Of a stretch of 64,000 nt of DNA, positions 1-64,000 are shown one piece after another. The position numbers and the translations under genes were made by a program. The DNA lies in contig JAZKBR010000001.1 in the NCBI GenBank assembly GCA_040388535.1, positions 83,764 through 147,763 on the forward strand, read 5' to 3'. The notes beneath the pieces were generated by a model. That model was not told the DNA's origin, ran no database searches, and worked only from the letters and a program-made list of their open reading frames with translations. This stretch comes from Gemmatimonadota bacterium (GTDB taxonomy: Bacteria; Gemmatimonadota; Gemmatimonadetes; Gemmatimonadales; GWC2-71-9). The first letter of the stretch is position 1. Each line of letters starts with the position of its first letter.

Positions 1-1
1 C

Positions 2-874
2 GACCAGATCGAGTATTACCTCGGGATCCAACCGAAGAGCTGCCTCGGTCAGGTCACCAGTGCAATCGCAACCAGTCGGATGGACGCGTTGACCGCGATC
101 ACGACCGACAGCGATTCCCCGCCGCTGACGCATCCCTGGAACTCGGTACTCGACGTCTTCACTGTCGGCAGCGAGGCGAACAGCGATGGCCGGGCCATCA
201 TCACCTTCGCACTGCCGACCGCCGAGTTGCAGACCACCCCGCGCGACAGTGGTCGGGTCGGGATCGATGTGCGCTTCCGCCTCTCGGCATACAATCGCGC
301 CACCGGGGCAATCGTCCAGATCGACACGGTTCGCCACTTCGGCGCCTCCGGTGCGGTGCAGGCGAACCAGTACCTGTCGGGCCTCTTCGAAGTGCCACTC
401 ACGCCCGGCATGTGGGACGTCTCGGTCCTCGCGAGGCAGGAGCGCGACTCCACCGGTGCATACGCCCTCAGCCGGGCTCGACCAGTTGCGATCGGGACAT
501 CCCTCGCGTTGAGCGATGTAGTGACCGGAACTGCAAATGGGCGTATACTCTGGCGCACCCCGGAGAGCATGTTTCCACTGAACCCGCTCGGGGCCTGGAC
601 ACCGAACGCCTCCCTTGAGATCTATTACGAGATCTACGGACTCCCCGCCGGGACCGGCTACCGTGGTACTCTGGAACTGCGGCCCGCGGAAGGCCAGAAG
701 GCCAAGAGCGTCATCATCGGAACCACCGGACAGTCGACCGGGCTGCGGACGGTAGTCCGACGCAGTGTCGGGCTGACCCAGCTCAAGCCCGGCCAATACC
801 GGTTGATCATTACCATTCACCAAGGCGCCGATTCGGTGGTGACCGAGCGGCCGCTGCTGATCACCGCACCGTGA
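2..874 (+). CDS. GWxTD-type secreted protein, C-terminal part (runs off left edge)
   Basis: The frame is open from the first bases of the window to a TGA at 872-874, so the gene starts upstream. What is visible aligns along its whole length with residues from about 540 to 800 of the next gene: shared features include a dense run of beta strands, the pattern FPLNP-xx-AW and a closing segment of the type L-(K/D)PG-(Q/N)YRL. It is therefore the C-terminal half of a tandem paralogue of that protein. Function unknown; the family is exported or periplasmic. There are 22 bases before the next start codon, so the two are probably co-transcribed. Confidence 0.8.
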   Translation, partial: DQIEYYLGIQPKSCLGQVTSAIATSRMDALTAITTDSDSPPLTHPWNSVLDVFTVGSEANSDGRAIITFALPTAELQTTPRDSGRVGIDVRFRLSAYNRATGAIVQIDTVRHFGASGAVQANQYLSGLFEVPLTPGMWDVSVLARQERDSTGAYALSRARPVAIGTSLALSDVVTGTANGRILWRTPESMFPLNPLGAWTPNASLEIYYEIYGLPAGTGYRGTLELRPAEGQKAKSVIIGTTGQSTGLRTVVRRSVGLTQLKPGQYRLIITIHQGADSVVTERPLLITAP

Positions 875-896
875 GCCCCCCACTCCGGAGTTGTAG

Positions 897-3329
897 ATGT
901 TTCGGTGTCATCGCGCAGTTCCCCTGCTGCCGCTGCTCTTGCTCGTCGCCTTGCCACTTTCGGCGCAGACTCCCGCCGAGCGGGTCGCACTCGGGGCTTG
1001 GGAAGATTCGTTGCAGCGGGTCACCACCGTGGCCGACCTCGCGGCGCTCGAGGGGCCGTCGAAGTCCGGCGGTGGCGCCGCCACGGCGCAGGTCAGACGG
1101 GCTGCCTACGTCTTGCGCCGAGGCGAGCTGAAGAACGACGTCGGCGATCTGGATGCCGCGCTGTTCGACTTCGCTCAGGCCGCCTCGCGCCACGGCGACT
1201 GGCCGTGGCCTCGGTATGACATCGCGCGCGGACTCTTCGCGCAGGAGCAGCGCAACTACTCGCCCAAAGCAACCGGTGGACTCAACGACGGCGAGAGCCA
1301 CGCCACGGGCATCTGGCGGGCGCTTCGCGAATCGGCAGACCGCGACGTGGAATTCGATCGCACGCGCGAAACCTTCCTCCACCTCGCACTTGCGACCGAG
1401 GACCGGCTCGCTGCGAGCGACTTCATTGCTGGCGTTCGACGTTACGCGCGCGGTGCCCACCCCGACCCGCGCGCCGTCCTCGTGCTCGGTCGCATCGCCC
1501 GGAGTGACAAGGATTACCGCACCGCGCTCGCCATGTTTGACAGTTCCCTCACGCTGGGGGGCGATGCTGCGCTGATCCAGCTCGAGCGCGCTCGCACCCT
1601 TCAGGCGCTCGGCCGAAGCAGCGAAGCCGTTGATGCGTACTACGCCGGCCTGCGACGCCCGACTGCCATCGGTCGGGCAGCCTACCTGCTCGATTTCCGC
1701 TGGATTGTCAGCAAGGACAGCGTGGCCCTCCTGCAGGCGACCCCGGATTCCGCCCTCGTTCGCTGGGTCGAGCGATTCTGGGCCGGTCGTGATGCCGAGG
1801 CTGTGCGGGAATCGGGAGAACGTCTGGTCGAGCACCTCCGCCGCTGGAATTACGTGCGCGAAAATTTTCGCGTGGTCTCGGCCGGACGTCGCAGCCAGAT
1901 GAAGCGCGCCGAGTTCGATGTCGCCGTGCAGGGGCTCTGCATCGGCTCGGGAAGCTGGTCGCTCGATGACATCATCGCTGAAGAGCCGGCAGATTCCGAG
2001 GACATCCGCCGCGATGAGCGCTTCCTCGATCATCGCGGCGTGGTCTACCTCCGCCATGGCGAGCCCAGGAGCCGGCGGCGCGGCGGCAATACGCCGAACG
2101 ACCTCGAGGCGCTGGTCACCGATGCGATCGCTTCTCAGGATGCCACTGCAGGACTCCTCCCGGAGGGATATCTCCAGTCCAAGCAGTTTCGTCAAACCGC
2201 GGACGAGATCATCAGCTACATGCGAAACCCCCGCGCCGAACTCGCGATGGAGGAACGAATCCGGTCGAACGAATCGTGGCTCTACTGGATCAACGGCAGC
2301 TGGCGGGTCTTGCACTTCACCGGCAGCGATGCACTCGGCCTCTCGGCGCCGACCACGCTGGTCACCATCCTGCCGCTTCGCCCGGAGCTCTATCTCTCAC
2401 GGGCCTCGCTCGCCCCAGCGTATGTCCGCATTGCGCAATTGCTGATTGCTCCGCCGGCGCGCGCCAAGCCAGTCACCTGCGACCCGATCGTGGCTGCAGT
2501 GCTTCAGGCTGGGCGCGAGGATGTTGCCAACGCAGGTAACCACGACTCGTATACCCAGACGTACTCGCACCCGTTCCTGCTCGCGGCGCAATTCTTCGGG
2601 CTCGGCAGTGCCGCGGACAATTCAGCGCGGATCCTCACGACCTTCGCCGTCCCCGGCGACCATCTGCATCCGGCCGGCCGCACGGCGGACGGTCGCCTCA
2701 TCTACCCGATGCAGTTCCGCCTGACGCTCTGGGATGGCGCGACCGGCACGTCGCGCACCATCGACACCACAAGAAATTTCGTGTCCCCCGACACCCTTCG
2801 TGCCGGCAGCTCGCTCAACGGAGTATTCGAGACGCCGTTGCCACCGGGCTCCTGGCAGGTCGGCGTGACTGCGCGACAGGATGCCGACTCATCGGGCGGG
2901 ATGGTGCTCGCGCGTGGCGTACGGGTCGACGCCGGCGGCACGCTCTCGCTCGGAGATGTGCTGGTCGGCCGGGAAGGATCGCGCCCCGGCTACGCCCTCG
3001 GCGGACAGCCGTTCCCGCTCAACCCCGGTAATGCCTGGGCTACCGAAGCATCAGTCGAGCTCGGCTTCGAAGTGCGTGGTCTCGCCGCTGGCGCGGACTA
3101 TCGCACCGTCCTCGAGGTCACCCCGCTCGACCCTGCAAAGAAGCACTCGGTCCGCATCGAGACCGGTGATCGCGCTTCGGGCGCGGTCACCACGGTGCGT
3201 AAATCGCTGGCACTTCAGCGACTCGACCCGGGCAACTACCGGCTGACGGTGACCGTCACCGCCGATGGCAAGAGTGCACAACGTGAGCGAGGGATTACCG
3301 TAATTGCCGCTGCGAAGGAGAAGAAGTGA
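897..3329 (+). CDS. Secreted GWxTD domain-containing protein
   Basis: 810 residues. An N-terminal signal peptide (basic start, leucine-rich core, cleavage after a Leu-Ser-Ala motif near residue 22) indicates export. Residues about 40-300 are helical and TPR-like. Around residues 370-395 is the motif VYLRHGEP, and near 458 an ESWLYW segment; both are hallmarks of the GWxTD domain, common in Gemmatimonadota and Acidobacteriota but without a proven biochemical role. The last 260 residues are a beta-rich domain shared with the preceding paralogue. ATG at 897 is chosen because GGAG lies 6 bases upstream. The stop overlaps the GTG of the next gene (GTGA), implying translational coupling. Confidence 0.85.
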   Translation: MFRCHRAVPLLPLLLLVALPLSAQTPAERVALGAWEDSLQRVTTVADLAALEGPSKSGGGAATAQVRRAAYVLRRGELKNDVGDLDAALFDFAQAASRHGDWPWPRYDIARGLFAQEQRNYSPKATGGLNDGESHATGIWRALRESADRDVEFDRTRETFLHLALATEDRLAASDFIAGVRRYARGAHPDPRAVLVLGRIARSDKDYRTALAMFDSSLTLGGDAALIQLERARTLQALGRSSEAVDAYYAGLRRPTAIGRAAYLLDFRWIVSKDSVALLQATPDSALVRWVERFWAGRDAEAVRESGERLVEHLRRWNYVRENFRVVSAGRRSQMKRAEFDVAVQGLCIGSGSWSLDDIIAEEPADSEDIRRDERFLDHRGVVYLRHGEPRSRRRGGNTPNDLEALVTDAIASQDATAGLLPEGYLQSKQFRQTADEIISYMRNPRAELAMEERIRSNESWLYWINGSWRVLHFTGSDALGLSAPTTLVTILPLRPELYLSRASLAPAYVRIAQLLIAPPARAKPVTCDPIVAAVLQAGREDVANAGNHDSYTQTYSHPFLLAAQFFGLGSAADNSARILTTFAVPGDHLHPAGRTADGRLIYPMQFRLTLWDGATGTSRTIDTTRNFVSPDTLRAGSSLNGVFETPLPPGSWQVGVTARQDADSSGGMVLARGVRVDAGGTLSLGDVLVGREGSRPGYALGGQPFPLNPGNAWATEASVELGFEVRGLAAGADYRTVLEVTPLDPAKKHSVRIETGDRASGAVTTVRKSLALQRLDPGNYRLTVTVTADGKSAQRERGITVIAAAKEKK

Positions 3330-3727
3330 TTCATCTCGCACTCCTCCTCGCTGCCGCGGCCCCGCGTCCTGCTACTGCAGCAGATTCCCTGCTGCACGCC
3401 AACGCGATTGTGCGCGTCCGCGTCCCGGCAATGCAGGGCAAGTGGTTTCGCGGCCGGGTTGTGCGCTCGACCAGCGCCCTCGGCTGTCTGGCGGTGATGA
3501 TCGAAATGGAGCAGCCCGATCAGCCCCAACGGTTCGTCTTCCTCCGCGGGGTCGACTCGCTGATGGTCGACCGGCGAACCAACACCGGGGTGCTGGCCCT
3601 GCAACTGGGACCCGCAGTTGATGAGGACTGGCAGACGCTCAGCCCGGCAGAATTGGGAACAGCCAATGATGGCTGTCGCGGGGCGCGGCGGCCGCCGGCG
3701 AATACCCGGCCCACGAAGCCTACCTAA
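3326..3727 (+). CDS. Small secreted protein of unknown function
   Basis: 133 residues starting at a GTG that overlaps the stop of the GWxTD gene. The first 19 residues are hydrophobic with alanines and read as a signal peptide; the rest has alternating beta-strand character (RVRVPAMQGKWFRGRVV, then VMIEMEQ) resembling a small SH3-like barrel, followed by a Pro/Arg-rich tail after about residue 115. I do not recognise a family. Its coupling to the GWxTD gene suggests it works in the same envelope process. Confidence 0.55.
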   Translation: MIHLALLLAAAAPRPATAADSLLHANAIVRVRVPAMQGKWFRGRVVRSTSALGCLAVMIEMEQPDQPQRFVFLRGVDSLMVDRRTNTGVLALQLGPAVDEDWQTLSPAELGTANDGCRGARRPPANTRPTKPT

Positions 3728-3910
3728 CACGTTTATCCGCAATGACTTAGCGTCACGCGATGGCGGCACCATTGCTCCGGTGCTCGCCTCGTTCGAGGAC
3801 CGACGGTAGCGTCAGCAGGCTGCTCCCGGCTATTTTGGTGGGCTGTTCACAACTCATCCTCCTCGGGCGCCGCACCAGCCCCGGGGCGACCACGACCGAA
3901 GGAAGGTGCT

Positions 3911-4249
3911 ATGACCCGCTCGTACGAGGCGGTTTACATCTTCGACTCCACGCTCGAAGAACCCGCCATCACCGAGAAGCTCGACCGCTTCCACGCCCTC
4001 ATCCCGCAGGCCGAAGGCTTGGCCATTGACGTCAATCACTGGGGCAAGCGCACGCTCGCCTTCCCGATTTCGGGCCGTGAGACGGGCTACTACGTCATTG
4101 CCAAGTTCGATGCTGCCCCGACGATGCTGCCTGAGTTCGAGCGCGCGCTCAAGCTCGACGAGTCGGTGCTGCGTCACCTGATCGTACTCAACGAGGGAGC
4201 CCAGATGGCTCCGACGCCGTCGGCCAAGGACGGGGAGGACGACGAATAA
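3911..4249 (+). CDS. rpsF: 30S ribosomal protein S6
   Basis: 112 residues, the usual length for S6. The start TRSYEAVYIFDSTLEE and the core VNHWGKRTLAFPI are diagnostic. S6 binds S18 on the platform of the small subunit. A strong purine-rich ribosome-binding site (GAAGGAAGG) precedes the ATG. It is the first gene of a ribosomal protein block with rpsR, a DUF2232 membrane protein and rplI; its stop overlaps the ATG of rpsR. The 183 bases upstream (3728-3910) hold no gene and presumably the promoter and leader; I could not assign a firm promoter or S6:S18 leader motif there. Confidence 0.97.
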   Translation: MTRSYEAVYIFDSTLEEPAITEKLDRFHALIPQAEGLAIDVNHWGKRTLAFPISGRETGYYVIAKFDAAPTMLPEFERALKLDESVLRHLIVLNEGAQMAPTPSAKDGEDDE

Positions 4250-4470
4250 TGGCCCGCCCACAGAAGACCTGCGCCATCTGCGAGTCCGGCGTTCGCATCG
4301 TCGACTTCAAGGATGAACGGCTGCTGACCCGCTTCCTCACGGAACGGGGCAAGATCCTTCCGAGCCGCCTGTCTGGCACCTGCGCCCGGCATCAGCGTCA
4401 GCTCAGCACGGCGATCAAGCGGGCACGTCAGCTCGCCCTGATCCCTTACATCAAGGGATTCGCCGGCTGA
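4249..4470 (+). CDS. rpsR: 30S ribosomal protein S18, zinc-binding type
   Basis: 73 residues. The motif KILPSRLSGTCARHQRQL and the Lys/Arg-rich helix identify S18, partner of S6. Cysteines in CAIC near the N-terminus and C-A-R-H around residue 44 form a zinc-ribbon-like set, i.e. a zinc-binding (C+) form; the L31 protein later in the window also keeps its cysteines. ATG overlaps the rpsF stop. A long GC-rich hairpin follows the stop (4482-4508), which may limit read-through into the downstream genes. Confidence 0.96.
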   Translation: MARPQKTCAICESGVRIVDFKDERLLTRFLTERGKILPSRLSGTCARHQRQLSTAIKRARQLALIPYIKGFAG

Positions 4471-5429
4471 CCACGCCTCCGACGGCGCCCGGCAACCCCG
4501 GGCGCCGTTCGCTGTTCCCTACCCTGGTCTTGCTGGCCGGGTATCTCGTGCTCGCCCCATCGATCTTCTTTCTCGGCCCTCTGGCACTGCTACTGCTGGT
4601 CTCTCGACCAGCCAGCGGCCGGGAATGGCTCTGGCTCTTCATCTCGCTCCTCGGAGTTGCGGCGTCGGTCCAGGGCGAACACGCGCTCGTCGATCAAACC
4701 ATTCGCGCCTACGGTGCCTTCTTCGCTGGGACGTTCGTCGTGCTCGCGCTCGTCGGTGTCTCATCGCTGGTCCAGCGTGCCCTGCTCAGCGCGGTCATCG
4801 CCGCGAGTGCCGTGGCGACCTGGTATCTCAAGCTGCATTTGCGGTTCGTCGACTTCCGGGCCGACCTCTCGAGCCACACCTGGGACGCCTACCGCCGGAT
4901 CTTCACCGATCTTCCGGCAACCCCGCCGACGACCGGGGCAGAAGTGGTGGGTAGCGCGGGCGTTTCCGAGTTTGCCAGGAATCTGGCCGACGGCCTCGCC
5001 AGCGCGAGCAAGGTCACTCCCGGATTCCTGACACTGCTGCTGCTCCTCGGCGCCTGGCTGGCCTGGGGCTGGTATCATCGGGTGAGCCGGCGCCCTATCG
5101 GCCCACCGGCGAAGGCATTTGTCGAGTTCCGGTTCAACGACCAGTTGATCTGGGCACTGCTGCTGGCATCCGCGGTCGGGCTGGTGGCGCCGGAAGGGGC
5201 CCTCAACACGTTCGCGGCCAATCTCTTCGTAGTCCTTGCAGGGCTGTATGCCGCCCGCGGATTGGCGGTGGTGCAGTGCGCGATCCGGCGGGTCTCCGCC
5301 CTCTTCGCCCTGGTGCTGTACCTGCTGGCCTTCCCCGTATTACCCTTTGCCTTGTTCGCGATCGGCGTCGCCGACACGTGGCTCGACCTGCGGCGCCGAA
5401 TCGCGCCGCCTCAAGGAGCAACACCATGA
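4467..5429 (+). CDS. DUF2232 (YybS-like) membrane protein
   Basis: About 320 residues if begun at the CTG at 4467 (overlapping the rpsR stop as CTGA); 299 residues from the first standard start, TTG at 4530. Six to eight hydrophobic helices cover nearly the whole chain, ending with a long helix and a polar tail. Its place between rpsR and rplI is that of the YybS/DUF2232 family, whose function is unknown. For the CTG start: AAGGGA lies 9 bases upstream and the hydrophobic first helix then begins intact at LFPTLVLLAGYL. Against it: the hairpin at 4482-4508 would be coding. The stop overlaps the start of rplI. Confidence 0.7.
   Translation: MTTPPTAPGNPGRRSLFPTLVLLAGYLVLAPSIFFLGPLALLLLVSRPASGREWLWLFISLLGVAASVQGEHALVDQTIRAYGAFFAGTFVVLALVGVSSLVQRALLSAVIAASAVATWYLKLHLRFVDFRADLSSHTWDAYRRIFTDLPATPPTTGAEVVGSAGVSEFARNLADGLASASKVTPGFLTLLLLLGAWLAWGWYHRVSRRPIGPPAKAFVEFRFNDQLIWALLLASAVGLVAPEGALNTFAANLFVVLAGLYAARGLAVVQCAIRRVSALFALVLYLLAFPVLPFALFAIGVADTWLDLRRRIAPPQGATP
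4482..4508 (+). terminator. Hairpin between rpsR and the DUF2232 gene
   Basis: An 11-bp perfect stem, ACGGCGCCCGG paired with CCGGGCGCCGT, closes a 5-base loop. There is no U-tract behind it. It fits the long-stem style of the other terminator-like hairpins in this window, so it could be an attenuator that lowers expression of the membrane protein relative to S6/S18. If the next gene starts at the CTG at 4467, the hairpin lies inside its coding sequence. Confidence 0.5.
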
Positions 5430-5875
5430 TGGAACTCATTCTTCGCGAGGCCGTGCCCTCGCTCGGCAAGGCCGGTGACCTGGTGCGGGTGAAGCCGGGT
5501 TATGCCCGTAATTTCCTGCTCCCGCGTGGGCTCGCCTTCGAGGCGACCGCAGGTAACAAAAAGCGGATCGACGCCGAGTCGAAGGCCAAGGCCGCGCACG
5601 CCGCCGCCGAACGCGCCGAGGCCGAGGCGTTCGCGGCCAGGCTGGGCGCGCTGACTCTCACCTTCACCGCGAAGGCCGGAGATGATGGTCGACTCTTTGG
5701 CTCGATCACGTCCGGCGACATCGCCGAACAGATTGCCGCGCAGGGTCACACCGTCGACAAGCGCAAGCTCGACCTCGAGCATCCGATCAAGCACCTCGGG
5801 TTCCACTCGGTCGGCGTCAAGCTGCACCACGACGTCCACGCCGAAGTGAAGGTCAACGTCGTCGCGCAAGGCTGA
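5426..5875 (+). CDS. rplI: 50S ribosomal protein L9
   Basis: 149 residues, standard for L9. The N-terminal RNA-binding domain shows the signature from V-R-V-K-P-G-Y-A-R-N to F-L-L-P-R, followed by the long connecting helix rich in Ala, Lys and Glu and a C-terminal domain with the GRLFGSITSGDIA motif. AAGGAG at 5413-5418 sits 7 bases before the ATG at 5426; a second in-frame ATG follows immediately at 5429. The start overlaps the stop of the membrane protein gene. Confidence 0.97.
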   Translation: MMELILREAVPSLGKAGDLVRVKPGYARNFLLPRGLAFEATAGNKKRIDAESKAKAAHAAAERAEAEAFAARLGALTLTFTAKAGDDGRLFGSITSGDIAEQIAAQGHTVDKRKLDLEHPIKHLGFHSVGVKLHHDVHAEVKVNVVAQG

Positions 5876-5881
5876 GACGGC

Positions 5882-7708
5882 ATGACCGTCGGCATCGGGT
5901 ATCTCGATGGCCCGCGGCTCGCACGCGGCTTCTACGCTGCCTCGGACTGGGTCACGGCAGGACGGGAAGAGCTCAACCGCATCAATGTCTTTCCGGTCCC
6001 TGATGGTGACACCGGCACCAACTTTTCGCTGACGCTTCGCGCCGTCGCCGACGCCCTCCGGGCGCTCGGCGACGCGCCGCTTCCGGAGACGGCCACGACC
6101 GCGGCGCGGGCGGCGCTGTTGGGCGCCCGCGGCAATTCGGGCATGATGCTGGCCCACTTCCTCATTGGTTTCGCCGACGGACTGGGCCAGCGCGCGACCG
6201 CCGGGGCCCCCGACGTCGCGCGGGCCGTGCGCGCTGGTGCCGATGCCCTTGAGGCCGCCCTCGACGAACCGCGGGAAGGCACCATCCTCACGGTCGTACG
6301 CGACGGCGCTCGCGCCGCCGAGCGGGCGGGTGAGGAATCCGCTGACATCGGCCATTTCCTCCGTCGGCTGCACTCGGAATCCGACCGAGTGCTCGAGCAC
6401 ACGCCCGAGCTGATGGCGGTGCTGAAAGAGGCCGGCGTCGTCGATGCGGGCGGTAAGGGATTCGTCAGGATGGTCGAGGGATTCGTCCGTTTCATCAACG
6501 GCGACCCCATTCTTCCTGCAGCGGCGCCGCTGGAGACGGATTCGGCGATCCCCGCCGCGCTGATCGCGATCGCCGCGGAACGTGACTTCCAGTTTTGTAC
6601 CGAGGTCCTCGTGCGGGGAACGCCACTCCCGCCCGCCAACGATGTCCGCGCGGCGATGCACAGCTTCGGCGGATCGGTGGTGGTCGCGGTGGCCGGGGAC
6701 ATCCTCAAGATCCATGTGCACACCGACACCCCGGAAGCCGTCTTCACGTACGCCGAGCAGTGGGGCACGGTCGCGACACGGAAGGCCGAGGACATGCGGG
6801 CGCAGCATCGTCGCCTGGGGCACGTCGAGCAGCGGAAAGTGGCGATCGTTGTCGACTCCTCCAACGACCTTCCGGATCCGATCCTCGACAAGCACCGTAT
6901 CATCGTTGTCCCGCTGCAGGTGATGTTCGGCACCGAGACATTCCGGGACCGGATCGATCTCAAGCCCGCCGAGTTCTACCGTCGGCTGCGGTCCGCCCGG
7001 GAGCTGCCCACCACCTCGCAGCCTGCGCCGGCCGAATTTGTCCGGGCCTTCCGGGCCGCGCGGGAAGAGGCGCCTGAAGTTGTCGGCATTTTCGTCGCCG
7101 GGATGTTGTCGGGAACGCTCGCGTCGGCTCGGGCCGCGATCAACGCGGCGGGGATCGACAAGGTGCACCTGGTGGATTCGCGAGCCGCGTCGCTCGGCCT
7201 GGGGATGCTGGCGCTGCGGGCGGCCGAGCTGATCGATGACGGGTGGGGAGCAGCGGCCGTGGCGACCGAACTGGATCGGGTCCGATCGCAGTCCGGTATG
7301 TTCATCACCGTGGACACGTACGACAACCTGATCCGGTCCGGCCGGGTCTCTCGCGGGAAAGCGTGGATTGGAGGATTGCTGGACATCAAGCCGATCATCG
7401 AAGTCGACACGACCGGACGACTGCAGCCGATCGACCGCGTCCGTGGCAGCGATCAGGTGGTACCCCGGGTGCTCGCATTGCTGGAGAAGCGGCTGACGCC
7501 CCGCCCGAAGCAGGTCCGCTTCGGCGTGGCGCACGCCGAGGCACCCGAAGCGGCAGAACGGGTCCGGAACGCGCTGATGGCCGCGTATCGTCCGAAGGAA
7601 GTGATCGTCGCCCCAGTGACCGGAGTCCTGGGGACCCACGTCGGGACGGGTGCGTGGGCGGTGTTCTATCAGGTCGAAGACGGCACGCCGGAACCTGCTC
7701 ATGGTTGA
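5882..7708 (+). CDS. Fatty-acid kinase fusion: FakA-like DhaL domain plus DegV/FakB-like domain
   Basis: 608 residues. Residues about 10-205 form a DhaL/DAK2 ATP-binding domain with NVFPVPDGDTGTN (metal-binding aspartates at 41 and 43 correspond to those of Staphylococcus FakA). Residues about 220-310 match the FakA linker domain. From about residue 318 a DegV fold follows (VAIVVDSSNDLP, then FRDRIDLKPAEFYRRL, TSQPAPAEF), the family of fatty-acid-binding FakB subunits. In Firmicutes FakA phosphorylates acyl chains carried by separate FakB proteins for membrane lipid synthesis; here both partners appear in one chain. It sits between rplI and rsfS and its stop overlaps the rsfS ATG. Confidence 0.85.
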   Translation: MTVGIGYLDGPRLARGFYAASDWVTAGREELNRINVFPVPDGDTGTNFSLTLRAVADALRALGDAPLPETATTAARAALLGARGNSGMMLAHFLIGFADGLGQRATAGAPDVARAVRAGADALEAALDEPREGTILTVVRDGARAAERAGEESADIGHFLRRLHSESDRVLEHTPELMAVLKEAGVVDAGGKGFVRMVEGFVRFINGDPILPAAAPLETDSAIPAALIAIAAERDFQFCTEVLVRGTPLPPANDVRAAMHSFGGSVVVAVAGDILKIHVHTDTPEAVFTYAEQWGTVATRKAEDMRAQHRRLGHVEQRKVAIVVDSSNDLPDPILDKHRIIVVPLQVMFGTETFRDRIDLKPAEFYRRLRSARELPTTSQPAPAEFVRAFRAAREEAPEVVGIFVAGMLSGTLASARAAINAAGIDKVHLVDSRAASLGLGMLALRAAELIDDGWGAAAVATELDRVRSQSGMFITVDTYDNLIRSGRVSRGKAWIGGLLDIKPIIEVDTTGRLQPIDRVRGSDQVVPRVLALLEKRLTPRPKQVRFGVAHAEAPEAAERVRNALMAAYRPKEVIVAPVTGVLGTHVGTGAWAVFYQVEDGTPEPAHG

Positions 7709-8063
7709 AGCGCGTGGCGTGAAGTTGCCCAAGGCCGTTCGGACCGTAGTGAACGCGATTGATGACCGTAAAGGGGTGCGGATCCAGGTGCTCGACCTGC
7801 GGCACCTCAGCAATGCGGCCGATTATTTCATCATCGCGAGCGGCACATCCGATGCCCACGTCCGTGGACTGGCCGACGGGGTGATGCGGGCGATGCTCGC
7901 CGACGGGAATCACACCCACGGCGTCGAGGGTCTGCAGACCGGCCGCTGGGTATTGCTCGACTTTGTTGATGTTGTAGTACATCTGTTTCACCCGGAGACC
8001 CGGGCGTTCTATCAACTCGAACGCTTGTGGCAGGATGCTCCGGCGCTCCTATCCGGACCGTGA
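7701..8063 (+). CDS. rsfS: Ribosomal silencing factor RsfS
   Basis: 120 residues. The core (VRIQVLDLRHLSNAADYF, IIASGTSDAHVRGLAD, GWVLLDFVDVVVHLFHPETRAFYQLERLW-like segment) is the RsfS/Iojap domain that binds L14 and blocks subunit joining when nutrients are limiting. The ATG at 7701 overlaps the end of the kinase fusion gene, so I chose it over the longer in-frame extension. Slightly longer at the C-terminus than some homologues. Confidence 0.95.
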   Translation: MVEARGVKLPKAVRTVVNAIDDRKGVRIQVLDLRHLSNAADYFIIASGTSDAHVRGLADGVMRAMLADGNHTHGVEGLQTGRWVLLDFVDVVVHLFHPETRAFYQLERLWQDAPALLSGP

Positions 8064-8089
8064 GGTCCGCAGGACGAGAGGGACTCCCG

Positions 8090-11000
8090 ATGCGACGCCT
8101 CGCGTGGCTGCTGCTCGCCGCCCCAGTGGCTGTACCGGCCGCACTCTCTGCCCAGTATTTCGGGCAGAACAAGGTTCAGTACACCAACTTCGACTTCCAC
8201 GTGCTCGAGACCGAGCACTTCGACGTGTATTACTACCCCGTCGAACGCGAAGCGGCCCTTGATGTCTCACGGATGGCAGAGCGCTCCTACGCGCGCCTGT
8301 CCACCGTGCTGCGACACAAGTTTCGCGAGCGGAAGCCGATTATCCTCTACGCCTCGCACTCCGACTTCTCGCAGACCAACCTCGCGGATGGTGACGTCGG
8401 CGAGGGGACGGGCGGCTTCACCGACTTCCTGAAGCACCGGAACGTCCTCCCGCTCACCGGCGCCTACAGCGACGTGGATCACGTGCTGCAGCACGAAATG
8501 ACCCACCAGTTCCAGTATGACGTCTGGTCGGGTGGCAAAGCCGGCGCGGGCATCCAGACCCTGATCAACGTGAATCCGCCGGGCTGGTTCGTCGAGGGCA
8601 TGGCGGAGTACATGTCGATCGGCGGCGTCGATCCCAATACCTCGATGTGGATCCGCGATGCAGCGGCCGAAGGGAAGCTGCCCACGATCAAGCAGCTCGA
8701 AAACGATCCGCGAATCTTCCCGTACCGCTTCGGCCAGTCGATCCTGACCTATATCGGCCAGCGCTGGGGCGATGAGGCGATCGGGGCGATTCTCTCGGCC
8801 TCCCGCGCCGGTTCGCTGGAAGGCGCCTTCCGTCGCGTGATCGGGCTCGACTTCCGTCAGCTCGGCGATCAGTGGCGCGACGCGATGCAGAAGCAGTATC
8901 TCCCCGAGCTGGCCGTGCGGAACAAGGCCGACGCGATTTCGCAGCCGACGCTCACGAAGGCGAAGAGCGAGGGCACCTATCACCTCGCGCCGGCGCTGTC
9001 GCCCGACGGCACCCAGGTCGCGTATTTCTCGGAGAAGGACTTCTTCTTCGTCGATATGTGGCTGGCCAAGGTGTCGGATGGCGTCGCGACCCGCCGGCTC
9101 TTCAAGTCGACGTGGAGTTCCAACTACGAGACCTTCCGCTTCATCAACTCGGCCGCCAGCTGGTCTCCCGACGGGAAGTACCTCGCCTTCGCTGCCAAGC
9201 GCGGCCCGAAGGACGATATCGTGGTACTTGATGTCGCCAAGAACGATGAGATTGCACGTATCACGGTCGACATCAGCGGTGTCACCACCCCTTCGTGGAG
9301 TCCGGATGGCAAGAAGCTGGTCTTCACCGGCTATGACGGCGGCCTTTCCGACCTCTTCGTCGTCGATGCCGACGGCAAGAATCTGTCGCGCCTGACTCAC
9401 GATCGGTACGCCGATCTGCACCCGGTCTGGTCCCCCGACGGAAAGACCATCGCCTTCACCACCGACCGTGGCCCGGGCACCGATTTCGACCAGCTGCGTT
9501 ACGGCAACTTCCGGCTCGCGCTCTATCATCTCGACAACAGCAAGATCGAGACGTTGTCTGGAATGGACGCGGGGCGGAACGTCAATCCGCAATGGTCGCC
9601 CGACGGCCAGTCGCTCGCGTATGTCTCCGACCGCACCGGTGTCGCGAACATCTTCCTGTACGAACTCGCCAACGGCGAGTCGTACCAGCTCACCGATTTC
9701 TACACCGGCGCGCAGGGCATCACGCCGCTGTCACCGATTCTGTCGTGGGCTCGGCAGGCCGACAAGCTGGCGTATGTGTACTACGAGGACAGCGACTACG
9801 ATGTCTATGTGATGTCGAATCCGCGCAGCCGCAAGCAGCAGCCGTGGCGCCCGGGAACTTCACTGGCACTCTCCGATCCGGTGCGTGCCGCCGCGATCGC
9901 GGCAGCCGCCGCGAAGGCCAACCCGGCCGACACTGCCGCCGTGAAGACGCCGTCGGCAGGCGGGAGTGCGCTCTATCGTTCGTCTGGTGGCCTGCGCCGC
10001 GCCGACTCGGTGGCGGCGACACCGGATTCCCTGCGCCCGGCCGATCCGATCTCGATGGCCGTCCTGATGGATTCCTCGCGCCTCGGCCTCCCGGACACGA
10101 GCACCTTTACCGAGCGCAAGTACAAGACGGGCTTCACCGCCGATTATGTGGCACGCCCGAGCATCGGGTACGTGCGCGACAACTTTGGCCGCGGCTTCTT
10201 CGGTGGCACGACGGTCTCGCTCTCCGACATGCTCGGCAACAAGCAGCTCGTGTTCAGCGGGTACATCAATGGGCGGATCGAGGAAGCCCAGGTACTGGCA
10301 GCGTATGCCAACATCGCGCATCGAGTGAACTGGGCCGTGGGATTGCAGCAGGAGCCGTATTTCTGGTATTACGGCAGTGCCATCACCGATGGGCCGACCC
10401 CCGGGGAGAACACCTACATCACCCAGTACCGCCGCGTGGTGCTGCGGTCAGCGTTCCTGCAGTCCGCCTATCCGCTCTCACGCTTCCGTCGCATCGAAGC
10501 CGGCCTGCGTGCCACGAACGTGGATGACGCCATCCTGCAGATCAACGAACCGTTCGATCCGATCTCGGGGATCCAGACCCAGGACCCGACGATCACCAAG
10601 ACGTCGCTGAGCTCGGTCGGAATGGTGCAGCCCTCGCTCGCGCTGGTCTTCGACAATTCGCTCAGCGGGTATGTCGGCCCCTTTATCGGGCGTCGTTCGC
10701 GCTTCGAGATCACCCAGGCCATCGGCGGCTGGAAATACACCCAGGCGACCGCCGACTACCGCCGGTACGACAAGCTCTTCGGCCCGTTCACCTTCGCCAC
10801 CCGGGCGATGTACTTCGGGCGTTCGGGGCGCGACGCCAATCGCTTCACGATCTTCCTCGGCTATCCCGATCAGCTGCGCGGCTATACGTCGGGCTCGTTC
10901 ACCCGTAACGAGTGCCTCAATTCGCAGACCGATCCCAACAGCATCACCGGCTGCTCGGCACTCGACCAGCTGGTGGGAACGTCCATTGCCGTCGGCAATG

Positions 11001-11299
11001 CCGAACTCCGCTTCCCGATCCTGAACGCATCCCTCGGCGTCGTCCCCAAGATGTTCCCACCGATCGAGGGCGCGCTGTTCTACGATGTCGGGGTCGCGTG
11101 GGATGGCAACTCGTCGGTGCGCTGGTCGCGCCCTGCCGGCGCTTCTCCGTCGGCCATCAGGACACCGCTGCGGTCGATGGGCGCATCGATCCGGACCAAC
11201 ATTTTCGGGATCGTGATCCTGCGCTTCGATTACACCAAGCCGCAGTCGCGCCCGGGGACGAAGGCCTTCTGGACCATCTCGATCGGGCCGACGTTCTGA
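8090..11299 (+). CDS. Exported gluzincin-like peptidase with TolB-type propeller and outer-membrane barrel
   Basis: 1069 residues from the ATG at 8090. Residues 1-22 are a signal peptide ending in ALSAQ. A Peptidase-MA-like domain follows: HEMTH at 135-139 with WFVEGMAEY downstream giving glutamates at 169 and 173 as third zinc-ligand candidates. Residues about 305-600 contain repeated SPDG blades typical of TolB/WD40-like propellers. After a low-complexity Ala/Ser linker (about 605-680) the rest is a run of amphipathic strands ending in phenylalanine, as in outer-membrane barrels of the BamA/surface-antigen type. All three modules are inferred from motifs. It likely sits in the outer membrane with the peptidase and propeller in the periplasm or outside. 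Confidence 0.75.
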   Translation: MRRLAWLLLAAPVAVPAALSAQYFGQNKVQYTNFDFHVLETEHFDVYYYPVEREAALDVSRMAERSYARLSTVLRHKFRERKPIILYASHSDFSQTNLADGDVGEGTGGFTDFLKHRNVLPLTGAYSDVDHVLQHEMTHQFQYDVWSGGKAGAGIQTLINVNPPGWFVEGMAEYMSIGGVDPNTSMWIRDAAAEGKLPTIKQLENDPRIFPYRFGQSILTYIGQRWGDEAIGAILSASRAGSLEGAFRRVIGLDFRQLGDQWRDAMQKQYLPELAVRNKADAISQPTLTKAKSEGTYHLAPALSPDGTQVAYFSEKDFFFVDMWLAKVSDGVATRRLFKSTWSSNYETFRFINSAASWSPDGKYLAFAAKRGPKDDIVVLDVAKNDEIARITVDISGVTTPSWSPDGKKLVFTGYDGGLSDLFVVDADGKNLSRLTHDRYADLHPVWSPDGKTIAFTTDRGPGTDFDQLRYGNFRLALYHLDNSKIETLSGMDAGRNVNPQWSPDGQSLAYVSDRTGVANIFLYELANGESYQLTDFYTGAQGITPLSPILSWARQADKLAYVYYEDSDYDVYVMSNPRSRKQQPWRPGTSLALSDPVRAAAIAAAAAKANPADTAAVKTPSAGGSALYRSSGGLRRADSVAATPDSLRPADPISMAVLMDSSRLGLPDTSTFTERKYKTGFTADYVARPSIGYVRDNFGRGFFGGTTVSLSDMLGNKQLVFSGYINGRIEEAQVLAAYANIAHRVNWAVGLQQEPYFWYYGSAITDGPTPGENTYITQYRRVVLRSAFLQSAYPLSRFRRIEAGLRATNVDDAILQINEPFDPISGIQTQDPTITKTSLSSVGMVQPSLALVFDNSLSGYVGPFIGRRSRFEITQAIGGWKYTQATADYRRYDKLFGPFTFATRAMYFGRSGRDANRFTIFLGYPDQLRGYTSGSFTRNECLNSQTDPNSITGCSALDQLVGTSIAVGNAELRFPILNASLGVVPKMFPPIEGALFYDVGVAWDGNSSVRWSRPAGASPSAIRTPLRSMGASIRTNIFGIVILRFDYTKPQSRPGTKAFWTISIGPTF

Positions 11300-12759
11300 C
11301 GACCACCCGGCATCGGTACCTCGCCGCCGCGCTCCTGCTGGCGGCGTGCGGCGGTGGCTCACCTGCGACCGCCCGGCACGTGCCGAACGGCCTGCCGGCA
11401 GATGTTTCGTTGTTGCAGCTGCCCCGCAACGGCGGCGTCGCACAGCTGCTGCGCGCCGACTCGCTCACCACGATCGACTGGCGCACCAGCGGCGTCCCGC
11501 CGATCGTGCGCGCCCTCGGTACCGATCGCGAAGAGAAGATGGTCTACGCGGTTGACACGGCCGGTCGCCTGATCGGACTCGATCTCCGTGCCCAGCGTTG
11601 GCGTCCCTACCTCCAGGCCGCACATCAACTCACCGGCACCGCCGATGGCGTCGTGCTCGGACTCGACTCCGCGCGGCGCCCACTCCGGCTCGCGAGCCGC
11701 GCCCTGACGACCTATCGCTCGCCGATCGAACGGGGTCCCGTCCAGTTGCTCGGTGCCTCTGGGGCGCAGATCGTGGCGGTCTCCGCCAGTCAGCGGGTGG
11801 CACAGGTCGTCGACGAAGATGGCGAGACCCGCCGCGTCACCCTCCCCGCCGGGGAGCTGAGCGGCACCTGGGCCGGCGATCTGCTGGCGGTGACCACCGA
11901 CTCCGGTGTGGTCCTCGCCGAACCGAGCGGGAAGAAGCTCGAGGCCGAGTTCATCAGCGTGCGCGGCAACCCGACGGCCTCGGTGTTCTCGCCCTCAGGG
12001 CATCGGCTGTACATCGCTCGCCGCAAGAACGACATCGAAGTCCTCGACCGATTCAGTCGGGAGAAGGTCCGGACCTTCCCACTTCCGGGCACAGCCACCG
12101 CGCTGCGAGTCGACCGTACCGGCCGCTGGCTCCTGGCGCGCCCCGACAAGGGCGACTCCGTCTGGGTGGTCGACCTCGTGCGCTGGGAAATTGCCACGAC
12201 GCTCCACACCCGCTGGGCAGAGGATCTTCCTCTCGTCGCCTCGGGACGCACCCTGATTGCTCGTGACGGCAACGATGTGGTCGCGTTCGACATCACCGCG
12301 GCAACGCCCAAGGAGCGCAGCCGCCTGGTCGGGGCCGCCGGCGATGTCTTCCTGGCGGTCCCGTGGGCCCCGGCAGGCGCCGCGCCCGAGGCCGCATTGG
12401 CAGCCAATCCCGCTGCGGCGGCCACCGACAGTACGCCCGCAGCGACTGACTCATCGACCTCGCCGCCGCCAGCCGTGGCGCCGACCACCGTGGACCCGAT
12501 CCCGACCGCGCCTACCGGTTCGGGCGCCTCATCGGTTTATCTGCAGGTCGCCTCGTCCCAGAACCAGGACTGGGCCGGGGCGTTCGCGCAGCAGCTCAAG
12601 GAGGGCGGCTTCCCTGCCCGGGTGCTCTCTCCCAAGGCCGCTGGAGACCCCTTCCGGGTCGTCATCGGACCGTATGCCACCCGCGATGAGGCCGATGCCG
12701 TGGGCCGACGTCTCGGTCGACCGTACTTCCTCCTGACCCCGGGTGCCGGCGACACCTGA
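11296..12759 (+). CDS. Lipoprotein with propeller-like region and C-terminal SPOR domain
   Basis: 487 residues if started at the CTG at 11296, which overlaps the previous stop as CTGA. That start gives a textbook lipoprotein signal, RHRYLAAALLLAAC with lipobox cysteine at residue 18; no ATG, GTG or TTG lies between the upstream stop and the cysteine. Residues about 60-350 read as beta-propeller blades. A Pro/Ala/Thr-rich linker leads to a SPOR domain from about 413 (VYLQVASSQNQDWAGAFAQQ, then VVIGPYATRDEADAVGRRL). SPOR domains bind denuded peptidoglycan at division sites, so a septal or cell-wall role is likely. Confidence 0.75.
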   Translation: MTTTRHRYLAAALLLAACGGGSPATARHVPNGLPADVSLLQLPRNGGVAQLLRADSLTTIDWRTSGVPPIVRALGTDREEKMVYAVDTAGRLIGLDLRAQRWRPYLQAAHQLTGTADGVVLGLDSARRPLRLASRALTTYRSPIERGPVQLLGASGAQIVAVSASQRVAQVVDEDGETRRVTLPAGELSGTWAGDLLAVTTDSGVVLAEPSGKKLEAEFISVRGNPTASVFSPSGHRLYIARRKNDIEVLDRFSREKVRTFPLPGTATALRVDRTGRWLLARPDKGDSVWVVDLVRWEIATTLHTRWAEDLPLVASGRTLIARDGNDVVAFDITAATPKERSRLVGAAGDVFLAVPWAPAGAAPEAALAANPAAAATDSTPAATDSSTSPPPAVAPTTVDPIPTAPTGSGASSVYLQVASSQNQDWAGAFAQQLKEGGFPARVLSPKAAGDPFRVVIGPYATRDEADAVGRRLGRPYFLLTPGAGDT

Positions 12760-12868
12760 TCGGCCCTGCAGCGCCCCCCCGTTTCGGCTATCTTTGCGCC
12801 TTCCGGTACGCTCCCCTCGCGGGGGCGATGTGTGCCGTCGGCGCCCACCCCACTCCAAGATTGCCCCG

Positions 12869-15800
12869 ATGAAGCTGACCAAGCTGGAGCTCTCCGGCTT
12901 CAAGTCGTTTGCCGACACCGTCACGCTCACCTTTGACCAGGGAGTGACGGCAATCGTCGGTCCCAACGGGTGTGGCAAGTCCAACGTCTCCGACGCCGTA
13001 CGCTGGGTACTTGGCGAGCAATCCGCTCGGCTCCTCCGCGGTGGCAAGATGGAGGACGTGATCTTCCAGGGTGCGGCGACCCGCCGCCCTGTGAACGTCG
13101 TCGAAGTCTCGCTCTACCTCGATAACAGCGAGGGCGAGCTCCCGACCCCGTACACGGAAGTGGTGATCACCCGGCGGCTTTCGCGCTCGGGACAGAGCGA
13201 ATACCTGCTCAACAACTCGCCAGCTCGCCTGCGGGACATCCAGGATCTGCTGCGCGGCACCGGTCTCGGCAGCGACGCCGGCGTGGTCATCGAAGCCAAG
13301 ATGATCGACCTGCTGCTCTCCGATCGAGCCGACGAACGGCGCTCCCTCTTCGAGGAAGCCGCCGGTGTCGGGCTCTATCGTGATCGTCGCCACACCACCG
13401 CGCGCCGTCTCGAGGAGACCGCAGGCGACCTGCAGCGCCTCGAGGACCTCATCGCGGAGGTCCAGTCGCAGCTGCGCTCGCTGGCGCGTCAGAAGGGCAA
13501 GGCCGAGCGACACGTCTCGCTGACCGAAGAGAAGTTTGCGGTCACGTTGACGCTCGCGCGGCAGCGGCTCGATCAACTCACGGCCGACACCGAAAGCTTC
13601 CAGCGCCGGCACGCTGAACTCACGCAGGTGCTGCCCGAGGCGCGCGAGCGACTCGCTGCGGTCGAGCTGTCACGCGAAGCGGCGGCACAGTCTCGGCACG
13701 CTGCCGAACGTCACCGGACCACCGTCGTCGAGGACCTCGGCGTCGCACGGCTCGCCCTCGGCAAACTCGAGGGCGATCTCGCCGTCGCGTCCGAGCGGTT
13801 GCAGAACGCCGCGCAGCGGCGTGAGCGCGCCGCCACCGAGCGCGGTGACTTCGAGGTGCGGCTTCAGCAGGCCCGCCTCGAGCTCGAACGGGCTCGCGAA
13901 GAGGCAACTGCCGCCGAAGCCGAGCATGCCCGAATCGAGGGCGAACTGGGCGGACGCACCGAAGCCGAGCAGGCCGCGCGGCAGCGCCTCTCGGCCCACC
14001 GCGATGTGGTGCGCCGCATGGAGACCGAACTCCAGCAGCACGCGCAGCAACTCCGCTCGCTCGAAGGCGAGCGCACGGCACTCGAGGGCGAGATCACCTC
14101 GCTGCGTGAGCGGATTGCCCAGGAAGAGTCGCATCGCGGCCACCTTGCGCAAGAACGCCAATCGCACGGCGAACGGCTCACCGAAGCCACCGCAGTCGCG
14201 GATCGTCACGCTGAAGAGGCGCGTCACGGTGCAGCCGCGGCTGAACAGGCGCGCCTCCGCTTGCGCGAAATCCGCGAGCGCGAAGTGCGCGAACTCGCCG
14301 AGCGACGCTCCCTCGAGGAAGATGTTGCCAAGCTCGTCGCGCGACGCTCGGCACTTGAAGCGCTCGAGCGCGACCGCGTCGGGCTCGCGCCGGCAGCCGC
14401 GTCACTGCTCGCCGCCCGTGAGCGTTTCGGTGATCGCATCCTCGGCCCGCTGGCCGATTTCATTTCATCGGAAGGCGATCAGGCCGAACTCGCCGAGCAG
14501 CTGATCGGCGACTTCGTCCACGCCGTGCTGGTGCGCGACGAAGCAGTCATTCCCGAAATTCAGGCGTGGCACCAGCAGGAGCAGCCGGGGACGCTGATCC
14601 TCCTGCCGCTGAACCCCGGCCCCCGCACCACTACCGGGACGCTCGACGCGCGGCTGCGTGTGGACGCACAGGCGGCACCTTGGGTCGCCGCGCTGACCGG
14701 CGGCGCCGAGGTGCTCGATGCATCCGGGCGCGCACTTCGCCGGGCCAATGGCGCGGTCTACCTCACGGGCCCGACCGCCGCCACCGGGCCGATTCGCCGT
14801 CGGGCCGAACTCAAGTCGCTCGTCCGCGAGATCGACACGACGTCGGCGACCCTCGCCACGGTGGATGCCCGCCGGCAGCGCACCACGCAGGAGCTTGCCG
14901 ATCAGGAAGCGGCGGCGACCGAGACGCAGAGCAGCGCCGAGCGCCTGCGCGAAGTCGAGCGACTCGCCATTGCGGCGCGCGAGGACCTCGCACGCAAGGT
15001 CGGCAATCTCGATCGCGAACTGGCCGAAGCCGAGACTCAGGTTGCCCGCCTCGGCGAGCGGCTCACCCGCGGTGAGCAGCGCCGGGGTGAGGTCGATGTC
15101 GCCCTCACCGACGGGACGGCAGCACGCGCGCGTCTCGACGAATCGCTGGTGACCACCCGCGCGCAGCTTGCCGAATTCGAGGCCGAGCAGGAACAGGCGC
15201 GTGAGGCGCGGTCGCAGTGGCAGGTGCAGGAAGCGCACATTGCAGCCCGGTTGCGTGCCGCAGGCGAGTCGATAGCGCGGACCGAGCGTGTAATCAGCGA
15301 AGCCGAAAGCTCCGGGCGCGCCCGCACCGAAGAAATCGCACGCCTCGATGCCGACGCGGCCGAACTCGAGGCGCAGCGCGCCCTCTGGCAGGGCGGGCGC
15401 GACGAGCGCTCGGTCCAGCTGGTGGCGCTCGAAACCGCAGCTGGCGAGGCGGAAGGTGCCTTGCAGGCGGCGGACACCCGGCTTGCCACCGAGGAAGCCG
15501 ACCTGAACGAGGCGCGGCGCACCGTGGAATCGTCGAGCGAGGAGCACCATCGCCTCGAACTGGGCGTTGCCGATGCCAGCGCACAACGGAAGCGGATCAT
15601 CGAGCGAGTCGAAACCGAGTGGAAGCGTCCGTTTGATGCGCTGATGGAATCGGCCACGATGCTCGAACTCGACCTCGAGACGCTCGAGACCGAAGCAGAG
15701 CGGATCGCCTCGGCGCTCGAGGCGATCGGCCCCGTGAACGCACTCGCGGTCGAGGAGCACGCTGAAGAAAGCAAGCGGCTCACCTTCTTGCAGGCCCAGC

Positions 15801-16345
15801 GCGATGACCTCGTGGCGGCCCGCCAGGCGCTCTTGCAGGCCATCAAGGAGATCGACGGCACGGCGCGCACCCTCTTCACCGAGACGTTCAACGCCATCCG
15901 CGGCAACTTCAACACCGTGTTCCAGACGTTGTTCGGCGGCGGCGAGTGCGACCTCCGGCTCTCCGACGAGCACGACCCGCTCGAGGCCGAAATCGAGATT
16001 CACGCCTCGCCGCGTGGCAAGAAGACGCAGCGGATCCACCTGCTCTCCTCCGGTGAGCGCACCCTGGTCGCGACCTCGCTTCTCTTCGCGATCTACCTCA
16101 CCAAGCCGAGTCCGTTCTGCCTCATGGACGAAGTCGACGCGCCCCTCGACGACTCGAACGTCGGGCGCTTCCTGCGACTGCTCGACGAGTTCAAGAGCCA
16201 GACGCAGTTCCTGGTGATCACCCACAACCCGCGGACGATGCAGGCCGCCGACAGTGTCTATGGCGTGACGATGCAGGAGCCCGGCGTCTCCACCATTGTG
16301 GGCGTCCGCATCAGCGATCACGACGCCGCCACTGCAGCGACCTGA
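12869..16345 (+). CDS. smc: Chromosome partition protein Smc
   Basis: 1158 residues, standard length. Walker [10 protein letters not shown] at residues 31-39, Q-loop region [18 protein letters not shown], long coiled coils, hinge around residues 510-660 ([13 protein letters not shown]), second coiled coil, signature [11 protein letters not shown] near 1056 and Walker [14 protein letters not shown] near 1082. It forms the ATP-driven SMC-ScpAB condensin that organises and segregates chromosomes. The ATG at 12869 follows the in-frame upstream extension but begins exactly at the conserved [14 protein letters not shown]. Confidence 0.98.
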
Positions 16346-16367
16346 CCCGAACGGAATTGACGATATC

Positions 16368-17408
16368 ATGTTGATCGTGATGAAGCAGGACGCCACCCCG
16401 GAACAGATTGCCGGCGTGGTGGAGATCATCGAAGCAATGGGCTACGAGGCCCGGCCGATGCCGGGTCGTCAGCGCACCACCGTCGGCCTCGTCGGCAACG
16501 ATGGCCGAGTCGACGCTTCGCGCGTCGAGGCGATGGGTGGCGTGGCCGAAGTGATCCACGTGTCGAAGCCCTACAAGCAGGTCTCGCGTGAATGGAAGCC
16601 CGAGCCGACGCGCGTTCCGCTGCCCGATGGCTCGATGGTGGGCGGCCGCGAAGTGATCATCATGGCGGGGCCGTGCTCGGTCGAGAGCGAAGCCGGGATC
16701 CTCGAAGCGGCGCGCGCCGTCAAGGCTGCCGGAGCAACCGTGTTGCGCGCTGGTGCCTTCAAGCCGCGCTCCTCGCCCTACTCGTTTCAGGGACTCGGCA
16801 AGCTCGGACTCGAACTGCTGGCGCAGGCACGTGCGGAAACCGGTCTGTTGATCGTCACCGAGGCCATGGACGCTGCCGGACTTGCGCTCGTCTCCGAATA
16901 CGCCGACATCGTGCAGATCGGCGCGCGGAACATGCAGAACTATTCGCTCCTCAAGGAGTGCGGCCGGCAGCGGAAGCCGGTGCTGCTCAAGCGCGGCCTC
17001 TCGGCGACGATTCCCGAGCTGCTGCTCTCGGCCGAGTACATCCTCTCGGAAGGGAATCCCAACGTGATTCTCTGCGAGCGCGGCATCCGGTCATTCGACA
17101 GCACCACGCGCAACGTCTTCGACCTGTCCGCGATTGCGGTAGTGCACGGACTCTCGCACCTGCCGATCGTGGCCGACCCGAGCCACGCGACCGGACACCG
17201 CGACATGGTACCGGCGATGGCGCGCGCGGCGATCGCAGCCGGGGCCGATGGCCTCCTCGTTGAAGTCCATCCGAATCCCGAACGTGCCCTGAGCGACGGA
17301 GCACAATCGATGTTCCCGGAGCAGTTCGAGCGGATGATGCGCGAAGTCTCCGCCATCGCCGAGGTGATCGGCCGGTCGGTCGCGTCGCCCGTCGGGAGCC
17401 ACGCGTGA
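16368..17408 (+). CDS. aroF: 3-deoxy-7-phosphoheptulonate (DAHP) synthase, class I-beta type
   Basis: 346 residues. Catalyses condensation of phosphoenolpyruvate with erythrose 4-phosphate, the first step to aromatic amino acids. The N-terminal 70 residues are the small ferredoxin-like regulatory domain seen in the Thermotoga-type enzyme. The barrel shows MAGPCSVES, the substrate-binding [36 protein letters not shown] and [14 protein letters not shown]. The ATG at 16368 matches the family N-terminus. GTGA overlap with lolA. Confidence 0.95.
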
Positions 17409-18061
17409 AGCGCCTCGGGGCCCTGCTGCTGCTCCTGCCCGCCGCGCTCGCGGCCCAGTCGCCCTCGCCGGCGGAAACGGCGACACAGGTGGTCTCCCGG
17501 GCATCCCGGGTATTCAAGCAGCTCAGTGGTCTCGAGGCAGATTTTCGGCAGCACATCGAGGACCCGATGGTCGGCAACCTCGACAGCAAGGGGAAGCTCA
17601 GCCAGACGGGCAAGAACCGCTTCGTGATGCGCTTCAGTGACCCCGCCAACGAAGTCCTTCTCGTCGACGGCACTCATCTCTGGGTGTATACGCCGAGCAC
17701 GTCGCCGGGCCAGGTCACCCGGCGCCCGATTTCGACCTCGTCAGTCTACGGCGTGAACCTGATCGGCTGGTTCATGGACAATCCGCTCGATCGTTATCGC
17801 CTGACGTACGTCACCACCGAACTTGTCAACGGGAAGCGCGCCGACGCGGTCCTGCTCGAACCGACCACCCGGGACCTCCCGTTCCGCCGGGCGACGCTCT
17901 GGTTCGATCGCGAAGACGGCTTGCCGCATCGCTTCGAGATCAGCGAAGGCCAGGGCCAGAAGCGCACTGTGCTGCTTTCCAATGTCCGGCTGAACGCCTC
18001 GATTCCACCGAGCGTATTTGTGTTCAAGGTCCCCGATGGCGTGCGGGTGATCGACCAGTAG
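17405..18061 (+). CDS. lolA: Outer-membrane lipoprotein carrier protein LolA
   Basis: 218 residues. GTG start overlaps the DAHP synthase stop. Signal peptide of about 19 residues ends at ALAAQ. The mature part has the LolA pattern: [21 protein letters not shown] opening, [31 protein letters not shown], and a late [24 protein letters not shown] closing. LolA ferries lipoproteins across the periplasm, consistent with the many lipoproteins in this window. Followed by a strong terminator. Confidence 0.9.
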
Positions 18062-18085
18062 CGCCCCTCGCCGACCTGATGCTTC

Positions 18086-18120
18086 AAGCCCTCCCCTTCG
18101 TGGTCCGAAGGGGAGGGCTT
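18086..18120. terminator. Bidirectional terminator between lolA and the DUF2520 gene
   Basis: A perfect 15-bp inverted repeat, AAGCCCTCCCCTTCG against its complement, separated by the loop TGGTC. It lies between two convergent genes and starts with an A/T pair run on each side, so it can end transcription in both directions. Confidence 0.9.
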
Positions 18121-18144
18121 CTGTCTCACCGGTGACCAGAAGCC

Positions 18145-19008
18145 TCAGTCGCTTGTCGTCGACGCCGCGCTGAGGAGCTCCGCGAGCGCGATGGCGGCCG
18201 GCTCGGCGAGCCCTCCAACGCGCGCAATGGCGAGTGCTTCCCGACCGAGCGCGATATAGACCGCGCGATCGTTGTCTCGTAGGACCGCGAGATGCGCCGC
18301 GACGGTCCCGACGTCGCCACGGCGGACCGGTCCAGTGAGCGCGGCGACAGTTCCTTGTGCGGCAATGTTCGCGAGCGTCTGCTGCATGATCGGCTGGAAG
18401 AGTTGATCCGCTCCCTCACCCGCCCCGCCGGCGCGCGCCAGCCGCTCCGCGAGTTCCACCAGTACCACAAGGTAGTTCGACGCGATCACGGCAGCCGCGT
18501 GATAGCTCACCTTGCCGGCTGCGGTCAGTTCGATGACCGGTGACATCCCGAACAACTCCGCGAGCGAACGCGCGACGACGACGGCGCGATCATGCCCTTC
18601 GACAATCGCCGGTGTCCCGCGCAGAATCGCCGGATCCACCTGGCCATGCGAAATCGCCTGCAACGGATGCAGCGAGCCGAGCGCCGCACCGCTCTCTCGC
18701 AACGCGGCCATCGACTCGGCACCGTGCAATCCCGACGTATGCAACACCACGTGGCTGGAAGTGATGGCCTCACTGGCGGCGAGCTGCTCCGCCACGGCAC
18801 CGATCGCATCGTCCGGCACCGCAAGGACGACCACCCGCGACGCAGCGAGTGCCGGCCGCCAGTCGGTCTCGACGTCCGGCAGCCCCGCCGGTACCTTGCG
18901 CGACGATCGGGCGAGGAGGCGAACCTCCTGCCCGGAAAGCCCGAGGGCGCGTACGAGCGTTAGCCCGACGCGCCCCGTGCCCACGACGGCGACCGCCGCG
19001 GGAGTCAC
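18145..19008 (-). CDS. Rossmann-like / DUF2520 oxidoreductase-like protein
   Basis: 287 residues, GTG start overlapping the stop of the protease gene. The N-terminus VAVVGTGRVGLTLVRAL is a dinucleotide-binding GxGxxG fold as in ProC-type reductases; the second half (GSLHPLQAIS, KVSYHAAAVIASNYLVVLVELAE, LTGPVRRGD) is the DUF2520 dimerisation domain. Substrate unknown. Last gene of a minus-strand run. Confidence 0.85.
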   Translation of the reverse strand: MTPAAVAVVGTGRVGLTLVRALGLSGQEVRLLARSSRKVPAGLPDVETDWRPALAASRVVVLAVPDDAIGAVAEQLAASEAITSSHVVLHTSGLHGAESMAALRESGAALGSLHPLQAISHGQVDPAILRGTPAIVEGHDRAVVVARSLAELFGMSPVIELTAAGKVSYHAAAVIASNYLVVLVELAERLARAGGAGEGADQLFQPIMQQTLANIAAQGTVAALTGPVRRGDVGTVAAHLAVLRDNDRAVYIALGREALAIARVGGLAEPAAIALAELLSAASTTSD

Positions 19009-20624
19009 TTCCGCGTGATCTCCGCCATCAGCGCCTTCGGCGTTGCGGCGCTCCGCAGCATCTCGACACCGGCCCGCACCTGCGGATCATCGAGTCCACG
19101 ACGCCGCAGCTCGGCGGCACGTCCGAAGACGTAGCGCGCAACTTCGTAGCTGAGCTGATCGTCGAGGAGGGCGCGCCCCTGCGCCGTCTGCTCGGCCGAC
19201 AGGATGATCCCCTTGGCCTTGAGTCGGGCGAGCACCGCCTGGCGCATCGCATCCGAAACCTGGAACGTTTCCGACGTCACTTCCTTCTTCTCCTTGACCT
19301 CGAGCGCGGTGGTGACCAGTGCATCACGGTAGCCCGCGACATTCCCGCCGATCGCCTTCGCGAATTCGCGCTCGGCATCGGTGAGCGTGTCGACGCGCAC
19401 GATCCGGTCGGGCACAATTCCACCACCACCCTTCACGAGGCGACCGCTGATGGTCTTGAAGGTCGGCAGCTCCTTGGCCGCGGTGTCCTTGCCAGATGCC
19501 TGCAGAGTGGCCTGCCGGATCTGTTCGTCCTGGCTTTTCGCGGTCCGCTGAATCGTGCGACCGCTCGGCGTATACCAGCGACCGGTCGTGAGCTTCAGCG
19601 CCTGACCGGGGCGAAGCGGGAAGAGCGACTGCACCAGTCCCTTGCCGAAGGTGGCCGTGCCGACGACGACCGCGCGGTCATTGTCCTGCAGCGCGCCGGC
19701 GATGATTTCCGCCGCACTGGCCGACCATTCGTTGACGAGCACCACCACCGGCAAGTTCGCCCACTGCTGCGGGGCGCGGTCGGCGTAGGAGGCATTCATA
19801 TCCTGTAGCCGGCCGCGCGTCTCGACAATCTTCTGTCCCGGATCCAGGAAGAGATCCGACACGGCGACGCCCTGATTCAGCAGCCCGCCCGGGTTGCCGC
19901 GCATATCGAGGATCAGCCCCTTCATCCCGAGCTTGAGGAGCGCGCTCACCTCTTCGCGGATCTCCTGTGCCGAGGCTTCACTGACGGTGCTCAGCTGGAC
20001 GAAGCCGATCCCGCCGTCGAAGAGGACGCCGGGGGAGACTGAACGGTTGTGGATCATCTCGCGCACGAGCGCGAAACTCATCTGTTGCGGCACACCGGCA
20101 CGACGGACCTTGAGCACCACCTTGCTCCCGGCCGTGCCACGCAGCGTCTTGATGGCCTCTTCCTGCTTCAGGCCCTGCGTGCTCTTGCCGTCGACGTCGA
20201 TGATCAGGTCACCCGCTTCGATGCCGGCGCGTTCGGCAGGCGTCTGCGGCAGCGGCGCGACCACGGTAATCCAGCCATCGCGGACATCGATCTGCATCCC
20301 GAGACCACCGTAGTTGCCGGTCGTCGTCTCGGTGAGCTGACGGTAGTCGTCATTCTCTTCGAGCGTGGTATAGGGATCGTTCAGCTCGTCGAGCAGCCCG
20401 GTCGTTGCCTTGTGATAGAGCGAGTCCGTGGAAAGGGAGTCGACATAGTAGAGCCGGACCCGCTCGAACACTTCCTGCAGGAGCTGCGGACCGCTCGGTG
20501 CGGGCCGCGCAGAGGCGCCCTGCAGCAACCAGCCGCCGGAGAAGAATGAGAGTGCGGCCACAACTGCGACCAAGCCCCAGCGCTGCTTCATCGGACCCTC
20601 TTTGGACGATTCCGGATTGACCAT
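19005..20624 (-). CDS. S41 family carboxyl-terminal processing protease
   Basis: 539 residues from the ATG at 20624; an alternative ATG at 20591 (528 residues) also has a purine-rich site upstream and begins right at the membrane anchor MKQRWGLVAVVAAL. The order is anchor, PDZ domain (about 100-185, GLGMQIDVRDGWITVVAPLP) and S41 catalytic core with Ser303 in the NEWSASAAEI motif and Lys328 in TFGKGLVQ; the 25-residue spacing equals that of E. coli Prc. It acts in the periplasm on C-terminal ends of proteins. Upstream is tmk, 12 bases away. Confidence 0.93.
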   Translation of the reverse strand: MVNPESSKEGPMKQRWGLVAVVAALSFFSGGWLLQGASARPAPSGPQLLQEVFERVRLYYVDSLSTDSLYHKATTGLLDELNDPYTTLEENDDYRQLTETTTGNYGGLGMQIDVRDGWITVVAPLPQTPAERAGIEAGDLIIDVDGKSTQGLKQEEAIKTLRGTAGSKVVLKVRRAGVPQQMSFALVREMIHNRSVSPGVLFDGGIGFVQLSTVSEASAQEIREEVSALLKLGMKGLILDMRGNPGGLLNQGVAVSDLFLDPGQKIVETRGRLQDMNASYADRAPQQWANLPVVVLVNEWSASAAEIIAGALQDNDRAVVVGTATFGKGLVQSLFPLRPGQALKLTTGRWYTPSGRTIQRTAKSQDEQIRQATLQASGKDTAAKELPTFKTISGRLVKGGGGIVPDRIVRVDTLTDAEREFAKAIGGNVAGYRDALVTTALEVKEKKEVTSETFQVSDAMRQAVLARLKAKGIILSAEQTAQGRALLDDQLSYEVARYVFGRAAELRRRGLDDPQVRAGVEMLRSAATPKALMAEITRK

Positions 20625-20636
20625 GATGTCCTCTTC

Positions 20637-21275
20637 CTACTCCGCCCGGGGGCGGAACGTTTCGGGATGCAGCCTTGCGAGCACAGCCCAGGCCTGCGCC
20701 AGGACTCGCTCGGGTGACGCACCCGCTTGCAAATGATGCACCCCCTGCCCCGTCGCGGCCAGGTATTCGGCGGCCACGCGATCGTGGAATGCGATGTCTT
20801 CACGCTCGAGTCGATCGGCGCCCTTGCCGGCGCTCCGCTGCCGATCGCGACCCACCGCGGGATCGAGGTCGAGCACTAGCGTGATATCGGGTGCAAGGCC
20901 GCCAGTCGCCGCGCGGTTGACCCACTCGACGTGTTCCCGCGGCAAGCCGCGCCCGGCACCCTGATAGGCCATCGTCGAGAGGTCGTATCGATCGGACAGT
21001 ACGACCTGGCCGTGCTCGAGCGCGGGCCCGATCACCTTGCGCACCAGATCGGCGCGCGCGGTCGTCATATAGAGCAACTCCGCGGCCGCGGTCCAGCCAC
21101 CGTGACTGTCGAGCAACTCGCTCCGCAGCGCCTCCGCCACCGGCGTGCCACCGGGTTCACGCACCGTAACCAGGTCGACACCATCGGCACGCATCCGCGC
21201 CGCCAGCGCGGCCGCCAGCGTGGTCTTCCCCGCACCCTCCGGTCCTTCCAGGACGACGAAGAGACCGCGTGACAT
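20637..21275 (-). CDS. tmk: Thymidylate kinase
   Basis: 212 residues. Phosphorylates dTMP to dTDP. P-loop GPEGAGKT at 11-18, the DRY-type motif in LSDRYDLSTMAYQGAGRGL, and REPGGTPVAE are diagnostic. The ATG overlaps the stop of the YlbF-like gene (TGATG). Confidence 0.96.
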   Translation of the reverse strand: MSRGLFVVLEGPEGAGKTTLAAALAARMRADGVDLVTVREPGGTPVAEALRSELLDSHGGWTAAAELLYMTTARADLVRKVIGPALEHGQVVLSDRYDLSTMAYQGAGRGLPREHVEWVNRAATGGLAPDITLVLDLDPAVGRDRQRSAGKGADRLEREDIAFHDRVAAEYLAATGQGVHHLQAGASPERVLAQAWAVLARLHPETFRPRAE

Positions 21276-21625
21276 CAGAGCGTGATGATCCCGCTGGTCG
21301 CGCCGCGCTCGATGCCATCGGCGATGCGCTGGTTGACCCGCTGCATCAGCTTGTCGACGTTGGCGCGCGCCACGAGGTACGTCTGCCCCGACGGCGACAA
21401 CTCGAACTCGCGCAGGGTGGTCTCGTATTCCTGCGCCTGCGCTTCTTCGGGCGCCTGACCCTGCGCCATCAGCGCGTCGAACTCCCGGGTCAGCCGCGAG
21501 ATCACCTCGAGCTTTCCTTGCGCCTCCTTGTCATCACGCAGCGACTGCTCCGCGCGGCGCAACGCCTGATACTCCGTGGACTGGCCGAGCAGCCGGCCGA
21601 GTTCCTGCGCCTTGTCGTCGATCAT
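21275..21625 (-). CDS. YlbF family protein
   Basis: 116 residues, nearly all helical, with the pattern ALRRAEQSLRDDKEAQGKLEV and a C-terminal LVARANVDKLMQRVNQRIADG typical of the Com_YlbF family. In Bacillus, YlbF forms a complex with YmcA and YaaT that affects RNase Y; a role here is inferred by family only. It is coupled to tmk and follows prmC by 6 bases. Confidence 0.8.
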   Translation of the reverse strand: MIDDKAQELGRLLGQSTEYQALRRAEQSLRDDKEAQGKLEVISRLTREFDALMAQGQAPEEAQAQEYETTLREFELSPSGQTYLVARANVDKLMQRVNQRIADGIERGATSGIITL

Positions 21626-21631
21626 CTGGTT

Positions 21632-22483
21632 CTACCCCTGCCGCGCCAGCACGTATCGCGCGCGACCGAACAAGTCATCCAGCATGGTCACTTCACGCCA
21701 GCCGAACCCTTCGGCGAGCGCTGCCGTCGCAGCTGCGCGGCGACAATCCACTTCCAACGCAATCCATCCGGCCGGTGCCATCACGGCGCGCCCTTCGTCG
21801 AGGAGGCGGCGGGTGGCGACGAGACCATCTGCTCCCGAGGGTAACGCGAGCTTCGGCTCGTAATCTCGCACCGAGAGGTCCAGCGTGTCATACTCGGCGT
21901 CGGTCAGATAGGGTGGATTCGAGATCAGCAAATCCAGGACTTCACCTGCCAGAGGTGCGAGCAGGTCCCCCTCGCGCCAGTCGACGGCACACCCGAGCCG
22001 TTCCCCATTGCTGCGGGCCAGCGCGAGCGCGTCCACCGACAGGTCGACCCCCAGCACTCGATCGAATTCACCCTCGTCTGCCAACGCCAGGGCGATCGCC
22101 CCGGTTCCGGTGCCGATGTCGGCCGCGGTGCCGTGCCGAACGCGCGCCAGCGCCACTTCCACCAGCCCCTCGGTCTCCGGGCGGGGAATCAGGGCGCGCG
22201 AGTCGGTCGCGAGGATTAGCCGCCGGAAACCGGTCCAGCCAGTGACATACGCCAGGGGCTCGCCGGCTGCATGCCGACCGACGGCCGCGAGGTAGGCAAT
22301 TGCGCGATCGCCGTCGATTGGCTCGTGGCGGTCCAGGTGGGCGGAGGCGGCGCTGGTGCGCCCCAGATCGCTCCAGAGCCTGATCGCCTCGCGGCGTGAC
22401 TCCGGATAGCCAGCGGCCTCCAGCAACTGCCCGGCGCTTTCCAGGAGCCCCTGCAGCGTCTGGATTGCCTCAGGCACCAGCAT
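21632..22483 (-). CDS. prmC: Release factor glutamine methyltransferase
   Basis: 283 residues from the ATG at 22483, which overlaps the end of prfA by 14 bases; a longer in-frame extension exists but reads through prfA. PrmC methylates the glutamine of the GGQ motif of release factors. Visible motifs: helical N-terminal domain, SRALIPRPETEGLVE, the SAM-binding TAADIGTGTGAIALALA, and the catalytic ISNPPYLTDAEYD. Adjacent to its substrate gene, the classic arrangement. Confidence 0.95.
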   Translation of the reverse strand: MLVPEAIQTLQGLLESAGQLLEAAGYPESRREAIRLWSDLGRTSAASAHLDRHEPIDGDRAIAYLAAVGRHAAGEPLAYVTGWTGFRRLILATDSRALIPRPETEGLVEVALARVRHGTAADIGTGTGAIALALADEGEFDRVLGVDLSVDALALARSNGERLGCAVDWREGDLLAPLAGEVLDLLISNPPYLTDAEYDTLDLSVRDYEPKLALPSGADGLVATRRLLDEGRAVMAPAGWIALEVDCRRAAATAALAEGFGWREVTMLDDLFGRARYVLARQG

Positions 22484-23528
22484 CCTCTTCGCGAGCGGCA
22501 CGACGCAGGGCGACCACGAGCTCGTCGAGCTTGCCATCGAGCACGTCGCTGAGATTGTGCACCGAGAGGTTGATCCGGTGATCGGTGATCCGGCTCTGCG
22601 GATAGTTGTACGTCCGGATCTTGCCGGAGCGGTCTCCAGTGCCGACCATCAGCTTCCGTTCGGCCGCGCGGGCGCCCTCGATTTCGGCAATCCGGCGATC
22701 GAGGATCCGAGCGCGCAGGACCTCCATCCCCTTGAGCTTGTTCTGCAGCTGGGACTTCTGGTCCTGCTGACTCACCACGATGCCCGTCGGGATGTGGGTG
22801 ATACGAACGGCGGAATCTGTGGTGTTGACGCTCTGGCCGCCCGGGCCCGACGAACGAAAGACATCGATGCGGAGGTCGTTCGGGTCGATCTTGACGTCGA
22901 CCTCTTCGGCTTCCGGCAACACGGCCACCGTGGCGGCAGAAGTGTGAATCCGACCCTGGGTTTCGGTAGCGGGCACGCGCTGCACGCGGTGGACGCCCGA
23001 CTCGCGGCGCAGCAGCCCGAACGCTTCGCTTCCGCGCACCGCGATCACCGCATCCTTGATGCCGCCGACGTTGCCTTCGTGAATCTCGATCGGCTCGAAC
23101 TTCAGATTGCGCCGCTCGGCGAAGCGGGTATACATGCGCAACAGATCGGCGGCGAAGAGCGCCGCCTCGTCCCCGCCGGTGCCGGCGCGGATTTCGAGGA
23201 TGGCGTCGCGGTCGTCGTGCGGATCACGCGGCACGATGAGATCGGCGATCTCCCCTTCGAGCTCGGTGATCAGCGCGGGCAAGGTGGCGAGATCGTCGGC
23301 GGCGAGTTCGGCGAGGTCCGGATCACCCGAGGCGGCCGCTTCCTGGGCACCAGCGAGATCGCGCTGGTACTTGAAAAGCTTGTCGGCCGCGCGCACGATC
23401 GGAGTTAACCGAGCGTGCTCGCGACCGAGGGCCTGCAATCGAGCGGGGTCCGATGAAACGGCTGGGTCGGAAAGACCCTGGCCGACCTCCTCCGCCCGCG
23501 CGAGCGCCTGGCGGAGACGGTCATCCAT
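22470..23528 (-). CDS. prfA: Peptide chain release factor 1
   Basis: 352 residues. Terminates translation at UAA and UAG. The anticodon-like PAT is in RVPATETQGR and the catalytic GGQ is at residues 230-232 in SSGPGGQSVN. Located between rpmE (3 bases upstream) and prmC. Confidence 0.97.
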   Translation of the reverse strand: MDDRLRQALARAEEVGQGLSDPAVSSDPARLQALGREHARLTPIVRAADKLFKYQRDLAGAQEAAASGDPDLAELAADDLATLPALITELEGEIADLIVPRDPHDDRDAILEIRAGTGGDEAALFAADLLRMYTRFAERRNLKFEPIEIHEGNVGGIKDAVIAVRGSEAFGLLRRESGVHRVQRVPATETQGRIHTSAATVAVLPEAEEVDVKIDPNDLRIDVFRSSGPGGQSVNTTDSAVRITHIPTGIVVSQQDQKSQLQNKLKGMEVLRARILDRRIAEIEGARAAERKLMVGTGDRSGKIRTYNYPQSRITDHRINLSVHNLSDVLDGKLDELVVALRRAAREEDAGA

Positions 23529-23531
23529 GGA

Positions 23532-23747
23532 TCAGGACTTCGCGGCGGGTTCCGACGCGTACTTCCGGCGGAAACGATCGATCCGGCCGGCGGTATCCAT
23601 GATGCGCTGCTTGCCAGTAAAATACGGGTGGCAGACTGCGCAGACTTCGACGCTCAGCGACTTCGACGTGCTGCGAGTCTCGAAGGTGTTGCCGCACTGG
23701 CAATGCGCGGTGATGGTCTCGTAGACCGGATGCATATTCGGCTTCAT
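23532..23747 (-). CDS. rpmE: 50S ribosomal protein L31, zinc-binding form
   Basis: 71 residues. [12 protein letters not shown] and [25 protein letters not shown] are characteristic. Cysteines C-x-C (residues 17 and 19) and C-x-x-C (about 37-40) mark the zinc-containing form. GGAG lies upstream of the ATG; a promoter and a leader hairpin precede it. Confidence 0.96.
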
Positions 23748-23771
23748 TGGGTCGCTCTCCTTACTTTAGCC

Positions 23772-23792
23772 GTAGTTCCCTTGCGGAACCAC
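23772..23792 (-). promoter_or_regulatory. Leader hairpin upstream of rpmE
   Basis: In the rpmE transcript, GTGGTTCC pairs with GGAACTAC (8 pairs, one G-U) around a 5-base loop. It lies in the short 5' leader, about 25 bases before the start codon. L31 genes of several phyla carry autoregulatory leaders; whether this is one is inference. Confidence 0.45.
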
Positions 23793-23803
23793 GATAGCCG
23801 TCA

Positions 23804-23833
23804 AATATAGGCGACACCCTGCACCCGGTACAA
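23804..23833 (-). promoter_or_regulatory. Probable sigma-70 promoter of rpmE
   Basis: On the minus strand TTGTAC (23833-23828) and TATATT (23809-23804) are separated by 18 bases, matching the vegetative consensus. Transcription would start just before the leader hairpin. Confidence 0.65.
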
Positions 23834-23892
23834 GCCGGAGCGGGCCGCTCGTCTCCTTGAGCAGTAGCGGTTGGTCCCTTTCAGGAGTCAGT

Positions 23893-24555
23893 ATGCTGAG
23901 CCGAGCCCAAGTCCTTGGTGCAATTGCACTTACCCTGAGCATTCCCGCCACCGCCCTGTCGGCGCAAGCGAGCGGCAAGGTGTCGGTCGCAGGCTTCGAG
24001 ACCGATGGATCGGTGGGCCTGACCAGGGACGAGTACGATGCCCTGGGTCGGGCGTTGAGCGGGTTGCTGTCGGCTCAGGTCGGAGGGCCCACGACCCTCG
24101 TGGTCAAGCCGGTCGCCGGCGGCGTGCGTTCGGGTCGGGTCGACGTCGGCGCCGCCCGCGCGGCAGCCGCCAAGGCCGGAGCCAAGGTCCTGGTAGTGGG
24201 CACCCTGCTGGACCAGTACGGCGACATCCACGTCGAGGCCCGGGTACTGGATGCGACCACCGGCGCCCCGATCGCCGTGGTCCGTGGCAATCCGGCGCTG
24301 GCGAAGCGGGAACAGCTCGCCGAGGCGATCGCGGACCTCGCCGACCGGATCGCGGCGCAGCCTGCTGTAGGCGGCGCGGCGGGCGGGGGTAGCCGTGGCG
24401 GTGTGCCCGTGGCGGCCCTGGTGCTGTATGGCAGGGGACTTCGCTTCGAGGATGTCGGCGACAACGCCAAGGCAGCGGAGGCGTATCGCGCTGCCGTTCG
24501 CGCGGCGCCGGGATTTACGGAAGCTGGCTCGGCGCTGAAGCGGGTCGGGGGTTGA
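23893..24555 (+). CDS. Secreted protein with CsgG/LpoB-like domain and C-terminal TPR
   Basis: 220 residues from ATG 23893, preceded by AGGAG. A signal peptide of about 24 residues ends at LSAQA. Residues about 28-160 (VAGFETDG, AAKAGAKVLVVGTLLDQYGDIHVEARVLDATTG) show the alternating fold of CsgG/FlgO/LpoB-type periplasmic proteins that sense or assemble envelope structures. After a Gly-rich linker a single TPR-like helical pair ends the chain (VGDNAKAAEAYRAAVRAAPGF). No cysteine lipobox. The 3' end overlaps the convergent Lnb-like gene by 41 bases. Confidence 0.65.
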   Translation: MLSRAQVLGAIALTLSIPATALSAQASGKVSVAGFETDGSVGLTRDEYDALGRALSGLLSAQVGGPTTLVVKPVAGGVRSGRVDVGAARAAAAKAGAKVLVVGTLLDQYGDIHVEARVLDATTGAPIAVVRGNPALAKREQLAEAIADLADRIAAQPAVGGAAGGGSRGGVPVAALVLYGRGLRFEDVGDNAKAAEAYRAAVRAAPGFTEAGSALKRVGG

Positions 24556-25762
24556 GCCGGATCGCCAGCCACGCCGCTGCAACCGAAGGCAACACCGTCA
24601 GCTGGGCAATCTGCAGATTCCACTGACCGCCGATTGACGGAAAGGCAGCGAGCACACTGCCCAGGACCACCGAGCCGAGCACGAACCACGCGGCCCGCGG
24701 AGCCCACGCTCCCGGGCCGCGTCGCTTGGCGCTCAGGACACCGGGAATCACCAGCAGCGCCACGGGGCTCAAGAGCAGGAGATTGCGATTCCCCGCCGCC
24801 GCCACGTGATCGGTCACCAGCCACATCAGCAGGAGTACCACACCGCCGACGCCAGTGAGCAGCAACCAGAGTGCGCCGATCACTCGACCCGGCGCACCCA
24901 GGCCGCCGGCGATCAAGCCAGAGAGGATGGCGAGCATCAGCGCGAGTGCCACCACGGAGAACATCATTCCCCAGTGGGGCGGCTCCGGCTCGACCTTGTA
25001 CCGGTTGACATCGATCAACCGCGACTCGGCCTTCACCAGCGGGACACTGCGACCATCGGCGTCGGTGATGCGGAGTTCTCGCAGCCGCTCCTGCAACTTC
25101 TGCGGCAGGAACATCTCGCCCCACTGATCGAGCGGCCGATCCACCATCGGGCCGAGCGCCGCGAGAATTCCGACATACATCAGCTTGTCGTTGGTCAGCG
25201 AACGGTGGGTGTGCCAGCGCAGTGTCCCTTCCGCGCTCTTCCCCTTGGTTGCCAGCCCCAATGCGCCCCCGAGGACGCCGTCGAGAAGATCGCGCACCCG
25301 GGTACTGCAGTTGTCGCGGTAGTAGTCGTAGACGTAGTTCCGCTGATCGAGGCGCGCGTTCTCGGCGAGACGGAGCGCGATCTCGGCGCGCTGCATCGGC
25401 GGCAGATTCAGCTCCTGGACGTCGACGGAGCGTTCGCGCGCCGCGTAGGTTCGCATCGTCCCGTCGAGATCGTCGACCCCGAGCCAGTATACCGGTCGGC
25501 CCATCGCGAAGTGGGGCACCAGATCGGGATCGCGAAAGTCGAACATGCCGTAGTTGTACACCAGGTCGCGCTTCTGCACCGTGTCGCGAACCCAGATCGC
25601 GTTGTGGCCGAAGCGCTCCCACACCTCCGCACCCGGCCCCATGGTCATCACGAAGATCTGGAGATTGCTGCCCGGCGGCGCCTCGGTGACTTGAGCGGCG
25701 GCGGGTCGGGCGAGCGCCATCACAACAAGGAGTGCAGTGTAGATGCGCGGAAAGAGTCGCAT
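24515..25762 (-). CDS. Lnb-like (DUF4105) lipoprotein N-acyltransferase candidate
   Basis: 415 residues from ATG 25762, which overlaps the stop of the oxidoreductase gene; a longer in-frame extension was dropped. Signal peptide ends at AAAQ. The periplasmic domain carries ERFGHNAIWV (His53) and YRDNCSTRVRD (Cys152), the Cys/His pair of the DUF4105 family now named after Bacteroides Lnb, which N-acylates lipoproteins. Four to five C-terminal helices follow (about 270-400). Acyltransferase activity is inferred from the family only. It would fit the lipoprotein-rich content of the window. Confidence 0.75.
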   Translation of the reverse strand: MRLFPRIYTALLVVMALARPAAAQVTEAPPGSNLQIFVMTMGPGAEVWERFGHNAIWVRDTVQKRDLVYNYGMFDFRDPDLVPHFAMGRPVYWLGVDDLDGTMRTYAARERSVDVQELNLPPMQRAEIALRLAENARLDQRNYVYDYYRDNCSTRVRDLLDGVLGGALGLATKGKSAEGTLRWHTHRSLTNDKLMYVGILAALGPMVDRPLDQWGEMFLPQKLQERLRELRITDADGRSVPLVKAESRLIDVNRYKVEPEPPHWGMMFSVVALALMLAILSGLIAGGLGAPGRVIGALWLLLTGVGGVVLLLMWLVTDHVAAAGNRNLLLLSPVALLVIPGVLSAKRRGPGAWAPRAAWFVLGSVVLGSVLAAFPSIGGQWNLQIAQLTVLPSVAAAWLAIRLNPRPASAPSQLP

Positions 25763-26772
25763 CAAAGCGCCACGTCCCGCCCGGACTCTGCCGACTGGTA
25801 GATCGCTTCCATCACCCGCAGCACGGTGATCTGCTCGGTCATCGATGGCGGCGGCGAATCGCCGCGAATCGCCGCGACGAAGTGGGCCCACTGCGCCCGC
25901 ACCGCGAGCGCGAACGGCGTCTCGCGCGAGTGGGCGCCCGAGGGTGCGACGTCCTGCGCCACGCCGTGGAAGTCCTTCCAGATGGCGAGTGGATTGATGC
26001 GGGCAGACCCACGCGTGGCCCGCACCGCCATTCCGAAGCGCTCACCGGGCCCCACGAAACGCCACGAAGTATCGAGGTGGATCGCGGTGCCCCCCTCGAG
26101 GGCAATCATCGCGGTCCCCGACTGCTCCAGCGACTTCTCTCGCCCCTTCTCCGGGAACACGGCCGAAACCCGCTGTGGCGCCAGGAAGCCGGACATCCAG
26201 AGTGAGAGGTCGAGCAGTCCGAGCCCGAGATCGAGCATCGCACCACCGCCGGCCTGATCACGCTTCTGTCGCCAGCCGAGTGACGCACGCCCTGCCCGCG
26301 CGAGGAACCACCAGGCGCGGATCGATTCGAGATCGCCGAGTTCGCCGTTCTTCACGAACGAGCGGATCTGCTGGACGTCGGGGCGATAGCGGTGATTGGC
26401 CCCGACCATCACGATCCGGCTGTGCTTGGTGGCGGCCTTCGCCAGCTTCTGCGCGCCAGCAGCGGTGAGCGCGAGCGGGCGCTCGACGAAGATGTGCAAC
26501 CCGGAAGCGATCGCGGCCTGGATCTGCGATTCGTGGAGATGGTTAGGCGTGCAGATGAGTACCGCGTCGAGCGCGTCGTACTCGACCAGTTCCTCGATGT
26601 CGCCGTAGGCGTCGGGAATCCCGAAGCGATCGGCGAGGGCTCGTGCCTTGGGAAGGTCGTTGTCGCAGATGCCGACGACGTCGATCTCCTTGACCCGCTT
26701 GAGCACCGGGAGATGTCCTACCTGCGCAATGGCACCAGCACCGACGATGCCGAGCCGCAACCGATCGCCCAT
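25762..26772 (-). CDS. Gfo/Idh/MocA family NAD(P)-dependent oxidoreductase
   Basis: 336 residues. N-terminal Rossmann domain (RLGIVGAGAIAQVGHLP), then VLICTPNHLHESQIQAAI and the C-terminal mixed sheet domain. The usual EKP motif reads E97-R98-P99, so the lysine that commonly contacts cofactor and substrate is an arginine. Acts probably on a sugar or inositol derivative; substrate unknown. Overlaps the Lnb-like gene and follows the SpoIID-like gene. Confidence 0.85.
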   Translation of the reverse strand: MGDRLRLGIVGAGAIAQVGHLPVLKRVKEIDVVGICDNDLPKARALADRFGIPDAYGDIEELVEYDALDAVLICTPNHLHESQIQAAIASGLHIFVERPLALTAAGAQKLAKAATKHSRIVMVGANHRYRPDVQQIRSFVKNGELGDLESIRAWWFLARAGRASLGWRQKRDQAGGGAMLDLGLGLLDLSLWMSGFLAPQRVSAVFPEKGREKSLEQSGTAMIALEGGTAIHLDTSWRFVGPGERFGMAVRATRGSARINPLAIWKDFHGVAQDVAPSGAHSRETPFALAVRAQWAHFVAAIRGDSPPPSMTEQITVLRVMEAIYQSAESGRDVAL

Positions 26773-26799
26773 CCCCGACCTTCCTTCAGGTAAGCAGGT

Positions 26800-28041
26800 T
26801 CAGTAGTTCCGGCGGAGTTCCGTGCCCGGAAAATAGCTCATCAGGATCGCGTCGTAGTGATGTCCCGCGCGGGCGCGACCCACCGCGCCCCACTGACACA
26901 TTCCCACCCCGTGTCCATTGCCCCGGCCCTCGATGACGACCGATTCGATCCGGCTGCCCTGCCGGGAGAGCCGGACCGTGAAATCGGTGCTGCGGAGCCA
27001 GCCGCCGGCCGGCGGCGAGAGGACACGCCGGATCGCCTGGCCGCTCACCGTGGTGCGTCCACCCGCACCCGAGAGCTCGAGGGTCGCAATCCGCCCGCTG
27101 CCGGTCCGCGAGAGGACCCGCATTTCGCGCAGATCGCTGGCGCGCGCGGTAGAGAGCCGCTCGGTTGCGAGTGTCTTGCGGAGTGACGCCGTGAAGGCCC
27201 GCCCCTCCCACTGCTCACGCCACTGGTAGCGTGGGGAGATGGCGCACCAGGCTGTGCCGTTCTCGTCCACGTCAGCGAAGCTCTTGAGGTACGGCTCGTC
27301 GGCCCCACCGAATGCCGCGGAGCCATCTTCAGTGCGGCCCCCGCACGTCGAGGAATAGAATGCCTCGATCGGTTCGCCGTTGTAGGTGAGAATCAGGCCC
27401 CGCGTGGCTTCGACGGCTGCGGTCGCCATGGGATTCTCGTTGAGCAGACCGGCGTAGGCCTGGGCCGACACATCGGCCATCAGGTCGAACCCCTGCGCGA
27501 GCCACCGCCCCTTGTTCCGTAACGCGTAGGTGCGCGAGACCACTGCCTGCGCCTTCAGCGCTTCTTCCTCCCCCGGAGCGCGCCGACCCATCTCGGCGCC
27601 GACGACGCCCTCGAGATATTGCTCGAGCCCGATGCGATTGATCACTGTGAGCCCGGACTCACTGCGTCGGAGCTCGACGCGGCCCCGGTATTCGCGACCG
27701 TCAATGCGGATGGTACCGTTGCTGTCTTGCGGTTCGAGCACCAGCGTCCGCCGCACGACCGGTGTCGTGGTCCCGCGCACGACGACGTCGCTGCCACGGG
27801 TGCTGGCCTCGAGCGAGACATCGGGATCGACTTCCTCGACGATCCCTTCGTCGAGATCGATAACCCGCAGGCCGGTGAACGCCCCGAAGGTCACCTTGCT
27901 GGCATTGATCCGTACGCCGATCCGGAACTCGGGATCGGGGGCCAGCTGCGGCACCGGCTCAGGCTCCGGCTCATTGAGGAGGCAGGAGCCCAGACTGGCG
28001 AGCGCCAGGACCAGATACAGTCCCGCGCGCGGCTTCGTCAC
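26800..28041 (-). CDS. SpoIID/LytB domain lipoprotein
   Basis: 413 residues, GTG start overlapping the yajQ stop (GTGA). Lipoprotein signal with LGSC at the cleavage site. The SpoIID domain is clear: GLEQYLEGVVGAEMG, EALKAQAVVSRTYAL, YSSTCGGRTED and GNGHGVGMCQWGA. SpoIID is a lytic transglycosylase acting on denuded peptidoglycan; non-sporulating bacteria use relatives in wall remodelling. The conserved Glu in GAEMG is the expected catalytic residue. Confidence 0.9.
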   Translation of the reverse strand: MTKPRAGLYLVLALASLGSCLLNEPEPEPVPQLAPDPEFRIGVRINASKVTFGAFTGLRVIDLDEGIVEEVDPDVSLEASTRGSDVVVRGTTTPVVRRTLVLEPQDSNGTIRIDGREYRGRVELRRSESGLTVINRIGLEQYLEGVVGAEMGRRAPGEEEALKAQAVVSRTYALRNKGRWLAQGFDLMADVSAQAYAGLLNENPMATAAVEATRGLILTYNGEPIEAFYSSTCGGRTEDGSAAFGGADEPYLKSFADVDENGTAWCAISPRYQWREQWEGRAFTASLRKTLATERLSTARASDLREMRVLSRTGSGRIATLELSGAGGRTTVSGQAIRRVLSPPAGGWLRSTDFTVRLSRQGSRIESVVIEGRGNGHGVGMCQWGAVGRARAGHHYDAILMSYFPGTELRRNY

Positions 28042-28541
28042 CCGCGGTAATTGCCGAACTGCAATTCCACCCCGAAGTCTTCCGTGCGAAGGAAGGCCAT
28101 CACGGCCTGCAACTCATCCCGCGACGGCGACGTCACCCGCAGCTCCTCGCCCTGGATGCTCGCCTGCACCTTCTTGAAGCCACCGTCCTTGATGGCCCGC
28201 TGGATTTTCTTGGCGGCGTCGGTCGGGATTCCCTGCGCAAGCGTGAGAACCCGGCGCACCGACATACCGGTGGCCGGGATGATGTCGCCGATGGTGAGAT
28301 TCTTGGTGGGGACGTTGCGCTTGATCAGCCGTCCGCGTACCACGTCGAGCAGCGCTTCCATCTTGAACTCGTCATCGGCGAAAAGCGCGATGGTCGCCTT
28401 TTCGCGGTCGAGTTCGATGGTGCAGTGCGTGCCCTTGAAGTCGTAGCGTCCAGCGATCTCCTTGACCGCCTGGTTGACGGCGTTATCGACTTCCTGGAGA
28501 TCCACACCGGTCGAGATATCGAACGAAGGATTGGTTGCCAT
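28038..28541 (-). CDS. YajQ family nucleotide-binding protein
   Basis: 167 residues from ATG 28541; the longer frame was dropped because MATNPSFDI matches the family start. Motifs EIAGRYDFKG and VQASIQGEELRVTSPSRDELQAVM identify YajQ (DUF520), a two-RRM-like-domain protein; relatives bind cyclic di-GMP. Divergent from the riboswitch-controlled aspartokinase gene. Confidence 0.93.
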   Translation of the reverse strand: MATNPSFDISTGVDLQEVDNAVNQAVKEIAGRYDFKGTHCTIELDREKATIALFADDEFKMEALLDVVRGRLIKRNVPTKNLTIGDIIPATGMSVRRVLTLAQGIPTDAAKKIQRAIKDGGFKKVQASIQGEELRVTSPSRDELQAVMAFLRTEDFGVELQFGNYRG

Positions 28542-28598
28542 TGGGGCACGATATCGGCGCGGCGCCGCGCCCGCAACCACCGGCAGCGTCGGCTACCC

Positions 28599-28628
28599 TT
28601 GACGGCGGCCAAAGCGCCTCGCTACTCT
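28599..28628 (+). promoter_or_regulatory. Probable sigma-70 promoter of the aspartokinase transcript
   Basis: TTGACG (28599-28604) and TACTCT (28623-28628) with an 18-base spacer. The predicted transcript start, about 28635, coincides with the first bases of the riboswitch aptamer. Confidence 0.65.
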
Positions 28629-28635
28629 AGGACAC

Positions 28636-28705
28636 CGGCGGTCGATTTATTCGGCAACTTGCACCCGCCCGGCGCGTCCGCGCCAAACCAAAGTGCTAAA
28701 GCGCC
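28636..28705 (+). ncRNA. SAM-II-type riboswitch aptamer
   Basis: Stem P1 is GGCGG (28637-28641) with CCGCC (28665-28669). Its 23-base loop has the SAM-II conserved GATTT (28644-28648) and CTTGCA (28658-28663). The 3' strand AAGTGCTAAA (28691-28700) forms the pseudoknot: ACTT with AAGT, continued by GC with GC across a bulged A, followed by the conserved GCTAAA. An extra hairpin GGCGC-GTCC-GCGCC (28671-28684) sits between. These elements and their order are those of SAM-II, known upstream of methionine-pathway genes, mainly in alphaproteobacteria. I made the assignment by eye, without covariance scoring. Confidence 0.75.
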
Positions 28706-28720
28706 CGAGGTCGGTATTCC

Positions 28721-28775
28721 GCCTCCGCGCTCCTGAGCCCGGAGGCGTTGCTGTATGCGCCTCCCCCAAGGAGGC
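28721..28775 (+). promoter_or_regulatory. Expression platform: alternating GCCTCC/GGAGGC switch covering the ribosome-binding site
   Basis: Four alternating complementary segments: GCCTCC at 28721, GGAGGC at 28741, GCCTCC at 28759 and GGAGGC at 28770; the last contains the Shine-Dalgarno sequence of the GTG start at 28779. Pairing 1-2 plus 3-4 hides the site; pairing 2-3 (7 bp with flanking G-C) frees it. This is what a translational riboswitch platform should look like. Which state SAM favours is inference, expected to be the closed one. Confidence 0.75.
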
Positions 28776-28778
28776 ACC

Positions 28779-29591
28779 GTGATTGTCATCAAGCTCGGCG
28801 GCGATGCCGTCGCCACCCCCGAACACATCGCCGCCGCCGCGCGGCGCATCGCCCGCGAACGGGCCACCAGGGAAGTTGTCGTGGTGGTCAGTGCCCGGCG
28901 CGGAGTCACTGACCAGCTGCTGGCACTGGTCGCTGCTGTCGGCCGACACACGGCCGGACCCGGCGCACCCAACGCCGCAGTGGCCGATCGCGCCGTCGCC
29001 TCGGGCGAGATCGTCGCCGCCTCCCTGGTAGCGCTGGCGCTCGAGCATCTTGGTCTCCCCGCGCGCGCGCTCGATGCCCGCGAGGCGGGACTCGAGGGCG
29101 ACGGCCGGAGCGGTGGCTCGCGGATCACCCGGATTCGCACCGGGCGGCTTCGGGCACTCCTGCGGCGCAACCTGATCCCGGTGGTCGCCGGCTTCCAGAC
29201 CCACCACAACGGCGAACTCGCTCTCCTCGGTCGCGGCGGGTCGGATGTCACCGCCGTCGCCATTGCTGCAGCGCTCGGCGCCGAGGCATGCGTGTTGCTC
29301 AAGCGCGCGGGGCTGCGTGACGCCGACCCCGTGCGCCATCCACACGCGCGTCACGTTGGCGTGGCTGGATTTGATGTGCTGGATGCCTTGCTTCAGGAGG
29401 GCAGCCGAGTGCTCGCCGTTGATGCCGCGAGACTGGCCCGCAGGTGCGGCGTGCCGTTGACCTTCGTCCCCTTTCCGGAAGAGGGTCCCGTGAGCCGGAT
29501 ACTTCCCGGGTCGAGCAGCCTCAGACCAGGAACGACTCGAGGGCCTGCGCCTGGCCCGCGTGCCGAAGCCGGAGTAGGGCCTTCTCCTTGA
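28779..29591 (+). CDS. Aspartokinase-like amino acid kinase, catalytic domain only
   Basis: 270 residues from GTG 28779 (AAGGAGG 4 bases upstream). Start VIVIKLGGDAVA matches the K-x-G-G-T-S-V-A motif of aspartokinases; LLGRGGSDVTAVAIAAALGAE is the second diagnostic motif, then ADPVRH and the VLAVDAARLARRCGVPL segment. It would phosphorylate aspartate, first step to Lys/Thr/Met. The regulatory ACT domains present in feedback-controlled aspartokinases are absent; the chain ends in a Pro/Gly/Arg tail (after about 245) that runs 71 bases into the 3' end of the convergent sigma factor gene. Control seems to be by the SAM-type riboswitch instead. Confidence 0.75.
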   Translation: MIVIKLGGDAVATPEHIAAAARRIARERATREVVVVVSARRGVTDQLLALVAAVGRHTAGPGAPNAAVADRAVASGEIVAASLVALALEHLGLPARALDAREAGLEGDGRSGGSRITRIRTGRLRALLRRNLIPVVAGFQTHHNGELALLGRGGSDVTAVAIAAALGAEACVLLKRAGLRDADPVRHPHARHVGVAGFDVLDALLQEGSRVLAVDAARLARRCGVPLTFVPFPEEGPVSRILPGSSSLRPGTTRGPAPGPRAEAGVGPSP

Positions 29592-30390
29592 TCTGCCGGA
29601 CGCGTTCGCGGGTGATGCCGAGCAGCGCACCGATCTCCTCGAGCGTCAGCGGCTCCGGACCGTCAAGCCCGAAGTAGAGCCGAAGGATTTTGGCCTCCCG
29701 GTCACGGAGATTCTTGAAGACCGTCTCGATGCTCTCGGTGAGCGCGTGGTCCATGGTGTCTGCGTCGGCGTCGCGACCGTGGACATCGGCGAGATAGTCG
29801 AGCAGGCGATTGTCCTCGCCGGGGGTCATCGGGGCGTCGAGCGAAAGATGGGTCTGCGAAATCGCCATGGTCCGCTCGACTTCGGCGACCTCGATATCGA
29901 GCCCCTCCGCGATCTCGCCGGCGGTGGGGTCCCGACCCAGCTCCTGCTGCAACGCCGAGGAGCGGCGGCCGATCCGGTGGAGCGCTCCGGCGCGGTTGAG
30001 GGGCACCCGCACGATCCGCGACTGCTCGGCGAGGGCCTGGAGGATCGCTTGCCGGATCCACCAGACGGCGTAGGAGATGAACTTGATCCCCTTGGTCTCG
30101 TCGAATTTGTGGGCGGCGCGAATCAGGCCGAGGTTGCCCTCGTTGATCAGGTCGCTGAGGGAGACGCCCTGATTCTGGTACTTCTTGGCGACGGAGACGA
30201 CGAAGCGAAGGTTGCTGCGGACCAGCGTGTCGAGCGCTTCCTGATCACCGGCGTGGATCCGCTGCGCGAGCGCAACTTCGATCGCCTGGGTGATCAAGGG
30301 GTAGCGCGAAATCTCTCGGAGATAGACGTCGAGCGAGCCCTCATCGGACCCACTTCCCCGGCTTCCGGTACCGACCCGCAATGGTCGCAT
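29521..30390 (-). CDS. RpoD/SigA-like sigma-70 factor
   Basis: 289 residues. Regions 1.2 (DVYLREISRYPLIT), 2 (DLINEGNLGLIRAAHKFDETKG, ISYAVWWIRQAILQAL), 3 and 4 (LTLEEIGALLGITRERVRQIKEKAL) are complete. Region 1.1 and the long non-conserved insert of primary factors are absent, so it is a short group 1 or group 2 factor. The helix residues that read -10 and -35 elements are as in housekeeping factors, in line with the consensus-like promoters seen nearby. Confidence 0.9.
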   Translation of the reverse strand: MRPLRVGTGSRGSGSDEGSLDVYLREISRYPLITQAIEVALAQRIHAGDQEALDTLVRSNLRFVVSVAKKYQNQGVSLSDLINEGNLGLIRAAHKFDETKGIKFISYAVWWIRQAILQALAEQSRIVRVPLNRAGALHRIGRRSSALQQELGRDPTAGEIAEGLDIEVAEVERTMAISQTHLSLDAPMTPGEDNRLLDYLADVHGRDADADTMDHALTESIETVFKNLRDREAKILRLYFGLDGPEPLTLEEIGALLGITRERVRQIKEKALLRLRHAGQAQALESFLV

Positions 30391-30493
30391 GGCACGAACC
30401 TCGTGCGTGTGTTGCCGACCTGCTGAACTTCAACTGTATGGGAGACGGGTGAAGCGTACCCAGACTCCGATGGGAAGCGCAACTCCCACGAGC

Positions 30494-30528
30494 GGAGAAG
30501 CGAGAAGGGAGAAGGGAGAAGGGAGAAC
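30494..30528. repeat. Heptamer array GGAGAAG, left arm of an inverted pair
   Basis: Five tandem 7-base units (GGAGAAG, CGAGAAG, GGAGAAG twice, GGAGAAC). They are the reverse complement of the array at 30567-30622, 38 bases away, so an RNA across both would fold into a stem of about 35 pairs. Located between the sigma factor start and the aldehyde dehydrogenase stop. Confidence 0.9.
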
Positions 30529-30566
30529 CTACCCCGGCCAGCCGATCACATCATTCGCGCCCGCCC

Positions 30567-30622
30567 CTTCTCCCTTCTCCCTTCTCCCTTCTCCCTTCTC
30601 CCTTCTCCCTTCTCCCTTCTCT
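30567..30622. repeat. Heptamer array CTTCTCC, right arm of an inverted pair
   Basis: Seven exact CTTCTCC units and one variant. The array begins one base after the stop codon of the minus-strand aldehyde dehydrogenase gene. Probably acts as the terminator of that gene when folded with the left arm; copy number is likely to vary between strains. Confidence 0.9.
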
Positions 30623-30623
30623 T

Positions 30624-32114
30624 CTAGATGTCGTACGTATCCATCTGCGCCCGCTGCAACGTCCCGGAGAAATCCACGTAGCACACCTTGGTTTCCGAGT
30701 AGAACTCGAACACTTCCCAGCCACCTTCACGATGACCATTGCCGGTTTGTTTCACGCCACCAAACGGCAGGTGCGCCTCGGCCCCGATCGTCGGCGCGTT
30801 GACGTAGGTGATACCGTTCTGCAGATCTTCCAGCGCCCGGAAGGAGCGATTCACATCGCGGGTATAGATCGAACTTGAGAGGCCGTACTTCACCTCGTTG
30901 TTGACACGCACGGCATCTTCATACGAGCCGACCTTGATGACGCTGAGCACCGGCCCGAAGATTTCTTCCATCGCCAGGCGCGACCCCGCGCGGACATTGG
31001 TGAAGATCGTCGGCTTGTAGAAGAAACCGTTGGCAAGGCGCGGCGAGCGGGGCCGGGCGCCGCCGGTCGCGAGCTCGGCCTTCTGCGCCAACCCGATCTC
31101 CACGTAACGCTCCACCTTGTCACGCGAATCCGCGTGGATGAGGGGCCCCACCTGAGTCTTCGCCTGCCGGCCATCACCGAGGACGAGCTTTTCGGCCGCC
31201 TCGACCACCATGCCGACGAACTTGTCGTGGACCTTGCGATGCACGATCAGGCGCGAGGTCGCGGTGCAACGCTGTCCGGTGGTGCCGAAGGCGCCCCAGA
31301 GCACCCCTTCGAGCGCGAGGTCGAGGTCGGCATCCTCCATTACGATCATGGCGTTCTTGCCACCCATCTCGAGCGAGAGCCGCTTGTGCATCCGGCCGCA
31401 AGTTTCGCCGATCCTTGAACCAGTATCGGTCGAACCGGTGAAGGAGATCACCGAAATTTCCGGATGATCGACCATCGCCTTCCCGGCATCGCCGGCACCG
31501 TGCACCAACTGAATCACCTCGGGCGGCAATCCGGCCTCGAGGAGGATTTCCACCAGCAGATGCGCCGTGTGCGGGACATCCTCGGAGGGCTTCAGGATCA
31601 CGGCATTGCCACAGAGCAGTGCCGGGAAAGCCTTCCACGTGGGAATCGCCATCGGGAAGTTGAACGGCGTGATCAGCCCGGCCACCCCGATGGGACGGCG
31701 AACGCTCATCGCCCACTTCGAGCGCAGCTCCGAGGGAACCGTGTGGCCAAAGAGTCGACGCCCTTCGGTCGCGGCGTAGTAGGCGGTATCGATCCCTTCC
31801 TGGACGTCACCGCGGGTTTCGGCGAGGACTTTCCCCATCTCACGCGTCATCGCATCGGCGATCTCTTCCTTCCGCGCCGTGAGAAGGTCACCGACGCGAC
31901 GCAGCACGTCACCCCGGAGTGGCGCCGGGGTCCGTGACCAACGCTCGAATCCCGCCTTGGCCGACTTGACCGCGGCCGCGACATCGGTGGCGTCGGAATC
32001 CGGAAAGCGACCGATCAGGTCGGTCGTGTCGGCAGGATTGCGATTCTGGAAATAGCGCTCGGTCGAAGGAGCAACCCACTTGCCGGCGATGAAATTCTTG
32101 AAGGTCTTGGCCAT
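30624..32114 (-). CDS. NAD(P)-dependent aldehyde dehydrogenase
   Basis: 496 residues from ATG 32114 (longer frame ignored; [14 protein letters not shown] is the family start). ALDH superfamily with catalytic Cys283 in TGQRCTAT and Glu249 in LEMGGKN, plus [12 protein letters not shown] and [11 protein letters not shown] of the cofactor site. The C-terminus ([15 protein letters not shown], then [11 protein letters not shown]) resembles enzymes annotated as aminoadipate or succinate semialdehyde dehydrogenases; the substrate cannot be decided from sequence. Confidence 0.9.
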
Positions 32115-32121
32115 TTCTCGG

Positions 32122-32586
32122 TCAGGAACAGGTCCACGATTGCGCCACCGTGGTGTAACCCACGCGCGGCAGGATCTCGGCAGCGGCGAGCCCGCAGCCG
32201 AGGAGGAACACCAGCAGCCCCACAATGTGCGCCCAGCCACGGCGATGGGTCCAGGCACCCTTCATCGCCCAGAGACCGGCGCTCGCGACGGCCAGGACAC
32301 CCAGCAGATAGAGATAGAGCGAGGGGCCACAGCTCTTACCGTAAGGCCAGTAGAGCAGCGCCGCACCGCCGAGCGCACCGAGCAGCACCTTGAGCCACAC
32401 CCCGAGGGCATCGCGCGGCCGACTCACCGTGCCGGAGGGGCGCACGGTGGGAGCAGTGGCAGGCGGACTCGCACCCTTCACCACCGCCCCGCCACTCGGC
32501 GCGGCGCTCGGCGGCAGTGGTTTGTCGGAGGCCAGCAGCCGATCGATGTCGGCCATCTCCTTGTCCCAGTCACGCGGTCCGGTCAT
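32122..32586 (-). CDS. Small membrane protein of unknown function
   Basis: 154 residues. The first 60 are polar and Pro/Ala-rich; three hydrophobic helices follow at about 63-80, 90-107 and 119-137, with short polar loops and a C-terminal Cys. No family recognised. Its start overlaps the stop of the response regulator gene, and the aldehyde dehydrogenase gene begins 7 bases after it, so the three may form one unit. Confidence 0.6.
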   Translation of the reverse strand: MTGPRDWDKEMADIDRLLASDKPLPPSAAPSGGAVVKGASPPATAPTVRPSGTVSRPRDALGVWLKVLLGALGGAALLYWPYGKSCGPSLYLYLLGVLAVASAGLWAMKGAWTHRRGWAHIVGLLVFLLGCGLAAAEILPRVGYTTVAQSWTCS

Positions 32587-33971
32587 AGCAGCTCCCGGTT
32601 GATCTCGTACTTCTCGATCTTGACGTAGAGGTTCGATCGCGGCATGCCGAGCGCCCGGGCTGTCTCGGCCACGTTCCAGCTATGCTCGCGCAGTCGGGCG
32701 ATGAGGAAGGCGCGCTCGGCATCGAGCTTGAACTCCTGCAGCGTCCGATCGCCCGAGCGTGCGGCGAGCTCATCCGGCGCCACGAGCGTGCCAATCTCGG
32801 GCGGAAGCACCAGATCGACATCTTCCTCGGTGACTTCCGCGCCCGCCGCCAGAATGAGCAGTCGCTCCACGGCGTTGCGCAGCTCGCGGACATTGCCGGC
32901 CCACCGGCGCCGTTGCAAGCGGCGCAACGCGGCCCCGCTGAAGGGCTTGGGCGACATCCCCGGCCCGCTACCGAGTACAGCAACGAAATGTGATACCAGC
33001 GCCGGGATGTCTTCGAGCCGATCCCGAAGGGGCGGCACGTGAATCGGCATCACGTTGAGTCGGAAGTAGAGGTCCTCGCGGAACCGCCCCTGGCTGATCT
33101 CGCCGGCGAGGTCGCGGTTGGTCGCTGCGATCACCCGCACATCGACCGGAATCGCGCGCGAATCGCCGACCCGCACGATGACCCCCTCCTGCAGCGCGCG
33201 GAGGATCTTGGCCTGCGCGGTGAGGGCCAGGTCGCCGATTTCGTCGAGGAAGAGGGTGCCGCCGTCGGCCGCCTCGAACTTCCCCGCCGCATCGGAAGTG
33301 GCCCCAGTGAAGCTCCCCTTGGTGTGACCGAAGAGTTCACTCTCGACCAGCTCGCTCGGGATCGCCGCGCAGTTGACTTCCACAAACGGCCCGCGCTTGC
33401 GTAGCGAACCATCGTGAATGGCGCGCGCGACCAGCTCCTTGCCACTGCCGTTGTCGCCGGTGATCAGGATTCGGGCATTCGTCGGCGCCACTCGCGCAAC
33501 GAGTTCGCGGATCCGTTCGAGCGCCTCGCTGTCTCCCACCATAGCAAAGCGCGAGTCGGTGGCCTTGGCGAGGCCTTCACGCAGTCGGGCATTTTCTCCG
33601 ACCAGTTGCCGATGTTCCAGCGCCCGCTGGACGGTGACCAGGAGCCGATCGCTGTCGAGCGGCTTTTCGAGGAAGTCGAACGCCCCGTGCTTCACGGCGT
33701 GCACGGCATTCGCGATCGAGGCGTGACCCGAGATCATCACCACCCGCGCGTCGGGATCCTGCAGTCGCAACTGTTCGAGGGTGTCGAGGCCGTCGATCCC
33801 CTGCATCTTGACGTCGAGCAGGATCAGGTCAAACGGCCTGGTGCGGTGCATCGTGAGTGCTTCGCCGCCCGATGCTGCCGCGGCCACTTCGTAACCCTCG
33901 TAGCCGAGGACCTGCACCAGCACTTCGCGGATGGAACGTTCATCATCGACGACCAGGATCCGCCCCTTCAT
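32583..33971 (-). CDS. NtrC/NtrX-type sigma-54-dependent response regulator
   Basis: 462 residues. Receiver domain with acidic pair Asp9-Asp10 and phosphorylation site Asp53, then an AAA+ domain (Walker A GDNGSGKE, Walker B TLFLDEIG) and a Fis-type helix-turn-helix ([17 protein letters not shown]). The sigma-54 contact loop is GSFTGA (219-224), a serine variant of GAFTGA with the key threonine kept. No histidine kinase gene is adjacent; the only NtrY-type kinase in the window is at 57992-61933. Confidence 0.93.
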
Positions 33972-34600
33972 CGACCCTTCCCGTTGCGATAGATCGCCAC
34001 ACCTTCGGGGCGCACCCGGAATCCGGTGATGCCCTTGGGCATGGCGATTTCGAGGCGGCCATCGCTTTCGCGGCCCGTCACCTTGCCGATCACGCGCGCC
34101 ACCAGGTCACTTGGTACCGGAAGTCCGCGCACGAGGACCCGATCGAGCTTCCACTCGGCCACGCCTTCCCGCGCCGGCGTGAGCGTCCCCTCGGCAATCA
34201 CTTCTTCATATCCGTGCGGCGTGATCGGCAGCAGGTTGAGCACCCGCTCAGGGAGCTTGCTGCTGTTCACCATCGTGCGCATCCGGATGGTGCGATCGCC
34301 GAGCTCGACGGAGATGGAGTCGAGCGGTGCCTGCGGGACGAACGATGCGCCGCGCGCGACAAGAGAAGCCATCTCGTCGGCGTTGAGCAGGATCGAATCG
34401 GGACTGTTGCGAATCAGGGAATCGACCTTCCAGGTCGCCGAGGTCATCGCCGTGGTCGAGGGATGACCGACTCGGCGCGCGGCACTCATCGGGTCGACGA
34501 TGCTGCGGACCCAACGCGTCAGTTCGGCGCGATAGAGCCAGCCCGCGGCGAGGAGCAGGAGGAGGAGAACGGCGAGGACGATCCGGCCGAGGCAGCGCAT
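33968..34600 (-). CDS. Membrane-anchored protein of unknown function
   Basis: 210 residues with an N-terminal hydrophobic helix (residues 5-23) and a periplasmic beta-rich remainder (VELGDRTIRMRTMV, AEWKLDRVLVRGLPVP, GRLEIAMPKGITGFRVRPEGVAIYRNG), somewhat like lipid-transfer folds of the DUF2993 or AsmA type. I cannot assign it. Four-base overlap with the response regulator suggests co-transcription. Confidence 0.6.
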   Translation of the reverse strand: MRCLGRIVLAVLLLLLLAAGWLYRAELTRWVRSIVDPMSAARRVGHPSTTAMTSATWKVDSLIRNSPDSILLNADEMASLVARGASFVPQAPLDSISVELGDRTIRMRTMVNSSKLPERVLNLLPITPHGYEEVIAEGTLTPAREGVAEWKLDRVLVRGLPVPSDLVARVIGKVTGRESDGRLEIAMPKGITGFRVRPEGVAIYRNGKGR

Positions 34601-34662
34601 CCGGGAAACGTAATCCGGGGCGCCCTCTATCGCCGTGCGGGGGCGGCGATTAGCGTGCGGGC

Positions 34663-35097
34663 ATGGCCGATACCGACCCGATCCGACTCAGCGCACACCT
34701 GGCGATTCCCCGGGACGAGCTGCTACTCAAGGCCACGCGGAGCGGCGGCCCCGGGGGGCAGCACGTCAACACGTCCAGCACGCGGATCGAACTGGTCTGG
34801 GATCTGGCAGGATCGCCGTCGCTCGATGAGCCGACGCGCACGCACCTGCTCACCCGACTTGCATCCCGGCTCGATGGCCAGGGGCGCCTGCGGCTGGTGG
34901 CGCAGAGCGAACGGAGTCAGTATCGCAATCGGGCAGAGGTCATCGAGCGCTTCGCCGAAATCCTGAGCCGGGCGCTGATCATCCCCAAGACGCGCAAGGC
35001 CACCAAACCGACGAAAGCCTCGCGGACTCGCCGGCTCGACGCCAAGAAGCGACGCGGCGCCATCAAGCGCGACAGGAAGCCGCCGTCCGACGACTAG
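34663..35097 (+). CDS. arfB: Alternative ribosome-rescue factor ArfB (peptidyl-tRNA hydrolase)
   Basis: 144 residues. GGQ at 31-33 in RSGGPGGQHVNTSSTRIEL and a basic C-terminal tail (RKATKPTKASRTRRLDAKKRRGA) that would enter the mRNA channel. ArfB releases stalled ribosomes with truncated mRNAs. Ends overlapping by 4 bases with the convergent SARP gene. Confidence 0.93.
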   Translation: MADTDPIRLSAHLAIPRDELLLKATRSGGPGGQHVNTSSTRIELVWDLAGSPSLDEPTRTHLLTRLASRLDGQGRLRLVAQSERSQYRNRAEVIERFAEILSRALIIPKTRKATKPTKASRTRRLDAKKRRGAIKRDRKPPSDD

Positions 35098-37841
35098 CGC
35101 CGCGGCAGGATCCGTCGCAGCGCCGCGAGCCGGCCAAGCACCAGCGGCGTCCCCGCAATATCCTCGATCGCGGCATCATGCCACCCCCAGGCCTCGCGCG
35201 GGCGGTGCAACTCCGCCAGCAATTCTGCGCGCTCGACCCGTGCGAGCAACACGGTGTGATTCCACGCCCAGCGCACCATCAGTGCCCGGCGCGGCGCCGG
35301 CCAGCTCGCCTCGAGTAACTGGAGGGCCTCGGCAGGCCGCCCGGCGTGACGCGCTTCGAGCGCTCGGAGAAAACCGGCGGCGTGCCTGGCATAGGCGGCG
35401 GTATCCGTCGAACCCGCGCCGGCCGCGTCAAGTTTGCCTAGCGCAGTCGTCACCGACGTGCTGTCGCCGAGCCGCTCGTACAATGCACCGAGATAGAACA
35501 CTTCACGCAACTGCGAATATGGCCGCAGGTCGGGGTCGGTCCGCGCTTCGAAACGACTCGACGGCGCCGCGTGCAACGCGTCGAGCGCCCGACGAGTGCG
35601 CGCCGAATCCGCGCGGTCGGCCACGGCAAGCACGGCGAGCGCGCGGGCCTGGGCCGCTCGGAGTGGATCGACGCGTGCCAGCTTCGCGAGCAACGAATCA
35701 CTCTGCGCCCAGCGGTTGAGGCCCGCAGCGAGGTGCGCGCCGATCTCGAGCCCGGCACGACGTGGAAATTCCGCGACCCCATCACTGGTAAGTGGCAGAT
35801 CGTACTCCAGGGCGGTCACGCGATCGCCCGTGAAGGCCGCCATCCGATCGACGGCCATCGCGCGCGCGGTCACATCGACGGCATCCAGCGCGTGCCGGCC
35901 CACCGCGACTCGCGCACTGTCGCGCCGCAGCCCGACTTGCAGCAATCGCAGCTCCGCCAGCCGCGAGTGACCAGGTTCAGCGGCGCCCAACTCGTTCGCC
36001 AGCGAATCGACCAGTGCCTTGTTGCGCTGCAACGCGGCGAGCCGAGCTAGATGCACCATGGCGGTGGCGTGACCGGGCACGAGCGCGAGCACGCGTCGGA
36101 ACGCCGGCTCGCTCTCGACCATTGAACGCCCCATCCACGGGCCAGCATGGAAGAGCACCTCACCGTATTCGAGCCAGGCCTCGACCGAGTGCGGCCGGAC
36201 GGCGACGAGCTGGCGATACGTGCGCTCGGCCTCTGCGGCGTCCCCAAGCCAGAACTGCATGCGTGCCTCGACCAGCATCCGGTCCTTGGACTCGAGTCGG
36301 CCTCGGAAGCTGGCGGCGCGGGCGATTGCTGCCCGCGCGTCGGCGGGCTTGCCGAGCCAGTCCGCCGCGCTGCTCAGGCGATAGAACGCGAGCGCAAAAG
36401 TGGTATCGAGCCGTGTCGCCGACTGGAAATCATCGAACGCCGTGGCGAAATCGCCGCCGCGCATCGCGCGCTCGCCGTCGAGATAGGCCCGTAGCGCCGG
36501 GAGCGAGTTTGTGGTCTGCGCGGCGATCCGTTCGACTTCTGCCTCAGGCCGATTGAGCCGGCCCACCAGCAAGCCGCGCACAAGGTTGTCGACCAGAGCG
36601 AACAGCGAGTCCCGCGATGCCAGCCCGTCGGCACGAGCCAGTTCACGGCCTGAGCTCGCGTAGAGTCGCGCGGTCACCTGCAGCTGGGTCCCCGATTCGA
36701 CGACTGAGCCAAGAATGAACGACGCTCCGCCAAACTGCTCTGACATCCTTTGCCCGAGCAGGAGATCGGCGCCCGCGTTCGCCTCGCGCCCGAGCCGCGC
36801 GTGCAACGCCTGGGGGTCGACGGTGCGGAATCCCGTCGCGCCATCGAGTCGCGAGCCCAGAAGGTCAACCATCCCGTCGCGGAGGTAGGCAAGATCGGCC
36901 GCGCCGCGAATGTTGAAGGGCAGCACGAGCAGATCATCGGACGCATCCGGCACGCGAGGTCGACCGCGCAGGATTGCTGCCCCCGCGACCAGCACCAGCA
37001 GCAGCGCGACCGGAACCCGCCATCGGGACCGTGTCGGCCGCACAACGGTCGCGACACTCTCTGGGGGAGTACCCACGCTGGGTCGCTGCGCCAGGGGCGG
37101 AAGTGCCGGCACCAACGGTGGCTCGCTCGCGCGCAGGGCGGCCAGCCACTGGTCCCAATCGGCACCCGGCGCACTCTCGAGATCCGCCCGATAGCGCACT
37201 TCGAAACGCTCGGCTTCGCTGACCGCACGGCCGCGTTCACCAGCGAGCAGCAGGAGTTCAGAGAGGCGACGGGCCGCGGCGACTTCGAGCGGCTCCAGTT
37301 CCATCAGGCGACGCGCCCAGCCGAGCGCGCCTGGCAGGTCTCCGGCTACGGCAGCACGCTCACGCAGCTCGCGCGCGGCGTCGCCCGCGCGCCGAGCGAA
37401 CCAGGCCCGCTCTTCGTCAAGCCAGCGCTCGAACTCCGGCAAGTCGGCAACGTGAAACGCCGGGAGCAATTCACCGCGATAAGCTGCGAGCGCTACCTCG
37501 AGTTCCCCCGCCTCGATGGCCCGGTCGAACCGGAGCACATCCGCCTCGAGCAATGTCAGGTCGAGGCTGAGTTCTTCGATGCCACGAGAGATCACGACTC
37601 CCTGACCCAGGGCGCGTCGCAGAAAATGCACCGACGCGCGAAGGGCGCCGCGAGCACGCTCCTGGTCCAGCTCGGGCCAGAAGATCGCGACGAGTCGATC
37701 TCGCCGATGATGGCCGCGCGGGCGCGCGAGCGTGAGATACGCCAGGAGCGCCAGCCGCTTCGGCTGCGCCAACACTGCACGTACTTCATCACCATTGGTC
37801 GAGCGGAGGTCGAGGCCACCGAGGAGTTGCAGCGAAATCAT
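35094..37841 (-). CDS. Membrane-tethered SARP/BTAD transcriptional regulator with TPR region
   Basis: 915 residues. N-terminal winged-helix (residues 1-95, QPKRLALLAYLTLARP) and BTAD domain (95-240) as in SARP activators; one transmembrane helix at about 271-290; then an extracytoplasmic TolB/adenylate-cyclase-associated fold (DDLLVLPFNIRG, FILGSVVESGTQLQVTARLY) and a TPR series to the end. The layout is like ToxR/CadC: DNA-binding part inside, sensing part outside. Divergent from the Ig-like lipoprotein gene, a possible target. Confidence 0.85.
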   Translation of the reverse strand: MISLQLLGGLDLRSTNGDEVRAVLAQPKRLALLAYLTLARPRGHHRRDRLVAIFWPELDQERARGALRASVHFLRRALGQGVVISRGIEELSLDLTLLEADVLRFDRAIEAGELEVALAAYRGELLPAFHVADLPEFERWLDEERAWFARRAGDAARELRERAAVAGDLPGALGWARRLMELEPLEVAAARRLSELLLLAGERGRAVSEAERFEVRYRADLESAPGADWDQWLAALRASEPPLVPALPPLAQRPSVGTPPESVATVVRPTRSRWRVPVALLLVLVAGAAILRGRPRVPDASDDLLVLPFNIRGAADLAYLRDGMVDLLGSRLDGATGFRTVDPQALHARLGREANAGADLLLGQRMSEQFGGASFILGSVVESGTQLQVTARLYASSGRELARADGLASRDSLFALVDNLVRGLLVGRLNRPEAEVERIAAQTTNSLPALRAYLDGERAMRGGDFATAFDDFQSATRLDTTFALAFYRLSSAADWLGKPADARAAIARAASFRGRLESKDRMLVEARMQFWLGDAAEAERTYRQLVAVRPHSVEAWLEYGEVLFHAGPWMGRSMVESEPAFRRVLALVPGHATAMVHLARLAALQRNKALVDSLANELGAAEPGHSRLAELRLLQVGLRRDSARVAVGRHALDAVDVTARAMAVDRMAAFTGDRVTALEYDLPLTSDGVAEFPRRAGLEIGAHLAAGLNRWAQSDSLLAKLARVDPLRAAQARALAVLAVADRADSARTRRALDALHAAPSSRFEARTDPDLRPYSQLREVFYLGALYERLGDSTSVTTALGKLDAAGAGSTDTAAYARHAAGFLRALEARHAGRPAEALQLLEASWPAPRRALMVRWAWNHTVLLARVERAELLAELHRPREAWGWHDAAIEDIAGTPLVLGRLAALRRILPRR

Positions 37842-37974
37842 CAGGCGGGAGGTGCTCTCCAGTGCCGTTTTCAGGCGCGAAACGGTTCAGGTCACGGGCA
37901 GGAAACGCTCAGGGAACTGCGGTGGACTAGGCTGAGGCAAGATAGACCACTCCACCGACATTCAGGAGCACCTG

Positions 37975-39912
37975 TTGCACTCCTCCAACACACTCCGGGC
38001 CCACCAGGGCCGGCTCGCTTTCGTATTCGCGCTGCTCACGGCTGCCACCGCGGGCTGCGGCAAGAGCGCCACGGGCAACGATCCCGATCCCGTGGTTCCG
38101 ACCATGGCCATCTCCCTTGTGAGTGCGAACCTCTCGGTAGCACAGAGCGGGAATGGCAACGTGACCGTGAACGTGACTCGCGGCGGCGGCTTTACCGGCA
38201 GTGTGACACTTGCCGTTGAAGGCCTCCCCGCTGGCGTCTCGGCTCCCAATGTCGTGGTGGCATCCGGCGCAACCAGCGCCCTCGTCACCTTCACCGCCAC
38301 CGCAGGCGCGACCACCGGCGCATCGTCGCCGATCATCCGCGCGACCGCCACCGGGGTCTCGGCACAGACAGCCACCGTGTCGCTGACGGTGACGCAGACG
38401 GTCGTCGATCAGCCCGGCTTCACCTTCGCCGTGAATCCGGCCGCGGTCACCATCATCGCCGGCCAGGCGGGTGCGGCCACGGTAGACCTGACCCGTTCCG
38501 GAGGCTTTGCCGGTGCCGTGACCATCACCAGCACCGTACCAGCCGGCATCACCGTCACGCCGACGCCGGCGTCCGTCACCACGAATCAGGGATCGCTCGC
38601 CATCGCCGTGGCCGGCGGCACCGCCGCCGGGAACTACACCGTCACCGTGCGCGGCAACGCCACCGGCCAGACCGAGCGGACTGCAGCACTTGCAGTGACG
38701 GTGACGGCCGCACCCGCAGGTGGAGCCGGCAACACGACCTGGACCTTCTGCCCGACGTTTGGTGTCCCGCTCTGGGTCGCAGTGCAGGACGGCGCTGGCG
38801 CCTGGACTCGCGTCACCGGGGCCGGCAACGCCTACTCCTTTGATATCAACGCGGCCAAGGGTGGCATTGCCTACCTGTTGACGGAGGCGCCCGGGACCGG
38901 CCTCTACCTCTTCTATGGCACCAAGGCCGAACTGCAGGCTCGTGGCGGACAACTCTGTCCGGCCGGCACCGGCGCGACGCGCACCGTCAACGCGACCCTC
39001 GCAGGAATGCCCACGCTGTCGCAGGCGTTGCTCGGGCTCGGGAACGCGGTGGCAACGGTGACGGCGCCGACCACGGCGGCGCAGTGGCTCAAGGTGCAGC
39101 CGGGCAACGTCGATCTCATCGCCGGTCTCTCGACCCTGACGATTGGCGGCGCGGGCGCCACCTTCACGCCGAGCCGGATGCTGACGCGTCGAGGCATCAA
39201 CCCGGCCGACAACGCCTCACTGGGCACCCTCGATTTCAACGGTGCGGAATCGTTCGTGCCGACCACCGCCACGGTCACGCTCAATAACAGTGGCGGTGAA
39301 TTCACGGCGATTGTGGAGTCGTACGCGACGGCGAACAACTCCTTCGCGACCTACTTCATCGACGCTGGCGCCGTCGGCACCGTCCGCACCATCTCCGGAG
39401 TCCCCGGCGCGAAGCAGATTGCCGGCGACCTGCATTTCATCAACGTCTCGGCGGTGCCCTCGCTCGATCCGAACAACACGGCCACCCGCAACGTCGGCCT
39501 GCTCTTCAACACGATGGCGAACAAGACGATGACGTTCGGGCCGGCGCTCACGATTCCCACGGTGACAGTGCTCGCGGCAGCACCGACGGCGCGGCTGCAG
39601 GCGAGTTATCCGGTGCAGGCAGAGTACAATCGCTACTTCACAGCCGACTTCCAGCAGACGACGAACAATCGTCGGGCCCAGGTGCAGATGACGTCGGGCT
39701 GGCTCGCCGGCGCCGGGACTGCCATCCTGGGTGCCCCGGACCTGAGCGCCGTCGCCGGGTGGAACAACGCCTGGGGCCTTGTGGCAGGGAACGCCGTGCA
39801 CTGGACGGTGGCGGCAACGGGATGGGTGCAGGCAGGCGGGATCATCTCGACCCCGTTCGTTGAAGGAGCGGTGTACACGTCAGCCACGAAGCAGGGCGAT
39901 ATCACTCCCTGA
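37975..39912 (+). CDS. Lipoprotein with tandem Ig-like domains
   Basis: 645 residues, TTG start with AGGAG upstream. Lipobox AATAGC with Cys28. Two Ig-like/cadherin-like repeats (about 43-142 and 148-245) share the pattern G-x-A-x-V-x-V-x-R-x-G-G-F-x-G. The remaining 390 residues are Thr/Ala-rich beta structure with a few short cysteine-containing turns. Likely displayed on the surface or in the periplasm; function unknown. Followed by a strong terminator-like hairpin. Confidence 0.7.
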   Translation: MHSSNTLRAHQGRLAFVFALLTAATAGCGKSATGNDPDPVVPTMAISLVSANLSVAQSGNGNVTVNVTRGGGFTGSVTLAVEGLPAGVSAPNVVVASGATSALVTFTATAGATTGASSPIIRATATGVSAQTATVSLTVTQTVVDQPGFTFAVNPAAVTIIAGQAGAATVDLTRSGGFAGAVTITSTVPAGITVTPTPASVTTNQGSLAIAVAGGTAAGNYTVTVRGNATGQTERTAALAVTVTAAPAGGAGNTTWTFCPTFGVPLWVAVQDGAGAWTRVTGAGNAYSFDINAAKGGIAYLLTEAPGTGLYLFYGTKAELQARGGQLCPAGTGATRTVNATLAGMPTLSQALLGLGNAVATVTAPTTAAQWLKVQPGNVDLIAGLSTLTIGGAGATFTPSRMLTRRGINPADNASLGTLDFNGAESFVPTTATVTLNNSGGEFTAIVESYATANNSFATYFIDAGAVGTVRTISGVPGAKQIAGDLHFINVSAVPSLDPNNTATRNVGLLFNTMANKTMTFGPALTIPTVTVLAAAPTARLQASYPVQAEYNRYFTADFQQTTNNRRAQVQMTSGWLAGAGTAILGAPDLSAVAGWNNAWGLVAGNAVHWTVAATGWVQAGGIISTPFVEGAVYTSATKQGDITP

Positions 39913-39931
39913 GTTCGCTTTGCATGCCGGG

Positions 39932-39965
39932 CGAGGGCACGCGTTCTCCGGAGCGCGTGCCCTCG
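39932..39965 (+). terminator. Terminator-like hairpin after the Ig-like lipoprotein gene
   Basis: A 12-bp perfect stem, CGAGGGCACGCG with CGCGTGCCCTCG, around a 10-base loop. No U-tract, which is the pattern of several terminators in this window. Confidence 0.7.
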
Positions 39966-40005
39966 TGCGTTTCACACCGGCGCGATGGCGCTATTCTTGG
40001 GAGCG

Positions 40006-41142
40006 ATGTCGCGACACCCGGATCGACCCGTGAGCGCAATCCTGCCTGAGCTCGAAACTCCTGCCCTGCTGGTCGATCTCGACCGGATGACGGCAAACAT
40101 CGATCGCACGGCGGCGTATGCGGCGGCGCACGGCCTCCGCTACCGCCCCCACGTGAAGACGCACAAGTCATCGTGGGTCGGCGGCCAGCAACTCGCCGCT
40201 GGCGCCACCGGCCTGACCTGCGCGACGCCGCGTGAAGCGGAGGTGATGCGCGCGGTCACCCCCGACCTGATGCTCGCCTACCCAGCGATCGGCGAAGCGA
40301 GAATTCGTCGGGTCGCGGCACTCGCGTCAGGGAGTCAGTTGCGGGTGATGGTCGATTCCGCCGACGCCATCGCGGCCTTGGCGCAGGCGGCCGCACTCGC
40401 TGGTTCCGAAATTGGCGTGCTCGTAGAACTCGATGCCGGGATGCACCGCACCGGGGCGGCCACGCCGGCCGACGTGGTGTCGCTCGCACGGAGGACCGCG
40501 GACACGGTCGGCCTGACCTGGCTCGGCATCGGTTGTTACCCCGGCCATATCCGCAGTGCCACCGACACGGCAGCCCTGGAGCGTTTCGGCGCCCTGCTGG
40601 CGGAAACCACCGATGCGCTCACACGCGCCGGGCTCCCGCCTGCGGTGGTGAGCGCGGGCTCGACGCCGACGCTCTGGGAATCGCATCGCATCGAGGGCCT
40701 CACCGAAATCCGCCCCGGCACCTCGGTGTACAACGATCGCACCACGGCGGAGATCGGGGCCTGCACCTTCGACGATTGCGCCCTCACCGTGCTTGCGACC
40801 GTGATCAGCACCGCCGTCCGTGGTCAGGTCGTCATCGATGCGGGAACCAAGGCACTCGGCCGTGAGCCGATTCGCGGCGCCGAGGCGCCGGGGTTCGGTG
40901 TCCTGCTAGGGCATCCCGAGGCAGTCGTGACGGCGATGTCGGAAGAGCACGGCATGATCGACGTTAGTGGCATCGCGTGGCGTCCGAAGAGCGGTGATCG
41001 TGTCCGGGTGATCCCGAATCACGTCTGTATCGTGGTCCACCTTGCGGATGTCGTGTACGGAGTGCGCGGCGAGGCGATCGAGCGGCACTGGGCCGTCGAG
41101 GCCCGCGGTCGCGAGCCAACCCTGCCGATCCCGGCGCCGTAA
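40006..41142 (+). CDS. D-threonine aldolase / D-serine dehydratase-like PLP enzyme
   Basis: 378 residues from ATG 40006 (GGGAG close upstream); an ATG at 39985 would add 7 residues. N-terminal alanine-racemase-like barrel with the PLP lysine (Lys51) in RPHVKTHK and the motif TPALLVDLDRM; GMHRTGA and GSTPT follow. The C-terminal metal-binding segment PNHVCIVVHLADVVYGVRG carries the His/Cys pair of the DSD1-like family. Cleaves or dehydrates a D-beta-hydroxy amino acid; the exact substrate is not decidable. Confidence 0.85.
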   Translation: MSRHPDRPVSAILPELETPALLVDLDRMTANIDRTAAYAAAHGLRYRPHVKTHKSSWVGGQQLAAGATGLTCATPREAEVMRAVTPDLMLAYPAIGEARIRRVAALASGSQLRVMVDSADAIAALAQAAALAGSEIGVLVELDAGMHRTGAATPADVVSLARRTADTVGLTWLGIGCYPGHIRSATDTAALERFGALLAETTDALTRAGLPPAVVSAGSTPTLWESHRIEGLTEIRPGTSVYNDRTTAEIGACTFDDCALTVLATVISTAVRGQVVIDAGTKALGREPIRGAEAPGFGVLLGHPEAVVTAMSEEHGMIDVSGIAWRPKSGDRVRVIPNHVCIVVHLADVVYGVRGEAIERHWAVEARGREPTLPIPAP

Positions 41143-41149
41143 CACCAGC

Positions 41150-41569
41150 ATGAGAATCCTGGCCGGTGCAGTACTGCTGTTGTTGTCCTCGCTGACGCTC
41201 GCCTCACCCGCCGCGGCGCAACGCGACACGCTGCTGAGTGGCCGCTGGCGCGGGGAGATCGCCCCGATGGGAGATACGCCGTATCGCGTGGCGTGGGTCG
41301 TGACGAATGACAGGAAGGGATCGCATATCGAGCTGCGGATCCTCAACGCCCCCGCCACGATCATGGGAGGGGTACGGCTGAAGCGGAGCCAGCTCACTTT
41401 CACCTGGGCGGCCGGAGGAGCGCGGCCCTTCTTCTGCACTCTGTACCGCGACGGCGACGGTTCGTTCACGGGGACCTGTGACGATCCGGTCATCGGCGAT
41501 ACCGGCGAGCACATCAGCGCCGATGTCACGATGTGGCCGCCGGGGATGCGGCCGCCGCGGGCGCCTTAG
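41150..41569 (+). CDS. Small secreted protein of unknown function
   Basis: 139 residues from ATG 41150, 7 bases after the preceding stop. Signal peptide of about 23 residues ends in AAAQ. The mature part is short beta strands (LLSGRWRGEIAP, LKRSQLTFTWAAGG) like small lipocalin- or META-type domains, with two cysteines (FFCTLYRDGDGSFTGTCDD) that could form a disulfide. No firm family. Overlaps the convergent next gene by 4 bases. Confidence 0.55.
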   Translation: MRILAGAVLLLLSSLTLASPAAAQRDTLLSGRWRGEIAPMGDTPYRVAWVVTNDRKGSHIELRILNAPATIMGGVRLKRSQLTFTWAAGGARPFFCTLYRDGDGSFTGTCDDPVIGDTGEHISADVTMWPPGMRPPRAP

Positions 41570-42690
41570 AGCGAGTCTCTCGGTGGCGGGACGATGCCGC
41601 CGGTTTGCTGCCAGTCGCAGCCGGCCGTATTGATAGTCAGGGCATAGACCGTGTTTTTCATCCCTGCAACGCCCACCGTTCGAGAAAAGAGGAAGAGTGT
41701 ATCACCGGCAAAGAATGGCATCGCCGGTGCGTCGCTCGTCACCGGCAGCAACCCATCGACACAAACGCGCTGGAAATCGCTGGAGAAGACGCTGGCGTAA
41801 AAGCGGAGATCCCGACTCCGGGTCACGTCGCCGACCCGCTTTAAATCGACGTCCAAATGGACGAGCAGCCATGAACCGGATGACATGCGGTGCAAGCCCG
41901 CAGCCAGCGAGGCCACAAGTTTGCCGCGTTCGGATTTGGAGAGCGCTTTCTGACGGGCCCTGATATCGGCCGGCTCGCCGACTCGGCGCGCCGTCGGAAT
42001 GGACACGAAGCCGGTCGCTTGCCCGGCGCGATCGAGGAGGAAGAGTCCCGGCTGCCCGGGGTAGAGCACCACGAAACCCGAGTCCGTTGCTACCACTCGC
42101 GTCTGGCCGAATTGGAGGCCAACAAGGCGAGTCCGTTGCGGAGTCGTCCCCCGCGTGGAGATCACGTTCCCCTTCCACGGCCACACCGCAATCGGAGCTC
42201 GGCTCGCTGTGAGCCCGAAGGTCACCGTGTCGCCACGGCGGGACCAGTACTGATCGGCCAGAGCAAATTCTGGCAGTGCGGCTTCCCGTCGAACAACCCC
42301 GTCAGTAGCGCCGAAGACCACTAACCGCGAACGGTTCGGATCCACGACGGCCAGCAAAGTGTCGCCAGGCAACAGCGCGATCATGAGAGGTGATCGCAAT
42401 TCCCCTGGCCCCTCGCCTTCCCGTCCGATTACCCCAGCGAGCTTCCCTGTCCTGTCGAAGCGCAGCACCTTGTGCACCCCAGGGTCGAGCACGAACAACT
42501 CTCCGTTGCTCCGACGCGCCACCGGCCAGGCATAGTTACCAAGCGGCAACGAGTCTGGTTCCGCGATGGCAACCGAGTCGACGACCGTGACCGTCGGTCC
42601 GCGGGTCGATGCCGGAAGGCGCCGCTGTTCACTGTTGTTCGGGGATGTACAGGCAGGAAGTATCACGAGCAGTGCGAGGGCCAGACGCAT
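41566..42690 (-). CDS. 6-bladed beta-propeller lipoprotein
   Basis: 374 residues. Lipobox ILPAC (Cys14). Blades such as GELFVLDPGVHKVLRFDRTGKLAGVIGREGEGPGEL are those of NHL-like 6-bladed propeller proteins common in Bacteroidota and Gemmatimonadota. A C-terminal region has two cysteines near residues 315 and 364. Function unknown. A 7-bp inverted repeat spans the ribosome-binding region (42692-42715). Confidence 0.75.
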   Translation of the reverse strand: MRLALALLVILPACTSPNNSEQRRLPASTRGPTVTVVDSVAIAEPDSLPLGNYAWPVARRSNGELFVLDPGVHKVLRFDRTGKLAGVIGREGEGPGELRSPLMIALLPGDTLLAVVDPNRSRLVVFGATDGVVRREAALPEFALADQYWSRRGDTVTFGLTASRAPIAVWPWKGNVISTRGTTPQRTRLVGLQFGQTRVVATDSGFVVLYPGQPGLFLLDRAGQATGFVSIPTARRVGEPADIRARQKALSKSERGKLVASLAAGLHRMSSGSWLLVHLDVDLKRVGDVTRSRDLRFYASVFSSDFQRVCVDGLLPVTSDAPAMPFFAGDTLFLFSRTVGVAGMKNTVYALTINTAGCDWQQTGGIVPPPRDSL

Positions 42691-42691
42691 C

Positions 42692-42715
42692 AGGGGGCTC
42701 CGATGAAGGCCCCCT
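42692..42715 (-). promoter_or_regulatory. Inverted repeat occluding the ribosome-binding region of the propeller lipoprotein gene
   Basis: In the transcript AGGGGGC pairs with GCCCCCT, ending two bases before the ATG; the only GGAG-like sequence lies at the loop edge. It could dampen or regulate translation. Confidence 0.4.
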
Positions 42716-42780
42716 ACGATCGCACCGGGGAGTGAACCCGGCGTGGCGATCGGATGACAGTACGATGACAGCGGCCCGGG

Positions 42781-43686
42781 CTAGTGCGTCCCCGCCACCA
42801 CCACGCTCACCGGTACCCGCCAGAAACTCGAGTAATCCCTGGTGAAGTGCAGATAGCAGCCATCGGCCGAGAACCAGAGGAAGTTCGGCGCGCCCTCGCC
42901 GAGCCCGCCGCCAGCCGGCACCAGGGGACTCCAGCCAGCGCCGGTCCGCCGTGAGACAAAGAAGATCGCAGGCAGCCGCCGTCGACCCGACACCTTCGAT
43001 ACCTGCACCAGTGCGCTGCTATCAGGCATCACTCTCGCGCGCCACACAAACGCGGTGTCGCCCAGCTGCCCACGCCAGTAGTCGGTGACCGGGTCAGGGA
43101 CTACTTCCGGCTCCGTGGCGTAGCTCGTACCCAGCCAGTGCAGACGCAGCGTTTCACCACGACTGAAGTCGGGCGGTGCTCGCTCGTAGGTGAGATTTCC
43201 CTCGGCGTCCTGGCGCAATCCGGAGTGGTAGTACCCCAGCCGCGAGGCAGCAAGAAGTTGTGGCGCGGCCCAGCCGTCGCCTTCGCGCATCGTCATCCAG
43301 AGATGCGCGTTGGGATGACTGCTGGTGTCACCCGCCACCGGCCGATACGACGAGAAGACCATGCGCCGGCCATCGGGAGAAAACGACGGGTACAGATCCG
43401 ACCACTCGCCCCCGAGGTCGACACGCTGCTCCGGTCCCCAGGTATCGCCTCGCCGGACCGAGCGGAAGATCCGGTAATCCTCGCTGCGCAGCGCGCCGAC
43501 CTTGCGGAAGAAGTAGAACGCGCTGCCGTCAGGCGTCATCACCGAGGCGTAGATCCGGCCGGTATCGGCCAGCGCCATCACCGGCCCGAATGGCACGGCG
43601 GCACCGGTGGCATTCGTACAGGCGCCTTGCGCGCGCAATGCACCGGGCACCAGCAACGCGACGAGCAGAAGGCCACTCTGCCTCAC
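42781..43686 (-). CDS. Secreted TolB/PD40-like propeller protein
   Basis: 301 residues from the GTG at 43686 that overlaps the esterase stop (GTGA); the longer open frame reads antisense-like sequence. Signal peptide MRQSGLLLVALLVPGALRAQ. SPDGRRMVFSSYRP and similar blades mark PD40 repeats. Cysteines near 24 and 278. Function unknown, coupled to the esterase gene. Confidence 0.7.
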   Translation of the reverse strand: MRQSGLLLVALLVPGALRAQGACTNATGAAVPFGPVMALADTGRIYASVMTPDGSAFYFFRKVGALRSEDYRIFRSVRRGDTWGPEQRVDLGGEWSDLYPSFSPDGRRMVFSSYRPVAGDTSSHPNAHLWMTMREGDGWAAPQLLAASRLGYYHSGLRQDAEGNLTYERAPPDFSRGETLRLHWLGTSYATEPEVVPDPVTDYWRGQLGDTAFVWRARVMPDSSALVQVSKVSGRRRLPAIFFVSRRTGAGWSPLVPAGGGLGEGAPNFLWFSADGCYLHFTRDYSSFWRVPVSVVVAGTH

Positions 43687-44456
43687 CGCAGGAACCAGGC
43701 AACCGCAGCGGTGGCAGTCGCGGCCCGCACGGTGTGAGGCCCATCGAACGGCTCGAAGGTCACGGTATAACCGCGCCCCTGAAGGGTGGGGACAATCCCA
43801 CTCGCGGTGTTGTCGTACGAAAGCACCTGATCCTGCCGTCCATGCGAAATGAAGAACAGCGGCTTGCCCGTCGGCGGTGTATCCGACGACGGCACGAACC
43901 CGGGCGAAAACGCGATGACCTTCGAGAAGAGATCGCCGTTGGTGAGGCCGAGCGTGAGGGTATACGAGGCGCCGTCGGAGAAGCCGGCGACACCGATGTG
44001 ATTCGACTGCACGTTGTATCGATCGAAGGCGAACTGCAGCGCGCGATTGATGTAGCTGACGTCGGGACCGAACGAGCCGCGAATCCCGTCCCACGTCGCA
44101 TCACGCGAATCCACCGCCAGCAGCAGGAATCCGTTCTGCTCGGCCTGCCCCTGAAGCAGGCCCAGCATTTCGGATGCCGCCTGCCCGGCGCCGTGCAGGG
44201 CGAGCAAGAGTGGCATCGCCACACCGGTATAGCTCGACGGCACGAAGAGCGTGCCATCGCGACCGCTCGCGAGTCCGAGCGGAATGCTGCCGGTCGCGGT
44301 CGCGGTTCCGCCAACGACCTCACGTGCCGAGAGGCGAGACGAGCCGCCACCGGTCTCGTAACTCTCGGCCGGTGCGGGACAGCCAGCAGCGCCGAGCGAG
44401 CCGGCGGCAAGGGCGAACGCGGTCAGGGCAGCGCGGAGGCGGTGAAATGTCGTCAT
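43683..44456 (-). CDS. Alpha/beta-hydrolase lipoprotein (PHB-depolymerase/phospholipase-type esterase)
   Basis: 257 residues. Lipobox LGAAGC (Cys26). The hydrolase core shows LLLALHGAG (oxyanion region), the nucleophile elbow GFSDGAS, HGRQDQV with the acid residue and a C-terminal histidine in GPHTV. Ser, Asp and His in this order fit esterases of the Esterase_phd/LpqC type. Substrate unknown; acts outside the cytoplasm. Confidence 0.8.
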   Translation of the reverse strand: MTTFHRLRAALTAFALAAGSLGAAGCPAPAESYETGGGSSRLSAREVVGGTATATGSIPLGLASGRDGTLFVPSSYTGVAMPLLLALHGAGQAASEMLGLLQGQAEQNGFLLLAVDSRDATWDGIRGSFGPDVSYINRALQFAFDRYNVQSNHIGVAGFSDGASYTLTLGLTNGDLFSKVIAFSPGFVPSSDTPPTGKPLFFISHGRQDQVLSYDNTASGIVPTLQGRGYTVTFEPFDGPHTVRAATATAAVAWFLR

Positions 44457-44528
44457 CGGGGAAAGATGCGTGCCGCTGCCCGCCCCGCGGAAGTCGGGAA
44501 AGCGAAGAGGTACGATAGAATTGTTCCA

Positions 44529-44577
44529 GCAGGGTGGTCCAGTGCAGAGCGCCGGGACAATCGCCCCGGCACCCTGC
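44529..44577 (-). terminator. Terminator-like hairpin after the TonB receptor gene
   Basis: Nested inverted repeats: CAGGGT/ACCCTG outside and GCCGGG (44551-44556) with CCCGGC (44565-44570) inside, starting 8 bases after the receptor stop codon. Confidence 0.6.
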
Positions 44578-44584
44578 CAGCGTA

Positions 44585-46798
44585 TCAGAACTTCACTCGC
44601 AGCCCGGTCGTGATGGCACGCGGCAGACCGAGCGTCTTGCCTGCAGCGCTGGTCGTGGCGTTGTCGGTGTACACCTCATCACCGAGGTTGACCGCCGAGC
44701 CGTAGAGCGAGATCGCGTTCGAGACCTTGTATGACGTGCTCAGGTTGAAGAGCGCGAAGTGCTTCTGCAGGATCGTGCGATTCACGTCGAGGAACATCGA
44801 TCCCGTGTTGCGGAGCGACGCGTAGATGTCCCAGCGAGACGTCGGCTCGACATCGACGCCCACCGTGATGATGTCGCGCGGAATCCCGCCGAGCTGCACC
44901 TTGATCGGGTCGCCGGTGGTGGTCTTCTCGTAGTGGCTGTCGGTATAGGTGTAGGTGCCATCGAGCGTGACGGTCCGGAAGGGCTGCCAGGTCGCCACGA
45001 ACTCGAGTCCGCGCGACACGGCGTCCTGGCCATTGGTATTCAGGTTGACGGTGGCCGGGCAGTTCGCCAGAGTCGGACCGCAGACAGCGATCACCTCGGG
45101 GGGCGCCGTCGCGGCGCTGGCAATCCGGTACGACGCGATCAGTGCCTTGGTGTTGTACTGGAACAGGGTCGCGCCAAGCGTGAGGCGGCTGCCGTGGAGG
45201 TCGAGGCCCGCTTCCCCACCGGTGAGCGTCTCGGGTTGCAGGGAGGCGTTCGCGATCGTGATCGAGGTGGTCGACGAGAACGACCGGTACAGGTTGTTGA
45301 GTCCCGGCGCCCGGAAAGCGCGATACGCCGCCGCGCGAATGGCGACCTTGTCCGAGAACTGGAAGCGCGCCGTGATGCTGGGGTTGAACGACCCCTTGCT
45401 GCCATCCTCGACATCGCCGCCGAGCGGGGCCGCCGGGACACCATTGTTGTACTTGGTGAGACGCGCGACACCGTCGGTGTTGGTCCAATGGTCATACCGT
45501 ACCGCGACGGTCGCCTGCAGCTTCGACGTCGGGTAGACCGAGAACTGCGTGAACCCACCGAGGAATTGCTGGGTACCCTGGCCGTAGTTCGTCCGGTTGA
45601 TCGTCGCGCTCGCCTTCGACGTCGTCGTCGGCCGGTTGTAGGTCGTCGCGCTGTCTTCACCAGATATGCGCCGGAAGTCGGCACCGAACTGGATGTTGGC
45701 CGGGAATCCGCTGAAGATGCTCGAGACCATCGCCGACGCGCCGAGTTCCCGATACGGATTGACGTCTTCCGAGTTGGCGTACTGCACCAGCGGGGAAGTG
45801 GTCGCCGCGGTATTGCAGGTGCCGGCGTTGAGCAGGTAGCACCCGGCACCATTCTGCTTGTTGAACGAGACGCGCTGCGCCCACACCTTCACGTCAGCGC
45901 GATTTGTCCCGCCAAAGCGCTTGGTGAAGCCCGCGGCGCCGTCAGGGCCCTTCTGCAGGTTCCGGCCAAACTCGTAGCCGCCCACATCCTGATCCTGCCG
46001 GTGGTAGCCGAAACGGAAGAAGGCATCGAATTCCGAATTCGGAGTGTAGTACCCGGCCAGACGAAGATTGCTGTTGGTGGCCGAGGAGGCCCCCTTCCCG
46101 GGCACCGTGCTGAGGAATTCGCCAGGGGTGGTCTGATAACCATCGGTATCGAGCACGTCGCCGGAGAAGCGCATCGAGAGCCCGTGGCCGAGCACGAAGT
46201 TCTTCGACAGCGCCGCATTCACGGTGTTCATCGACTGGTACGAGAGGTCCACCAGTCCGCTGTTATCAGTCGGCTTGCGGGTGATGATGTTGATGACGCC
46301 CGCAACGGCGAGGTTGCCCCAGGTGCTCGATGCACCGCCACGGATGACCTCGAGCCGCTCGATCGAGGAGAGCGGCACCTTGAACCACTGCGTTGTGGTA
46401 AAGAACGGGTCGTGGATCGGGACGCCATCGAGCAGCATCAGCACCTTGCTGTTCGACACACCGCGCAGCTTCGTCTGATGGCCTGTCGGATCGGTGGCAT
46501 AGAACGGGGCGCCCGGCAGGTTCATTCCCGGCACGGTGCGGAGCAATTGATCGACCGTCTGGGCAGGCGATTTCGCCAGCTCGGCGCGCGAAATGATGGT
46601 AGCGTGCAGCGCCATCTCGTTGAGCGTGGTCTGCGAACGTGTGGCCGACACGACCAGTTCACCCAGCTTGCGAGCGGTGGTATCCGAACGCGGAAACTCG
46701 CGCTCCTGGGCATTGGCCGCCGCGGCGCCGGTGAACAGCATCAACGCTACGATCGCCAGCTGGCGTCGCATCAGCCCGACAGGAAACAGCAACTGCAT
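44585..46798 (-). CDS. TonB-dependent outer-membrane receptor
   Basis: 737 residues from ATG 46798; ATG 46771 (MRRQLAIVALML) would also give a full signal peptide. Plug domain at about 45-165 (GELVVSATRSQTTLNE, LMLLDGVPIHDPFF, IERLEVIRGGASSTWGNLAVAGVINIIT) then a 22-strand barrel ending in TTGLRVKF. The ligand is not evident; the neighbour at 46944 is a Met/His/Cys-rich small protein, which hints at a metal. No B12 riboswitch motif upstream. Confidence 0.92.
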   Translation of the reverse strand: MQLLFPVGLMRRQLAIVALMLFTGAAAANAQEREFPRSDTTARKLGELVVSATRSQTTLNEMALHATIISRAELAKSPAQTVDQLLRTVPGMNLPGAPFYATDPTGHQTKLRGVSNSKVLMLLDGVPIHDPFFTTTQWFKVPLSSIERLEVIRGGASSTWGNLAVAGVINIITRKPTDNSGLVDLSYQSMNTVNAALSKNFVLGHGLSMRFSGDVLDTDGYQTTPGEFLSTVPGKGASSATNSNLRLAGYYTPNSEFDAFFRFGYHRQDQDVGGYEFGRNLQKGPDGAAGFTKRFGGTNRADVKVWAQRVSFNKQNGAGCYLLNAGTCNTAATTSPLVQYANSEDVNPYRELGASAMVSSIFSGFPANIQFGADFRRISGEDSATTYNRPTTTSKASATINRTNYGQGTQQFLGGFTQFSVYPTSKLQATVAVRYDHWTNTDGVARLTKYNNGVPAAPLGGDVEDGSKGSFNPSITARFQFSDKVAIRAAAYRAFRAPGLNNLYRSFSSTTSITIANASLQPETLTGGEAGLDLHGSRLTLGATLFQYNTKALIASYRIASAATAPPEVIAVCGPTLANCPATVNLNTNGQDAVSRGLEFVATWQPFRTVTLDGTYTYTDSHYEKTTTGDPIKVQLGGIPRDIITVGVDVEPTSRWDIYASLRNTGSMFLDVNRTILQKHFALFNLSTSYKVSNAISLYGSAVNLGDEVYTDNATTSAAGKTLGLPRAITTGLRVKF

Positions 46799-46907
46799 GG
46801 AGGAACTCCCCGGAATCAGGTTGGTCGCGCCTGTCTGGCCAGAATGCGCGTCCCCGCAATCGGGACCGACAACTGGCGTGCAGCAGGTGAGCTCGCGCTC
46901 CAGCGGT

Positions 46908-46926
46908 CGTGGTGCGACGCACCACG
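46908..46926. promoter_or_regulatory. 19-bp perfect palindrome upstream of the TonB receptor gene
   Basis: CGTGGTGCG and CGCACCACG with a single central A. A one-base centre suits a dimeric repressor site better than an RNA hairpin. It lies between the 3' end of the Met/His-rich gene and 110 bases before the receptor start. Confidence 0.5.
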
Positions 46927-46943
46927 CCCGGAGGCGATGAGGC

Positions 46944-47366
46944 TCAGCTCAGCGAACCAACCGGTGGGGCAGTAGCGAAGGGGAGGAGGAAGTCCGCCGG
47001 CACCGCCAGCGAGGGCGCGGCGCGAAATAGTGGTGCCGTGGTCCTGAAGTACTGTGCGTGGAATTCGACTGGGGCGGCGGGAAGGCCGCCGACCGGCGTG
47101 GCGCACCCGCTCCCGGGACAACTACAGCGGTGCGATTGGTGCCCGGGCTCGGCATCGTGTCCGGTGCCGTCAGACCCTGTGGCGGCACCGTCCGACCCTG
47201 GCGCCATCGCCATCCCGGCCATTGTCCCTGCACCGCCACCCTGCTCCGCTGCCCGCTCCGCCATCTGGTGCATCGGGCACGGCGCCAACGAGCCCTCGAG
47301 CCCCACCAGCGAAAGCCAGAGGGCGAGGAAGGTGGCAGCAAACCGATGGGTCCAGGAGCGGGCCAT
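46944..47366 (-). CDS. Small exported protein rich in Met, His and Cys
   Basis: 140 residues from ATG 47366 (MARSWTHRFAATFLALW); the longer frame was dropped. One N-terminal hydrophobic helix, then CPMHQM, a Gly/Met-rich stretch (TMAGMAMAPG), and HQSHRCSCPGSGC. Such clustered soft ligands suggest copper or another metal, but I recognise no family with certainty; it recalls DUF2946-like proteins. Upstream of, and probably co-transcribed with, the TonB receptor. Confidence 0.55.
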   Translation of the reverse strand: MARSWTHRFAATFLALWLSLVGLEGSLAPCPMHQMAERAAEQGGGAGTMAGMAMAPGSDGAATGSDGTGHDAEPGHQSHRCSCPGSGCATPVGGLPAAPVEFHAQYFRTTAPLFRAAPSLAVPADFLLPFATAPPVGSLS

Positions 47367-47369
47367 GGG

Positions 47370-47391
47370 GACAATCTCGGTCCGGATTGTC
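47370..47391. promoter_or_regulatory. Inverted repeat GACAATC-N8-GATTGTC before the Met/His-rich gene
   Basis: Perfect 7-base arms, ending three bases before the ATG on the minus strand. Could be an operator for the divergent promoters or a translational hairpin. Confidence 0.5.
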
Positions 47392-47472
47392 GTTTGGCGC
47401 AAGGAAGCCGCGTGTCGGCCCGCACTTCGTTCCGGCGCAGATAGGGATAACACTCACTGGAGTTACCCCCTG

Positions 47473-48519
47473 ATGCACCGCAACACTCGTCGCTTTGCCG
47501 CCCTGCTGCTGCTCACGCTGTCGGCCGCATGTGGTTCGGATGGTTACCAGCCAATCACCATGCAGCCGCCGCCACCGCCACCACCGCCCTCTGCCCGCGA
47601 CGGCTTGTGGACCGTCAGCGGCGCCCCATCCGGCATCCTGCAGTTCGCCCCGGAACTCCTGACCGTCGCGGGCAACCACGAGCCGACCAATTCGCTGCGA
47701 ACCACCAGCGCGAACCTGTTGGTCTCGATGGGCATCGCCTTCGACGAGACCGGCTCGCTCTGGATCTCGAGCCAGGACGACGCGAAACTCCTCAGACTCT
47801 CACCGGAACGCCTCGGACAGAATACGAACAGCGCCGCGTCGGTCATCATTTCGGCGAACCAGGGCTCACTGAATCAGCCCGCCGGGATCGCTTTCGATGC
47901 GACGCATCACCTCTGGGTGGCGAACCGTGGCAACGGGACGCTGGTGCGCTACGACCAGGGCCAGCTCGACGGCAGCGGAACGCCGGTCCCGACGGTCACC
48001 ATCTCGGGCGTCGGTCGCCCCACCGGGCTCGCCTTCGACGCCGCTGGTGCGCTCTGGGTGAGTGACAATCAGGCGAATACGCTTGTGAAGTATGCCCCGG
48101 CCCAGCTGCGGGCGACCGGGACGCCGGAACCCGAGGTCGTCGTCAATGACCTCGCCAACCGTCTGGTGAATCCTGCGGGGCTGGCGTTCGATGCGGCCGG
48201 CAACCTCTGGGTGGCCAACACCGGGAATCAACGGGTACTCCGGTTCACACCGACGCAGCTGGCACCAGGGGCCCAGCCGACGGCCGGGGTTGCCCTGCGC
48301 AGCGATGATGCATCGCTCCCGGACCCGATCGGCCTCGCCGTCGACAAGAACGGCGCGCTGTGGGTCATGAATGTCAGCGGCGCCCTCGAGCAGTTCGCCC
48401 CCGCGCAACTCAGCCGTGCGGCCGCGCCAACGCCCACGACCACGATTCACCTGCCGGGCTTCAATCTCCTGCTCGGTCTCGCGTTCTGGCCGCTCCCTGC
48501 CGGGCTGCCGCTCCGCTGA
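47473..48519 (+). CDS. NHL-type propeller lipoprotein
   Basis: 348 residues from ATG 47473 (GGAG upstream). Lipobox LSAAC (Cys20), a proline run, then at least five blades of the pattern GxAFDAAGxLWVxN-x-x-N-x-x-L-x-x-(Y/F). Likely a surface or periplasmic binding scaffold; ligand unknown. Its stop overlaps the symporter start. Confidence 0.75.
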   Translation: MHRNTRRFAALLLLTLSAACGSDGYQPITMQPPPPPPPPSARDGLWTVSGAPSGILQFAPELLTVAGNHEPTNSLRTTSANLLVSMGIAFDETGSLWISSQDDAKLLRLSPERLGQNTNSAASVIISANQGSLNQPAGIAFDATHHLWVANRGNGTLVRYDQGQLDGSGTPVPTVTISGVGRPTGLAFDAAGALWVSDNQANTLVKYAPAQLRATGTPEPEVVVNDLANRLVNPAGLAFDAAGNLWVANTGNQRVLRFTPTQLAPGAQPTAGVALRSDDASLPDPIGLAVDKNGALWVMNVSGALEQFAPAQLSRAAAPTPTTTIHLPGFNLLLGLAFWPLPAGLPLR

Positions 48520-49817
48520 TGACCACCGATCACGTCGGAGCGGCTCCAGCAGCACCGTCCAGTGAGACCGGACGCGCCGGCTCACTGCGCTGGGTCGCCA
48601 TCGCGATCCTGATTGGAGTCGCTCTCGGCGTGGTCTTCCCGGACGGTGGCACCGCCGGCTTTCACGCGAGTGACTTGCAGGTACTGTCGAATCTCTTTCT
48701 GCGATTGATCAAGTCGCTGGTAGCGCCCCTGCTGTTCGCGACACTCGTGGTCGGCATCGCCGGCCACGGCGAGGAGATGGCGCAGGTCGGGCGACTCGCC
48801 ATCCGGTCGCTCTGCTATTTCGAAGTCGTCACCACGCTCGCGATGCTGGTGGGGTTGCTCGCCGTAAATCTCGTCAAGCCCGGCGTGGGTGTGGATCTGT
48901 GTACCGCAACGATGGAAGCAGGCAGCAACCTCGCGCAGGCGAGGCCCACGCTCGCCTCGACCCTCGAGCATGCCGTTCCGCAGAGCATCGTGGATGCTGC
49001 CGCGCGCAATGACGTACTCCAGATCGTCTGCTTCGCGGTGATTTTCGGTATCGCGCTCTCCCAGGTGCGTGGCCCGGCGCAGGAGTTCATGCTCTCACTC
49101 TGCAGCAGCCTCAGCGCCGTGATGTTCCGTTTCGTCGGGATCGTGATGCGGTTCGCCCCGGTCGGCATCGGGGCGGCGATGGCGGTCACGGTCGGCCATA
49201 GCGGCATCGGAGTGCTTCGCAACCTTGGCTCGCTGGTGCTCACGCTCTACGCATCACTCATCGCATTCGCCTTGCTCGTCCTGCTTCCGGTTGCCCTCGC
49301 GTTCAGGGTGCCGCTGCGGGCGTTCTGGCGCGCGACCCAGGCGCCCTGGCTGGTCGCCTTCAGCACCTCTTCGTCAGAGGCCGCGCTCCCGTTGGCGTTC
49401 CGCAACATGGAAGCACTCGGTGTCCCGCGGCGCATTGTCGCCTTCGTGCTGCCGACAGGCTACTCGTTCAACATGGACGGCACGGCGCTCTATCTCTCGC
49501 TCGCCTCGGTGTTTGTGGCGCAGGCGGCCGGAATCAACATGCCGTTGTCCCGGCAGTTGCTGATGGTTGGCACTCTGATGCTCACCAGCAAAGGCGTTGC
49601 GGCCGTCCCGCGTACATCGCTGGTGGTGCTCGCCGGGACGCTTGCGCAGTTCGACCTGCCGTTGCAGGGGATTGCGGTGATTCTCGGGGTCGATGCGCTG
49701 ATGGACATGGCGCGCACCTCGCTCAACCTCCTCGGCAACTGTCTCGCCACCGTCGTGATGGCGCGCTGGGAGGGAACCTTCGCTCCCCAGACCACTCCAG
49801 CCCCGGCAGTTCCGTGA
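48519..49817 (+). CDS. Dicarboxylate/amino acid:cation symporter (DAACS family)
   Basis: 432 residues. Eight membrane helices plus two re-entrant hairpins, with the serine-rich motif STSSSEAALP and FNMDGTALY, and the conserved NLLGNCLATVVMARW near the C-terminus, all of the GltP/DctA family. Imports glutamate, aspartate or C4-dicarboxylates with protons or sodium. Coupled by overlap to the propeller lipoprotein before and the acetyltransferase after it. Confidence 0.9.
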   Translation: MTTDHVGAAPAAPSSETGRAGSLRWVAIAILIGVALGVVFPDGGTAGFHASDLQVLSNLFLRLIKSLVAPLLFATLVVGIAGHGEEMAQVGRLAIRSLCYFEVVTTLAMLVGLLAVNLVKPGVGVDLCTATMEAGSNLAQARPTLASTLEHAVPQSIVDAAARNDVLQIVCFAVIFGIALSQVRGPAQEFMLSLCSSLSAVMFRFVGIVMRFAPVGIGAAMAVTVGHSGIGVLRNLGSLVLTLYASLIAFALLVLLPVALAFRVPLRAFWRATQAPWLVAFSTSSSEAALPLAFRNMEALGVPRRIVAFVLPTGYSFNMDGTALYLSLASVFVAQAAGINMPLSRQLLMVGTLMLTSKGVAAVPRTSLVVLAGTLAQFDLPLQGIAVILGVDALMDMARTSLNLLGNCLATVVMARWEGTFAPQTTPAPAVP

Positions 49818-50365
49818 CCAGCACCCTGCTTGATCGCGCGGCGCAACATACCCTGCGCCAGCTCGCCGCCGTCGACATCCCGGTCTACCTGCCGGCCCTC
49901 GCCGAGTTGCTGCGGGAGTCCGTGAACGCCGGTGCATCGCTCGGCTTCCTGCCGCCGCTCGCGGCTGTGGACGCGCGGCAGTACTGGCTCTCGCTGCGGC
50001 AGGAGCTGCACGACGGCTCCCGGATCCTCATCGCGGCGTTCGTGGGAGGTCGCCTCATCGGTTCCGGTCAACTCGCGCTGCCGGACTGGCGGAATGGCAA
50101 GCATCGCGCTGAATTGCAGAAGCTCATGGTGGCCTCCGCGCTGCACGGCCGCGGCATCGGCAGCTCCCTGGTGCGGGCGCTGCACACGACGGCGCAACGT
50201 CACGGACGCACCCTGCTCGTGCTGCATACTCGCCACGGGGAGCCACCCGAGGAGTTCTACCGCCGCCTCGGATACCACACGGTGGGGATCGTGCCCGGAT
50301 ATACCACGGGACCGGCCGGCGAAACGTTCGACTCCGCGCTGATGTGCGCGCGCCTCGAGCGCTGA
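49814..50365 (+). CDS. GNAT family N-acetyltransferase
   Basis: 183 residues, GTG start overlapping the symporter stop. LQKLMVASALHGRGIGSSLVRAL contains the acetyl-CoA pyrophosphate-binding R/Q-x-x-G-x-G/A signature, and FYRRLGYHTVGIVPGY is the typical end. Substrate unknown. Confidence 0.88.
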   Translation: MTSTLLDRAAQHTLRQLAAVDIPVYLPALAELLRESVNAGASLGFLPPLAAVDARQYWLSLRQELHDGSRILIAAFVGGRLIGSGQLALPDWRNGKHRAELQKLMVASALHGRGIGSSLVRALHTTAQRHGRTLLVLHTRHGEPPEEFYRRLGYHTVGIVPGYTTGPAGETFDSALMCARLER

Positions 50366-50463
50366 CCTGCCGATCATGCCGGCGAATGTCGCGTTCGGAG
50401 AAACCTGTGCGCATCTGTTCATGAAAGCGCAATACCACCACGACCCCAGAGGAGCAGCCCAGG

Positions 50464-50946
50464 ATGAACACGACCGCTAACAACCTCGCCGAACGGCTCG
50501 AACAGGGCGCCCGCGCGCTGATCGCCTTTGCGGCCAAGCTGACCGACGCCCAGTGGAACACGCGGATTCCGAATGATGGCCGCACCGTCGGTGTCGTCGT
50601 CCATCATGTCGCGAGCGTGTACCCGATCGAGATCCAGCTCGCGCAGACCATTGCCGACGGCAAGGCGATCGCCGGCGTCACGATGGCCGACGTACATGCC
50701 ATGAATGCCGGACACGCGAAGGACAACGCCGATGTCACGCGAGATGTGGCGATCGACCTGCTGCGCAGCAACAGCACCGCTGCGGCAGGCGCCATCCGTG
50801 CCCTGACCGATGATCAGCTCCGCCTCGCGGCGCCCGCGTCGCTCTACGCCGGTGCCCCGGTCACCGCGCAGTTCGTGCTCGAGGACCACGCGGTGCGCCA
50901 CAGCTATCACCACCTCACGGCGATCAAGGCAGCGCTCCAGCAGTAG
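50464..50946 (+). CDS. DinB-like four-helix protein
   Basis: 160 residues with AGGAG upstream. The pattern of metal-ligand histidines in TVGVVVHHVAS and DHAVRHSYHHLTAIK fits the DinB/YfiT-like superfamily; a third histidine (ADVHAMNAGHA) lies between. Members include thiol transferases; function here unknown. Followed by a terminator. Confidence 0.75.
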   Translation: MNTTANNLAERLEQGARALIAFAAKLTDAQWNTRIPNDGRTVGVVVHHVASVYPIEIQLAQTIADGKAIAGVTMADVHAMNAGHAKDNADVTRDVAIDLLRSNSTAAAGAIRALTDDQLRLAAPASLYAGAPVTAQFVLEDHAVRHSYHHLTAIKAALQQ

Positions 50947-50961
50947 CCGGTCGTACCACGC

Positions 50962-51002
50962 ACTGAATCGCCCCGGTTGCCCCCTGCCGGGGCCGATTCA
51001 GT
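50962..51002 (+). terminator. Terminator-like hairpin after the DinB-like gene
   Basis: Fifteen base pairs with one bulged C: ACTGAATCG-CCCCGG against CCGGGG-C-CGATTCAGT, 10-base loop, no U-tract. Confidence 0.75.
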
Positions 51003-51080
51003 AGCGGCAGCGCTTCACCGCGCTCCGCTCCCTGCCACTCCACTAACCGCGTCACGCAACGTCGCAGCGCTGAAACGTGC

Positions 51081-51121
51081 TTGCGCACTGGCTTCCACCG
51101 CCTATGATCATATTGATCATA
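51081..51121 (+). promoter_or_regulatory. Promoter and palindromic operator of the PadR-permease operon
   Basis: TTGCGC (51081-51086), 16-base spacer, TATGAT (51103-51108). The -10 element is the left end of a perfect dyad, TATGATCA-TAT-TGATCATA (51103-51121). PadR proteins usually repress their own operon, so this is the likely binding site. Confidence 0.75.
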
Positions 51122-51137
51122 TTGCTCCGGAGCGCCC

Positions 51138-51500
51138 GTGACATCGCCCAGCACCATCGCCGCGCTGCTGCCACTGAAGCCGGTCGAACTCGAGATCCTG
51201 CTCGCGCTCGCGACGGAAGAGCGGCATGGTTACGGCCTGGTCCAGGCGATCGCCGAGCGTACCGACGGACTGGTGCAACTCGAGCCGGGTAACCTCTATC
51301 GCGTGATCAAGCGGCTCCTCGCCGATGGCATCGTCGCAGAGTCGGATCGTCGCCCGGTGACCGAGGGGAGTGAGCGCCGCCGCTATTACCGGTTGACGGC
51401 GCTGGGCGCCCGGGTGGTGCGCGCCGACCTCCACCGGATGCGAACCCTCCTTGCCTCCGCTCCGGCCCGCGCGCTGATCCGCCGGTTCGGCACCACGTGA
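51138..51500 (+). CDS. PadR family transcriptional regulator
   Basis: 120 residues, GTG start with CGGAG 5 bases upstream. Winged helix with LLALATEERHGYGLVQAIAER, LEPGNLYRVIKRLLADGIV and RRRYYRLTALGARV, the PadR signature, and a short C-terminal helix. Overlaps the permease gene (GTGA), the standard pair in Acidobacteriota and Gemmatimonadota. Confidence 0.92.
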   Translation: MTSPSTIAALLPLKPVELEILLALATEERHGYGLVQAIAERTDGLVQLEPGNLYRVIKRLLADGIVAESDRRPVTEGSERRRYYRLTALGARVVRADLHRMRTLLASAPARALIRRFGTT

Positions 51501-54244
51501 CCCCTCACCCGGTTCCCTCGCCCTCCGAGCGCTGCTATACGGCGCTCCTCCGACTCTACCCGGCGCCCTTCCGACGCCAGTTCGGTCAGGACATGCGCGA
51601 GCTTTTTCGTGATCGCTGGCGGGACGCACGGCGATTGCGGGGCACGCGCGGCGTGGCAGGACTCTGGTCCGGTGTCCTTCCCGACCTGGTCGGCAGCGCC
51701 GTTCGTGAACACGGCAGCCGGCTCCACGAATGGTTCAACGGGCAGCTGATTCCCCAGCCAACGACTCGGTCGGTGGCAACCTCCGGAGACTCGATGTTCG
51801 AGACCCTGCGCTACGACCTGCGTCATACCTTCCGGATGCTCCGGAAGAGCCCGACCTTCACCGTGGTGGCGGTGCTCGTCATCGCGCTCGGGAGTGGCGC
51901 CGTCACGACCATCTTCAGCGCTGCGAACGCCTTGATCCTGCGCCCGCTGCCGCAGGTCGCCGAACCTGCTCGGCTCGTGGACATCACGCGCACCGAGGAA
52001 CATGGCAGCGGGTCGATGTCGCCATCGTACCCGTTCTATACCCATGTCCGGGAGGAAGCGCGCACCTTCGACGGCATCGCCGCGTGGGCCATGGTACAGC
52101 TCACGGTGAGCACGGGTGGTCAGGGGACGGCGACCTTCGCCAACGTCGTTTCCGCCAACTACTTCACGGTCCTTGGAATCCGGCCTCAACTCGGGCGCTT
52201 CTTCGTCGCAGACGAGGACCGCACGCCGGGGGCGCACCCCGTGATCGTCCTCAGCGACGGCTTCTGGCGCCGCCGTTTTGGTGCCGACCAACACGTCGTC
52301 GGTCGATCCGTGATGGTAAACGGTAGCCCATATACGGTGGTTGGCGTGGCGCCCCGAGCCTTCAGCGGTGTCTATCCCGTGATCCGGACCGATGCCTGGC
52401 TGCCATTGATGATGGCGCCACAGCTTGGCCGCGGTCGGGAGGCACTGACCAGTGCCGGCTCTGGCTGGCTGACGCTCTTCGGGCGGCTGAAGCCGGACGT
52501 GTCGGTTGCTCAGGCGCGTGCCGATCTGGTGACCATCACCAAGGGTCATCTCGAGGAGGAGCCGAAGGACTTCCAGCAGATCGCCAGCGTCTCGCTCTCG
52601 CGACTGACCGGGTTTCCAGCCGATGCGAGTGGCGCCATCTTCGGTTTCATCGCGCTGCTGCTGGCGATCTCCGCGCTTGTCCTCGCAATTGCCAGCGTCA
52701 ATGTCGCGGGGATGCTGCTTGCACGCGCCACCACACGGAAACGCGAGATGGCGGTCCGAGTCGCCCTGGGCGCGGGGCGGCGGCGCCTCGTCGGCCAACT
52801 CCTCACCGAAAGCGTCGTGCTCTTCCTGGCAGGAGGAGTCGGCGGCGTTCTGATCGCGCTCTGGACCACCAGTCTCTTCAGCCGCATCCCGCTTCCGGCC
52901 GAAGTGCCGCTCGTGGCCGACCTCGCCCCCGACCTGCGGGTGCTTGCATTTGCGCTCGGTACCTCCCTGATCACCGGGCTCCTCTTCGGGATCGCACCGG
53001 CGCTGCAATCGACGCGGCAGGATCCCGCGGCGGCAATGCGCAATGACACGGCCGGCGCTGGCTCACGCCATTCGTGGCTCAGGAACGGCCTGGTCGTCGG
53101 CCAGATTGCGGTCGCGTTGCTGCTGCTGATGTCGGCGGGCCTCTTCGTCCGCGCGCTCGATCGCGGGCAACGAGTCTCGACCGGCTTCGAGACGGCCCAC
53201 GTGGCGACGACGCCGCTCGATGTGGAGACCTCGGGGTACGACGAAGCACGCGCGAGGGCCTTCTACGACGAACTGAAGCTGCGGTTGCTCGCCATGCCGG
53301 GTGTCACGGCCGTGTCGTACAGCCGCTGGGCCCCCCTCACCGGTTCCTCGGCCGGCACCCGCATCAGCATCGAAGGGTACCAGCCAGACCCGCGGGAGTC
53401 GCGCGGCGGTGAACTCGACATCAACTTCGGAACGGTTGCGCCAGACTACTTCACTGTCTTCGGCGTTCCACTGGTGGAGGGACGTGCCTTCCTCGCGTCT
53501 GACAACCCGACGGCGCCGGGGGTTGTCGTTGTCAATGAAGCGTTCGCGAAGCAATACGGGCACGGTACCAGCATCATCGGCCGGACGATCGAGTACGAGA
53601 AGCACAGCCTCAGCGTGATCGGTGTCGTGCGCAATGCCAAGTATTCCTCGCTGAACGAACCGCTCCGCCCGTTTCTCTATTTCGCCGCCGCGCAGCAGTG
53701 GCGGGCGGGCACCAACCTCTATGTGCGGACCACGGGCGACCCGGCGGCGCTTGCACCGGTGATTCGCTCGACCGTCCTTGCCATCGACCCGTTGCTGCCG
53801 GCGCCCGACGTCATCACGATGGATGTCGCCACCAGCATCGTGCTCTTGCCGCAACGCGTCGCCGCGACTGTGACAGCCGTGCTCGGCATCCTCGGCCTGG
53901 TGCTCTCCGTAGTGGGGCTCTACGGCGTCGTCGCTTACACAGTGAGCCAGCGAACTCGCGAGATCGGGCTCCGCATGGCGCTGGGGGCCGATCGCGCCAA
54001 CGTCCTGCGCCTGATCCTCGGCGACGGCATGCGCCTCGTCGCCATCGGCGTGGCAATCGGAATGTTGCTGGCCGTCGCCGCCACCCGAGTGATGACGAAA
54101 TTCCTCTTTGGGGTCAGCCCACTCGATCCGCTCGTTTTTGCCCTGATTCCGATCGGCCTCGGCCTCGTGGCACTCTTCGCGAGTTACCTGCCCGCGCGCC
54201 GGGCAGCGGCAACCGATCCGCTGGAGGCGCTGCGGGCGCTGTAG
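51497..54244 (+). CDS. Duplicated MacB/FtsX-type permease (ADOP family)
   Basis: 915 residues. A cytoplasmic N-terminal domain (RLYPAPFRRQFGQDM) is followed by two MacB-like periplasmic domains each bordered by FtsX helices: helices near 130, 385, 435, 490 and again near 545, 790, 845, 880. The motifs FRMLRKSPTFTVVAVLVIALGSGA and RTREIGLRMALGA are diagnostic. No ATPase gene is adjacent. Export or signalling function unknown; PadR-controlled. Confidence 0.88.
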   Translation: MTPHPVPSPSERCYTALLRLYPAPFRRQFGQDMRELFRDRWRDARRLRGTRGVAGLWSGVLPDLVGSAVREHGSRLHEWFNGQLIPQPTTRSVATSGDSMFETLRYDLRHTFRMLRKSPTFTVVAVLVIALGSGAVTTIFSAANALILRPLPQVAEPARLVDITRTEEHGSGSMSPSYPFYTHVREEARTFDGIAAWAMVQLTVSTGGQGTATFANVVSANYFTVLGIRPQLGRFFVADEDRTPGAHPVIVLSDGFWRRRFGADQHVVGRSVMVNGSPYTVVGVAPRAFSGVYPVIRTDAWLPLMMAPQLGRGREALTSAGSGWLTLFGRLKPDVSVAQARADLVTITKGHLEEEPKDFQQIASVSLSRLTGFPADASGAIFGFIALLLAISALVLAIASVNVAGMLLARATTRKREMAVRVALGAGRRRLVGQLLTESVVLFLAGGVGGVLIALWTTSLFSRIPLPAEVPLVADLAPDLRVLAFALGTSLITGLLFGIAPALQSTRQDPAAAMRNDTAGAGSRHSWLRNGLVVGQIAVALLLLMSAGLFVRALDRGQRVSTGFETAHVATTPLDVETSGYDEARARAFYDELKLRLLAMPGVTAVSYSRWAPLTGSSAGTRISIEGYQPDPRESRGGELDINFGTVAPDYFTVFGVPLVEGRAFLASDNPTAPGVVVVNEAFAKQYGHGTSIIGRTIEYEKHSLSVIGVVRNAKYSSLNEPLRPFLYFAAAQQWRAGTNLYVRTTGDPAALAPVIRSTVLAIDPLLPAPDVITMDVATSIVLLPQRVAATVTAVLGILGLVLSVVGLYGVVAYTVSQRTREIGLRMALGADRANVLRLILGDGMRLVAIGVAIGMLLAVAATRVMTKFLFGVSPLDPLVFALIPIGLGLVALFASYLPARRAAATDPLEALRAL

Positions 54245-54250
54245 CAACAC

Positions 54251-54285
54251 TGATGGATCATGGATGATGGATGATGGATGACAGA
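54251..54285. repeat. Heptamer array TGATGGA, left arm of an inverted pair
   Basis: Five 7-base units, three exact TGATGGA, beginning six bases after the permease stop codon. Complementary to the array at 54382-54444. Confidence 0.9.
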
Positions 54286-54301
54286 TGACCGCTGCGGGGT
54301 C

Positions 54302-54381
54302 TGTCACACTGAGCGGTGCCCAACGGTGAGCATAGTTCCTTCGACTGCGCTCGCCGATGGCTCGCTTCGCTCAGGATGACA
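54302..54381. repeat. 80-bp element with inverted ends, enclosed by heptamer arrays
   Basis: The left end TGTCACACTGAGCG and the right end CGCTCAGGATGACA are inverted repeats matching at 12 of 14 positions. The inside is GC-rich with an internal TTCGACTGCGCTCGCC-type half palindrome. No open reading frame. It looks like a miniature or REP-like intergenic element. Confidence 0.65.
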
Positions 54382-54444
54382 TCATCCATTATCCATCATC
54401 CATCATCCATCATCCATCATCCGTCATCCGTCATCTGTCATCCG
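54382..54444. repeat. Heptamer array TCATCCA/TCATCCG, right arm of an inverted pair
   Basis: Nine 7-base units. The TGA stop codon of comM (54440-54438) lies inside the last units, so the array forms the last codons of that gene. Confidence 0.9.
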
Positions 54445-55970
54445 TCTTTCCTATCCAGCACCCGATACTGAATCGCCTCAGCGACCTGCGCCGGTCCGAT
54501 CTCGTCGACCTGCTGCAAATCCGCCAACGTGCGCGCGAGCTTGAGCACCCGATGGTAGGCACGCGCTGAGAGCCCCAGACGCTCAATCGCGCCCTTGAGG
54601 ACCGCCTCGGTGGCCGCATCGATACGCACCAGCTTCGCCAGTTCGCGCGGCCCCATATGGGCGTTGGCATACAGCCCTGGCAATCCGCGGAAGCGCTCGA
54701 GCTGCCGGACGCGCGCGGCCTCCACGCGCGCGCGCACCGTAGCGCTGCTCTCCGCCGGTTTGCGCGTGGTGAGGTCGCCATAGGCCACCGGTGGCACGTT
54801 GAGATGGATGTCGACGCGATCGAGCAGCGGCCCGGAGATGCGTGACAGATACTTTTGCACCGTGAGTGGCGGACAGAGGCAGGCACGGGTGGGATCACCA
54901 GCGTGTCCGCACGGGCACGGATTCATCGCCGCGACAAAGAGGAATCGGGCCGGATAGCCGAGCGTCATGGCGGCTCGAGAGATGGTGACGTGGCCATCCT
55001 CTAGAGGTTGTCGCAGGACTTCCAGGACATTTGGCGGCAGCTCCGCCACTTCATCGAGAAAGAGCACCCCGTGATGCGCCAGGGAAACCTCACCGGGCCG
55101 TGGGATCGCCCCGCCGCCGATGAGCCCGGCGTAACTCACCGTGTGATGTGGGGCACGAAACGGCCGCCGCGTGACCAGCGCCTGCCCCGGCGGCAGCAGC
55201 CCGGCCACCGAATGAATCCGCGTGACATCCAGTGCTTCGGACAGCGTGAGCGATGGCAGGATGCTCGGCAGCCGGCGCGCGAGCATCGTCTTCCCCGCTC
55301 CAGGTGGGCCGATCATCAGGATGTTGTGGGCACCGGCAGCCGCAACTTCGAGCGCGCGTTTCGCCGCAGCCTGCGCTTTCACATCGGCGAAGTCGGCTTC
55401 AATCGGCGGGGCATTGCGCATCAGTTCGGCGGTGTCGGTTCGGACTGCCGGCAGTTGCTCCTCGCCGCTCAGGTGACGGCAGACATCGAGCAGCGTGCTT
55501 GCCCCGCGCACCGCCACCCTGTCCACGACCGCCGCTTCGGCAACGTTGCCCGCAGGCAACAGAATCTCGGTGTAGCCGAGCGCACGAGCCGCGAGCGCCA
55601 TCGGCAAGGCGCCGCGCACCGGCCGAAGATCGCCCTCGAGGCCGAGTTCGCCGAGGAGGAGAGTTTGCTCGAGCGATTCGGTTTCGAGCTGACCACTCGC
55701 GACCAGGATGCCGATGGCGATCGGCAAGTCGAACGCGCTGCCGCGTTTCTGCATGTCGGCCGGCGCGAGGTTCACGGTGATCCGGCGCAGCGGCAGCTGA
55801 TAGCCGCTATTCGCGATGGAAGCGGCGACGCGTTCGCGCCCCTCCTTCACGGCACCAAGCGGTAATCCCACCGTGGTAAATGACGGCAGTCCGTTGGCGA
55901 TATCGATCTCGACGTCAACGGCAAGCGCCTCGACGCCGAGGACGGTGGCAGAGCGGATGCGTGCGAGCAA
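54438..55970 (-). CDS. comM: YifB/ComM family Mg-chelatase-like AAA ATPase
   Basis: 510 residues from TTG 55970; LARIRSATVLGVEALAVDVEI is the family start and no ATG precedes it in frame. N-terminal Lon-like domain, then AAA+ with Walker A GPPGAGKT (221-228), GVLFLDEVAELP and the zinc-like set in NPCPCGHAGDPTRACLCP. ComM is a DNA branch-migration helicase in natural transformation. The stop codon lies in a heptamer array. Confidence 0.92.
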   Translation of the reverse strand: MLARIRSATVLGVEALAVDVEIDIANGLPSFTTVGLPLGAVKEGRERVAASIANSGYQLPLRRITVNLAPADMQKRGSAFDLPIAIGILVASGQLETESLEQTLLLGELGLEGDLRPVRGALPMALAARALGYTEILLPAGNVAEAAVVDRVAVRGASTLLDVCRHLSGEEQLPAVRTDTAELMRNAPPIEADFADVKAQAAAKRALEVAAAGAHNILMIGPPGAGKTMLARRLPSILPSLTLSEALDVTRIHSVAGLLPPGQALVTRRPFRAPHHTVSYAGLIGGGAIPRPGEVSLAHHGVLFLDEVAELPPNVLEVLRQPLEDGHVTISRAAMTLGYPARFLFVAAMNPCPCGHAGDPTRACLCPPLTVQKYLSRISGPLLDRVDIHLNVPPVAYGDLTTRKPAESSATVRARVEAARVRQLERFRGLPGLYANAHMGPRELAKLVRIDAATEAVLKGAIERLGLSARAYHRVLKLARTLADLQQVDEIGPAQVAEAIQYRVLDRKDG

Positions 55971-56063
55971 TGCGGGGCTCCCGGCGAGGAAGCCCTGATG
56001 GTCTCATGGAATCGTCGCGGGAAGGATCACAATCGAACGCACGGGGTGGCGCCCCGACGCCAC

Positions 56064-56327
56064 TCAGTCGCCGGCAAGCTCCACGGCGCGGAGCGCGCGG
56101 CGCACCCGCACTTCGAGCGCCGGGAGATCAGTGGGCTCCCGACGCACCATGGCGATGTGATCGAGAAGGGCCTGCTCGAACGCCGCGTGCGAGGCACATC
56201 CCAGGCAGTCGCGCAGGTGGGCTGCGATTTCCATCATCCGTTCTTCGGGAAGTTCGCCGTCGAGGTACTCCCAGAGATTGCGCGCGACGGTTTCGCAATC
56301 GATTGGCCGCGGTGAAGAATCAGGCAT
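56064..56327 (-). CDS. Zinc-finger anti-sigma factor
   Basis: 87 residues. Zinc motif Cys11...H-L-R-D-C-L-G-C (His and two Cys around 37-44) as in ZAS/RsrA-type anti-sigma factors. Entirely cytoplasmic; no membrane helix. Its start overlaps the stop of the ECF sigma gene, its likely partner; release may depend on thiol oxidation. Confidence 0.85.
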   Translation of the reverse strand: MPDSSPRPIDCETVARNLWEYLDGELPEERMMEIAAHLRDCLGCASHAAFEQALLDHIAMVRREPTDLPALEVRVRRALRAVELAGD

Positions 56328-56895
56328 CGGCCGTCTCCGGTGAAGCGCCGCGGGCGAGCCCGAGGTCGTGGGCGTGCGCGAGCAGGCTCGCCTGAATCAT
56401 TCGCCTGGCCCGGAAGAGCCGCGACCGGACGGTGCCCCTCGGAATGCCGAGCACCTCGCTCGCCTCTTCGTACGAGAGTTCCTCGAGGTCGACCAGCACC
56501 AGGATGCTGTGATGTGGCTCGGGGAGCTCGTCGATGGCACGATGGATCGCTGGTAGCACGTCGAGACGTTCGTAGACGTCGGCGAGTCCCTGCGCCTTGG
56601 CGACATTGTGTTCCTTGACCGCATCGAGTGCGTCGAGATCGCCGTCATCGCTGTGGACCACGCGGCGCCCGCGACGCAGCCCGGAGAGAAAGCTGTTCCG
56701 GCAGATCGCGAAGAGCCATTTGCGGGCATCCCCAACCCGATCGAAAGTGTGCCAGCTCTGGCGGGCGCGCAGATAGGCATCCTGCACCAGGTCATCCGCA
56801 TCGGCCTGATCCCGGGTCAATGACAGCGCAAAACGAGCGACCGCCCCGAGGTGAGGCAGTGCCAGCGTTTCGAACTCCTCGGTGACCTGGTTCAG
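56320..56895 (-). CDS. ECF-type RNA polymerase sigma factor
   Basis: 191 residues if begun at the CTG at 56895; the first standard start, TTG 56820, gives only 166 residues and removes the conserved beginning EEFETLALPHLGAVARFALSL of sigma region 2. An in-frame TGA lies further upstream with no ATG, GTG or TTG in between. Region 2 (ADDLVQDAYLRARQSW) and region 4 (LEELSYEEASEVLGIPRGTVRSRLFRAR) are complete. Pairs with the zinc anti-sigma factor downstream. Confidence 0.85.
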   Translation of the reverse strand: MNQVTEEFETLALPHLGAVARFALSLTRDQADADDLVQDAYLRARQSWHTFDRVGDARKWLFAICRNSFLSGLRRGRRVVHSDDGDLDALDAVKEHNVAKAQGLADVYERLDVLPAIHRAIDELPEPHHSILVLVDLEELSYEEASEVLGIPRGTVRSRLFRARRMIQASLLAHAHDLGLARGASPETADA

Positions 56896-56969
56896 GAATG
56901 ACCCCGGAAATGGTGCGATGCTGGTGCCTGTGGATCAACTGCCGGCCTGGGCGGAAAGTTCCTTCGGCC

Positions 56970-57524
56970 CTATGGCAGCTCTACCCCGAAGAGGGCAAGC
57001 CATTTGTGGGCCTGATCCAGCACCTCGCTCTCGCGCTGCATCCGCAGCTCCGGCGTCACATCGGCGAGTGGGATGAGGGCCTCGTCAGTCCAGACCAGAA
57101 TTCGGTCGGCATCGAAGGCGTAGCCATCGTTGGGCTGCATCACCACGCGGACCTCGCCCTGGACGAAATAGAACAGCGACTCGCGCATCATCCGGCCGGA
57201 CTCGTCGGGTTCCGTGACCAGAAGCTTTCGCGGCACGTTGTCCTCCAGCCAGAGCGTCAGCCGGCGCGGTTCCTGACCAGGCTCGGGGGCAAGAGTTGTG
57301 TCGCGCTTGGTGAAGTCGGCCGCGGCACCATCGATATCGGCCATGGTGCGGCGCATGATCAGCACCACCGACGCGGTATCGCCGGGGGCGAGTTCACTGA
57401 ACGATGTGGGGATCTGTGCTGCGGGGATGCTGCGGGAGGAGTCCTGCTCCAGTCCGGGTGCCGGAGCCGACTGGCTCCGACACCCGGACAGGATCACACA
57501 AAGAGCAACGGCCTTTCGAATCAC
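56970..57524 (-). CDS. Lipoprotein of unknown function
   Basis: 184 residues, GTG start overlapping the stop of the next upstream gene (GTGA). Lipobox ILSGC (Cys15). Beta-rich mature domain (RRLTLWLEDNVPRKLLVTEPDESG, LFYFVQGEVRVVMQPNDGYAFDADRILVW). No family recognised. Between a Spy-like gene and the ECF sigma unit. Confidence 0.6.
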   Translation of the reverse strand: MIRKAVALCVILSGCRSQSAPAPGLEQDSSRSIPAAQIPTSFSELAPGDTASVVLIMRRTMADIDGAAADFTKRDTTLAPEPGQEPRRLTLWLEDNVPRKLLVTEPDESGRMMRESLFYFVQGEVRVVMQPNDGYAFDADRILVWTDEALIPLADVTPELRMQRESEVLDQAHKWLALFGVELP

Positions 57525-57922
57525 ATGCCGCCGGGACGCTGGCGGGCAGCACGCGCGGCCTGCACCGAATCGAACTTGGTGACCTGCGCGCCAGTCAGGA
57601 TCTTCTTGAACTCGGCGTTGAACGAATCGCGCGCGTCGGTGTTCTTCTTCATCGAATCAGCGAAACCCGGTGCGTCGCGCATCGCCTGCATGTCACCACC
57701 CTCGCGCAGCTTGGTCATCCACGCCGTGACGCCGGCGGTCTTGGTGTCGTAGGCCTTCTTCAGGTCGGTGGCCTTGGCGACCTGCTCGGGGGTGAGCGAA
57801 TACATCGTCGTCATCTGCTCGACGTTGATGCCACCCATGCCGCGACCCTGACCACCACCCTGCGCCGCGAGCGGAGCAACAGCAACGCACAGCATGGCCA
57901 GCAGTGCAAAACGGGACTTCAT
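57521..57922 (-). CDS. Spy/CpxP-like periplasmic protein
   Basis: 133 residues. Signal peptide ends at PLAAQ; Gly/Met-rich linker (GQGRGMGG); then a helical domain containing LTPEQVAKATDLKKAY, an LTxxQ-type motif of Spy/CpxP chaperone-like proteins, and a helix ending in DSVQAARAARQR. Family assignment tentative. Follows the large kinase gene by 69 bases on the same strand and could be its target or partner. Confidence 0.6.
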   Translation of the reverse strand: MKSRFALLAMLCVAVAPLAAQGGGQGRGMGGINVEQMTTMYSLTPEQVAKATDLKKAYDTKTAGVTAWMTKLREGGDMQAMRDAPGFADSMKKNTDARDSFNAEFKKILTGAQVTKFDSVQAARAARQRPGGM

Positions 57923-57991
57923 AGCGAAAACTCCGATGTGAACGTGTGGACCCGCTGAAGGCCGGGAATCGGCCCCTGAATCTCGTCCTTG

Positions 57992-60900
57992 CTACGCTTG
58001 GCGGGGTGGCGGGGTTGAACCGAACCGGATGGAGAATATCGCCCCCGCCCCGGACCCGCTGGCCACCGAGATCTGCCCCCCCCACCCTTCGACCAGCCGT
58101 CGGACGATGGCCAGCCCCAACCCCGTCCCGCTCGTCGTTGTGGAAAAGGTGGGCTCGAAGATCCGGGGCAGCTGGTCTGCCGGGATCCCCCGCCCGTTAT
58201 CCCGGACCTCGAGCACCCCCGGTGCAAGCCGGAACACCAGCTCGGTCGCCCCCGCCTCGCGGGCATTGTCGGCGAGGTTGAGCAGCACCTGCACCAGTTC
58301 TTCCTCGCGGGCGACGACCGTGAGCTCCTCGTCGCCCTCGATCCGCAGCCGGATCTCCCCGCCTCCGAGTTCGAAGAGCGATGCGAGTTCGGTGATCGCG
58401 CCGCGGACTGCGATCAGCCCCGGTGGCGCGTCGGATCGCTCCGGTGGGGCGCCGTACCTCGCAAAGGAGCGGGCGATCTTGTCGAGTCGCTCGATTTCGC
58501 CGAGCAACCGCTCCGCGGTTTCGTCGACGATTCGAGGAAAGTCGGGGTGCGCATCGCTGCGAATCCGGCGAAGGTGTTGCAAGCCAAGCCGCATCGGGGT
58601 GAGCGGGTTCTTGATCTCGTGCGCGACCTGACGCGCCATCTCACCCCAGGCAACGATACGTGCCGCACGGGATGCTTCGGTGATATCAGTCAGGGCGAGC
58701 ACCAGTCCGCCATCAGCAAGCGGGGCCAGCGTCGCGGCGAGTCGACGTTCACCGATCTCGAGTTCCCGGCTCTCGGCGTCGCGGGTGGCCGGGCCGAGCA
58801 ACCGCTCGACCCCATCGCGCAACAGTTGACTGCCGGGTGGGAGTTGTCCGGTCAGTGACACGCCCACCACGATGTTGCGACCGAGCAATTCTGCCGCCCG
58901 CGGATTGGCCTGGATGACATTCCCTTCTGCATCGACACCGATCACACCCGTCGCCACCGTAGCGAGGATCGCGGCAGTGCGGGTCCGCCCCGCCTCCAGT
59001 TCTGCTTCACTGGTCTGGAGGTCGAGTTCCATCTGGCGGATCGCGCCGAAGACCGGTGCAAACTCTGCCGGCACATCTCCCACCCGGGGCGGCGCCTCGC
59101 GACGCCCGATCGCCAGTGCCGTGCGTTCGAGGACGCCGATCGGCTCACCGAGCGCGCGCGCGACGAATCCTGCCATGGCAATGGCAGCAAGGGTGCCGGC
59201 AAGCGACGTGAGCAACAACAGCAGGGCCAGATCGAGCTGCTCCGTTGCGAGGTTGCTGTCGCGCCCGGGGAGTGCCGCCGCAAGCAACGTCCCAGGTACC
59301 CCCGGCGTCACCGTAGCGGCACGCACCCGCAGTCGCCCCGAGGGCAGCCCTGTCGCCAGCGCTGCGGCATCTCCCCCTGAGGTGGTGCGCAGCGTCGGAT
59401 CCACCACCGGCGGAAGGAGCCCAAGCTCCGGCAGCAGCGAAGCACTCGAGACCAGCAACCGGCCATCGCGGTAGATCGCGAGTTCCGCATCAACGGAGTC
59501 GGCGACCGCGGCCAGGGCAATGCGTGAAGGCGCCCGTTCTGCGGCGAGCTCGAAGCCGCCAGCCACCTCGACATCCTTGAGTGTGGTTGCGACCTCGGTT
59601 GTCCGGGCGCGCGTCGCCTCGCTGCGGATTCGCAGCACCGAGTAGAGGGTGAAGAGGGCTGCGGGAACGACGAAGAACCCGGTCAGCGTCACCGCCAGCG
59701 TGCGGCGATACGATTGCCGCCAGAGCTTCGGCGAAATGGCGGGGTCGTCGCCGAGCGCCCGCTGGAGCGTCACCCATAACAGAAAGAAGAGCATCACATT
59801 GAGGAGTACCGCGAGTGCCGAGCGCACCGCGAACGGTCGTTGCGACGACATCTCGATCGAGACCCCGATGAGCTGGGGCGCACTCCCCGCCGTATCGCGA
59901 CGTTCGGCACGAAGAAACCGGCCGAGCCGGCGAAAGCCGACTGGGTGCGGCCTGCCATCGTCGGCGAGCACGCGCAACGCGTAGCTCGGCTCATCCGGAT
60001 TCCGCCACCCCACGACTCGACCAAAACGCGACGGTGCTACCACGCGTGAGCGCGGTCCGATCGTGACCGTGGCAATCGTATCGCGGGCCAGGGGAATGAC
60101 GAGGACTTCGTGATGTCCGACATCGCGCGCGATCCCGCTGTGATGCGGCATCGTATCGTTCGATTGCACCAGCGGCCGCAGGTCGCTCCAGGAAAGGTTC
60201 AGCGAATCGAGCGCAACATTCTCGAGGATGTCGCCGGTGCTGTTCCAGAGCGCGAGATGTACCGGCACGCCATCCTGCGCCAGTTGTGACCCGCGCCACG
60301 CGGCATAGAGACGATTCAGGCGAGTCGCGTGAGCCGCTTTCGCATCGGCGCCGAAGCGCACGAGCGATGCGACGGCGGCGCTGTCGTGACCAGTGGTCAG
60401 TCGGTTCAGATCATCGGTGGCCAACGAGATACGTCGGTCGAGTGAGGTGGACCAGGTGGCGAGTGCAGCCAACGTGCCCGCTGTGGTGGCGATCGCGATC
60501 AGCCGCGCGCGTGGCGTGGTGCGCGGGAGGAAGGCGGCGAGCGGCAGCAGCCAGAGCGGCCGGTACCACGCTGCCCACACTCCCCGTGGCAGCGGCAGGC
60601 TCCAGCTCACCCAGCTGGTCGATGGCGTCCAGGCAATGATGCCGATGGCCCCGACCACCACGGCGGCGCAGGTCGCGATCGCGCCCCACCGTATCGACGC
60701 GCGATGATCGTCCGGGGTTCGCAGCGGCGCCGTCGCGACGACCAGCAACGCGGCCGTCGCCAGGGCGAGTACCGCTTCCCAGCCGAACCAGGTGAAGAAG
60801 GAGCCGGCGTCCGCCTGCGGCACGATCGCGTCGGCCGCACGCAGCACGAGCAAGGGTGCCGTCGACAGCAACAGCAGCGAGGCGATGAGACCGACCGGGC

Positions 60901-61933
60901 TCCGTCGCAGCGGCCGCCGCCACAACACAATTCCGAGGAAGAGCAGCGCACAGGCAGCCAGTAGCGCCCAGAGCGCTGCCGCGCCGAGCGAGGCCGGCGC
61001 GAGGCCGAGCCGGATCGCGCCCCAGAGGGTGATCAGTAGCGCGCCAGCGCGAGTGACCGGACGCTGGGCAATGAAGAGCAGGACGATGCCGAGGAGGAGG
61101 ACTCCCCCACCCACCACCCACCGAATCCGGGCCGCCTCAGACGCAATCGCTGCGCTCACCGAAGGCGGGTCGGGTCGCATCACCGACTGGATTCTGGCGA
61201 GCGCCTCACCCGGGGTGTGCAGCGCCACCGTGGTGTCGCGCAGGGTCCAGTGCCAGCGGACTCCCCACCAGCCTGCGGCGTTCGAGGCGAGGGTCGAGCC
61301 AGCAAGCGGCACGCCCTCGGAGGCGTCGAGCAGAATGGCGACCTGGGCCACTCTTCCGCCGCTCACCTCACGGACCAGCAACTCCTTCACAAAGGGCGTG
61401 AGCACAAGGGCCAATGGTTCGTCACCCCGGGCAGGCAGGACGCGATGTGGTCCGGCCACCGCCAGCACGGTATCGCCACCAAGCAGCAGGAGCGCCTGCT
61501 CGACCGCCTGACCGCTGATGAGGTCGCCGAGGGGCGGAATTGCGGCGGCCGCTGTCTTCCCGGCCCGGGTCAGGGCGACCCGGCCGGTCCGCCGCGCCGC
61601 CGCAATCGCAGTGGAGAGTTGTTTGTCACGCTGATCGTTCGCCGCGGTTGCGGCACTGGTCACGGTATGGCCGGGGTCAATCACCAGCAGTCGAAGGCGG
61701 GAGGCGGCCACGGCGAGAACCAGTCCGAAGGCTCCCAAGGCGACCGCCGGCAGGCGATCGCGCCCCGGAGTACCTCGGGCCACGACGCCGGCAGCAACGA
61801 GGGTCAGCAACGCGGCGACGGCCAGCCCGGCCCACTCCCCCTGAACCGCCATCTCGGTCGCAAGAACGGCCGCGCCCGCTAGTATGATGGCTACGGGATA
61901 TCCCGGGGTCGATGTCGCACGTTGAAACTTCAC
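57992..61933 (-). CDS. Very large NtrY-type sensor histidine kinase
   Basis: 1313 residues from GTG 61933. At least 13 hydrophobic helices: three at 10-85, a soluble domain to about 265, eight between 275 and 530, soluble stretch, two near 715-770, an extracytoplasmic loop and one near 910. Then HAMP (about 940-985), PAS (about 990-1080), HisKA with His1105 in VAHEIKNPLTP, and HATPase with NLADNAREAG, DNGRGIP and GTGLGLAIVRRL. NtrY kinases usually have five or fewer helices. No response regulator adjacent. Confidence 0.85.
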   Translation of the reverse strand: MKFQRATSTPGYPVAIILAGAAVLATEMAVQGEWAGLAVAALLTLVAAGVVARGTPGRDRLPAVALGAFGLVLAVAASRLRLLVIDPGHTVTSAATAANDQRDKQLSTAIAAARRTGRVALTRAGKTAAAAIPPLGDLISGQAVEQALLLLGGDTVLAVAGPHRVLPARGDEPLALVLTPFVKELLVREVSGGRVAQVAILLDASEGVPLAGSTLASNAAGWWGVRWHWTLRDTTVALHTPGEALARIQSVMRPDPPSVSAAIASEAARIRWVVGGGVLLLGIVLLFIAQRPVTRAGALLITLWGAIRLGLAPASLGAAALWALLAACALLFLGIVLWRRPLRRSPVGLIASLLLLSTAPLLVLRAADAIVPQADAGSFFTWFGWEAVLALATAALLVVATAPLRTPDDHRASIRWGAIATCAAVVVGAIGIIAWTPSTSWVSWSLPLPRGVWAAWYRPLWLLPLAAFLPRTTPRARLIAIATTAGTLAALATWSTSLDRRISLATDDLNRLTTGHDSAAVASLVRFGADAKAAHATRLNRLYAAWRGSQLAQDGVPVHLALWNSTGDILENVALDSLNLSWSDLRPLVQSNDTMPHHSGIARDVGHHEVLVIPLARDTIATVTIGPRSRVVAPSRFGRVVGWRNPDEPSYALRVLADDGRPHPVGFRRLGRFLRAERRDTAGSAPQLIGVSIEMSSQRPFAVRSALAVLLNVMLFFLLWVTLQRALGDDPAISPKLWRQSYRRTLAVTLTGFFVVPAALFTLYSVLRIRSEATRARTTEVATTLKDVEVAGGFELAAERAPSRIALAAVADSVDAELAIYRDGRLLVSSASLLPELGLLPPVVDPTLRTTSGGDAAALATGLPSGRLRVRAATVTPGVPGTLLAAALPGRDSNLATEQLDLALLLLLTSLAGTLAAIAMAGFVARALGEPIGVLERTALAIGRREAPPRVGDVPAEFAPVFGAIRQMELDLQTSEAELEAGRTRTAAILATVATGVIGVDAEGNVIQANPRAAELLGRNIVVGVSLTGQLPPGSQLLRDGVERLLGPATRDAESRELEIGERRLAATLAPLADGGLVLALTDITEASRAARIVAWGEMARQVAHEIKNPLTPMRLGLQHLRRIRSDAHPDFPRIVDETAERLLGEIERLDKIARSFARYGAPPERSDAPPGLIAVRGAITELASLFELGGGEIRLRIEGDEELTVVAREEELVQVLLNLADNAREAGATELVFRLAPGVLEVRDNGRGIPADQLPRIFEPTFSTTTSGTGLGLAIVRRLVEGWGGQISVASGSGAGAIFSIRFGSTPPPRQA

Positions 61934-61991
61934 CTCGGGGTCCCCGTAAGAGTCACCTGTACTACTCCATTCACACTGAGGACGGAAGAAA

Positions 61992-63530
61992 ATGACGAGT
62001 CGTCGCGCTGGACGCTCTCTGCTGTTGCTGCTGATCGGCGCCCCGGCGCTGCTGCCGGCACAGGGCGCTCCCACGACCCCCCGCCAGCTGTCTCTGCCGC
62101 AGGCACTTGACCTGGCACGGAAGAACTCGCCGACCTACCGCCAGTCGTTGAACGATTCCGATCCAGCGGCAGCGGCAGTCCGGTCGGCGAACTGGGCACT
62201 CTATCCGACCCTGGGCGCCGGTACCGGCATCAGTTATACCGGGAGCGGCAAGTCGACCTTCAATGGCACCGTCTTCTCCCAGGCATCGCCCACGGTCTCG
62301 TCAAACTACCGCCTCTCGGCGAGCTGGGATGTCAGCGCGGGCAAGTTCATCGGGGCGTCGCAGAGCAAAGCGCAGCAGCGTGCCACCGAAGAGAACATCA
62401 CCGGCGCCGGCATCAATCTCACGCAGACGGTGACGTCGCAATATCTCACTGTACTCCGCGCCACCGCGACCGTCGGGGTCGCGCGGCAGCAGGTCGCCCG
62501 GAATCAGGACTTCCTCGATCTGGCCCGGGCCCGCAACCAGGTCGGCCAGGCGACCATCCTCGATGTCCGGCAGGCGGAAGTCACCAAGACCCGCGCCGAT
62601 GTCCAGCTCTTGCGCGCGCAGCAGAGTGAGACCGACGCGAAGATCGAGCTCTTCCGCCTGATGGGGGTGCCCTCGGGTGATGACCTCGAAGCGGTGACCT
62701 TGTCGGAAGCGTTCCCGCTCGTCGAGACGAAGTTCGACCTCAACGAGCTGCGCGCGATGGCCAAGGAGCACAACCCGGGCCTCCGCACCCTCGACGCACA
62801 GGCAGACGCAGCACGGCTTGGGGTCAAGTCGGCCAAGTCGGAGTTTCTGCCGTCACTGTCGCTCTCGACCGGACTGAACGGCTACACCCAGCAGTACACG
62901 GATGTAAACGCGCTGTTGGCGAACCGGCTGTCCGGAGCGCAGGGGAGCGCAGCCAACTGCCAGTTCCAGAACGGCATCCTGTCGCGGCTGACCTCGCCGC
63001 ACCCGGCGCCGAATGGCGGCATCATCGCCGACTGCAACGCGTACGCGGGGCTCGATGCCACCGGGGCGTCGCTGGACCCGACGGTGACGCAGGCGATCCG
63101 TAGCGGTAATAGCGTCTTCCCGTTCTCGTTCACGCGGCAGCCGATCTCGGTGTCGGCCTCCATCAGCGTCCCGATCTGGGATGGCTTCTCTCGCTCGACC
63201 CGCGTCTCCCAGGCCCGTGCCCAGGAAGACGATGCCCGGGAATCGCTGCGGGCCCAGGCGCTCTCGGTCGACGGGCAGCTGCAGTCACGCGTGCTGGCAG
63301 TGCGGACCTCCTGGGAAGCAGCCAGGATTCAGGATCTCAACCGGACGGCAGCGCGCGAGCAACTCCGTCTGGCGCAGGAGAAGTACCGGATCGGCAACGG
63401 TTCGGCGCTGGAAGTCTCGGACGCCCAGAACGCGGTGACCCAAGCCGAAGCAGACTATGTCTCCGCAGTGTATGACTATCATCTCGCCGTCGTCGGCCTC
63501 GAAGCCGTCGTCGGTCGCCCACTTCGCTGA
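61992..63530 (+). CDS. TolC family outer-membrane efflux protein
   Basis: 512 residues. Signal peptide ends at LPAQG. Repeated coiled-coil and strand motifs: LSLPQALDLARKNSPTYRQS, GQATILDVRQAEVTKTRADV and the matching second half EKYRIGNGSALEVSDAQNAVTQAEADY. Forms the outer channel of tripartite exporters. An adaptor gene follows 18 bases downstream; divergent from the kinase gene. Confidence 0.93.
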   Translation: MTSRRAGRSLLLLLIGAPALLPAQGAPTTPRQLSLPQALDLARKNSPTYRQSLNDSDPAAAAVRSANWALYPTLGAGTGISYTGSGKSTFNGTVFSQASPTVSSNYRLSASWDVSAGKFIGASQSKAQQRATEENITGAGINLTQTVTSQYLTVLRATATVGVARQQVARNQDFLDLARARNQVGQATILDVRQAEVTKTRADVQLLRAQQSETDAKIELFRLMGVPSGDDLEAVTLSEAFPLVETKFDLNELRAMAKEHNPGLRTLDAQADAARLGVKSAKSEFLPSLSLSTGLNGYTQQYTDVNALLANRLSGAQGSAANCQFQNGILSRLTSPHPAPNGGIIADCNAYAGLDATGASLDPTVTQAIRSGNSVFPFSFTRQPISVSASISVPIWDGFSRSTRVSQARAQEDDARESLRAQALSVDGQLQSRVLAVRTSWEAARIQDLNRTAAREQLRLAQEKYRIGNGSALEVSDAQNAVTQAEADYVSAVYDYHLAVVGLEAVVGRPLR

Positions 63531-63548
63531 AGAATAGAGGACAGCCAG

Positions 63549-64000
63549 ATGTCTCGTGGATCCAAGATCGGACTCGGAATCGGACTGGTCGTGATCGTGC
63601 TCGGTGCGGTCACCATCCTCGGTGGCGCCCGCGGCAAGAACAAGCCCGTCGAGGTCAAGCTCGAACAGGTCGGTAATCGTGACTTGGTCGCCGCGGTTAC
63701 GGCCAGCGGCAAGATCGAGGCGAAAAGCCAGGTCGATATCTCGTCGGAAGTCACGGCGCGTATCACCGCGATCACGGTCAAGGAAGGCGACCTGGTGAAG
63801 AAGGGTCAGTTGCTCGTCGAGCTCGACCAGGTGCAGTTCAAGGGCGCCGTCGATCGTGCCACCGCCTCGCTGACCTCGGTCGAGGCGCAGCTGATGCAGT
63901 CGCGTGCCAACCGCGATCAGGCCAAGCGCGCACTCGATCGTTCGAAGGAACTGAAGAAGACGGCGCCGACGCTGATCACCGATGAGTCGATGGAGCAGGC
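63549..64000 (+). CDS. HlyD/MacA-type periplasmic adaptor, N-terminal part (runs off right edge)
   Basis: 150 residues visible, start ATG 63549. N-terminal membrane helix (residues 6-25), then VTASGKIEAKSQVDISSEVTARITAITVKEGDLVKKGQLLVELD, the biotinyl-lipoyl-like half motif of membrane fusion proteins, and a coiled-coil hairpin beginning at about 95. With TolC upstream it belongs to a tripartite exporter, probably MacAB-like with an ATPase outside the window. Confidence 0.9.
   Translation, partial: MSRGSKIGLGIGLVVIVLGAVTILGGARGKNKPVEVKLEQVGNRDLVAAVTASGKIEAKSQVDISSEVTARITAITVKEGDLVKKGQLLVELDQVQFKGAVDRATASLTSVEAQLMQSRANRDQAKRALDRSKELKKTAPTLITDESMEQ

Follow-up and report, generated by a model that had tools for sequence, protein, structure and literature searches.

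A SAM-II/SAM-V-like leader with a P3 hairpin and a putative translational switch upstream of a divergent aspartokinase-like gene in Gemmatimonadota

The leader and its gene

The DNA analysed here (the window) is a stretch of 64,000 nucleotides from a Gemmatimonadota genome of 3.7 Mb in 11 contigs. Positions 28599-28778 form a leader whose gene, monocistronic and aspartokinase-like, lies directly downstream on the plus strand (28779-29591) and starts with GTG at 28779. The divergent neighbour on the other side of the leader is a yajQ-family gene (28038-28580, minus strand). The leader opens with promoter-like boxes (28599-28628, plus strand), a -35-like TTGACG (28599-28604) and a -10-like TACTCT (28623-28628) that are spaced by 18 nt and end 8 nt 5' of helix P1. 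The original prediction called this promoter consensus-like; the boxes match the consensus at 8 of 12 positions and a promoter scan requiring 9 of 12 made no call anywhere in the window, but most relatives of the leader keep a TTGAC box with a TANNNT-like box about 17 nt downstream.

The protein (270 aa) consists of an AA_kinase catalytic domain only (PF00696, 125.1 bits). Its best NCBIfam matches are aspartate kinases, all below cut-off, and a profile search found no match to an ACT domain. The KFGGTS motif reads KLGGDA and TDVDG is lost or replaced, so that activity on aspartate is not certain; these changes are partly common to its relatives. A divergent clade made up of this protein and six others (L007, L008, L036-L039) carries K(L/F)GGDA for KFGGTS and an altered TDVDG, and judging from the sequences its substrate or activity may have changed. 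The window genome contains further AA_kinase genes, one of which encodes a 448-aa aspartokinase-like protein (L083). Some gene identities given here are profile hits under curated cut-offs or come from reading translations.

Aptamer core

Nucleotides 28637-28705 form a SAM-II-like H-type pseudoknot composed of P1, a GAUUU third strand, P2 (UUGCAC/GUGCUAA) and P2a (GGC/GCC). P1 pairs GGCGG (28637-28641) with CCGCC (28665-28669). Its loop holds the third strand (GATTT in the DNA, 28644-28648), the 5' strand of P2a (GGC, 28653-28655) and the 5' strand of P2 (28659-28664, within CTTGCAC at 28658-28664). The segment 28685-28700 consists of the A-rich strand AAACCAAA, the P2 3' strand GUGC (28693-28696) and UAAA (28697-28700), the expected SAM-contacting bases; the motif GTGCTAAA lies at 28693-28700. 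The 3' strand of P2a, GCC (28703-28705), overlaps the antiterminator strand described below. An alternative pseudoknot of ACUU with AAGU was dropped in view of the SAM-V structure paper, and P2 as drawn here is consistent with the pairs in the metY SAM-V crystal structure (PMC6061858). The ligand-site bases known from the SAM-V and SAM-II crystal structures are all present: the UUU of the third strand, the UU:AA triples, the bulged U and the AAA. From these we infer that the ligand is SAM.

All motifs named in the original prediction were located where it had placed them. It overlooked P2a, a hairpin at 28671-28684 (P3) and a fifth strand of the expression platform at 28700-28710 (segment 0).

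P1 is formed in all 26 sequences that we compared, with compensatory changes at two pairs. P2 pairs GCAC with GUGC; at its third pair the window has A-U where ten relatives have U-A, a compensatory change, and eight metH-type members of a wider set have C-G. Some metH-type members carry an additional or mismatched P2 nucleotide (GCCUAAAG, GUCUAAAG). P2a is GGC/GCC in 11 of 11 sequences, and this invariance within the subtype means that covariation gives it no support there.

The P3 hairpin and lineage-specific covariance models

Between P1 and the A-rich strand lies P3 (GGCGC-GUCC-GCGCC, 28671-28684, plus strand), which has a counterpart of differing sequence in all relatives of this type. Both sides change at all four counted pairs, and 97% of the P3 cells are paired (98.7% for P1 and P3 together). 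Cells with a double change number 41, against 10.7 in shuffles, and the covariation of P1, P2 and P3 exceeds both shuffles and slid controls.

A search pattern with a widened gap between CTTGC and GCTAAA matched 20 of 395 Gemmatimonadota genomes, compared with five for the reversed pattern. Most of the 20 matches read GGCGG-GATTT, CTTGCNN-CCGCC, a hairpin of variable length and sequence and then a ACCAAAGNGCTAAAGCGCC-like strand. A covariance model built from 11 sequences, the window among them (R1), enlarged the set, so that P3-type copies are counted in about 27 of the 395 genomes, and also brought in shorter relatives. For a second model (R2) the window was excluded and 26 relatives were used; the frame of R2 was taken from R1 hits, so that the hold-out is not perfectly independent. 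R2 scored the window aptamer at 57.2 bits, with a runner-up inside the window of 8.7 bits, and this was its single match in the window genome (E 1.3e-10), which rules out chance resemblance. A strict pattern run over 84,980 species genomes gave 28 matches; the P1 5' strand is present in only seven, all Gemmatimonadota metagenome-assembled genomes, and the other 21 look like chance.

The SAM-II-type core and pseudoknot of the original prediction are thereby borne out: the prediction was to fall if a covariance score and conservation of P1 and the pseudoknot were lacking, and with the lineage-specific model a clear score was obtained and both helices are conserved.

Distribution and gene context

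The Rfam model for SAM-II (RF00521) is above cut-off in 120 of 200 Gemmatimonadota genomes, so SAM-II is common in the phylum. The window genome has a SAM-II element (41.9 bits, G000:C2:999635-999709) preceding metH and a further SAM-II match (33.2 bits, G000:C7:186579-186652) preceding a metX-like gene, read by eye, and then a MetB/MetY-like gene. The P3-type copies precede metY (including metY-aspartokinase operons), metH and one dapD, most of them at metY and metH; downstream genes were mostly identified by eye from translations, and representatives were verified by profile.

The six best homologues of the kinase outside the window (49-54% identity) come from genomes in which the riboswitch is followed by metY and then by the kinase, about 1.7 kb downstream of the riboswitch. 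In one genome (G022) metX comes after metY-kinase. Another genome of the same order as the window (G140) has a canonical SAM-II directly before a kinase-hom-metX-metB operon. Since both kinds of operon stand under SAM riboswitches, we regard the kinase as a methionine-regulon protein that is solitary in the window. An aspartokinase target had been predicted and called unusual; an aspartokinase-like target stands, and it is less odd given that its closest homologues belong to metY-kinase operons that follow a riboswitch of this type and that G140 offers a parallel. The nine other genomes of the genus have neither this kinase nor the riboswitch. Within the family the element occurs in 10 of 102 genomes, and among these ten no second case was found in which it directly precedes the kinase. 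Searches of the literature collection used for this analysis returned nothing relevant on SAM-II in connection with Gemmatimonadota or with aspartate kinase.

The dapD case (L157:1501-1573, minus strand, in G023) belongs to the same type of riboswitch but has GTTTT instead of GATTT and a P2 of UUGUUC/GAACUAA; the downstream gene scores 276.6 bits to NF008808. The arrangement would place the lysine-branch gene dapD under SAM-type control.

The methionine-gene context (metY-kinase, metH) and the two SAM-II elements elsewhere in the window genome support a SAM riboswitch. A shift in specificity of the same core to an aspartate-family metabolite seems very improbable: the aspartokinase-like gene and dapD are two targets that belong to the aspartate pathway but not to its methionine branch proper, and altered-ligand riboswitch variants are known for a SAM aptamer (PMC10853860), but the SAM-contacting bases of the SAM-V structure are retained and most relatives have metY and metH as their targets.

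In eight relatives (L138, L140-L145, L202) a short Cys-rich upstream ORF (for example MRRCPCMCRCRCRCAPRG..., MCCRICMCRP...) lies between the riboswitch terminator and metY; neither the window nor L139 has this arrangement. A second terminator-like hairpin follows this ORF before metY, and the whole looks like a SAM riboswitch in tandem with a cysteine leader-peptide attenuator.

Expression platform

Downstream of the aptamer, four complementary hexamers alternate on the plus strand: GCCTCC (28721-28726, segment 1), GGAGGC (28741-28746, segment 2), GCCTCC (28759-28764, segment 3) and GGAGGC (28770-28775, segment 4), the last being the Shine-Dalgarno sequence. When the 69-base platform was subjected to 20,000 dinucleotide shuffles, the pattern arose once, and no other 69-base stretch on the plus strand of the window has it. 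Segment 0 can pair with segment 1 and its flank (28700-28731; AGCGC 28700-28704 with GCGCU 28727-28731, and GAGG 28707-28710 with CCUC 28722-28725), giving an antiterminator duplex (0:1) of -15.2 kcal/mol that 7 of 200 shuffles equal. Hairpin 1:2 (28720-28747, CGCCUCCG/CGGAGGCG) occupies the position of the intrinsic terminator of the relatives and is followed by a poor U-tract, UUGCUGUAU (28748-28756). Pairing 2:3 (28741-28764; GGAGGCGU 28741-28748 with GCGCCUCC 28757-28764) is the proposed ON state, while hairpin 3:4 (28759-28775; GCCUCC 28759-28764 with GGAGGC 28770-28775) masks the Shine-Dalgarno sequence and is the proposed OFF state.

In nearly all of the 25 relatives the aptamer is followed by a predicted terminator, a GC-rich hairpin that ends in a T-rich tail. 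After their conserved UAA the metY types have the strand AGCGCCGGA and the metH types AGUGCCGGG; it pairs with the terminator 5' arm (UCCGCGCU, CCCCGCAC), and GCG/CGC and GUG/CAC covary in this antiterminator, with exceptions such as L161. The relatives thus have a conserved antiterminator that is predicted to compete with P2a upstream of an intrinsic terminator. Across 26 sequences, the total duplex energy was lower for own than for permuted antiterminator partners in 5000 of 5000 permutations, relatedness being uncontrolled. The antiterminator of the window ranks among the strongest of the set, though both of its strands diverge from the relatives. No homologous counterpart of hairpin 3:4 or of the four-hexamer arrangement was found in the relatives, so that it is seen in one genome only. 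The original prediction of a four-segment platform forming a separate downstream switch therefore holds for the four segments, which end at the Shine-Dalgarno sequence and are not a product of chance, but hexamers 1 and 2 correspond to the terminator hairpin of the relatives and only hexamers 3 and 4 are specific to the window.

The homologous hairpin position and the antiterminator of the relatives are also what a transcriptional attenuator alone would leave, in which the SAM-bound 1:2 hairpin terminates as in the relatives and the Shine-Dalgarno hairpin is incidental; several close relatives have imperfect U-tracts too (TTGCGTTTC, TTGTTGTGC, ATCATGCG). We consider such an attenuator unlikely, although it is the most plausible of the alternatives: the window U-tract TTGCTGTA has four T in eight, a terminator scan made no call in the window, hairpin 1:2 with its U-tract included, and it is improbable that the hexamer pair would be repeated exactly over the Shine-Dalgarno sequence by chance. 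The poor U-tract and the second layer that hides the ribosome-binding site instead indicate that control is probably mainly translational, with residual termination possible.

Folding of the nascent leader and proposed mechanism

Because folding programs cannot treat a pseudoknot, the SAM-bound state was imitated by barring the P2 and P2a strands from other pairing. The nascent transcript to 28735 folds into P1, P3 and 0:1; the antiterminator forms in nascent folds without SAM and is absent when the P2a strands are barred. Hairpin 1:2 is favoured in transcripts ending at 28747-28760, whether SAM is present or not. At ends 28764-28770, the energy minimum without SAM combines 0:1 with 2:3, and 1:2 takes over when the P2 and P2a strands are barred, mostly with probabilities above 0.9 each. 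With P1 and P3 kept, the transcript ending at 28790 gives 2:3 at 0.91 without SAM and 3:4 at 0.79 with SAM; the contrast is smaller at ends 28780, 28810 and 28830. At equilibrium to 28830, 1:2 and 3:4 both exceed 0.95 in either state except where P1 and P3 are retained, and the Shine-Dalgarno sequence is calculated to be mostly paired in every state. A translational switch would consequently need a kinetic mechanism. Calculated in this way, nascent-chain folding supports the logic and direction of the switch, not its size.

The dominance of both hairpins at equilibrium whatever the state of the aptamer would also fit a decayed leader, with a recognisable aptamer, a platform that no longer switches and a Shine-Dalgarno hairpin that merely reduces translation. 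This is improbable given that the window antiterminator is so strong despite its divergent strands and that 0:1 with 2:3 is the minimum at lengths 28764-28770.

Our preferred reading, to which we assign a probability of roughly 0.65, is that the leader is a SAM-sensing riboswitch of the SAM-II/SAM-V kind with a P3 hairpin, acting as an OFF switch mainly at the level of translation and derived from a terminator/antiterminator platform. With SAM bound, P2 and P2a would form, tying up the strand 28703-28705; segment 1 would then be free to pair with segment 2 in the terminator-like hairpin, and 3:4 would mask the Shine-Dalgarno sequence and turn the gene off. Without SAM, P2a would remain unformed and segment 0 (28700-28710) would pair with segment 1 as the antiterminator, leaving 2 to pair with 3 and the Shine-Dalgarno sequence freed, so that the gene is on. 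The choice would be made co-transcriptionally, and the platform would descend from the terminator/antiterminator still present in the relatives, which makes the leader a candidate for an expression platform that changes its level of control. SAM control at the RNA level, in an aspartokinase that lacks an ACT domain, would be in keeping with riboswitch feedback having taken the place of allosteric feedback.

Relation to SAM-II and SAM-V

SAM-II consists of P1 and P2 and is, contrary to the original prediction that it classically hides the ribosome-binding site in the pseudoknot, mostly transcriptional and coupled to terminators (PMC1273637, PMC2258182, PMC6061858), as the relatives of the window element are predicted to be. 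SAM-V has the same core with a P3 stem-loop, is translational and marine (PMC6061858, PMC2704228), and its stem-loop is followed by an A-rich strand into P2 (PMC6061858). The P2a-type 3' pairing that characterizes SAM-II is lacking in SAM-V, where the aptamer lies within about 10 nt of the start codon (PMC2704228). The two classes have a common binding core; their separation rested in part on the lengths of the helices, on the 3' pairing element and on whether control is transcriptional or translational.

With SAM-II (RF00521, SAM_alpha) the window element shares the single stem P1 and the pseudoknot P2 with its ligand-site bases, GAUUU, CUUGC and GCUAAAG, the final 3' pairing element P2a, a promoter directly before P1, an association with methionine genes and, in most members, a terminator platform. 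Unlike SAM-II, it has the covarying P3 between P1 and the P2 3' strand in place of the A-rich L3 linker, a P1 of GGCGG/CCGCC, a divergent aspartokinase as its target and a Shine-Dalgarno hairpin downstream of the terminator position. P3 after P1, with the A-rich strand running into P2, is shared with SAM-V (RF01826), but the window keeps the 3' pairing element, its start codon lies 74 nt after P2a (a platform of about 70 nt, against about 10 nt or fewer in SAM-V), and its lineage is GC-rich and not marine. In the SAM-II leaders of Sinorhizobium meliloti, metZ is under terminator control and metA combines Shine-Dalgarno sequestration with a terminator; there the Shine-Dalgarno sequence lies inside the riboswitch, whereas in the window it is in a separate downstream hairpin (PMC9373788).

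At gathering thresholds Rfam has zero matches in the window. With permissive settings RF00521 aligns weakly (12.2 bits against a cut-off of 36, E 2.2) with P1 misaligned, and it has no match at E 5 in eight loci with hairpin-bearing relatives. RF01826 was searched at E 10 against 12 genomes with P3-type elements, that of the window included, and matched none of them; SAM-V membership is rejected on this ground. The strict label SAM-II is backed by P1, P2, the ligand-site bases and P2a, but not by the Rfam score or by the hairpin in L3. With the core of both classes, the P2a of SAM-II, the P3 of SAM-V and both Rfam scores failing, we file the element as a variant inside the SAM-II/SAM-V superfamily and outside both curated families.

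The P3-bearing elements are a conserved, putative SAM riboswitch subtype in one phylum that Rfam misses. We give even odds to the broader proposal that they are a distinct unannotated subclass structurally linking SAM-II and SAM-V, and that the window shows a terminator/antiterminator platform in conversion to a combined termination-plus-translation switch for a divergent aspartokinase. Four elements from the same taxonomic class as the P3 types (L164-L167) lack P3 and have a P1 of GGUGG/CCACC (GGTGG/CCACC in the DNA) and an A-rich linker; they may bridge canonical SAM-II and the P3 type in evolution, and suggest either insertion of P3 into the SAM-II linker or its loss from there. A covarying lineage that joins the P2a and terminators of SAM-II to a SAM-V-like P3, together with such P3-less intermediates, makes the relationship between the two classes directly testable. 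At class level another hairpin-bearing subtype (L100, L101, L102, L104), weakly covered by R1 and R2, precedes metH-like genes and has a P1 of GGGC/GCCC and AAACACGCTAAA.
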